Origin: a virus
Strand: one strand, 5' to 3'
Virus record (IMG/VR): IMGVR_UViG_3300007511_000087
Coordinates: 1 to 31,109 of that record
DNA length: 31,109 nt
Shown here: in pieces, positions 1-31,109 of the stretch
Layout: each line of letters opens with the position of its first letter
Numbering within the stretch: position 1 is the first letter of the stretch
Program-made: the position numbers and the translations under genes
Notes under the pieces: generated by a model
Told to the model about the DNA's origin: nothing
The model's database searches: none
Seen by the model: only the letters and a program-made list of their open reading frames with translations

Positions 1-560
1 ATCTTCGTACGTATAGTTGCTGCCGATGTGTATCGTAGTTGTGCTGTCATACTTCTCCAGAATCTTGCTAGTCTGTCAGTTTGGTAGTAACCTAACTCAC
101 TACCATGTTGTGCCTCAAACTCTTTCTTATACTCCTCGTTGATTTCCAACAACACAAGATTGTTTGTTTCCAACCAATCACGTAGTTGGTCTTTCAACAA
201 TGTCTCTCTGAATTTTCTATCTATTGAATTCTTTAATGATTCAACACCTGTCATTATACGTTCAACCTCTTGGTCATCACATATCTTGACAACACATTCA
301 GAACCAACCAGTAGTCGTTCACCTAACTCATTGTTGATGAAGTACTGGTATTTCAAATGCTTGTGACCACAACACTCACAGTCTTTACTAGACTTTCTAT
401 CTAACTTCATGTTCTCTAACAACCATGTACCTGATAGTCTTACACCAGCTACTCGTGTTGCATATGGTTTCACTATTCTTTCTCCACCTACATTCATAGA
501 GTGAACCTCTCCTTGTTGTAGTTTCAATGTTTTAAACAGATCACGATAATAATTATTCAT
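1..560 (-). CDS. Zinc-ribbon-like viral protein, 3' end missing
   Basis: An open frame reads leftwards from ATG at 560 to the window edge with no stop, giving 186 residues of a truncated gene. It begins MNNYYRDLFKTLK. A CxCCGH cluster near residue 60 is followed by KYQYFINNELGERLLVGSECVVK, here split as KYQYFINN then a GERLLVGSEC block. This layout (CxxCG, a hydrophobic strand, then VGSEC) occurs in many uncharacterised phage proteins and suggests a treble-clef or zinc-ribbon fold; that is family recall, not a search result. The rest is charged and helical. The start lies two bases after the stop of the VWA gene, so it should be the third gene of that transcript. Function unknown. Confidence 0.75.
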   Translation of the reverse strand, partial: MNNYYRDLFKTLKLQQGEVHSMNVGGERIVKPYATRVAGVRLSGTWLLENMKLDRKSSKDCECCGHKHLKYQYFINNELGERLLVGSECVVKICDDQEVERIMTGVESLKNSIDRKFRETLLKDQLRDWLETNNLVLLEINEEYKKEFEAQHGSELGYYQTDRLARFWRSMTAQLRYTSAATIRTK

Positions 561-562
561 GT

Positions 563-2788
563 CTATCTTCTCTTCATTGTATCTATTACTTGTTGTCTGA
601 ATTTCTTCAACACTATACCTTCAGCTTGTTGTGCGTTTTTGACATATACTATGTTCTTCTTGAATACTTCTGTCAATTGTCTTCGTCCTAGACCAGAAGT
701 TGATATACCTAATGCAAATGAGTTCTTGCATAATCTATTCAGTTTGGTAAACTCTTTTCTTGCCATTCTCACTAGGATTTTATCATCTATTGCAGCCCTA
801 CTAACAGGGTCAAAGTATTGTGGATGTCCATCAGTTAACATGATGAATAGTTTCTTACCATTACCACTGTTTGTTATCTCTTGTCTTGCATATCTTAGTG
901 CTTCATGTGTTGGTGTGTATACGTAGTGACTGTCTATACCAATATGTCTACACTCGGATAGTTTTCTGATAGGTGTTATACATACATCTCCATCTCTACC
1001 TGCTGACCATACATTTGCTATCAATTGTACGTGTGGTAATCCTTCTATTGATTTGAACATTGTTGCAATCATTCTTCTACAGATATTTATACGGTCATCA
1101 TATCTCATAGAACCTGAACCATCTATAGATACTATTACTTTGAGACCACGTTGAGGTTCTTCACCTATCATAAACTCACCATAACCTCGTTGTTTTCTTG
1201 CTATGTATGATTCAGTATCTACTTCCATGCCATTCTCTGTTACTTTTGTAACTCTACTTGCAACAATCTTGTCGAATGTTTTCTTTAGATATCTTGTAGC
1301 TGTTGCATTAAGGTCGGTTATCTCACCCACTTCTCTGTTCTGGTAATTACTATCTACTAGGATATGTGCTGGTTTCTCTGGTTCTTCTAGTTCTTGTAGT
1401 TTTGATAGTATGTTGCTTATCTCTCTACGTGCTGTTGCCTTGCTCTTCTCATTAGTTAGTCCACCAGCTTTTAGTTTTTCCATTACCTCTTCCAGTTCTG
1501 CTTTATTCTCATGTGAACAAGCCTCATGATTACCAGTTGGATTCTTAGCAAATTCACTATTACCTTTCTCAATCATAGTGTTAGCTGAACCATTTAGTTC
1601 TGATCTTATTCTTTCTCTTGCACTTCCATGTTCTGTTTCTTTCCTCTCTAATTCTTCCACTCTTTTTCTTTTGGTCTCCCATTCTTTATTGGTGGTAGAC
1701 ATTTCTCTCTTCATCTTGTTCACACTTCTAGTTAGTTGTTGCTCACGTTTCTTTGCCTGTTCCATTTGTTTCTTGTCCATACCTTGAAGTTTCTCTATTG
1801 CTTTGAACTTATTAATCCTTGACTCCACCTCTACGACTGCTTTGTCTGGTGCTTGTTTTATCTCTTGTTTTAGTTTTTGCAATTCCTCTTGTTCGTTCTT
1901 TCCAAATCCACCATTGGCTATTGCATTATAGTTGTCCATTACTTTCTTCATGTTTTCTTTCAGTTGTTTTTCAATCCACTCGTCAATGTCTTTACGTAGT
2001 TTGTGAACCTCAATGATTGCTCCAAACTTATCTGTGTATTCTACATTCTTTATTGCATCATGGTACACATGTTCTACGTCAAACATTGATGGATGAGTGA
2101 ATCTAACTGCAAGTAGTTTATCAACTGGTGATTCAAATGTTTGACAAGTAGAGGCAAGGTTCTGCCTTAACTCTTTAAACATTCCCTTAGTTGACAACCA
2201 TACTCTGCTAGTTAATGATTCAATCCTCTGGTCTTCTAACACATTAAAGACTGTCATGTATGTACTACGTGCAAATCCTTTATGTGATTCAAGTAATCTA
2301 TTGAACCTCTCGAATAGTATTGGGTCAGGCAAAATCTCTCTACCTTTCTTGTCCTTGAATACTATCTGTTCTTTACCATCAACGACAGCTAACATACCTA
2401 ACTCTTTCCATCTCTTTACTACGTAACTATTACCATAGTCTCTACAGATTGTCATACCATTAGATACAAAACTCTCCCACAATGCATGTCCTTGCTCGTG
2501 GTAGTAAGCTGATTTCATATCAACTTCTTTAAGAGGTGGGTCAGTTAGATTGATAACGTATTCAATCTTAGCCTTCTCAGTTGCAAACTCTCCTTGACCA
2601 TTGTTATGTATAGAATTTGGTTCTCTAGTATATGTGATTGCTATCTTCTTACCAGTTATCTTCTCAACAATATGTTTTCTCTTCTCGTAGTAATCTTTGT
2701 CTGTGAAGTATTCAGAAAAAGGAACGAAGAAGGGATTAGGTGTTGCCTCCTCCCATTCTCCTTTAGATATATTGTATATCCATTTCAT
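563..2788 (-). CDS. CobT-like VWA-domain protein with N-terminal HExxH motif
   Basis: This 741-residue protein ends in a von Willebrand A domain: the MIDAS motif DGSGS is at 556-560, a conserved threonine lies in YTPTHEA near 625, and LTDGHP is at 651-656. The N-terminal part has HEQGH at 97-101 and NVLEDQRIE ending at 190, the arrangement of gluzincin-type metallopeptidases; CobT and DUF2201-like proteins carry related helices. Residues about 295-470 are Lys/Glu-rich and probably coiled coil. VWA proteins of this kind act with a MoxR/CobS-type AAA+ ATPase, and that gene lies directly upstream. AGGAGG (2798-2803 on this strand) overlaps the ATPase stop and supports the ATG at 2788. True cobaltochelatase activity is not indicated, since no CobN is present. 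A protein-remodelling or proteolytic role is inference. Confidence 0.85.
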   Translation of the reverse strand: MKWIYNISKGEWEEATPNPFFVPFSEYFTDKDYYEKRKHIVEKITGKKIAITYTREPNSIHNNGQGEFATEKAKIEYVINLTDPPLKEVDMKSAYYHEQGHALWESFVSNGMTICRDYGNSYVVKRWKELGMLAVVDGKEQIVFKDKKGREILPDPILFERFNRLLESHKGFARSTYMTVFNVLEDQRIESLTSRVWLSTKGMFKELRQNLASTCQTFESPVDKLLAVRFTHPSMFDVEHVYHDAIKNVEYTDKFGAIIEVHKLRKDIDEWIEKQLKENMKKVMDNYNAIANGGFGKNEQEELQKLKQEIKQAPDKAVVEVESRINKFKAIEKLQGMDKKQMEQAKKREQQLTRSVNKMKREMSTTNKEWETKRKRVEELERKETEHGSARERIRSELNGSANTMIEKGNSEFAKNPTGNHEACSHENKAELEEVMEKLKAGGLTNEKSKATARREISNILSKLQELEEPEKPAHILVDSNYQNREVGEITDLNATATRYLKKTFDKIVASRVTKVTENGMEVDTESYIARKQRGYGEFMIGEEPQRGLKVIVSIDGSGSMRYDDRINICRRMIATMFKSIEGLPHVQLIANVWSAGRDGDVCITPIRKLSECRHIGIDSHYVYTPTHEALRYARQEITNSGNGKKLFIMLTDGHPQYFDPVSRAAIDDKILVRMARKEFTKLNRLCKNSFALGISTSGLGRRQLTEVFKKNIVYVKNAQQAEGIVLKKFRQQVIDTMKRR

Positions 2789-2801
2789 TTCTTAGTACCT
2801 C

Positions 2802-3926
2802 CTAGTTCTCTGACCAATCAAACGTGTCGTTGATTGATTGTTGTATGAGTTCACGTTCTGTTGAATCACTGTACCTGATTAGTACTGTCTTATCTAATGT
2901 CTTACGCAACACAGTTAATGCATCTGCATTTTGTTTTGGGTCATTAAATATACGGTACACTTCACAGAAGTCTTTGAGGTCTCTCACTGTCAAGACATAC
3001 TCTACGTCACCCTTGGTTCTATAGTTGTATGTGTCTGTTGCTAGTTGCGTGATTCCTTGTTTAGCATCGTCTGGTACTCCAGTCCAATCAACAATCTGTT
3101 CTAGATGTTCTTGTGATGGGTAATCCCAGATGTCTCCAACAAATCTACTTCTCAAATCCTCGTTCAATTCTTGGACACCTGAATAAGTAGATGGGTTTTG
3201 TGTTGCCACAACAATTAGTCTTGCATCTCCTACTCTAAACATATGACCATTAGCTGACAAACATCTACGTGCATCAAGTAATGAGTTCAACATCTTCTGT
3301 AGTTCTGGTTCTAATGCATTCAACTCATCTAGATATAGTACTGCAACACCATCTCTTAATGCAGATTGAATTGCCTCTATTAAAATACCAGCAACGAAGA
3401 TTGATATCTCTTTACCATTCTCATCAACACTTAGTTGGTATCTACCTCGTAGGTCTCCCTCTCTTAAACCACTACTACATGAGATTGATATGATATTACA
3501 TTTACCATAAGTTTCTTTCAATAGAGTAGCTAGTTCATAAGCAAGAGTTGTTTTACCTGTACCTTTTCCAGCCTCGATTAGAATGTTAGGTATCTCTTTG
3601 TTCTGTGCAATGTCTAATATATCTTGCAACTCACTCTTGGTCTCAACGTACTCACCTAATCTAACAGGTTCGTATTGGTCAAACGCAATAGGAGCGAAAG
3701 GTATCTTAGTAGTTAGTTCTTCGACAGGTTGGTACTTTGCCATTGTTGGTTTGGTTGCCTTCTTTACTACGTTAGGTGATTGTTTCATAAGTTTATCTAG
3801 TAAGTCTAGGAACTCATCGTTTCTTACAATCTCTACGTAATTCTTCTTAGTAACAGAGTTTTGTGCAAGGTCTCGTGCCTTGTTAGTTAGTTGTTCTTTA
3901 ATATCTTCTCGGTTCATTTTACTCAC
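2802..3926 (-). CDS. CobS/MoxR-type AAA+ ATPase
   Basis: A 374-residue AAA+ ATPase. The Walker A motif is EAGKGTGKT at 118-126, Walker B is VLYLDEL at 195-201, sensor 1 is VVATQNP at 239-245, and the arginine-finger region RSRF is at 259-262. This matches the MoxR/CobS clade, which pairs with VWA proteins to remodel partners using ATP. About 100 residues of helical N-terminus precede the ATPase core. The longest frame uses GTG at 3926; an ATG at 3917 would give 371 residues. The VWA gene follows 13 bases downstream, so the two should be co-expressed and act as a complex. CobS-like genes are known from cyanophages and from viruses assigned to marine Thaumarchaeota. The substrate is unknown. 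Confidence 0.9.
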   Translation of the reverse strand: MSKMNREDIKEQLTNKARDLAQNSVTKKNYVEIVRNDEFLDLLDKLMKQSPNVVKKATKPTMAKYQPVEELTTKIPFAPIAFDQYEPVRLGEYVETKSELQDILDIAQNKEIPNILIEAGKGTGKTTLAYELATLLKETYGKCNIISISCSSGLREGDLRGRYQLSVDENGKEISIFVAGILIEAIQSALRDGVAVLYLDELNALEPELQKMLNSLLDARRCLSANGHMFRVGDARLIVVATQNPSTYSGVQELNEDLRSRFVGDIWDYPSQEHLEQIVDWTGVPDDAKQGITQLATDTYNYRTKGDVEYVLTVRDLKDFCEVYRIFNDPKQNADALTVLRKTLDKTVLIRYSDSTERELIQQSINDTFDWSEN

Positions 3927-3953
3927 CGAATATAATTAGTTAGGTTATACTAT

Positions 3954-4007
3954 TCAGTAAGCCACCACTCCTCTCGTATCATTTGTATGTGCAATTGTTT
4001 TTGCCAT
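3954..4007 (-). CDS. Possible 17-residue leader peptide
   Basis: A 17-codon frame (MAKTIAHTNDTRGVVAY, stop TGA) begins 28 bases after a strong TATA box. It ends 27 bases before the GTG of the AAA+ ATPase gene. The transcript from that promoter would be leaderless and start on this ATG, so the peptide would be the first thing translated. It shares the opening MAKT with the 104-aa protein at 6106, which follows an identical promoter box. It could be a leader peptide, a remnant of a duplicated gene start, or chance. The frame is too short for coding statistics. Confidence 0.35.
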   Translation of the reverse strand: MAKTIAHTNDTRGVVAY

Positions 4008-4030
4008 GCCCAGAATTATATAGGTTGCCC

Positions 4031-4048
4031 AATATAAATGTTGGTGTT
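4031..4048 (-). promoter_or_regulatory. Promoter box of the ATPase/VWA operon
   Basis: Read on the minus strand this is AACACCAACATTTATATT. The TATA core TTTATATT is centred about 28 bases upstream of the ATG at 4007. All 18 bases are repeated exactly at 6128-6145 in front of another minus-strand gene. Confidence 0.65.
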
Positions 4049-4064
4049 GTATTAGATATTACAT

Positions 4065-4361
4065 CTAACTCTTATCTACCTTACATTCTTTAATGTATTC
4101 TTCGAGTTGTTTGTCGGTCATCTTATGTTTCTTACGTATCTCTACTTCTTCAGGTGTAAGTACAAGCTTTGGCTCTACATATTTCGGCATCTTATCTACC
4201 TTCTTTACTGTAGGTTTCTTCTTCACATTAGCATCGAAAGCTATAATGTTTTGGCATTTGTCACAATAAAAGATATTGATACGTAGTGGTGTTGATAACT
4301 CAGCTACAACAGTAGTAGTGCCAAGGTATCTAAACTTACTACCACAGAATGAACAGGGCAT
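4065..4361 (-). CDS. Small zinc-ribbon protein (98 aa)
   Basis: A 98-residue protein of unknown function. It has CxxC pairs at C3/C6 (PCSFCG) and C33/C36 (YCDKC), which together form a typical four-cysteine zinc ribbon over the first 40 residues. The remainder is Lys/Glu-rich, with a likely helix and a TPEEVEIRKKHKMTDKQ segment. It is the last gene of a three-gene transcript, starting two bases after the stop of the 47-aa zinc-ribbon gene. A nucleic-acid or protein-binding adaptor role is plausible for such ribbons but is inference. Confidence 0.8.
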   Translation of the reverse strand: MPCSFCGSKFRYLGTTTVVAELSTPLRINIFYCDKCQNIIAFDANVKKKPTVKKVDKMPKYVEPKLVLTPEEVEIRKKHKMTDKQLEEYIKECKVDKS

Positions 4362-4363
4362 TG

Positions 4364-4507
4364 TTAACTACCGTCGTAGTGGTGGGTCTTACAGTATATC
4401 ATGAAAGCTTCGTACTCTCCACAACGAGGACAGATTGGTGAACCATCCTCTCTAGATTGTGCTGGTCTTTCTGTGTATGTCTCGTGACATTTATAACACT
4501 TGTTCAT
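4364..4507 (-). CDS. Mini zinc-ribbon protein (47 aa)
   Basis: A 47-residue frame starting MNKCYKCHETY. It has CYKC at residues 4-7 and CPRCGEYEAF about 25 residues later, a complete four-cysteine zinc ribbon, and ends CKTHHYDGS. The ATG overlaps the TGA of the preceding 137-aa gene as ATGA, a classic translational-coupling junction. Only two bases separate its stop from the next start. This tight packing and the regular cysteine spacing argue that it is real despite its length. Function unknown. Confidence 0.75.
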   Translation of the reverse strand: MNKCYKCHETYTERPAQSREDGSPICPRCGEYEAFMIYCKTHHYDGS

Positions 4508-4920
4508 CACTCTTCATCCTCCCATCGTGTCTTTCTTACTAACTCGTCAGTCATTTGTTGAGCAAGTCTCCTCATCTGTGCCTCTTTCGCTGGTGATAGT
4601 TTGGGTAGTATCTTATCCATTGCCTCAATGTCTATGAGTTTCTCGATAAAATCTGGGTACTTCAATGCTACCATACCTAAGATGTTCTTCTTCATCATCA
4701 TTACATTATCTATGTCCATTACGTGTAGTAATTCCTTAACATATTTAATACTAACATTGATTTCTTTGTGCGTCTTAACTAACACATGCTTTAGGAACTG
4801 GTCGAACTCTTCCTTATCAGTGTTACCTTGCATTTGCCACAAGTCACGTAGTAAATCTGTGTATGCAAATATCATTCCAGATTCTACGATGTCTTCGACA
4901 CCTCTGAATTGTTCTGTCAT
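4507..4920 (-). CDS. Unknown helical protein (137 aa)
   Basis: I do not recognise this 137-residue protein. It is almost wholly helical and charged, with methionine-rich stretches (DNVMMMKKN), no cysteine and no membrane segment. It ends WEDEE. It is the first gene of a transcript with two zinc-ribbon genes. A TATA box (minus-strand TTAATATAC, 4943-4951) lies about 27 bases upstream of the ATG, so the message is probably leaderless. The acidic end and all-alpha character would fit an interaction partner for the zinc-ribbon proteins; that is inference. Confidence 0.8.
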   Translation of the reverse strand: MTEQFRGVEDIVESGMIFAYTDLLRDLWQMQGNTDKEEFDQFLKHVLVKTHKEINVSIKYVKELLHVMDIDNVMMMKKNILGMVALKYPDFIEKLIDIEAMDKILPKLSPAKEAQMRRLAQQMTDELVRKTRWEDEE

Positions 4921-4942
4921 AGTATATCGTGTAGATATTATA

Positions 4943-4951
4943 GTATATTAA
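4943..4951 (-). promoter_or_regulatory. TATA box of the 137-aa gene operon
   Basis: Minus-strand TTAATATAC lies about 27 bases upstream of the ATG at 4920, the spacing seen for leaderless genes throughout the window. Confidence 0.5.
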
Positions 4952-4964
4952 CCTAATCTATAGA

Positions 4965-5096
4965 CTACCACCATTCTCCTTTAAGGAACGTGATACATTG
5001 TATGCATTCATCCTTTCTGCCTACTACTGTAGCTACAGGGATTAGTACGTTAATCAAAAAAGGAAGGAAGGTGTTTCCACCCTCCAATTCTAACAA
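4965..5096 (-). CDS. Possible 43-aa CxxC protein, TTG start
   Basis: A 43-residue frame beginning at TTG 5096 and ending in CIQCITFLKGEWW before TAG. It starts inside the last codons of the 228-aa gene (7-base overlap). A GAGGAGGG ribosome site lies about six bases before the TTG. The CxxC pair, hydrophobic middle (LPFLINVLIPVATVV) and coupled start favour a real gene. The lack of an ATG and the short length argue against it. It would be the last gene of the 6106-4965 transcript. Confidence 0.4.
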   Translation of the reverse strand: MLELEGGNTFLPFLINVLIPVATVVGRKDECIQCITFLKGEWW

Positions 5097-5776
5097 GAGA
5101 TACCCTCCTCGTAGTTAACCCAACCAAACTTGCACCTCTTACAATACCAGTGGTTTGTCTTATCTACTTCGAGCATTTTATCGTACTCTTTATCCTCACG
5201 AGTAATGATTCTCTTTACTCCTTTGGTACAGTCACCGAATCCACACCCTATACTATGTGTAGAGATTGACAAATTCTCTACGAGTCTGGATTTAAACTCT
5301 TGAATCTCTTCCTTAAGAGATGAGGCAAGAGACCATTTGTTGTTCTCGTCTACTAGATACAAGAAGTCTATCTCTTGAATCTTTTCCATGTCTATCTCTT
5401 CCAGTTCAGGAAGACCCATAGATAGTAGTGGGTTTCGTACACGATACTCATTGAATGCTCGTATCTCCTTGTTGATTTTGAGCAACTCTTCCTTACGAGC
5501 ATAGACTATTTGCTGGGAGTAATCAGATACTAACACTGATTCTAAGAACTTATGTACTCTACTCTCTAGTCTATAAAGACGTAGTAGTCGAGTCTTATTC
5601 TTGGTCACAAACTTTATGCTGTGTAAGTCTGGGATTCCCATTAACTTACGAGCTAGTTCTCGTGCCTCCTTCACTTGTCTATACTTCGTAGAACTAGAGA
5701 CCTCTTTACGTATATCCTCTAGGGTTGAGGTAGGTTCTCCTACAAAGTCACTCTTCACACGTTTCTTGTTTTTCAT
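5090..5776 (-). CDS. Unknown protein with C-terminal zinc ribbon (228 aa)
   Basis: A 228-residue protein not recognised from sequence. The first 175 residues are charged and helical, including a long Arg/Lys-rich stretch around 50-100. The C-terminal 51 residues hold CGFGDC (C178, C183) and WYCKRC (C212, C215), with a final C228, a zinc-ribbon arrangement with a long intervening loop. An AGGAGG site (5783-5788 on this strand) sits seven bases before the ATG, right after the stop of the 104-aa gene, so the two are in one operon. The basic helical region plus zinc ribbon suggests nucleic-acid binding (inference). Confidence 0.8.
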   Translation of the reverse strand: MKNKKRVKSDFVGEPTSTLEDIRKEVSSSTKYRQVKEARELARKLMGIPDLHSIKFVTKNKTRLLRLYRLESRVHKFLESVLVSDYSQQIVYARKEELLKINKEIRAFNEYRVRNPLLSMGLPELEEIDMEKIQEIDFLYLVDENNKWSLASSLKEEIQEFKSRLVENLSISTHSIGCGFGDCTKGVKRIITREDKEYDKMLEVDKTNHWYCKRCKFGWVNYEEGISC

Positions 5777-5791
5777 GTGTTTCCTCCTAGT

Positions 5792-6106
5792 TTATTCAAC
5801 TAGTTGAGGCACATTAGTACGTATTAGTGTTGGTTTCACACCCATTCTAGCTAGCTTTCCTATCACTAGTGGGTCACTAATAGTAAACGTTTTAGTGTTT
5901 CTATCATATCTTAAGAGTCTGGTTGCCCTTAGTATCGCATAATCAGAGGTGGTCAATCCTCTAACTCTTACGAACCAGTCTCTTTGTGGCATGACTATAC
6001 TAATAGTACATTTACCACTCTTAGTACCGTCTAGAAGTACCTCAAACATCCCTCTAGCTATAGTACTAACTCTGTAAGACCATTTCGGATTCTTGGTTTT
6101 TGCCAT
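5792..6106 (-). CDS. Unknown basic protein (104 aa)
   Basis: A 104-residue basic protein (MAKTKNPKWSYRVS...) with alternating beta-like segments (GMFEVLLDG, CTISIVM, WFVRVRG) followed by a helix and a second beta/turn region. No cysteine ribbon and no membrane segment are seen. It is the first gene of its transcript, starting about 25 bases after a TATA box whose surrounding 18 bases are identical to the promoter of the ATPase operon. It is therefore probably controlled together with that operon. Function unknown; a small DNA-binding protein is possible from the charge. Confidence 0.8.
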   Translation of the reverse strand: MAKTKNPKWSYRVSTIARGMFEVLLDGTKSGKCTISIVMPQRDWFVRVRGLTTSDYAILRATRLLRYDRNTKTFTISDPLVIGKLARMGVKPTLIRTNVPQLVE

Positions 6107-6127
6107 GGTGGGTCTATGTGAGGTGGT

Positions 6128-6145
6128 AATATAAATGTTGGTGTT
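6128..6145 (-). promoter_or_regulatory. Second copy of the 18-base promoter box
   Basis: Minus-strand AACACCAACATTTATATT, identical to 4031-4048, with its TATA core centred about 25 bases upstream of the ATG at 6106. A TATTAG hexamer also lies a few bases beyond the box at both sites. Confidence 0.65.
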
Positions 6146-6493
6146 CTCCTATTAGTTACGGTATACATATCATATAATAATAATAGTAATAGACATAGTA
6201 ATAGTAGTAGTAGTAGTTATTCGTTAGAGTAATTGGCATAGATTCGAGTGTTTTGATTCGTAGTATACTATCGAAATACGTGACGACGTAGGCGTAATAT
6301 AAGTCTATCGATTTATCGTAGATACAACTACGGTCGACGTGTATAGTATTAGTTCCTTATACCATCAATATACGAATCGTATAGTAATAGTAATAGCATA
6401 ACGAACAGTATACGTAGTAGTCTATCGAACGACTATCGAGTAGTATCGAACGATATCGACGACGATCGAATGGTGTAGGTGCCACACGACGTT

Positions 6494-6507
6494 CTATCGA
6501 ACGATAG
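6494..6507. repeat. Short inverted repeat CTATCG-AA-CGATAG
   Basis: A perfect 6-base inverted repeat around two A residues, built from one of the three TATCGAACGA copies. As duplex DNA it would suit a dimeric DNA-binding protein; the loop is too small for a good RNA hairpin. Confidence 0.5.
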
Positions 6508-6558
6508 ACGAACGTTTATATAGGGTATCGTCGTACTATCGATCGACTACGATCGTTC

Positions 6559-6650
6559 TACGATCGACGTTTATTTTTTATTTTTTTATTCGTTCGACGA
6601 TCGATCGACGTGTACAAAAAATTATTTTTTTTACGACGATCGACGTGTAC
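6559..6650. repeat. Iteron-like repeats alternating with A/T tracts
   Basis: The word ATCGACGT recurs at the end of each of three blocks: 6559-6570, 6591-6615 and 6633-6650. The last two share the exact 14-mer CGATCGACGTGTAC (6602-6615 and 6637-6650). Between the blocks lie nearly pure A/T tracts at 6571-6590 and 6616-6632. This direct-repeat array with easily melted spacers is the strongest origin-like element in the window. Confidence 0.55.
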
Positions 6651-6744
6651 AGATTCACCATTAATACACGACGACGAGTCGATATAGGGATATAACACAA
6701 TGTCCAATCTGTCGTGCCAGTCATGACAAATCAGACAATACCAT

Positions 6745-6755
6745 GATATATATAT
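6745..6755 (+). promoter_or_regulatory. TATA box of the 115-aa gene
   Basis: GATATATATAT is centred about 28 bases before ATG 6778. It overlaps the upstream ATG at 6754, which therefore cannot lie in a normal transcript and is unlikely to be the start. Confidence 0.55.
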
Positions 6756-6762
6756 GATGAAG

Positions 6763-6775
6763 ATCGATAATCGAT
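6763..6775. promoter_or_regulatory. Operator-like double ATCGAT
   Basis: Two ATCGAT palindromes separated by one A lie between the TATA box and the start codon, over the expected transcription start. A protein bound here would block initiation. The motif matches the CGAT-rich words of the neighbouring gene-free region, so one protein could bind both. Confidence 0.4.
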
Positions 6776-6777
6776 TA

Positions 6778-7125
6778 ATGACAGATGTTAAGACAATCGC
6801 CAAAAAGTTAGAGAATCTATCAAGCGATGTAGAATCACACGATTCAAACATTATCGCAGATTTGAATAACTTGAAAGGTGAAGTTTTGAACCTTCAGACA
6901 TCGACCACAAAATCGAAAGGTAAATCGATTAAAGTCGATGCCAAGAATCTTGAGTCCATCGTGGAATTCATGAGAGACGAAGGTATCATTGAGAGAAAAC
7001 AACTCAATTCAAAACACCCAGAGACCGACGTAATAGACCGAGAGCAATTGGTTGCATTCTTACGAAAAGCAACAAAAGATGATTGGCAATGTTCACGTAT
7101 CGGTACGATGTTTGTAGCTGAATAA
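6778..7125 (+). CDS. Coiled-coil protein beside the CGAT-rich region (115 aa)
   Basis: I take ATG 6778 as the start (MTDVKTIAKKLENL...), because a TATA box sits about 28 bases upstream; an ATG at 6754 overlaps that box. The 115 residues form an N-terminal heptad-like helix (LENLSSDVESHDSNIIADLNN then LKGEVLNL), a Lys-rich linker, and a C-terminal helical domain ending in KDDWQCSRIGTMFVAE. It is the only plus-strand gene between two minus-strand operons. Its codons and flanks are rich in ATCGA/CGAT words, like the gene-free region just upstream. A role in binding those repeats, as an origin, partition or autorepressor protein, is suggested by position only. No family was recognised. Confidence 0.75.
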   Translation: MTDVKTIAKKLENLSSDVESHDSNIIADLNNLKGEVLNLQTSTTKSKGKSIKVDAKNLESIVEFMRDEGIIERKQLNSKHPETDVIDREQLVAFLRKATKDDWQCSRIGTMFVAE

Positions 7126-7154
7126 ATCGACGACGATTTACGAAACTCAAACAA

Positions 7155-7178
7155 TCTTCTCTTTTTTTTATTTTTTTC
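7155..7178 (+). terminator. Poly-T terminator of the 115-aa gene
   Basis: A run of nearly uninterrupted T residues starts 30 bases after the stop codon. T-rich tracts without a strong hairpin are the usual archaeal termination signal. Confidence 0.5.
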
Positions 7179-7199
7179 AAATTTTAAAACAATTCCACG

Positions 7200-7214
7200 A
7201 AAGTACGGTACTTT
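7200..7214. repeat. 15-base palindrome AAAGTAC-G-GTACTTT
   Basis: A perfect inverted repeat with a one-base centre in the 168-base gap between the 115-aa gene and the end of the small-gene operon. The half TACGGTACT is repeated directly just after it. It could be an operator or part of a transcript end. No gene or tRNA is seen around it. Confidence 0.4.
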
Positions 7215-7293
7215 ACGGTACTCCGCTGGTGCGTAGAGAGAAAATCCTATTTTTAAACATTTATATACATACAAATCGGTGGCAAGGTACAAA

Positions 7294-7452
7294 TTAGAAA
7301 TTCATCCATTTTGATAGTTTCTCAACTTGTTTCTGTAAGGTCTTTATCTCAACCTTAAAATTTCCAGATATAGTAAAGTGAGGTATTAAACTTTGTAATT
7401 GATGAATACGTTTTTTAAATTCTTTAATCTCATTAGCATTTATCTTTTTCAT
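7294..7452 (-). CDS. Small helical protein (52 aa), end of small-gene operon
   Basis: A 52-residue frame, MKKINANEIKEFKKRIHQ onward to KLSKWMNF. Leucine/isoleucine spacing gives two amphipathic helices with a short middle break (PHFTISGNFK), so it may be a helical hairpin or coiled-coil dimer. The start overlaps the preceding gene by 20 bases. This is the last gene of the nine-gene operon. Function unknown. Confidence 0.6.
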   Translation of the reverse strand: MKKINANEIKEFKKRIHQLQSLIPHFTISGNFKVEIKTLQKQVEKLSKWMNF

Positions 7453-7570
7453 CTTTTATATTATCAGGTGGAGGACAATATAAATTATTCTCACAGTAAG
7501 GACATCCAAACATCTGATACATCTCAAAGTCTCTTTTGGACTTTAACCGTTTATTGGCATAACACGTCAT
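7433..7570 (-). CDS. Cysteine-rich mini protein (45 aa)
   Basis: A 45-residue frame beginning MTCYANKRLKSKRDFEMYQM and containing GCPYCENNLYCPPP. The CPYC pair plus C3, a cysteine eight residues beyond CPYC, and the C-terminal cysteine would make one small metal site. Its ATG overlaps the TGA of the preceding gene as ATGA. Function unknown; the tight coupling and regular cysteines support it as a gene. Confidence 0.6.
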   Translation of the reverse strand: MTCYANKRLKSKRDFEMYQMFGCPYCENNLYCPPPDNIKDEKDKC

Positions 7571-7710
7571 TTCAAATCATCCACTATAGGTTCTAATAAC
7601 CTTACATAAGCCATTATCTTATATTCGGAACAACCACTAGCCTCACTCAACACACGGTATGATATACCAGTATTACCATACTTCTTAGTACCATCTTTTC
7701 GTTTCGTCAT
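7567..7710 (-). CDS. Mini protein with helix-turn-helix-like pattern (47 aa)
   Basis: A 47-residue frame (MTKRKDGTKKYGNTGISY onward, ending LEPIVDDLK). The segment ISYRVLSEASGCSEYKIMAYVRLL has the hydrophobic spacing of a small helix-turn-helix, with a basic N-terminal arm, so DNA binding is possible; this is a pattern-level guess. Start and stop both overlap the neighbouring genes as ATGA. Confidence 0.6.
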   Translation of the reverse strand: MTKRKDGTKKYGNTGISYRVLSEASGCSEYKIMAYVRLLEPIVDDLK

Positions 7711-7886
7711 TTCTGATCCTCAATCCTATCTTCAGTATGGGCTTTGTAAGGGGAGAGACCATTTGAAACCATAGTACCTTGAATACGGAACAGACACCTA
7801 CCTAACCCTCTCTTAGAGTGATCCTTGATTAACTCATTACAGGCAACACACATAATATTCTCCACGTCCTTATTGGTTATCGCCAC
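7707..7886 (-). CDS. Small CxxC protein, GTG start (59 aa)
   Basis: A 59-residue frame starting at GTG 7886, inside the end of the preceding gene (10-base overlap). It reads MAITNKDVENIMCVACNELI and has a further cysteine at 31 (GRCLFRIQG). CVAC plus C31 gives three possible metal ligands, with H23 or H50 as a fourth. No ATG in frame would preserve the CVAC motif except one directly before it. Function unknown. Confidence 0.55.
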   Translation of the reverse strand: MAITNKDVENIMCVACNELIKDHSKRGLGRCLFRIQGTMVSNGLSPYKAHTEDRIEDQK

Positions 7887-8038
7887 GGTAAGTCTCCCCT
7901 CTTTTCACCTTTTACCATATTATCGTGCATCTCCTCTATTAACTGTATAATCATAGATTCTATCATCTTCTTCTGTTCATCAGGAAGCCACTTCTCCTTT
8001 AGAAGATTGAGAAGGTCACTAATTGGATCTGCTGCCAT
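7877..8038 (-). CDS. Small acidic helical protein (53 aa)
   Basis: A 53-residue protein from ATG 8038 (MAADPISDLLNLLKEKWLP onward to GDLPWR). I prefer this start over an upstream TTG at 8065 because GGAAGGAG sits just before it and the protein begins naturally there. It is mostly amphipathic helix, with an MIESMIIQLIEEMHDNM segment that would pack as a coiled coil. It overlaps the preceding gene by 20 bases. Function unknown. Confidence 0.6.
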   Translation of the reverse strand: MAADPISDLLNLLKEKWLPDEQKKMIESMIIQLIEEMHDNMVKGEKRGDLPWR

Positions 8039-8249
8039 GTCTCCTTCCTTCTTTAACCTTAACAACCCAATCCCAATTCTCTTCCATAGACCATGGTATT
8101 ATATTACCATTGGGATAGTCCAAAAGCCTAAAACCTGTGTTAAACATACTTGGTATGCATGACTCACACACATGTAATAGTTGACCATTTTTCATAAGTT
8201 GTAATAATCTCACATGAACTTGACTGTCGCACATCTCACACAGTTTCAT
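8019..8249 (-). CDS. Zinc-ribbon protein (76 aa)
   Basis: A 76-residue protein from ATG 8249 (MKLCEMCDSQVHVRLLQL). A GGGAGG site lies a few bases upstream; a GTG at 8291 would add 14 residues but lies deep inside the previous gene. CEMC near the start and CESC about 30 residues later form a zinc ribbon with a beta hairpin between (VHVRLLQLMKNGQLLHV). The rest is aromatic-rich (NWDWVVKVKEG). This resembles ClpX-type or other small treble-clef zinc domains only in general shape. Function unknown. Confidence 0.7.
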   Translation of the reverse strand: MKLCEMCDSQVHVRLLQLMKNGQLLHVCESCIPSMFNTGFRLLDYPNGNIIPWSMEENWDWVVKVKEGRRHGSRSN

Positions 8250-8374
8250 TTCTCCCTCCCAAACGCATACTTTAAGAATTTGGCTGCACACTTGGTACAG
8301 GTATTCTTTCCATTATATTTACAAATGTCAGCCTTTTCAAAGGTTCTCCAACATGTTACGCATTTTATCTCCAT
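8246..8374 (-). CDS. Mini zinc-ribbon protein (42 aa)
   Basis: A 42-residue frame: MEIKCVTCWRTFEKADICK, then a turn and CTKCAAKFLKY. CVTC and CTKC are about 17 residues apart, a compact four-cysteine zinc site, with an extra cysteine at 18. ATGA overlap with the downstream gene and a 10-base overlap with the upstream membrane-protein gene place it firmly in the operon. Function unknown. Confidence 0.65.
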   Translation of the reverse strand: MEIKCVTCWRTFEKADICKYNGKNTCTKCAAKFLKYAFGREK

Positions 8375-8553
8375 TTCTGCATCTCCTCATAATTCATATG
8401 TGTTTGCTCCTTATATTCCTTTTCATCTTTGGTTACAAGATAGTCTTTCTTGACATCTGTGTATAGCCATATTAGAATTAGAGCAATTCCTACAGGCAAT
8501 AAAAACCCTGTTGCCATGAATATTAATCCAAGTAATAATAATCCTGATTTCAT
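8365..8553 (-). CDS. Small membrane protein (62 aa)
   Basis: A 62-residue protein whose first 31 residues are hydrophobic (MKSGLLLLGLIFMATGFLLP then VGIALILIWLY). They form either two short membrane segments around a Pro-Gly turn or one long helix. A charged, probably cytoplasmic tail rich in Lys, Glu and Tyr follows. Its start overlaps the zinc-finger gene as ATGA. A second TATA-like box at 8579-8587 could give it an extra promoter. It might tether the soluble zinc proteins of this operon to the membrane, but that is only suggested by the neighbourhood. Confidence 0.7.
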   Translation of the reverse strand: MKSGLLLLGLIFMATGFLLPVGIALILIWLYTDVKKDYLVTKDEKEYKEQTHMNYEEMQKWR

Positions 8554-8675
8554 CCTAACTTGGTTGGGTGATGTCCAGATATAAACGTATGCATTTTGGC
8601 ATCTGATGATGATTCAAACATCAGGCTACATTTGTAACATTTGTATTTCCATTTGGTTCCGACAACTTTTTCCAC
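8550..8675 (-). CDS. C2H2 zinc-finger protein (41 aa), first gene of operon
   Basis: A 41-residue frame from GTG 8675. It has the pattern YKCYKCSLMFESSSDAKMH then TFISGHH: Cys-x2-Cys-x12-His-x4/5-His, a standard C2H2 zinc finger with the hydrophobic F and a helix between. The TATA box ATTTATAAA (8697-8705) is exactly 26 bases upstream, so a leaderless GTG start is well supported. Single C2H2 fingers are common in archaeal viruses and often bind DNA; the target here is unknown. The stop overlaps the membrane-protein start. Confidence 0.75.
   Translation of the reverse strand: MEKVVGTKWKYKCYKCSLMFESSSDAKMHTFISGHHPTKLG
8579..8587 (-). promoter_or_regulatory. Possible internal promoter of the small-gene operon
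   Basis: Minus-strand GTTTATATC lies inside the zinc-finger gene, about 30 bases before the membrane-protein ATG. It matches the TATA form used elsewhere in the window but may be chance. Confidence 0.35.
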
Positions 8676-8696
8676 GAAACGTTTACGAAGTCAACG

Positions 8697-8705
8697 TTTA
8701 TAAAT
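8697..8705 (-). promoter_or_regulatory. Promoter of the nine-gene operon
   Basis: Minus-strand ATTTATAAA is centred 26 bases upstream of GTG 8675, and lies just beyond the terminator of the 58-aa gene. Confidence 0.6.
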
Positions 8706-8716
8706 CTACCTCAACC

Positions 8717-8740
8717 AAAAAAACTCGTGCCTTCGGCACG
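8717..8740 (-). terminator. Hairpin plus poly-T terminator of the 58-aa gene
   Basis: On the minus strand a perfect six-base stem (CGTGCC/GGCACG, three-base loop, 8726-8740) starts two bases after the stop codon. It is followed by seven T residues (8717-8723). This is the shape of a bacterial-type intrinsic terminator and separates this gene from the nine-gene operon. Confidence 0.65.
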
Positions 8741-8741
8741 A

Positions 8742-8918
8742 CTATTCGTCTTTATCGATTTCGTCACGAAGTTCATGAAGACGGTCTTCGCACAGGAACG
8801 TGAGTTTCCAAAAGGTACGTCTATCTGTAAGTGGGATTTCCTCTGGTCGTTTATTACCCCATGCTTTTTCAAACCAACGTAGTAACGCACTAAAGTCTTC
8901 TGGTTCTAACTCTACCAT
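8742..8918 (-). CDS. Small helical protein (58 aa)
   Basis: A 58-residue frame (MVELEPEDFSALLRWFEKAW onward, ending LRDEIDKDE). It is acidic at both ends, with two helices rich in Trp and Phe and one cysteine. It has its own TATA box 25 bases upstream (minus-strand CTTTATAAC, about 8940-8948) and a hairpin terminator directly after the stop, making it a complete single-gene unit. Function unknown. Confidence 0.7.
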   Translation of the reverse strand: MVELEPEDFSALLRWFEKAWGNKRPEEIPLTDRRTFWKLTFLCEDRLHELRDEIDKDE

Positions 8919-8939
8919 ATTTTTATACTAAATAGAACG

Positions 8940-8957
8940 GTTATAAAGTTGCCCTAG
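8940..8957 (-). promoter_or_regulatory. Promoter of the 58-aa gene with CTAGGG element
   Basis: Minus-strand CTAGGGCAACTTTATAAC. The TATA part is about 25 bases upstream of ATG 8918. The CTAGGG at its upstream edge is repeated in the same relative position in the divergent promoter at 9009. Confidence 0.55.
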
Positions 8958-9008
8958 CTGGCTCGTTAAACCAGTCCTCCTTTACTACAGGTATGCAAAC
9001 TCACACTA

Positions 9009-9030
9009 CTAGGGTTAATCTTTATATAAG
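9009..9030 (+). promoter_or_regulatory. Promoter of the His-rich gene with CTAGGG element
   Basis: CTAGGG (9009-9014) is followed by AATCTTTATATAAG (9017-9030), whose centre is about 25 bases before ATG 9050. The same AATCTTTATATAAG recurs exactly at 18130-18143. Confidence 0.65.
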
Positions 9031-9049
9031 TAAAGGTAATTTATTTATT

Positions 9050-9223
9050 ATGGCTAAAGATGAAAAAGTTGAACATAAACACGAAGATGGTACCAAACAT
9101 TCTCATGTAGGTGGAGATAAGGAACATACCCACACAAAGTCGTCTAGTTGTGACTGTGCAAGAATGAATGGTTCGAGAAACCCATTTTGTAAAGTTCATG
9201 GTGAAAAACAATACAAAAACTGA
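9050..9223 (+). CDS. His/Cys-rich small metal-binding-like protein (57 aa)
   Basis: The 57-residue start at ATG 9050 is preferred because a TATA box lies 25 bases upstream; an ATG at 8993 precedes that box and is unlikely. Residues 9-28 are histidine-rich (EHKHEDGTKHSHVGG then EHTHT), alternating with Asp/Glu. Residues 34-50 hold CDC, then C47 and H50 (CKVHG), ligands for a second metal site. Such His-rich tails bind zinc, nickel, copper or cobalt in host proteins. Whether this one stores, buffers or delivers a metal is inference. It lies directly upstream of the portal gene but has its own promoter. Confidence 0.75.
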   Translation: MAKDEKVEHKHEDGTKHSHVGGDKEHTHTKSSSCDCARMNGSRNPFCKVHGEKQYKN

Positions 9224-9232
9224 CAAAATCTG

Positions 9233-9246
9233 ACAAAGTTTATAAG
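9233..9246 (+). promoter_or_regulatory. Portal gene promoter
   Basis: ACAAAGTTTATAAG, centred about 27 bases before ATG 9268. The same 14-mer stands at 12891-12904 and a near copy at 18558-18570, which suggests one class of co-regulated structural promoters. Confidence 0.65.
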
Positions 9247-9267
9247 TGAGAGTAATAACACGTTTAT

Positions 9268-11169
9268 ATGGGATTTATAGATAAATTTAAGAGTGTATTT
9301 AGAAACACTAATAAAAGTTATACAAATACCACATCAAGACCTAGTATAGCACAACCTTACATGAGTACCGATACTGGTGCTAAGTTACCTATATTTCCAT
9401 TCCCATTAATTATGATTTATGAATTAGCAGATAATATTGATGCCATTAGAATACCTGTAGAAACACTTAACAGAGAAATGTTCAAAAATGGATTTGAAGT
9501 TGTTGAACGTTTTAAATACAGATGTGGTGATTGTGGAAAAGAGTTTGAATACAAACCGTTATCAACAGATACCCCAGACGACAGTCATGCCGAAGAGATA
9601 CTTGCGAAAGAGGAAGGAAAAAAACAATTAATGCAGTGTGATACGTGTGGAAGTAACAAACTTGTAAGACCAGACCCACACAACCGAAAGGTACTACAAA
9701 AATTAATCGATAAACCGATTAACGGTAACAACCAAACCATAGAAGACGTTTCTAGACAATTAGAGAGAGATTTAGAGATAGCTGATAATGCATATATGCT
9801 TTTATTGAAAAATTACTATATTGACGATAGTACAGGTAAAATTGATCATGATAAGACTGAGATTAAGGAAGTTATTCGTATAGACCCACCACAAGTAGCA
9901 ATGATAGCTGACAGTGATGGTAGAATTGGTTTTGATGATAAAAGAAATAAAATTTGGGTATGCCCACGTTTTGAACATCGAGATAGAAGATTACAAGAAC
10001 CATTATGTGATAGATGTGGAGCTGAAGCTATTAAAGCAGTTCTTGAAGTTAACTCTGTATACTCTCTAGGTATTCCACAACCAAAAAGAGTTATTTATGG
10101 TGACGGAGAGGTTGTCTGGAAGGCTGGAAAGTATAAACCAGCTCTAATTTACGGTTACTCACCAATTTATTCAATTTGGTCAAAGGCAATGTCCTTATCA
10201 CACATGGATGAATATGTTAGAAAATACTTTGATAAGATGAGACCACCAAGAGGTATGTTAGTTATTGCATCACGTAATTATGAAACGTTTAGAAAGTCAT
10301 GGGATGCTTTAGAACAAAAAGCAACCGAAGACCCATACATGATACACCCATTACTTGTAGAACAGGAGAAAGGTGGTAAAAATCTTGCACAGTGGTTAGA
10401 CTTTACTGGTTCATTAAAAGAATTAGAGTTTATAGCAGTAAGGCAAGAGTTAAGACAGATTATAGGAGCTATTTACGGTGTATTACCACTCTATTATGGT
10501 GAAATGCCTTCTGGTTGGTCACAAGAAGGTTTACAAGTTACAATTACAAATAGAGCAGTGAAATGGGGTCAAGATATTTTACTAAAGTCATTCTTTAGAA
10601 AATTATCTGAAATATTGGGTGTTGAGGATTGGGATATTAAACTTAAACAAGGAGAAGAGACAGATGAGTTAATGCAGTTACAAATTGAAGGTACGGAGAT
10701 TGAAAATATGATGGCATTACAAGGAATGGGCTTTGAAGTATCAAGAACACACACAGGAGACTTTAAAGTTAGTAAAGACCCTGTATTACCATTGAAAGAT
10801 ATGTTATTGGGTGATGTTATGGCTAAAACAGGTAGAGGAAGAGGAACTGCAGCACCAGTAGAGGAAAGACAATCTATGCAAGGAGAACCAAAGAATAGAA
10901 GACCATCAGACATTGGTGGAATTGCACAAGGTTCACCATCAAGTGGTAAAGGCACAAGTATGAGTAAAAAGAGTTATCCTGATGGAATTACACCAGCCAA
11001 CTTTGAAGTAGTAAAGAAAACATTACAACACGCAGTTGACTTTGGATGGAAGAAAACAAAAACCGTTGACAAGTTAAGAAAGGCTGGTATGACTGTAAGA
11101 GAGGCAAGAGATTTAGTTAAACAGGAGTTTGAGCAAGTAAGGAGGTGGGAAGATGGCAAAGAAAATTAA
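9268..11169 (+). CDS. Portal protein with embedded zinc ribbons
   Basis: A 633-residue protein, the right size and position (first large gene of the head module, ahead of protease and capsid) for the dodecameric portal through which DNA enters the head. The RQELRQIIGAIYGVLPLYYG stretch (about 392-411) followed by SGWSQEGLQVTITNRAV is typical of portal cores, where a helix is followed by the tail of the clip/stem region. Unusually, residues 86-127 contain CGDC and CDTC, and residues 232-250 contain a C, H237 and CDRC, so two zinc sites seem inserted into the portal wing. The C-terminal 130 residues are Gly/Ser/Lys-rich, ending in a helical domain. A leaderless promoter precedes it. Confidence 0.8.
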   Translation: MGFIDKFKSVFRNTNKSYTNTTSRPSIAQPYMSTDTGAKLPIFPFPLIMIYELADNIDAIRIPVETLNREMFKNGFEVVERFKYRCGDCGKEFEYKPLSTDTPDDSHAEEILAKEEGKKQLMQCDTCGSNKLVRPDPHNRKVLQKLIDKPINGNNQTIEDVSRQLERDLEIADNAYMLLLKNYYIDDSTGKIDHDKTEIKEVIRIDPPQVAMIADSDGRIGFDDKRNKIWVCPRFEHRDRRLQEPLCDRCGAEAIKAVLEVNSVYSLGIPQPKRVIYGDGEVVWKAGKYKPALIYGYSPIYSIWSKAMSLSHMDEYVRKYFDKMRPPRGMLVIASRNYETFRKSWDALEQKATEDPYMIHPLLVEQEKGGKNLAQWLDFTGSLKELEFIAVRQELRQIIGAIYGVLPLYYGEMPSGWSQEGLQVTITNRAVKWGQDILLKSFFRKLSEILGVEDWDIKLKQGEETDELMQLQIEGTEIENMMALQGMGFEVSRTHTGDFKVSKDPVLPLKDMLLGDVMAKTGRGRGTAAPVEERQSMQGEPKNRRPSDIGGIAQGSPSSGKGTSMSKKSYPDGITPANFEVVKKTLQHAVDFGWKKTKTVDKLRKAGMTVREARDLVKQEFEQVRRWEDGKEN

Positions 11170-11446
11170 GAAAGATACTGTAGACACTGCTGGTAAAATT
11201 AGATTAGAATCAATTGCAGATGAAGTAGTAGATTCAATTAAAAAAAATAAACGTGTAGTTGTAGAGGATAAAGTTGAACCAAAAACAATAACCAATGTTT
11301 ATAATCCTAACTTTAGTACTATTGATGATACAATAGAAGAGATAAAGAAGGAATCGAGAAAACAGGGTGTAAACCACTATTCTTGTAACAATATATACAT
11401 TATACTACAGGATGCTTTGAAGAAAGTAAAATTGGCAGGTAAGTAA
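11153..11446 (+). CDS. Small basic protein after portal (97 aa)
   Basis: A 97-residue Lys-rich protein (MAKKIKKDTVDTAGKIRLES...) of unknown function. It is helical, with a possible disordered middle (VEPKTITNVYNPNFS) and a C-terminal helix. It overlaps the portal gene by 17 bases. A GGAGGTG ribosome site five bases before the ATG confirms the start. Position and size would fit a small head or neck accessory factor, but no family was recognised. Confidence 0.75.
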   Translation: MAKKIKKDTVDTAGKIRLESIADEVVDSIKKNKRVVVEDKVEPKTITNVYNPNFSTIDDTIEEIKKESRKQGVNHYSCNNIYIILQDALKKVKLAGK

Positions 11447-11889
11447 TGGCAACTTCATTAAATAACAACTCTGGAGACAATGATTTTACCAAAAAACTCT
11501 GGAAAAATCATCAAGCCGATGAATATACCCATGTAGACCATTATAAAGAGGCTATATGTATAAACTGTTTCAAAAGGGATGTTGCTGCAGCCACGATAGC
11601 TACAATATGTGGTGATTGTGCTGGTAAGCGAGGAAGAGAACCATTATTGGCAAAAATGTCTGATAAAATGTATGGATTATGTTATTTCTGTGGAGAACAT
11701 AAATTTCACATTGAGGAGATTAATGCAAGGTTCTGTAGGAGTTGTCATAGAAAAATAGCAAATGTCACTAAAGCATATAATAAGAAAGGTGGTATGTTTG
11801 GTGCTGACCCATTCTGGATTAAAATGAAAAAGAAATTAGGAAAAGATTGGTCTGTTTTAATGAACGACGGTTCACAGAATAAAAGATAG
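11446..11889 (+). CDS. Double zinc-ribbon protein (147 aa)
   Basis: A 147-residue protein with four CxxC pairs: C38/C41 (ICINC), C55/C58 (CGDC), C79/C82 (CYFC) and C97/C100 (CRSC). These make two zinc ribbons in a row. The second, with KFHIEEINARFCRSCHRK, resembles the outer zinc scaffold of HNH nucleases, but I see no clear HNH catalytic His-Asn pair, so nuclease activity is not claimed. The start overlaps the previous stop by one base (TAATG). Being placed after the portal it could be a packaging or head-assembly factor. Confidence 0.75.
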   Translation: MATSLNNNSGDNDFTKKLWKNHQADEYTHVDHYKEAICINCFKRDVAAATIATICGDCAGKRGREPLLAKMSDKMYGLCYFCGEHKFHIEEINARFCRSCHRKIANVTKAYNKKGGMFGADPFWIKMKKKLGKDWSVLMNDGSQNKR

Positions 11890-12345
11890 TTATTTTTTCT
11901 CTTTTAGAATAAAATTTACTCTATTTGCGTGTAAGTCAAAGAATTTGAAAGCCCATTCAATTGTTTGTTTTTTATTTGGAATATCACCATAATATCTCCC
12001 TACTGGTACTATTAACATTGGTTTACCTATTTTTTTAGGATAAAATTGTAATTGATTCTTTTTAGGGTCAAATTGAACTTTATCATATAACACAAGAATA
12101 TGTTCGTCAGTTATGTAGTTTAAAATATTAGAATCTTGATAACAAGCTATAGAACGTGAAACATCAGGGTTTTTGAACAACGTTTCATTTTTTAATGATA
12201 TTAATAATTTTTCTTCTTTTGGTTTGATATACATATCTGATACAAGTATGCATGATTCATTAACTTCTCTTTTCTCTTCAACCTTATCTTTATACCATTT
12301 TGCAAACTCATCTAAGTTTTCATAAACGTAAAAAGCTATTCCCAT
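11890..12345 (-). CDS. Lone minus-strand unknown protein (151 aa)
   Basis: A 151-residue protein (MGIAFYVYENLDEFAKWYKD...) with alternating beta and helix segments, two cysteines and a Lys-rich end (ILKEKK). No family was recognised. It is the only minus-strand gene in the 22-kb structural region. Its stop directly abuts the stop of the previous gene, with no bases between. It shares a palindromic TATA box with the divergent 73-aa gene, and its start codon lies inside a perfect 14-base palindrome, so autoregulation is plausible. It could be a regulator or an accessory gene inserted later. Confidence 0.75.
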   Translation of the reverse strand: MGIAFYVYENLDEFAKWYKDKVEEKREVNESCILVSDMYIKPKEEKLLISLKNETLFKNPDVSRSIACYQDSNILNYITDEHILVLYDKVQFDPKKNQLQFYPKKIGKPMLIVPVGRYYGDIPNKKQTIEWAFKFFDLHANRVNFILKEKK

Positions 12346-12354
12346 TATAATGGG
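12341..12354. promoter_or_regulatory. Perfect palindrome over the start of the 151-aa gene
   Basis: CCCATTATAATGGG equals its own reverse complement and contains the ATG at 12345. In a leaderless gene a protein bound here would cover the transcription start. Alternatively it could fold in the RNA and hide the start codon. Confidence 0.5.
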
Positions 12355-12363
12355 AACTTAATC

Positions 12364-12375
12364 CTTATTAATAAG
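12364..12375. promoter_or_regulatory. Symmetric TATA box for two divergent genes
   Basis: CTTATTAATAAG is a perfect palindrome. Its centre is about 24 bases from the start codons on both sides (12345 minus, 12393 plus), so one box could drive both leaderless genes. Confidence 0.55.
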
Positions 12376-12392
12376 CGTTTGCATTTCATTTC

Positions 12393-12614
12393 ATGAGTGA
12401 AAATGACAATTGTGACGAATGTAAAAGTAAAACGTATGGGTATTATGACCCAAACAATCCCTATATAACATTTTATATTTGTTATGTGTGTGGAAGATTT
12501 ATTGGTGGTTCTTCATCTGTTAGTGATGAATTCGTTGAAATTATGGTAAGAGATCCGAATATAATTTTACAAATGATAGCAGACAAACGTTTGAAACCAT
12601 TAATAGCTGAATAA
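12393..12614 (+). CDS. Small zinc-ribbon protein (73 aa)
   Basis: A 73-residue protein starting MSENDNCDECKSKTYGYYDP. CDEC (C7, C10) and YICYVCGRFIGG form a zinc ribbon, with aromatic beta strands between. A helical C-terminus follows (EFVEIMVRDPNIILQMIADK). It is divergent from the 151-aa gene and shares its TATA box. Function unknown; expressed separately from the portal group. Confidence 0.75.
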   Translation: MSENDNCDECKSKTYGYYDPNNPYITFYICYVCGRFIGGSSSVSDEFVEIMVRDPNIILQMIADKRLKPLIAE

Positions 12615-12623
12615 TTTAAATAC
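12613..12623 (+). promoter_or_regulatory. TATA box of the 81-aa membrane protein
   Basis: AATTTAAATAC, centred 26 bases before ATG 12644; the same sequence stands before the connector gene at 18859-18869. Confidence 0.55.
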
Positions 12624-12643
12624 ATCCATTTCTACGTATTTAT

Positions 12644-12889
12644 ATGATTGAAATGCTTGATAGTCTATTTACAGAAATAGTACTAGCATTAATCCTAGGA
12701 ATAGGAGGTACATTACTTGCATTTTTCAGAAAACTGAGTAATACCCAAAGTGATCTCTGTAAAAAAGTGGAGCAGTTACAGAGAGCCATGATTATTTTAG
12801 CAACTGCTCTAGATAGACAAACTAATAGAATTCATGACAAAGCTGACTCAAACATGGAAGATTTAGTCAGTAAGCTTATAAAAGATTGA
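12644..12889 (+). CDS. Small membrane-anchored coiled-coil protein (81 aa)
   Basis: An 81-residue protein with one membrane segment at about 10-28 (EIVLALILGIGGTLLAFF). A soluble helical part with heptad-like spacing follows (LCKKVEQLQRAMIILATALDRQ). It has its own leaderless promoter and is followed by another membrane protein. The pairing of two small membrane proteins beside the head genes recalls holin or spanin-like lysis pairs, but archaeal lysis genes are poorly known and no endolysin is seen, so this is a weak guess. Confidence 0.7.
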   Translation: MIEMLDSLFTEIVLALILGIGGTLLAFFRKLSNTQSDLCKKVEQLQRAMIILATALDRQTNRIHDKADSNMEDLVSKLIKD

Positions 12890-12890
12890 C

Positions 12891-12904
12891 ACAAAGTTTA
12901 TAAG
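12891..12904 (+). promoter_or_regulatory. Promoter of the 86-aa membrane protein
   Basis: ACAAAGTTTATAAG, an exact copy of the portal promoter (9233-9246), about 27 bases before ATG 12926. Confidence 0.65.
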
Positions 12905-12925
12905 AGTATTTGAAATCAAATTTTC

Positions 12926-13186
12926 ATGGTAGATCCAGTATTAATAACTGTTGGCGCAGCAGTCGTTGGTGCAGGGTTAAACACACTAAGAGGTTACCTA
13001 CATAGAGAAGATGAATCTTACTCGGCAAGGAAACTCGCAGGTGCTTTAATCATCTCTACATTTGCAGCAGTCGCAATAGCACAAACTATTGCAGTTGAAG
13101 GCATTGGAGAGGTTGGTTTAGCCTTAATAGGTTTGACCACTGGTTTCGCAGCAGACTTCGCTGTTTCCAAAGCAAAAAAAGAGTAA
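12926..13186 (+). CDS. Small multi-span membrane protein (86 aa), holin-like
   Basis: An 86-residue hydrophobic protein with likely membrane segments at about 5-21 (VLITVGAAVVGAGLNTL), 38-58 (LAGALIISTFAAVAIAQ) and 60-77 (GLALIGLTTGFAADFAV). A charged loop (RGYLHREDESYSARK) separates the first two and a Lys-rich tail ends the protein. Size and topology fit class I holins, and the gene sits with another small membrane protein. No sequence family was recognised. It has the same promoter sequence as the portal gene. Confidence 0.7.
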   Translation: MVDPVLITVGAAVVGAGLNTLRGYLHREDESYSARKLAGALIISTFAAVAIAQTIAVEGIGEVGLALIGLTTGFAADFAVSKAKKE

Positions 13187-13196
13187 GAGGTATATT

Positions 13197-13228
13197 TTGG
13201 GCGAATAACCCACCCCTTTCCCCTTTTT
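13197..13228 (+). terminator. Weak hairpin and pyrimidine-tract terminator
   Basis: A four-base TGGG/CCCA stem is followed by a C/T-only run after the 86-aa gene and before the protease promoter. Confidence 0.35.
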
Positions 13229-13233
13229 CATGA

Positions 13234-13246
13234 ATATTTATATATT
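13234..13246 (+). promoter_or_regulatory. TATA box of the protease gene
   Basis: ATATTTATATATT, centred 26 bases before ATG 13266. It lies downstream of the ATG at 13230, so that codon is not in the transcript. Confidence 0.6.
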
Positions 13247-13265
13247 AATAGGTAGACACTCATTC

Positions 13266-15995
13266 ATGGATGAAGAATCAATATTACAGTTCTCCCAACT
13301 TATTACTAAGAGCTTGGAACCAGTTGACTCAGATCAACGGTTCTTTGAGGGCTATTTAACAGTCCAAGTCAAGGATAAGCAGGGAGAAGTTACAATTGTC
13401 GACGAATTATACAAAGTTTTACCTGTTTGGATGGCTAGAGGAGCACCAATCAGTGATACACACTCCAATAGGATAGTAGGTAAAGGTATCAACTTTGCAA
13501 AAGCTAATTACGAGAGTCCAGATGGTGATATATACCCAGCAATAAAAATCACTGGAATGATTCATAAGGACTATGAATTGGATAATGAGATATGGAGTAA
13601 AATTAAAACTGGTGAATATAAGGGATTATCATTTGGTGGAGCAACCAAAGCTGACAGAGAACCAATGAGAATGAAAGACGGTTCAATAGCATATGCATTA
13701 TCAAAGTTAGAACATTATGAGGTAGCTGTTTGTAAGGAACCAGCAGTGCCACTAGCAGTTATCACAGACTACAACCAAGTTGCAAAAAGTTTTACAAACT
13801 CTGAGAAGAGAGATGACAAACTTGTTATTAGATGTAACAGTGTAGGTTGTTTTATAGAAAAGAATAACGGTTCAAATGGACAGGAAAAAGGAGTAAGTAG
13901 AGATGAAGAATCTATTAGTCATAGAAACCAAGATGAATCACTTGCAGCAAACAACCCTACTGCCGATGAAGAACAAGCAGAAGGTGTAGAGAAAGGAGAA
14001 AACATTACAAAGCCTATACCAGACGGTAAAGGTGGAAGTGGTAGTTTCCAACAATGTGTTAATAATAACAAAGATAAAGATAATCCAGAAGGATGGTGTG
14101 GAGCTATTCAACAAAAATTAGAAAAATCAGATGCACAAAAATACATAAATACAGTTGATATGTTCTTATCAAAAGAAGAGCAAAATATGATATGTCCAAC
14201 TTGTAATAAACCTTTATCAGAACATGGTATTACAAAAGATTCACCATATGGAACTGATACATCAACTAACTTTTCACAAATGCCTGACAGTCCAAGAGTT
14301 TCAACTGAGAAGGAAGAGGTTGAAAAGAAAAATAAAAAAACAATTCAACAAGTAGAAAGTCAGTTAATTATTGACGGTAAGCATAAACCACAGAATATAC
14401 ATCATGGACAGAAGAAAGAGACCAGAATGTCTGATTTATATGAATCTGAAGCTAATGCAATCAAGTCTTCAGACAAATTGAAATCACAGTTTATTGCAGA
14501 TGAAATAAAAACGATGCTAAGTAAAAAAAAAACTCGTCCAGAAACCCCAAATAAAGAAAACAAATATCAAACACATATAGACAAACCTATTCACTTTAAC
14601 GCCTTAAAAGAAATAATAGAAGATAAAAAAAGAAAAAAGGAAGAAGAGGCGAAAAAGGGTAGACATGGTGCAGAATTTTATCTTCCTAAAAGAGGACATA
14701 AAGTAGAAGAACCAGAAGAAGATAAACCTAAAAAAGAAAAGAAGAAGACTAACGCATTAGGTAAATTATTATCACAGATGGGTAAAAGAAAAAGAGGTAA
14801 AAAAGATGTTTTATATGATGAAGAGAAGAAAGCAATTATAGATAATGCATTAAAATTTGTTAGAAAACCATCATCGCATTCACCTGTAGGAGCTGAAGGA
14901 AGAGCATCCGATGAAGGTAAAACACTTAAAGAAGTTCAAGCAGAAAGAGCTAAAAAAAGATTGAAAAATCCAAGATCTTATCAGTCTGAGAAAAGGATAT
15001 TACCAACAGAAGCTGATTTAGATAAATTAATAGCCCAAATAAATGCAAGGAATAAAAAACCAAAACCAAAATTCGATGCATTGGAACTTTCATCAGTATT
15101 AAGTGGAAAGAAAGGAAAAAAGAAAATCAAATCTCTGGATGATATAATCAAGAGAAAAAGAAGTAGTCCATTCCAGAAGAACCCAACTAAACCTAAACCA
15201 AGGGGGGAAGGTTATTCAGCTAATAGTGCTATATTAGCAGAAAGTAAGTTACCTGATGGTATGACTCTAGCAGAATTTCAAACTGCAAGAAAACTAAGTA
15301 GACAGAAAGACCCTTGGCAGAAAAGAATGGGTACTCTTTCAAGGAGAGAGGCAAAAAAACTACCTGACGAAGACGCTTTGGATAAAATAATAGCAGATAA
15401 AAAAAGAAAAAAATTAGAACATAAAACATCATCATTGGGAGATATTAAAGATAAATTAAGCAGGATTAAAAGAAAAATAGAAGAACAATATTCAAAAGAC
15501 CATCCATATGAAAAAACAGACAAAGCGAGACCACAGAGTACAGGAGATAAGATAATAGATGAAATGCCAAAAACATTAGAAAGACTTCTTTTAGAACCAT
15601 TAGGTATTAAACAAGAAACAACAGGAAAAAAGAAAAATAGAGACCATTCAAACTCACAGGGAGATGCACATAGGATGTATACTCAAGAGGCTAGTCAAGA
15701 TACATGGATAGGAAGTGGATTACCTCAACCAAAGAAAACCGAATCTGATGAGGATGACGAGGAGTTTGGAGTACCTATAGAACAAGGTTTACCACATAAT
15801 GGAGATGCAAGACAGAAGGGAGAAGAAGGTACAGGGTCAATTGGAGGTTTAATTCGACATAACGTAGGTGATGGTTCAACTTTCGCACAAGGAAGTGGTA
15901 ATTCTGCTCAAATAACCAACAATAAATTAAATAATCAGATGCGTGGAAACAAATATATGCCTAGATCAGTTAAAAGAAAACCAAAAACTAATTAG
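13266..15995 (+). CDS. Prohead protease fused to long scaffold-like region (909 aa)
   Basis: I use ATG 13266 (MDEESILQFSQL) because a TATA box is 26 bases upstream; an ATG at 13230 precedes the box. Residues 1-175 match HK97/S78-type prohead proteases: H66 in ISDTHSNRIVGKG, S122 in KGLSFGGATKA, and LEHYEVAVCKEPAVPLA at 148-164. Near 259-285 a FQQCV...NPEGWCGAI motif, seen in many phage protease or portal tails, appears. CPTC at 310-313 may bind metal. Residues 345-909 are Lys/Glu-rich and low complexity, probably a scaffold cleaved off during maturation. A segment at about 551-598 is repeated at 665-716 (TLKEVQAERAKK and TLAEFQTARKLS; ADLDKLIA and DALDKIIA). Typical proteases of this family are only about 200 residues. 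Confidence 0.85.
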   Translation: MDEESILQFSQLITKSLEPVDSDQRFFEGYLTVQVKDKQGEVTIVDELYKVLPVWMARGAPISDTHSNRIVGKGINFAKANYESPDGDIYPAIKITGMIHKDYELDNEIWSKIKTGEYKGLSFGGATKADREPMRMKDGSIAYALSKLEHYEVAVCKEPAVPLAVITDYNQVAKSFTNSEKRDDKLVIRCNSVGCFIEKNNGSNGQEKGVSRDEESISHRNQDESLAANNPTADEEQAEGVEKGENITKPIPDGKGGSGSFQQCVNNNKDKDNPEGWCGAIQQKLEKSDAQKYINTVDMFLSKEEQNMICPTCNKPLSEHGITKDSPYGTDTSTNFSQMPDSPRVSTEKEEVEKKNKKTIQQVESQLIIDGKHKPQNIHHGQKKETRMSDLYESEANAIKSSDKLKSQFIADEIKTMLSKKKTRPETPNKENKYQTHIDKPIHFNALKEIIEDKKRKKEEEAKKGRHGAEFYLPKRGHKVEEPEEDKPKKEKKKTNALGKLLSQMGKRKRGKKDVLYDEEKKAIIDNALKFVRKPSSHSPVGAEGRASDEGKTLKEVQAERAKKRLKNPRSYQSEKRILPTEADLDKLIAQINARNKKPKPKFDALELSSVLSGKKGKKKIKSLDDIIKRKRSSPFQKNPTKPKPRGEGYSANSAILAESKLPDGMTLAEFQTARKLSRQKDPWQKRMGTLSRREAKKLPDEDALDKIIADKKRKKLEHKTSSLGDIKDKLSRIKRKIEEQYSKDHPYEKTDKARPQSTGDKIIDEMPKTLERLLLEPLGIKQETTGKKKNRDHSNSQGDAHRMYTQEASQDTWIGSGLPQPKKTESDEDDEEFGVPIEQGLPHNGDARQKGEEGTGSIGGLIRHNVGDGSTFAQGSGNSAQITNNKLNNQMRGNKYMPRSVKRKPKTN

Positions 15996-16011
15996 GGTAT
16001 ATAAACGAAAT

Positions 16012-16022
16012 ACTTATAAACA
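16012..16022 (+). promoter_or_regulatory. Probable promoter of the acidic protein/capsid operon
   Basis: ACTTATAAACA lies about 31 bases before ATG 16048. The region 15998-16035 holds two further TATA-like words, so the exact box is uncertain. Confidence 0.4.
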
Positions 16023-16047
16023 CACATTATAAATCTTTATTAATAAC

Positions 16048-16674
16048 ATGGCTGAAAACGAAAAAGATTCAAAAGTAGATGCTTCTGAAGACAAAAAAGT
16101 CGAAGAAGCAGACACCAAAGACTCTAAACACGAAGAAAAGGAGAAATCCTACTTCGAGGAAACCGTCAAGTCAACTTTTGACACAATCACTGACAATCTG
16201 CAAGTAATTGCAGAATCTCAGAAATCACTACTCGACTCAGTTCAAGTAATTGATGATAGGGTTAAAGCATTGGAACAACCTACCGACCTTCCAGCAGCAC
16301 CAAAAGGAACTGCTGACAAAGAAGACGTTGGTACAGAAACCAAAGCTCCAGAAAAACCTTACCCTCAAGGAGAACAAAGTGGATTAGATGATGATGGTGA
16401 TGATACATCTGACGATGATTCAAAACTATCAGGTCAAGAGAAACCAATCGGTAAAGCAACTCGAATTGTTGAAAAGGCAGAACATACCTTTACAACAGAG
16501 ACCCCAAGACCAAACTCATTAGAGAACGTTGATAAAGCAGAATTTGGAAAAGACTTTAGTCCAATCCTAAAAGATGCTAGATCAAATGGTTTTGAAGGAC
16601 TAAGTACAGTTGCACAAAACATCCTGAACGGTAAATACTACAAACCAACCCAAGATGAGGTCGGACAGTGGTAG
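16048..16674 (+). CDS. Acidic protein before the major capsid protein (208 aa)
   Basis: A 208-residue, very acidic and mostly disordered protein. A Lys/Glu/Asp-rich N-terminus leads into a helical coiled-coil stretch (TVKSTFDTITDNLQVIAE, about 40-75). An Asp-rich linker (DDDGDDTSDDDS) and a structured C-terminus (EFGKDFSPILKDARSN...) follow. Location directly ahead of the capsid gene, with a 7-base overlap, plus composition fit a scaffolding or head-completion protein. It could share the scaffold job with the protease tail. No family match was recognised. Confidence 0.75.
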   Translation: MAENEKDSKVDASEDKKVEEADTKDSKHEEKEKSYFEETVKSTFDTITDNLQVIAESQKSLLDSVQVIDDRVKALEQPTDLPAAPKGTADKEDVGTETKAPEKPYPQGEQSGLDDDGDDTSDDDSKLSGQEKPIGKATRIVEKAEHTFTTETPRPNSLENVDKAEFGKDFSPILKDARSNGFEGLSTVAQNILNGKYYKPTQDEVGQW

Positions 16675-17897
16675 ATATGGTTCAAATAAAAACTATCGAT
16701 GAACTTGAAGCACTCTATTACGGATATAACCGTAATCTCCTCCGTAAAGCCGACGCACCAGTAACAACATCCACAACTGGCGTTTTTAACGCTATTTATG
16801 GAGCTTACGCATGGGCGCAATTGAATTTGGAGGCGAATGCCTTCGGTATATTGCCAAAATACCCATGGGATAAATCTGGATGGAGGGTCATTACAGCTAA
16901 GCCAACTCTGAACACCATCAGTGGTAACACTGCATTAGGTGGAACATCAGAAGGTGGTACCATCGCAGAGACAGTAAAACCAACACTTCAAGAAATTGAT
17001 GTACGTCCAAAAACTGCTCAGTTGCCTTTCAGTGCATCTGAAGTTATGGAATGGTTGGCAACACACTCTAAAGATGACATTTGGGGAGGACTTGGTTCTC
17101 TCAGATTGTATATGGCTGTACAACACAAAGAATTCCTAAATAGAATGCTTTTAGCAGACGTTGAATCCGAAGCAGCAGGATCATCAGGTAACAACACTGG
17201 TACCACCAACTTTGAATCACTAGATAGAATTGTATCAAGTGGTGCAGAGGAGACAGCATTAGGTGGCTCACACACAAGCTATTACGATCCATGGGCAGCA
17301 AACGCAACCATTGATAGAGATAGTGGTACAGACTTTGACTGTACAGTTGAGAGTGCATCAGGCACAATTGGTACAAATGGCGTTTTGACCGATGATACCT
17401 TAAGAACTTTCCTTAGAAAGATTCGTATCGCAGCAGGTAAAGATCCTAATGTATTTTTGGGATCTCACGAAGTATATTCCGAAATCCAAGGCTTATACAT
17501 GCCTTCAGTCCGTATTCCAAACCCATACGGTGAAGCATTAGTACAAGTTGACGTAAATGGAATTCAAACCTTCCGAGGCACAGGTGTCGGAATTCACGTA
17601 GATTCAATCTATGGAATCCCATTCATTCCAAGTAAGGATGCTCCATCAAACTCTGGTGACTCATCAGAAATTGGTAGACTATTCGCATTTGACACAAGTG
17701 ACAGTGAGGGCTACGGATATCCAAGAATCGGAATTCAAATCGCAATTCCTACTGAGTATTACGAAGCTACAAGACGTTCACCAGCTTATCCATTTGTTAA
17801 TAACGCATTCGTTGAGAAAGGCGTTTTCAGAACAATGGGTGAAACTGTTTGTCGTCACTTCAAGAGTCAAGGTAAGATTAGAGATATTAAACTTTAG
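16668..17897 (+). CDS. Major capsid protein (HK97-like)
   Basis: A 409-residue protein with the layout of HK97-fold capsid proteins. A short helical N-terminus is followed by an E-loop-like region (WRVITAKPTLNTISGNTALGG). Spine-helix-like sequence (PFSASEVMEWLATHSKDDIWGG and MAVQHKEFLNRML) and A-domain strands near the end (GYPRIGIQIAIPTEYY) are also visible. I choose GTG 16668: GAGG lies seven bases before it, while an ATG at 16677 has no such site. Codon choice is richer in C-ending codons than in neighbouring genes, as expected for a highly expressed product. A hairpin/poly-T terminator follows. Confidence 0.85.
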   Translation: MVDMVQIKTIDELEALYYGYNRNLLRKADAPVTTSTTGVFNAIYGAYAWAQLNLEANAFGILPKYPWDKSGWRVITAKPTLNTISGNTALGGTSEGGTIAETVKPTLQEIDVRPKTAQLPFSASEVMEWLATHSKDDIWGGLGSLRLYMAVQHKEFLNRMLLADVESEAAGSSGNNTGTTNFESLDRIVSSGAEETALGGSHTSYYDPWAANATIDRDSGTDFDCTVESASGTIGTNGVLTDDTLRTFLRKIRIAAGKDPNVFLGSHEVYSEIQGLYMPSVRIPNPYGEALVQVDVNGIQTFRGTGVGIHVDSIYGIPFIPSKDAPSNSGDSSEIGRLFAFDTSDSEGYGYPRIGIQIAIPTEYYEATRRSPAYPFVNNAFVEKGVFRTMGETVCRHFKSQGKIRDIKL

Positions 17898-17908
17898 GCA
17901 ACTAAAGT

Positions 17909-17943
17909 GGGGATCTTGTAATCTATAAAACCCCTTTTTTTTT
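17909..17943 (+). terminator. Terminator after the capsid gene
   Basis: GGGG (17909-17912) can pair with CCCC (17931-17934), followed by nine T residues. It would end the abundant capsid transcript. Confidence 0.55.
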
Positions 17944-17946
17944 AAA

Positions 17947-17958
17947 CATTTAAATAAG
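17947..17958 (+). promoter_or_regulatory. TATA box of the 49-aa gene
   Basis: CATTTAAATAAG, centred 25 bases before ATG 17978, immediately after the capsid terminator. Confidence 0.55.
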
Positions 17959-17977
17959 GCTGACTGCATCACATTTT

Positions 17978-18127
17978 ATGGAATTTTATAGTGATAAAAA
18001 AACATGGGATTTACACTATAAAGATTGGAATAATATTATATCTAATATAAAAGATGACACAGAGTATAATAGATATAGGAGAAAAATAATCCAAAATCTT
18101 ATTAACATATACGAAAGTAACAAATAA
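17978..18127 (+). CDS. Small unknown protein after capsid (49 aa)
   Basis: A 49-residue frame beginning MEFYSDKKTWDLHYKDWNN and ending IIQNLINIYESNK. It is rich in Tyr, Asn, Lys and Trp and probably helical, with no cysteine or membrane segment. It has its own TATA box at leaderless spacing and is framed by the capsid terminator and the next promoter, forming a single-gene unit. Function unknown; the isolated promoter suggests a different timing from the capsid. Confidence 0.65.
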   Translation: MEFYSDKKTWDLHYKDWNNIISNIKDDTEYNRYRRKIIQNLINIYESNK

Positions 18128-18129
18128 GC

Positions 18130-18143
18130 AATCTTTATATAAG
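18130..18143 (+). promoter_or_regulatory. Promoter of the 119-aa virion protein
   Basis: AATCTTTATATAAG, identical to 9017-9030, about 26 bases before ATG 18164. Confidence 0.65.
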
Positions 18144-18163
18144 AATAGATAACATATTTTGTA

Positions 18164-18523
18164 ATGGCAATTACAATCAGTACATCCGATTGGACAGCAG
18201 CTAATGTTAGAAAGACATTATCTTTCAACGCAGCATTAGTTTCAAAATTGCGAATATATAGTATCAAAGTTACCTTCGGTAGTGGTGATAACTATGTAAC
18301 AGGAGGAGTGTCGGCTGACCTCAAAGAGAACAGAATTTCCACACTCGTTGCTGTAATACCAACATATTCAACTTGTTTACAGGAAGTAAGATATGACAAA
18401 GACAACGAGAAAATCCAACTATATAACGTAGGTGGAGGAGCAGAAGCCAAATTTGTTGAAGTAACAAATACCAGCTCAACTTGTGCATCTAAAATATTCG
18501 AGTTTCTAGTCATAGGCTACTAG
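18164..18523 (+). CDS. Small beta-rich virion protein (119 aa)
   Basis: A 119-residue protein with the pattern of small phage virion proteins found near the capsid gene: a central GDNYVTGGVSADLKENRIS, then hydrophobic strands (TLVAVIP) and a YDKDNEKIQLYNV motif. In tailed phages, proteins with this 'tGG.pldl...y.yd..n.ki' pattern are usually minor head or decoration proteins; this is recall, not a search. Its own promoter and poly-T terminator suggest high, separate expression. Confidence 0.65.
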   Translation: MAITISTSDWTAANVRKTLSFNAALVSKLRIYSIKVTFGSGDNYVTGGVSADLKENRISTLVAVIPTYSTCLQEVRYDKDNEKIQLYNVGGGAEAKFVEVTNTSSTCASKIFEFLVIGY

Positions 18524-18535
18524 AGTCCAAAAAGT

Positions 18536-18556
18536 CTTCTTTTTTTTCTTTTTTTT
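18536..18556 (+). terminator. Poly-T terminator
   Basis: An almost pure T run of 21 bases, broken by two C residues, 13 bases after the 119-aa stop codon and directly before the next promoter. Confidence 0.55.
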
Positions 18557-18557
18557 C

Positions 18558-18570
18558 ACAAAGTTTATAT
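18558..18570 (+). promoter_or_regulatory. Promoter of the 88-aa protein
   Basis: ACAAAGTTTATAT, sharing ACAAAGTTTATA with the promoters at 9233 and 12891; about 26 bases before ATG 18593. Confidence 0.65.
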
Positions 18571-18592
18571 ATAATACTTAATCACTGATTGT

Positions 18593-18859
18593 ATGGTCGA
18601 ATTAAACCACAATGTTATATCATTTAATGCTGATACAACTATAAAAGGTAGTCATGGTGTAGTAGTAGCTGTCTTTTGTAGTAAAAAAGGTTCAAGTGGA
18701 GCAAAATGTGTCCTTAAAAATGGTGGTGCTAGTGGAACAACAGAATTCACTATTTTTGGTGAAATAGAGGGTAATTACCAAGATATTAATAGAAGATTTG
18801 AAGATGGTATTTACGCAGATATAACAGGTTCAGCAGAATGGACAGTTGTGTTTAAGTAA
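18593..18859 (+). CDS. Small beta-sandwich virion protein (88 aa)
   Basis: An 88-residue protein of alternating strands: GSHGVVVAVFCSKKG, AKCVLKNGGASGTTEFTIFG, then INRRFEDGIYADITGSAEWTVVF. This order (a GxxG-V strand, a 'lkng.sg..' strand, then 'f..Gi.v...gsa..tvv') is common in small phage virion proteins that act as decoration or fibre parts. The exact role is not known. Separate promoter; follows a terminator. Confidence 0.65.
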   Translation: MVELNHNVISFNADTTIKGSHGVVVAVFCSKKGSSGAKCVLKNGGASGTTEFTIFGEIEGNYQDINRRFEDGIYADITGSAEWTVVFK

Positions 18860-18869
18860 ATTTAAATAC
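18859..18869 (+). promoter_or_regulatory. Promoter of the connector gene
   Basis: AATTTAAATAC, as at 12613-12623, about 26 bases before ATG 18890. Confidence 0.55.
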
Positions 18870-18889
18870 AAAGTTAAATTACTATTATT

Positions 18890-19528
18890 ATGGCTACAAC
18901 TTACTGTACAGTTGAGGATGTATCTGATTTTCTCAGGGTTCCCATTAATTCTAATACTACTCCTAATAAAGCACAGGTTGAAAAAATCATCAACCGAAAA
19001 GAATCAGAAATAGAGAGAAGAATAGGTCATGCATGGAGATCAAAAAAAGTTACAAGAGAAGTTCATGATTTACCTTTACTATATACATTTGGTTGGGGTA
19101 CTCCATTGTTTTTACAACATAGAAACATTTATGAATTAGATTCAAGTTCTGGTGATAAAATAGAGATTTGGCAAGGAGCATCATCATCTTGGGAAAATAT
19201 TCTAGGTAATAATCAATGGTATGATATAGAATATGAGTATGGTAGATTATACTTGAGAGGTTTTATATTTTCAATTTTAAGAAAAAACAGATGCAGAGTT
19301 ACATACAGATATGGTGGAGAAAACTTTGCTGGTGATACAGAAATACCAGATGATATCAAAGATGCAGTAATTAAAATGACAGCAGTTGATATATTAACAA
19401 CTAGTCTAAGAATGGATAGATTACCTGTAGGTGGTAATACATTAAGCTGGTCTGAAATGATATCTGCTTGGAAGGAAGACATTGAACATTGTATTATAAA
19501 TCGCAGAGAAGTATTTGTGATACCATAA
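18890..19528 (+). CDS. Head-tail connector (adaptor) protein
   Basis: A 212-residue protein that fits the HK97 gp6-like adaptor family. It opens TYCTVEDVSDFLRVPI, has a helix KAQVEKIINRKESEIERRIG, a middle beta part, and the characteristic PDDIKDAVIKMTAVDILTTS helix (about 155-174). These proteins form a ring under the portal and link head to tail. It precedes the tail terminator gene, as in most siphoviruses. The family usually has 100-200 residues; the extra length is in the Tyr/Trp-rich beta insertion. The stop touches the next ATG directly. Confidence 0.75.
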   Translation: MATTYCTVEDVSDFLRVPINSNTTPNKAQVEKIINRKESEIERRIGHAWRSKKVTREVHDLPLLYTFGWGTPLFLQHRNIYELDSSSGDKIEIWQGASSSWENILGNNQWYDIEYEYGRLYLRGFIFSILRKNRCRVTYRYGGENFAGDTEIPDDIKDAVIKMTAVDILTTSLRMDRLPVGGNTLSWSEMISAWKEDIEHCIINRREVFVIP

Positions 19529-20113
19529 ATGTTTGGATTCATTAAAAATGCTATAAAAAAAGTAGCAGACCAAATAACAGAGGTATTTAATGATATTGTA
19601 GAAGGTGACAGAGATGGAAACGAGATAGAAGTTGAAGCAGAATCAGAGGAAGAAATAAAAGAATGGCTTGAGGAAATTGGAGCTGAAGAAGATCCAGATG
19701 TAGATGATGGAAATCAGTTTTTCACTCATAGATGTAGATATGAATACCAAATAGCAAATCACTATCATGGAGGAGGAGGAAATAGATCATGTACAATATG
19801 TATAGAATTTGATAAAGCATATTCATACGGTAGTTATGTTGAAATAACTTATGATAAATTTGAAAATGGAGAAACACTATGGGCTGGAGATGGAGATGAA
19901 CATTTATTGAATTCATGGTTCTCACAAATGGACGATACACAGAAAGAATATGTTTTAAGTAGTGCAGAAAATAGAGAAGATATTAAAGTAGACACTCACA
20001 GGTCTATAGCTCCTTATATGATAGATGATGAGACTGGTGATGGTGAATGTAAATGCTGGTTAAAATTTATCTCTCATAGAATAGACGGAATAACAGAATG
20101 GGAAGGTAAATAA
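19529..20113 (+). CDS. Acidic neck-region protein (194 aa)
   Basis: A 194-residue acidic protein. The helical N-terminus (MFGFIKNAIKKVADQITEVF) is followed by a Glu-rich stretch (about 30-60). A beta-rich part has HRCRYEYQIANHYHGGGG and C/H pairs (SCTIC, CKC), so a metal site is possible. It lies between connector and tail terminator, where a head-closure (stopper) protein is expected, but its sequence was not recognised as one. It starts immediately after the connector stop with no clear ribosome site. Confidence 0.65.
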   Translation: MFGFIKNAIKKVADQITEVFNDIVEGDRDGNEIEVEAESEEEIKEWLEEIGAEEDPDVDDGNQFFTHRCRYEYQIANHYHGGGGNRSCTICIEFDKAYSYGSYVEITYDKFENGETLWAGDGDEHLLNSWFSQMDDTQKEYVLSSAENREDIKVDTHRSIAPYMIDDETGDGECKCWLKFISHRIDGITEWEGK

Positions 20114-20120
20114 TATATAC
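20112..20120 (+). promoter_or_regulatory. TATA box of the tail terminator gene
   Basis: AATATATAC, about 25 bases before ATG 20141, overlapping the stop of the previous gene. Confidence 0.45.
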
Positions 20121-20140
20121 TAAGAAGAATGTAATAATTT

Positions 20141-20557
20141 ATGTCTCTAACATATGATGCAGTTGAAGACCTTAAAGTACTTTTGAAGGATAATTGGACA
20201 TATGGTCAATTACCTGTTATTGAAGTAGTATGGAAGGTAAAATCTGTAGGATTTGTGGATGATAGGAGAGACAAGATAGTGATAATACCAAAGAATGAGA
20301 AGATTGATTATTTCAGTTTATATGGAACTGATTTTTTACATACGTTACCTATATCAGTAGAAGTTAGGTCATATGGAGAACAGGATAAGACATCAGAGGT
20401 TGTTAATGAAGTTTTAAGGATTTTGAAGGCTAATTTGAGAAGAACAGGATTTGTTGACCTACAGGTCATAAGGTCTGTGTCTGCAAATGATGAATATAGG
20501 AATATGTTCAGACATGTAGTTGTATGCCAATATAGGCAACATTATAACTTGGCATGA
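20141..20557 (+). CDS. Tail terminator / neck protein
   Basis: A 138-residue alpha/beta protein: an N-terminal helix (AVEDLKVLLKDNW), strands IEVVWKVKSV and KIVIIPK, then LPISVEVRSYGEQ, a helix TSEVVNEVLRILKANL, and final strands. This order is that of tail-terminator proteins such as lambda gpU and their archaeal-virus relatives, which cap the tail tube and join it to the head. It stands directly before the tube gene, as expected. Recognition is by order and topology rather than by a signature motif. Confidence 0.65.
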   Translation: MSLTYDAVEDLKVLLKDNWTYGQLPVIEVVWKVKSVGFVDDRRDKIVIIPKNEKIDYFSLYGTDFLHTLPISVEVRSYGEQDKTSEVVNEVLRILKANLRRTGFVDLQVIRSVSANDEYRNMFRHVVVCQYRQHYNLA

Positions 20558-20560
20558 GCA

Positions 20561-20573
20561 AAATCTTTATATC
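20561..20573 (+). promoter_or_regulatory. Promoter of the tail tube gene
   Basis: AAATCTTTATATC, of the CTTTATAT type, about 26 bases before ATG 20595. Confidence 0.65.
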
Positions 20574-20594
20574 TAAACACAGAAAGGGTTTATT

Positions 20595-21593
20595 ATGGCA
20601 ATAACTACTGGCTCGTATGGTACGCTAAAATATGCTTGGGAAGAGACTTATGCTAATCTTTATAGCACTGGTAACCAACAAACACCAAATAAGAAATTTG
20701 GTATTCAAGACAAAGTTTCATCATGGACTATAGGAAATAATAGAATTGACCTAGCAGAACTAAATCAGACAGAACTAGCTAACTATGCATACGGAACACA
20801 GACTGGTAGCCTAAGTGTTGATTTTGTATTAGCTAACCCATGGATATTAAGAGCATTTTATGGAGAACCATCGGTTGTAACAGGTTCACCAAATGTATGG
20901 ACTTGGCAAAAATCAGGAACAAAGACAAAAGATGTATCAACATTTACTACTGAAATAGGAATAGACATTCCATCAACATCAAATGATATTAGGAGAACAT
21001 TAAAAGGATGTATGATGAGATCGCTTACAATTAACGCATCAATTGGTGGAACAGTTGACTGTTCTGCTGACATTGCATATGCAGAGGAAGATGCTCCATC
21101 TACAAGTGGAGTAGCAGTTGCAACTGAACCAACAGTTGAATTCCCATATACATTTGCACACGCAACTATCAAACAAAATAACGTGACATTAGGAAAGGTA
21201 CAAGACTTGAGCATTACATTTGCACAAAACTCTGACTTCTTATACGGATTAGGTTCACACCAAGCAGTTGACAGTTTCAGACGTGTATTCGATATTACTG
21301 GTTCATTCAAAATCTCATTACAAGATAAGACTAACTTAGAAGTTGTTCTAGACCAAATAGCAAAAGGAACAGCAGGTACATATGCAGAAACATTAGATTC
21401 ATCAGCACCATATTTAGAAATTAAATTCCTAAAGGATGCAAACGAAGAGATAAAACTAACATTAACAGGAATATCTCTAACAGACCTAGGTATATCTGGA
21501 TTAGAACCAGTAGAACCTATATTTGAGGATGTTACATGGAGAGCAAAATCATGTATATGCACAGCCGAGAATAACCAAACAACAGAAGAGTAA
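20595..21593 (+). CDS. Major tail (tube) protein
   Basis: A 332-residue beta-rich protein. It opens MAITTGSYGTLKYAWEETYA and has repeated strand/turn elements, including TQTGSLSVDFVLANPWILRAFYG, GCMMRSLTINASIGGTVDCSADI and SLTDLGISGL. The 'slti.a..g..v..s.d' motif and length are typical of tail tube subunits. It lies directly before the chaperone genes and the tape measure. No sheath gene is adjacent, which favours a non-contractile tail. Its own strong promoter agrees with high expression. Confidence 0.8.
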   Translation: MAITTGSYGTLKYAWEETYANLYSTGNQQTPNKKFGIQDKVSSWTIGNNRIDLAELNQTELANYAYGTQTGSLSVDFVLANPWILRAFYGEPSVVTGSPNVWTWQKSGTKTKDVSTFTTEIGIDIPSTSNDIRRTLKGCMMRSLTINASIGGTVDCSADIAYAEEDAPSTSGVAVATEPTVEFPYTFAHATIKQNNVTLGKVQDLSITFAQNSDFLYGLGSHQAVDSFRRVFDITGSFKISLQDKTNLEVVLDQIAKGTAGTYAETLDSSAPYLEIKFLKDANEEIKLTLTGISLTDLGISGLEPVEPIFEDVTWRAKSCICTAENNQTTEE

Positions 21594-21597
21594 ACAC

Positions 21598-21604
21598 TTA
21601 TATT
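21598..21604 (+). promoter_or_regulatory. TATA box of the chaperone gene
   Basis: TTATATT, centred 25 bases before GTG 21626; this supports a leaderless GTG start. Confidence 0.5.
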
Positions 21605-21625
21605 GGTGAATAAAAAACATTTTCT

Positions 21626-22021
21626 GTGGTATTAAAATCATTTACTATAAAATATGAAGGTAAAGATGAAATAATAGAATATGAAGACGACTTAACTTTT
21701 GGTGAGATGGAGTCAATAATTAATTCATCAATTGATCTTACAGATGTAACAAAACCCAAAGTTAATTTACCAGAATATAGAACAAAAGTACTATTAAGTA
21801 CAATAAAAAAGGCTCCGTTTAAAACAGGAGATGTTGTCGCATTAAGAAATTTAAAATCTAGTGTTGTCAATCAGGTGCTTGGAGGGGTACTCAAAGACTA
21901 CCCTTTATCGAAGTATTTGGAGCAGTGGATGGTAAGCTTCGTAGGAAACGAGGATTTCGAGATACAGCAGAGTTCTACTACTTCTTCGCCAAAGAGTTCG
22001 GCTGGGCGAAAGAAACGGTAG
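21626..22021 (+). CDS. Tail assembly chaperone, zero-frame product
   Basis: A 131-residue product from GTG 21626 (MVLKSFTIKYEGKDEIIEYE...). It has an N-terminal beta part and a helical middle (FGEMESIINSSIDL). Its C-terminal 37 residues become Ser/Thr/Lys-rich and low complexity after the frameshift site, as expected when only the fused form carries a structured end. Tail assembly chaperones of this type (lambda gpG equivalent) bind the tape measure. The gene lies exactly between tube and tape measure, the canonical position. Confidence 0.75.
   Translation: MVLKSFTIKYEGKDEIIEYEDDLTFGEMESIINSSIDLTDVTKPKVNLPEYRTKVLLSTIKKAPFKTGDVVALRNLKSSVVNQVLGGVLKDYPLSKYLEQWMVSFVGNEDFEIQQSSTTSSPKSSAGRKKR
21901..21907 (+). 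promoter_or_regulatory. -1 ribosomal frameshift heptamer C-CCT-TTA
   Basis: CCCTTTA matches the X-XXY-YYZ slippery form and is correctly placed in the zero frame (TAC CCT TTA). Slipping back one base gives CCC TTT, then ATC GAA, joining the frame open from 21862 to 22134. Two bases after the heptamer CGAAG (21909-21913) can pair with CTTCG (21937-21941), a weak stimulatory stem with a 23-base loop. Confidence 0.7.
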
Positions 22022-22134
22022 ACAGACAATCTGCTCAATATTTAGCTAGTTTAATCAAGGTTCATAAACATGTTCAGGCTCTTAATGAAAGAGAAACACG
22101 CTTGACAGGTATGCGTAATCCTCGAAAACTTTAA
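21907..22134 (+). CDS. Tail assembly chaperone, frameshift (T-like) extension
   Basis: A second frame, -1 relative to the chaperone, is open from 21862 to TAA 22132-22134. Joined at the slippery heptamer it adds 75 residues (IEVFGAVDGKLRRKRGF onward), giving a 169-residue fusion. The motif EFYYFFAKEFGWAKETVDRQSAQYL resembles the 'FGWt.eevd.l' segment common in phage genes just before the tape measure. A separate start at GTG 21925 is possible, but its GGAG lies only two bases before the codon. Fusion is therefore the preferred reading, as for lambda gpGT. Confidence 0.7.
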   Translation: MEVFGAVDGKLRRKRGFRDTAEFYYFFAKEFGWAKETVDRQSAQYLASLIKVHKHVQALNERETRLTGMRNPRKL

Positions 22135-22145
22135 TACTATAATCG
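22133..22145 (+). promoter_or_regulatory. Possible TATA box of the tape measure gene
   Basis: TAATACTATAATC lies about 22 bases before ATG 22161, overlapping the previous stop. It is weaker than other boxes. Confidence 0.35.
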
Positions 22146-22160
22146 TTTGGTGTATTATAT

Positions 22161-24068
22161 ATGGCTAGAAATTATAAAGTAAAGATGGAGTTGGAAGTTG
22201 ATTCCAAATCCATGAATAAATTGAAACAACTGTTCAAAGATATGGACATGAAATGGAATAGAGATACTCTAAAGGAAGCAAAAACAATGTCTGACCAGAT
22301 GAGGGAGTTGAATAAAACATTAGCAAAGTTAAGAGTAGACTTATCTAAGATTAAAAGCTTTGGAGGTAGTAGTAAGGGTGATGAGAAAAACCTAGAAGAC
22401 CTATTAAAAGAAGTTAAAACATTGAATGATAATACAATGAAAAATCACAATCAGATTATTACAAAATACTTCAAAATATGGACTGATGCCAAAGGTGGAA
22501 TGAAACAAGGTAAGGATTTAAGTGAAGAGGGAAAGACAACAAGACAATACAGTAGAGAACGTATTGCACAAATAGATGCAGATTCACAATATCAAAAAAC
22601 ACTATGGCATACGCAAGTACAACAAGAACATGCGAAACTTATTAGACTGGATGATCAATTAAAAAATCAGAGAATGCTTAATAGATCATTCTTGTCTACA
22701 TTAGGTAGTGGTGGAAGTTTTTTTCAAGGTATAAAACAAGTTCTAAAAACAACTGATACGTTTTCTAAATATGATGATATGTTAAAATTAATGCATATAG
22801 ACCCATCAATAAAAGCAAAGATTGAACAAGCAAGAATGAGTCATGATCCAGTGGCTCAAGCAACTGCTAGTAGTCTTGCAGCCAATGAAGGTGTCAATTT
22901 ATCAAATGCCATGGCAGCACAAAACACAATACTTGGTAAAATATTAAAAAAAATAGATAGGATTACACCAGATGCATCTACTCCTAGGGGAATGGCAATG
23001 GCTGGTTTAGGAATAGCTGGTGTCGCATTACTAACAAAAGCATTTAGAAAGGCATTAGATTCATCACCAATGCTAAAACAAATGGCTAAACTTTTAGACT
23101 TTGGTGTTATGTTAGTGTTGAGACCTATAGGTGACTTCTTTGGTTTCTTATTTAGACCTATACTTATATTATTACTAAGAAAGTTCATTATACCATTCTA
23201 TCAGGAATATATGCCATTAATGAGAAAATTAGGTGGAGATATAGGTAACTTTTTAACCAAAGTAATTGACATTGCAACTAGCTTTGAAGGAATGACAGCA
23301 GCAGGTGCTGCCGTCGCTGCTGGAATATTTGCATATTTTAAAAAGAAAGGTGGTAAGATACAAATATTTAGTAAGAATGCTGTAGCAAATTTGGCAAAAA
23401 TGGCTAGACCGAGTTTATGGAGTAGGATTTCTAATGCCTTAACAATGAAAGCTCCAAAAGCTAGTTATTGGAGAAGAGTATCTAATGCGTTAAGAATTAA
23501 AGGTTCTATTCCTAAACTACCAAAATTACAATTACAGATTCCAAAATCATTACAACCTTTAATAAAAATAATTCAAGAGACACAAGATGCATTATCAAAA
23601 ACTAAGATACCACCAACATCTGATGATGTAGTAAAAACTCCTTTAAAGGAACTAGATAGACCACCAAGAGGTAGCAAATTTACAGTGCCAGTAAGTGCTT
23701 TAAGTAAAGCAGCAACAATACTTAACTTATGGGATTTAGCTTCAGGTAAGATGGGATATGATATTTTCAATGCAGCAAACGCACCAGAAATGACTGAATT
23801 TAACAAACAAATGCATGGACAAGCATCTGAGATTTATCCATGGATGTCAGGAACAAAAGACCCATTAGTTGACAGATGGGGGGATATTGGAGGTATACCA
23901 TCAACAGGTCAAATACTTTCAGGTGATTGGGGAATGGGTACACCTCCTCCATCTAGTACACCAAATCATCAAATAATAATTCAAGCAGATACAATTACAA
24001 CTGAGGCAATAGATAACGTAACAGATAAAATGGTAAACGGTAAGAGGACGTTTAGTAGCCTTGGTTAG
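22161..24068 (+). CDS. Tape measure protein
   Basis: A 635-residue protein fitting the tape measure role: a long charged helical N-terminus (1-260), then hydrophobic segments at about 275-295, 311-345 (FGVMLVLRPIGDFFGFLF then RPILILLLRKFIIPFY) and 378-393 (TAAGAAVAAGIFAYF), and a basic C-terminal part. A short internal repeat is visible: WSRISNALTMK (about 420-430) and WRRVSNALRIK (about 437-447). It follows the chaperone genes. For a helical tape measure about 1.5 angstrom per residue would give a tail of roughly 95 nm; that is a rule-of-thumb estimate. It is short for the family. Confidence 0.8.
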   Translation: MARNYKVKMELEVDSKSMNKLKQLFKDMDMKWNRDTLKEAKTMSDQMRELNKTLAKLRVDLSKIKSFGGSSKGDEKNLEDLLKEVKTLNDNTMKNHNQIITKYFKIWTDAKGGMKQGKDLSEEGKTTRQYSRERIAQIDADSQYQKTLWHTQVQQEHAKLIRLDDQLKNQRMLNRSFLSTLGSGGSFFQGIKQVLKTTDTFSKYDDMLKLMHIDPSIKAKIEQARMSHDPVAQATASSLAANEGVNLSNAMAAQNTILGKILKKIDRITPDASTPRGMAMAGLGIAGVALLTKAFRKALDSSPMLKQMAKLLDFGVMLVLRPIGDFFGFLFRPILILLLRKFIIPFYQEYMPLMRKLGGDIGNFLTKVIDIATSFEGMTAAGAAVAAGIFAYFKKKGGKIQIFSKNAVANLAKMARPSLWSRISNALTMKAPKASYWRRVSNALRIKGSIPKLPKLQLQIPKSLQPLIKIIQETQDALSKTKIPPTSDDVVKTPLKELDRPPRGSKFTVPVSALSKAATILNLWDLASGKMGYDIFNAANAPEMTEFNKQMHGQASEIYPWMSGTKDPLVDRWGDIGGIPSTGQILSGDWGMGTPPPSSTPNHQIIIQADTITTEAIDNVTDKMVNGKRTFSSLG

Positions 24069-24906
24069 TGTAAGACTTGCATTATTAGAAACGCAAGAAC
24101 AAGATGCTGCCACAACTAACGAGCAACATACGTTTGTTATGAGAAACTTCACAAACCTCAACATAGATTTGAGAACACCTATATCGCCTATGCCATTACC
24201 AGAAGAAAGTGATACGGAAAATATTCTTGTCAAGGTTGAAGGAAACACCACTGCTATATCATACAGTTTTGTAATTAAGCCTGAATCTGCAAGTTCTCCA
24301 ACCACATATAGTCAAGGTGCTTCTGATGTCGTCGCTAATGCAAATTATACTGTGAGAGATCAAATAGATTTTTTAAAACAAGATATGCAAGGAAAAAGTA
24401 TAGATGACCATTACAAATTACAGATAAAATACAGTGAAGATGGAGATGATGATTTAACATTTTACGGATTTGTTAATAATATATCAATAGTTATAGATTC
24501 CAGCGCTCCAGCTACAGCAGTTTGTACAATTAGTTTCCTTGTAGGAGATACAATAACCTCTTTGGATGAAGATATTCCAAGTGAACCATCATTCTCTATT
24601 GGCACTGTTAGTGGAACAACCATACCATTAACCATTAGTTTACCAGTAGATAAAGGTGGTTCAAATAACATTGTTAATTACTATATACAATACTCTAACT
24701 ACATAGGAGGAAGAGGCTCAAGAAGTCCATGGAAAAAGTATAATTCGACTGATTCTTCAATATCTGGTAATGTGAGTTTCAATCTAGGTTCTTCAGATGG
24801 TATAATTGCTGATAAAACATACAGTGTAAGAGTTGCAGCAAAAGGTTCTGATTATCTCAAGGGTGAATGGTCTGATTGGCAAAATGCTGGAAGTGCAACA
24901 ACATGA
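24061..24906 (+). CDS. Tail tip protein with C-terminal FN3 domain
   Basis: A 281-residue protein directly after the tape measure, the position of distal tail or baseplate proteins. Residues 1-170 are beta-rich. Residues about 174-281 form a fibronectin type III domain (PSEPSFSIG, IPLTISLPVDKGG, YYIQYSNY, KTYSVRVAAKG, WSDWQNAGS), often used for adhesion to cell-surface sugars. The start is TTG 24061, eight bases inside the tape measure gene, with a GAGG a few bases upstream; no ATG is available. The stop overlaps the next ATG. Confidence 0.7.
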   Translation: MVSVRLALLETQEQDAATTNEQHTFVMRNFTNLNIDLRTPISPMPLPEESDTENILVKVEGNTTAISYSFVIKPESASSPTTYSQGASDVVANANYTVRDQIDFLKQDMQGKSIDDHYKLQIKYSEDGDDDLTFYGFVNNISIVIDSSAPATAVCTISFLVGDTITSLDEDIPSEPSFSIGTVSGTTIPLTISLPVDKGGSNNIVNYYIQYSNYIGGRGSRSPWKKYNSTDSSISGNVSFNLGSSDGIIADKTYSVRVAAKGSDYLKGEWSDWQNAGSATT

Positions 24907-27218
24907 GTAATGTAAAATTAATGGTTACCAAAAAAAACTCATCTGGTACAGTAACATCAATAAAACCAGCACAGGTTATCAAGGCAAGAATAAAAAGAGA
25001 GGGAGTGAGAGCAGTTGATAGTGGAACTGTTATAGTTCCATCTAAATATGATATAGAACAAGGTGATGAAGTTGCATATATACAAGATGTATGTAATACA
25101 CAATATCTAAAAGGTATTTGGAATTTTCAAATGAGTGGAAGAGATGAATCAGGTTATAAATTATGGGATAATGAAAGTGCAAGTAGATATTTTTTCAAAC
25201 AATTCCAAGGAGAGTTTGAGAATGAAGGTAATTCAACAACTTTTAATTGGCACTCAAATTATTCAAGTTCAGCAACGAAAGATAGAAAATTTGCTGAATG
25301 CTGGGTGTTAAAATTAGATGGAACTACTGGTACGGCTGCAGATGGGTCAACATCAAGTGTTAGTTCAAAGATTAGGATAGCAAATAAAGTATACCCACAA
25401 CAAAGTGGTTCAAATATAGTAAATTTAAGAGACCATTTTGATATTTATATTTGGTTAAGAAGATATGATGGTACTGAATCAGGTACAAAGAAATGTCTAT
25501 TTAGTAAGAGAGATGGAACTACTGGTTTAGAAATATTTTATGTTCTTCCTACAATAACAGATGATGGGCATATAGAAGTACAGGCAACAACAGCTAGTAC
25601 AACAACAGATATTAATTATTCTAATCCAACTAGTGATCCTGTTCATACAGGATTGGGTGCTTCAATGGATTGGACACTTGTAAGAGTAAAGAGAGATTCT
25701 TCTGATAACATACAGATTTTTGTTGATGGTATTAAAGTAAAACAACAGAGTTATGCAGCCAGTTTAGATAATACAGGAAATATTACAATAGGAGCTGATT
25801 ATAACGGAAGTAATAATGCAATATGTTATATGGGTCAATGTAGGGTATATGCAGGTGGAACATTAGAACGTGACAGTGAAAAAGTAAGAACATCAAAACC
25901 ACAACCTATGACAATGAAATTAAACGGTGTGTGTGTAAGGAAGAAAGAGAAAACAAATAAGAAAGAAATAGTGATAAATGGTACGTCAAAGATAATGATG
26001 CAGATGAAAGTCACTGAAAAACAGAGAGAATCTAACGGTGATTTAGAAGAGGGTATATGGTATCAGTCAGCACAAACTTGGGAAGAATCAACAAGAACAG
26101 GTAATAAGAATGTATTAACAAGCACATCTGCATATGGTGTCGTAAACGATTTAATAAGAAGTGCAGATCCAGAGTTTAGAACATACATTGACGGTGATTT
26201 ATCAAGTGGTGATGGTACTAGTGGTGATGTCACCAATATAGTTGATCCTGAAGGGTCAGATAAAAAGAGTAAGACAATATCAAAATTTGTCGCTAATGGT
26301 CAACTAGTTAATCTTATCAAATTATGTAATTTAATAGAAGACCAAGATACTAGATTTTTTGCATTTCCTACAAAAGTACTAGCTTTAGAAAAAGCAAAAC
26401 AACACCTAGTTATGTTTACTAATTACATACATGGTATTAATGGTGTAAGAATAATGGAAGATTTAGCAGATGAAATGAAACAAATAAATAACGTTATAGC
26501 AGTTGGAACTACGTTCGCATATAGAGTTAAAGAGACTAAATCAAGCCCTTTTGGAACATCTGAAGCTTTAACATATACTCCTATTGGTTCTGTTACTGTG
26601 ACAAAAGATGGTACTGTATTAGAACAGATAACAGAATATGACTCTAGTGGAAATGCAAGTTCCCCTTCGTCAACTCAGTTTTATGTTAATATGGAGTCAA
26701 AAACCATAATTATGGGAACTTCTCCATCATCATCACTTGTAATTGAATATGAATACGAAGAACTGTCTAACACACAGAAATATTCAAGAACTGCATCTAT
26801 AACAGAAAGTGGTTTAAGAACTTTAACAGTAATAGCACCACAGTTTAAAAGTAGAAAGAATCTTTATTCTTTAGCAAAGAGTGTTGGAGATAATCTTTAT
26901 AATGTTAAAAAAGGATATAGAGTAGAATTCGGTACACTTATTAATCATGTAAGAGAAAATATGGGTGTATTTTTAGGTAGTGGTATAAGAGGTTTTAATC
27001 ATACAACAAGAATTATAAAAGATCCACAGGGAACAACTGTATCTAAATCAGGTTATCATAGTGATAGGCTTGAAGTAATGGGTATTGAATGGTTTTATCC
27101 AGAAAATAGAACTGTTTTACGAGTGGGAGAATATGCTTTAGATGTCAAGGACTTGGAGCAATTATTTGGTCAAGAGGTATCAGGTTTAAAAAGCAGTGTT
27201 ACGAAGACACTCACATAG
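24903..27218 (+). CDS. Baseplate hub-like protein with inserted LamG-like domain
   Basis: A 771-residue protein from ATG 24903, chosen because it overlaps the previous TGA as ATGA; an upstream in-frame start at 24876 is less likely. Residues 1-95 and 335-771 look like one baseplate hub: KARIKREGVRAVDSGTVIVP, and later MTMKLNGVCVRKKE and VIAVGTTFAYRVK. Between about 100 and 325 lies a concanavalin/LamG-type jelly roll (DHFDIYIWLRRYDG, MDWTLVRVKRDSSDNIQIFVDG, ITIGADYNGSNN), interrupting the hub. Such domains bind carbohydrate. The protein may position the tip on the host S-layer or glycans. Confidence 0.7.
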   Translation: MSNVKLMVTKKNSSGTVTSIKPAQVIKARIKREGVRAVDSGTVIVPSKYDIEQGDEVAYIQDVCNTQYLKGIWNFQMSGRDESGYKLWDNESASRYFFKQFQGEFENEGNSTTFNWHSNYSSSATKDRKFAECWVLKLDGTTGTAADGSTSSVSSKIRIANKVYPQQSGSNIVNLRDHFDIYIWLRRYDGTESGTKKCLFSKRDGTTGLEIFYVLPTITDDGHIEVQATTASTTTDINYSNPTSDPVHTGLGASMDWTLVRVKRDSSDNIQIFVDGIKVKQQSYAASLDNTGNITIGADYNGSNNAICYMGQCRVYAGGTLERDSEKVRTSKPQPMTMKLNGVCVRKKEKTNKKEIVINGTSKIMMQMKVTEKQRESNGDLEEGIWYQSAQTWEESTRTGNKNVLTSTSAYGVVNDLIRSADPEFRTYIDGDLSSGDGTSGDVTNIVDPEGSDKKSKTISKFVANGQLVNLIKLCNLIEDQDTRFFAFPTKVLALEKAKQHLVMFTNYIHGINGVRIMEDLADEMKQINNVIAVGTTFAYRVKETKSSPFGTSEALTYTPIGSVTVTKDGTVLEQITEYDSSGNASSPSSTQFYVNMESKTIIMGTSPSSSLVIEYEYEELSNTQKYSRTASITESGLRTLTVIAPQFKSRKNLYSLAKSVGDNLYNVKKGYRVEFGTLINHVRENMGVFLGSGIRGFNHTTRIIKDPQGTTVSKSGYHSDRLEVMGIEWFYPENRTVLRVGEYALDVKDLEQLFGQEVSGLKSSVTKTLT

Positions 27219-27220
27219 GA

Positions 27221-27235
27221 AAAAATCTTTATATA
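27221..27235 (+). promoter_or_regulatory. Promoter of the tail/fibre operon
   Basis: AAAAATCTTTATATA; its TATA centre is 26 bases before ATG 27257 and only 17 before ATG 27248, so 27257 is the better start. Confidence 0.6.
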
Positions 27236-27256
27236 CTCCAATCAGGAATGAGATAT

Positions 27257-27808
27257 ATGATAACTCTAACAGAATCGGATACACCAGTATCAACTTGGAT
27301 TAACCCAGATTTGAACATTTGTATTGTTAAAGAGAACACCGAGACTGGTAAGAAGACATGGTATCACACTCATAATATTGTAACAAATGATGGCGATTTA
27401 TATTACGCACAACAAGCTGTAGAGACAACACCAACAAGCGACTTTGGTGGTTCTAATGGTAGAATGGAACTCAGAACAGGTTCAGCAACTCCAGCAAAAG
27501 ATGACACTTATGGAGATGTAACAACACCTGTAACAACATCAAGAAGAGCTATAGATACTGGTTATCCAAAAGTAAGTGATGGTGACGGTGATAACACAGG
27601 TTCAGGAGCAGATATCGTAACATGGAGAACAAGTTGGGAAACTGGTCATTTTAACGCAACTGGAATAATTGGTGGTTGTATTCACGTAGGTGGAGGAAGT
27701 CCAGCAAGTGGAACAAAATTATTAACACATTATAGTATCACTTCATTCGACAAAACAGCATCCGACACACTAAAAATATTCGTTAATCATACATTTACAG
27801 GAGTATAA
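27257..27808 (+). CDS. Tail-associated beta-rich protein (183 aa)
   Basis: I choose ATG 27257 (MITLTESDTPVSTWINPDL) from the promoter spacing; ATG 27248 would add three residues. The 183 residues are beta-rich and Gly/Thr-rich, with HTHNIVTNDGDLYYAQQAV, a GxxRMELRTGS segment and a C-terminal strand pair (DTLKIFVNHTFTGV). The order 'hN.vt..G...y' with a closing 'kvf.ntft' strand is common in phage virion proteins placed before tail fibres. The exact role is unknown. It begins the fibre operon. Confidence 0.65.
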   Translation: MITLTESDTPVSTWINPDLNICIVKENTETGKKTWYHTHNIVTNDGDLYYAQQAVETTPTSDFGGSNGRMELRTGSATPAKDDTYGDVTTPVTTSRRAIDTGYPKVSDGDGDNTGSGADIVTWRTSWETGHFNATGIIGGCIHVGGGSPASGTKLLTHYSITSFDKTASDTLKIFVNHTFTGV

Positions 27809-27812
27809 TCTC

Positions 27813-27956
27813 ATGGCTGGAATGGCTAAAGTTTTTGAACTTTTAAACAGTATTAATCATATATTAACACCTAATCAAGGAACTAGATACCAAAGAGATT
27901 CTGGTATGAACGCTAAAATAAAAATGGGTGAAAACGTGGTGGTAAAACTTGGCTAA
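27813..27956 (+). CDS. Small protein before fibre gene (47 aa)
   Basis: A 47-residue frame starting MAGMAKVFELLNSINHILTP and ending KMGENVVVKLG. It has a helical N-terminus and short beta end, no cysteine. It starts four bases after the previous stop, and its stop overlaps the TTG of the fibre gene, so it is translated in the operon. Function unknown; a small chaperone or connector for the fibre is possible by position only. Confidence 0.6.
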   Translation: MAGMAKVFELLNSINHILTPNQGTRYQRDSGMNAKIKMGENVVVKLG

Positions 27957-30456
27957 ACGAACAGCAGGCACAGGTTGGGGTAGACACGTTAAAGTTGTAA
28001 CTGTAGTTGATGATGGTACTTCTGAAGTAGGTACTAACGAGTGGAATGAAGATCTAGACAATAAAGGTATTCTTGGTTTCTCACCAGCTAATGCAACAAT
28101 AACAATAGCTGGAGATGGTACATTAACACCAACAGATAGTATAGTTGTTTGTGCAGCAAACAGCAGTACATCAGATACAATTACAAAATTAACAAATACA
28201 AATACAAATGAATATGATTTCTTATACTTATTTGCAGATACAGGTGATACAATAACATTAACACATACATCAGGCACACCATCAAACGCTGGTGAAGTAG
28301 TACTTCTAGGTGAGGCAAACAAAACACTTGATGAGAAAGTTCCAACAATAATAGTTAGAAAAGGAAATTACTGGTATGAATATGGTGGATCTCCAGTTAT
28401 AGCTGGTACAGGTCTGTCAAAATCTGCAGCAACTTTGTCAATTGACATGACAGATACAAACGCAATTAAAGACGAAGATAATATGTCAAGTGACAGTGCA
28501 ACACACTTAGCAACACAACAATCAATTAAAGCATATGTAGATTCTCAAGTAACAGCACAGGACTTAGATACAGCAGGCGATTCTGGTACAGGTGCTATTG
28601 ATTTAGACAGTCAATCATTAACAATATCAGGTGGTTCAGGTATAACTACAACTGCATCAAATCAAGCAATAACAATAGATGGTGACAATGCAACCACAAG
28701 TGCAAAAGGTGTGGCAAGTTTCAGTTCTGATAACTTTTCAGTAACAAGTGGAGCAGTAACAATCAAGGATTCAGGTGTATCAAACGATGAATTAGCAGGT
28801 TCAATTTCTAACGATAAGTTAGCAGGTTCAATTTCTAACGATAAGTTAGCAGGTTCTATCGCAAATTCAAAATTAGTGAATTCAAGTATAACAGTATCAG
28901 ATGGTTCTAATTCAACAGCAACAGCATTGGGTGGAACAGTCACATTCAGTGGAACAAGTAATGAAGTAGAAGTAGCAGAAAGTAGTGGAACTGTAACAGT
29001 AGGACTACCAAATGATGTAACAATAACAGGTGATTTAACAGTAAATGGAACTACAACAACCATTAATTCAACAACATTAGAAGTAGCAGATAAACAAATT
29101 GAAATTGCAAAAGTCTCTAGTCCATCAAACTCAACAGCAAACGGTGGTGGTATTTTAATTGAAGGTGGTTCTGATGGTGATAAAACAATCACATGGACAA
29201 GTGCAACAGGCGACTTTGATATTTCAGAAAACATAGACATTGCAAGTGGTAAGGTATTCAAAATTAACGGTACAGAAATATTAGGTGGAACAACATTAGG
29301 TTCTACAATAGTATCTTCAAGTCTTACAAGTGTGGGAACTATTGCAACAGGAACATGGGAAGCAACAGATGTAGCAGTAGCACATGGAGGTACAGGTTCA
29401 TCAACAGCAGGTGGAGCAAGAACAAACTTAGGTTTAGTAATAGGTACAGACGTTCAAGCTTACGATGCACAATTAGATAGTATTGCAGCCTTAACAGCTA
29501 ACCAAGTAGCTGGATTAGTTGATTTAGCAACATTAGAGGCACCAGCAAGTGACGGTCAATTTATAGTTGCAACAGGAGCTGGAGCATTTGCATATGAATC
29601 AGGAGCTACTGTAAGAACTTCATTAGGATTAACTATAGGAACACATGTTCAAGCTTATGATGCCCAATTAGACACACTTGCAGCATTAACAGCAAATCAA
29701 GTAGGTGGTCTTGTAGACTTGGCAACACTTGAAGCACCAGCATCAGATGGACAATTCATTGTAGCAACTGGATCTGGAGCATTCGCTTATGAATCAGGTT
29801 CAACAGTAAGAACATCGTTAGGACTAGCAATAGGCACTGATGTTCAAGCTTACGATGCACAGTTAGCTGACGTATCAGGGTTAACTGCTGGTGATGGAAA
29901 CTTTATTGTAGGAGATGGTTCTAACTTTGTAGCAGAGTCAGGATCTACAGCAAGGAGTTCATTGGGATTAGGAACTATAGCTACACAAGCAGCAAACAGT
30001 GTTAATATAGATGGAGGAGCAATAGACGGTACAACTATAGGAGCAAACAGTGCAGGAGCAGTTACAGCAACCCAAGTAGATATCACAGCAGAAGGAGACT
30101 TAAGATTACAAGATGCTAGTGGTGGTGAATATGTAGGATTTGAAGCACCATCAGCAGTAACAACAAGTTATACATTGGAAATGCCAGTAGAAACAGGTTC
30201 AGCAGGTGAAGTATTAAAACTATCGTCATCTGCAAATGTATTGGAATGGGGAAGTGCTGGTGGTGGAGCAACATCAACACATGATTACACATTACAGGCT
30301 TACGATTATTCAGGTGGTGGAGCTAGTGGAACTACAAGATCAGTTTACATTAGACCATTAAAAACCTCTGGTGGAGCTGAGGACACAAATAATGAAGGTG
30401 TCTTTGTCAAAATCAAAAAGAACGGAACAGCAGACACAGAAGTGCAGATAGCGTAG
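27949..30456 (+). CDS. Modular repeat-rich tail fibre protein (835 aa)
   Basis: An 835-residue fibre-type protein from TTG 27949 (8-base overlap with the 47-aa gene). The N-terminal 150 residues form the probable attachment part. Residues 278-304 are three 9-residue repeats of SNDKLAGSI type (27 bases each, 28780-28860). Residues 491-555 and 556-620 are a 65-residue repeat (LGLxIGTDVQAYDAQLD ... ASDGQFIVATG); a third, shortened copy follows at 621-668. The motif VAHGGTGSSTAGGARTNLGL is typical of fibres in marine tailed phages. Ser, Thr, Gly and Ala dominate and there is almost no cysteine. It should recognise the host surface. Confidence 0.8.
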   Translation: MAKRTAGTGWGRHVKVVTVVDDGTSEVGTNEWNEDLDNKGILGFSPANATITIAGDGTLTPTDSIVVCAANSSTSDTITKLTNTNTNEYDFLYLFADTGDTITLTHTSGTPSNAGEVVLLGEANKTLDEKVPTIIVRKGNYWYEYGGSPVIAGTGLSKSAATLSIDMTDTNAIKDEDNMSSDSATHLATQQSIKAYVDSQVTAQDLDTAGDSGTGAIDLDSQSLTISGGSGITTTASNQAITIDGDNATTSAKGVASFSSDNFSVTSGAVTIKDSGVSNDELAGSISNDKLAGSISNDKLAGSIANSKLVNSSITVSDGSNSTATALGGTVTFSGTSNEVEVAESSGTVTVGLPNDVTITGDLTVNGTTTTINSTTLEVADKQIEIAKVSSPSNSTANGGGILIEGGSDGDKTITWTSATGDFDISENIDIASGKVFKINGTEILGGTTLGSTIVSSSLTSVGTIATGTWEATDVAVAHGGTGSSTAGGARTNLGLVIGTDVQAYDAQLDSIAALTANQVAGLVDLATLEAPASDGQFIVATGAGAFAYESGATVRTSLGLTIGTHVQAYDAQLDTLAALTANQVGGLVDLATLEAPASDGQFIVATGSGAFAYESGSTVRTSLGLAIGTDVQAYDAQLADVSGLTAGDGNFIVGDGSNFVAESGSTARSSLGLGTIATQAANSVNIDGGAIDGTTIGANSAGAVTATQVDITAEGDLRLQDASGGEYVGFEAPSAVTTSYTLEMPVETGSAGEVLKLSSSANVLEWGSAGGGATSTHDYTLQAYDYSGGGASGTTRSVYIRPLKTSGGAEDTNNEGVFVKIKKNGTADTEVQIA
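28780..28860 (+). repeat. Three tandem 27-base repeats in the fibre gene
   Basis: Units at 28780, 28807 and 28834, each coding a 9-residue SNDxLAGSI element. The last two are almost identical at DNA level, which suggests recent duplication. Confidence 0.8.
29419..29952 (+). repeat. 195-base repeats in the fibre gene
   Basis: Two full 65-codon units (29419-29613 and 29614-29808) and one shortened unit of 48 codons (29809-29952). The protein sequence is highly alike while many third codon positions differ, so the duplication is not new. Confidence 0.8.
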
Positions 30457-30468
30457 GTGTTCTAGTAT

Positions 30469-31109
30469 ATGGTAGAATATCTTGACGGTGGTAGAATCCA
30501 AGGAAGTTCTACGGCAAACCCAGAAATACAAGGATATGCTGGTGGTAATGCTACTTCAACAACACAATCAGCTGGAGGAGGAGGAGCTGGAGGAACAGCA
30601 ACAGGTTCAGGTAACAAAAATGGTGGAATAGGAAAAGTAAATCCCATTGTAGGTTCAACTCATGGTGAATCATCAGGTGGTAGTTATTATTTAGCTGGTG
30701 GTGGAGGTGGAGCTGGCGAAGCATCAGGTGCATCAACTGGAGGACTTGGTGGAGGTGGAAACGGTGGCACGACCAATGCTCCAAGTTCAGAACCAACAAG
30801 TAGTTATGGTGGTGGAGCTGGTGGAGGTGGTAATAGTGGTACTAATTATCCAAACGGTGCATCAGGAGTTGTAATATTAAAATTATTAACATCAGCAAGT
30901 TTTAGTTCATCAAATGCTACTTCAACTACAACAGGTTCATACACTATACTAACATACACTTCAACAAGTTCAAGTTCTTTCACAATATCATCAGGAACAG
31001 CAGATGTTCAATATCTTGTTGTAGCTGGAGGTGGTGCTTCAAAAGATTATTGGGGATATGCAGGTGGAGGTGGAGCTGGAGGATTTAGAACAGGAACTAA
31101 AACAGCAAT
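30469..31109 (+). CDS. Glycine-rich tail fibre/adhesin, cut by right edge
   Basis: An open frame from ATG 30469 (MVEYLDGGRIQGSSTANPEI) runs 213 codons to the edge without a stop. Poly-glycine blocks (AGGGGAGG, LAGGGGGAGE, GGGAGGGGNSG) alternate with short linkers and end in GASGVVILKLL. A new block then begins (QYLVVAGGGASKDYWGYAGGGGAGGF), so the protein contains at least two glycine-rich domains, the first lacking the usual VLVVAGGG opening. Such domains occur in tail adhesins, including T4-type gp38, where the loops determine host range. It starts 12 bases after the fibre stop. Confidence 0.75.
   Translation, partial: MVEYLDGGRIQGSSTANPEIQGYAGGNATSTTQSAGGGGAGGTATGSGNKNGGIGKVNPIVGSTHGESSGGSYYLAGGGGGAGEASGASTGGLGGGGNGGTTNAPSSEPTSSYGGGAGGGGNSGTNYPNGASGVVILKLLTSASFSSSNATSTTTGSYTILTYTSTSSSSFTISSGTADVQYLVVAGGGASKDYWGYAGGGGAGGFRTGTKTA

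What the first reader, a model, noticed from the sequence alone, without database searches (positions are those of the whole stretch)
21626..22134. Probable -1 programmed frameshift in an archaeal virus tail chaperone
The heptamer CCCTTTA at 21901-21907 is in the correct zero-frame phase (C CCT TTA). It lies in the overlap of two frames whose offset is exactly -1, directly between tube and tape measure genes. In lambda-like phages this gives the G and GT proteins. Downstream of the site the zero frame turns into low-complexity Ser/Thr/Lys sequence, whereas the -1 frame gains a conserved-looking FGW motif. A direct demonstration in an archaeal host would be of interest, since the leaderless GTG start and archaeal ribosome are both involved.
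Basis: partly seen in the sequence, partly recalled or inferred. Interest (0 to 1): 0.8.

Follow-up and report, generated by a model that had tools for sequence, protein, structure and literature searches.

The report
Archaeal virus tail-protein ribosome frameshift
A family of viruses of (probably ammonia-oxidising) archaea appears to make two tail-building helper proteins from one gene by having the ribosome slip back one base at a seven-letter sequence that never varied in 75 relatives, a trick well known from bacterial phages, here probably assisted by an upstream ribosome-binding-like sequence.

Summary
CCCTTTA at 21901-21907 is in zero-frame phase (C CCT TTA), inside the overlap of a 131-aa ORF (21626-22021) and a frame offset by exactly -1 (open 21862-22134), between a tail-tube gene (Phage_tube_2) and a probable tape-measure gene. 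All 75 distinct relatives located in IMG/VR with a profile of the zero-frame protein carry CCCTTTA at the aligned position. In 54 non-redundant ones, synonymous changes at the two slippery codons number 0 and 0, against a mean of 11.3 at 27 comparator columns. Independent initiation at GTG 21925 is not a conserved option: 16 of 50 relatives have no ATG/GTG/TTG before the conserved FGW-containing domain. No conserved 3' structure was found. Leaderless-type TATA boxes, archaeal-virus relatives and amoC in three relatives point to archaeal, probably Nitrososphaerota, hosts. Predicted -1 frameshifting in archaeal tail chaperones is published (HVTV-1, HCTV-1/2/5), so this is a new, unusually well conserved member of a known kind. 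Not shown experimentally.

The parts
21597..21604 (+). TATA-box-like element (CTTATATT) 29 nt before the GTG start; suggests a leaderless archaeal transcript
   Evidence: best TATA match lies at -29 or -30 in 32 of 54 non-redundant homologues; 7- or 8-of-8 matches in 40 of 54 versus 19% of shuffled upstream regions. Other window genes show the same spacing (18164, 18593, 18890, 20595).
21626..22021 (+). Zero-frame ORF (131 aa, GTG start): G-like tail assembly chaperone
   Evidence: 54-member alignment; AlphaFold model pLDDT 81; BFVD matches named tail assembly chaperone (Bacillus phage 019DV002 E 5.8e-4, HHTV-2 E 2.2e-3, Gemini E 6e-3). The C-terminal tail is disordered and absent from many homologues.
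21862..22134 (+). -1 frame, open region; from 21901 it encodes the T-like domain with the Y..F.A..FGW.K..VD.Q..YL motif
   Evidence: 52-member alignment of the -1 frame, A30 and W35 invariant; helical model, mean pLDDT 88-94 per block over residues 21-60.
21881..21887 (+). SD-like tract GGAGGGG, 13 nt before the heptamer: probable frameshift stimulator
   Evidence: mean anti-SD energy -8.5 kcal/mol versus -4.4 +/- 0.34 in synonymous-codon controls; 42 of 54 homologues have it, 37 of them at spacing 13; absent in one clade of 12.
21901..21907 (+). Slippery heptamer C CCT TTA, -1 frameshift site
   Evidence: identical and in phase in all 75 distinct loci; 0 synonymous steps at CCT, at TTA and at the third base before.
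20595..21593 (+). Tail tube protein gene (neighbour; anchor used to find relatives)
   Evidence: PF18906 Phage_tube_2, E 1.1e-18; 31% identity to the HCTV-1/HCTV-16 tail tube.
22161..24068 (+). Probable tape measure gene (neighbour)
   Evidence: Position as in HVTV-1 and, with two small genes between, HCTV-1; only a weak PHROG match (E 0.2).

Best explanation
ORF 21626-22021 encodes a G-like tail assembly chaperone. At C CCU UUA the P-site tRNA-Pro (CCU to CCC) and A-site tRNA-Leu (UUA to UUU) of a minority of archaeal ribosomes slip back one base, so translation continues in the -1 frame and yields a 169-aa GT-like fusion (...DYPL-IEVFGA...). By analogy with lambda, the zero-frame part would coat the tape measure protein and the T-like domain would recruit tail tube subunits. 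Pairing of the upstream GGAGGGG with the 3' end of 16S rRNA, 13 nt before the site, probably raises the shift rate. Shown here: both frames, the heptamer and the SD-like tract are conserved, the latter two at the nucleotide level. Inferred: slippage itself, its rate, the SD role and the chaperone function.
For: Frame offset is -1 with CCCTTTA in phase in every distinct relative having the region, and in 75 of 75 loci located with a profile of the zero-frame protein. Among 54 non-redundant sequences (median pairwise identity 48%), CCT and TTA show 0 synonymous steps versus mean 11.3, minimum 2, at 27 comparator columns; CCT and TTA are only 37% and 46% of Pro and Leu codons upstream. In L018 and L036 the -1 frame opens only 3 nt before the heptamer, so the shift cannot lie further upstream. 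The -1 frame product is conserved as protein and models as a helical domain. SD-like tract at 13-nt spacing, within the 9-14 nt stated for SD-stimulated -1 shifts (PMC5009743). Tail chaperone fold matches. Similar gene order with annotated frameshifted chaperone in HCTV-1, HCTV-16, HVTV-1.
Against: No protein or translation data. No conserved 3' hairpin (mean z about -0.1 to -0.4; essentially empty consensus fold), and pseudoknots were not modelled. A clade of 12 relatives lacks the SD-like tract. Profile comparison with the haloviral zero-frame chaperones found no homology (1.7% probability). The window's own host is inferred, not shown.
Confidence: 0.93

Rival explanations
1. The -1 frame is a separate gene translated by internal initiation from GTG 21925.
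For: GTG 21925 exists; in L006 the aligned codon is ATG; an SD-like tract lies upstream.
Against: The NTG is a by-product of a conserved zero-frame Trp (TGG): the aligned codon is GTG 14, TTG 14, ATG 6, CTG 5, other 15 of 54. 16 of 50 homologues have no ATG/GTG/TTG between the opening stop and the conserved domain. The SD-like tract is about 37 nt from the GTG, too far for initiation. It would not explain the conserved heptamer.
Confidence: 0.03
2. The two frames are a broken gene or an assembly/sequencing error.
For: A single-base change would give such a frame break.
Against: The same arrangement is in 75 distinct loci of many metagenomes with conserved protein in both frames.
Confidence: 0.003
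3. The frame change arises by transcriptional slippage rather than ribosomal slippage.
For: It would also give two products from one gene. No tool result favours it.
Against: CCCTTTA has only runs of three, too short for the usual RNA polymerase slippage (established knowledge); conservation of the XXXYYYZ pattern in codon phase and of the SD-like tract fits the ribosome.
Confidence: 0.01
4. The ORF pair is frameshifted but is not a tail chaperone; it has another function.
For: No Pfam or PHROG family matches convincingly, and profile comparison with haloviral chaperones is negative.
Against: Position between tube and probable tape measure, frameshift architecture and fold matches to named tail assembly chaperones.
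Confidence: 0.05

Closest known systems
Lambda G/GT tail assembly chaperone frameshift (Levin 1993; Xu, Hendrix and Duda 2004, as reviewed in PMC5009743)
   Same: Gene between tail tube and tape measure; -1 frame offset; [quoted passage not shown] downstream frame supplies an extra C-terminal domain.
   Different: Heptamer is C CCU UUA rather than G GGA AAG; no detectable sequence relation in family searches; SD-like tract upstream; archaeal host.
Druskaviridae tail chaperones of HVTV-1, HCTV-5, HCTV-1 and HCTV-16 (haloarchaeal viruses)
   Same: Homologous tail tube (31%, HCTV-1/16) and major capsid protein (26%), similar gene order, annotated frameshifted chaperone; an SD-like tract also lies upstream in HVTV-1/HCTV-5 (GGAGG, 10 nt) and less strongly in HCTV-1/16.
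   Different: Heptamers are GGGAAAG and GGGAAAC; zero-frame proteins not recognisably related by profile comparison.
E. coli dnaX and IS-element SD-stimulated -1 frameshifting
   Same: SD-like tract within 9-14 nt of the slippery site (13 nt here).
   Different: No conserved 3' stem-loop found here; archaeal ribosome; viral tail gene.
Saccharolobus solfataricus fucA1 -1 frameshift (PMC8211752)
   Same: -1 programmed frameshift at a heptamer in archaea; described there as the only case reported in archaea themselves.
   Different: A cellular enzyme gene with A AAA AAT and a putative stem-loop; most relatives carry a full-length gene without the frame break.

Membership tests
Frameshifted (G/GT-type) tail assembly chaperone | Gene lies between the major tail (tube) gene and the tape measure gene | tested here: met
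   Tube confirmed by Pfam; tape measure by position and synteny, weak family match.
Frameshifted (G/GT-type) tail assembly chaperone | Two overlapping frames with constant -1 offset, both conserved as protein | tested here: met
Frameshifted (G/GT-type) tail assembly chaperone | Slippery heptamer in phase within the overlap, conserved in homologues | tested here: met
   75 of 75 distinct loci; 0 synonymous steps.
Frameshifted (G/GT-type) tail assembly chaperone | Protein similarity or fold of known tail chaperones | tested here: inconclusive
   BFVD fold matches to named tail chaperones at E 6e-4 to 6e-3 but TM only 0.43-0.51; no PDB match; no convincing Pfam or PHROG match.
Frameshifted (G/GT-type) tail assembly chaperone | Minority frameshift product made; G binds tape measure, T binds tube | not testable with these tools
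   Needs protein experiments.
Druskaviridae-type (HVTV-1/HCTV-1) tail chaperone | Detectable homology of the zero-frame protein | tested here: not met
   hhalign probability 1.7%, with only 3 haloviral sequences in the profile.
SD-stimulated -1 frameshift cassette | SD-like tract 9-14 nt upstream of the slippery site, beyond codon and amino-acid expectation | tested here: met
   42 of 54; mean energy over all 54 is -8.5 versus -4.4 +/- 0.34 in controls.
SD-stimulated -1 frameshift cassette (dnaX type) | 3' stem-loop or pseudoknot 5-9 nt downstream | tested here: not met
   No excess stability and essentially empty consensus structure; pseudoknots not modelled.

The most novel reading that the evidence does not exclude
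Archaea whose viral mRNAs are leaderless, and so do not need Shine-Dalgarno pairing for initiation at this gene, nevertheless use elongation-time pairing of mRNA with the 16S rRNA 3' end to drive programmed -1 frameshifting. That would be an SD-stimulated recoding element in archaea, conserved across a virus family of ammonia-oxidising archaea.
Probability: 0.6. Interest if true: 0.7.

Novelty: new member of a known kind. Interest (0 to 1): 0.55.

Why it matters
Programmed -1 frameshifting is reported as demonstrated in archaea for only one gene, fucA1 of Saccharolobus (PMC8211752), and the haloviral tail chaperone cases are described there and in PMC5009743 as apparent or likely. Here comparative evidence is strong: 75 of 75 loci, with nucleotide-level conservation. 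It extends tail-chaperone frameshifting to a widespread family of viruses of probable Nitrososphaerota, fixes the exact site, and gives a testable hypothesis that archaeal ribosomes respond to internal SD-like sequences although these genes look leaderless. It also shows that annotation of such viruses should join the two frames.

Tried and rejected
Pfam and PHROG scans of both products: no convincing family (the Reovirus L2 and FAS-associated factor matches are weak and implausible). PDB fold search: nothing. Conserved 3' RNA structure: none. Rfam and tRNA scans of the window: none. Host by provirus in GTDB genomes with tube and capsid profiles: no relatives in two scans. Near DNA match among named phages: none. 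The bare heptamer in the window is not significant by count, so occurrence was not used as evidence. Apparent exceptions were checked and dismissed: L147 has an extra about 300 bases before the chaperone; L237 and L251 have two tube paralogues; the reverse-strand hit in L251 is a fold-back end; all three have CCCTTTA in the chaperone.

Full report
The window is a 31,109-base IMG/VR record with no host stated. The zero-frame ORF runs 21626-22021. The -1 frame is open from 21862 to the stop ending at 22134. CCCTTTA occurs once in the window, fewer times than chance predicts, so only phase and conservation carry weight.

Relatives were found from the neighbouring tail tube gene, so that the search did not depend on the heptamer. 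In every distinct locus in which the region was complete, the chaperone gene is a zero-frame ORF of about 112-158 codons overlapped by a frame of offset -1 (exceptions resolved). A profile of the zero-frame protein was then run over all loci and the aligned seven bases were read off without regard to their identity: 75 of 75 distinct chaperone sites read CCCTTTA; the one other hit was a fold-back contig end without the aligned residues. The profile was seeded from members that have the heptamer, but further members without such selection (L147, L175, L235, L237, L251) also carry it.

After removing sequences over 90% identical, 54 remain with median pairwise identity 48%. On a tree built from the zero-frame protein upstream of the site, the codons CCT and TTA and the third base of the preceding codon show no synonymous change, against a mean of 11.3 steps (minimum 2) at 27 other conserved columns. 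The preceding amino acid varies (Tyr, Phe, Ile) but its codon always ends in C. This is conservation of nucleotides, not only of protein.

The -1 frame is conserved as a protein domain with the pattern Y..F.A..FGW.K..VD.Q..YL and is modelled as helices with high local confidence. Independent initiation does not explain it: the codon at GTG 21925 is often an NTG because a zero-frame Trp codon TGG overlaps it, but it is CTG in 5 and no NTG in 15 of 54 relatives, and 16 of 50 have no possible ATG/GTG/TTG start before the domain. In L018 and L036 the -1 frame opens only 3 bases before the heptamer, so the shift cannot lie further upstream.

An SD-like tract lies upstream. In 42 of 54 sequences a GGAGG, GGGGG or similar core is present, in 37 of them ending exactly 13 nt before the heptamer. 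The encoded residues vary (KEV, LGGV, TGV, KEA) while the purine tract persists. The mean pairing energy with the 16S 3' end over all 54 is -8.5 kcal/mol, against -4.4 +/- 0.34 when codons are redrawn synonymously. Published spacing for SD-stimulated -1 shifts is 9-14 nt (PMC5009743). The 12 sequences without it form a single clade. The anti-SD sequence used is the general archaeal one, taken from established knowledge. HVTV-1 and HCTV-5 also have GGAGG 10 nt before their slippery site. No conserved 3' structure was found.

Function: the zero-frame protein model (pLDDT 81) matches predicted structures named tail assembly chaperone, including HHTV-2 of a haloarchaeon, with modest scores. With the position between tube and probable tape measure, this supports a G/GT-like chaperone. 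Homology with the Druskaviridae chaperones could not be shown, although tube and capsid proteins are homologous.

Host: the related named viruses in the capsid search are all archaeal. TATA-like elements 29-30 nt before start codons indicate leaderless archaeal transcripts. Three of 14 longer relatives encode an AmoC (L305 187 aa), and marine Thaumarchaeota viruses with amoC are cited in PMC8651126. A Nitrososphaerota host is therefore likely for the family and inferred for the window.

Prior knowledge: reviews state that HVTV-1 and HCTV-1, -2 and -5 probably use -1 frameshifting for this gene (PMC5009743; PMC8211752), and GenBank annotates it in HCTV-16 as putative. The finding is therefore a new member of a known kind. 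What is added is the strength of comparative proof, the C CCU UUA heptamer, and the SD-like tract next to leaderless-type promoters.

Noticed in passing
L305 1570-2133; L306 and L307 (records of L125, L097, L100): Three relatives encode an AmoC-like protein (ammonia monooxygenase subunit C, 187 aa in L305), suggesting ammonia-oxidising archaeal hosts.
   Followed up: partly
window upstream of 12644, 12926, 18164, 18593, 18890, 20595, 21626: Many genes of the right-hand block carry TATA-like elements 29-30 nt before the start codon and little SD complementarity, as if each were transcribed leaderless from its own promoter.
   Followed up: partly
L237 2501-4533 and L251 1212-3299: Two tandem tail tube paralogues precede the chaperone gene in this sub-lineage.
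   Followed up: no
L251 3859-4143 (- strand): Contig end is a fold-back: a reverse-complement fragment of the chaperone gene joined to the tape measure gene, probably an assembly chimera.
   Followed up: no
L147 about 4000-4320: About 300 extra bases with a small ORF lie between the tube and chaperone genes.
   Followed up: no
window 563-3926 (- strand): A 741-aa protein with a von Willebrand/CobT-like look and an adjacent AAA ATPase resembling CobS, as known from other archaeal tailed viruses (impression from the sequence, not a family search); the larger one has no match among named phages at E 1e-3.
   Followed up: partly
window 24876-27218: Tail-region protein with a concanavalin-like (Laminin_G_3) domain.
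   Followed up: no
L133, L136, L138, L140, L141, L143, L147, L157, L166, L168, L169, L176: One clade keeps the heptamer but lacks the SD-like tract and shows no 3' structure; how its frameshift is stimulated is unexplained.
   Followed up: partly
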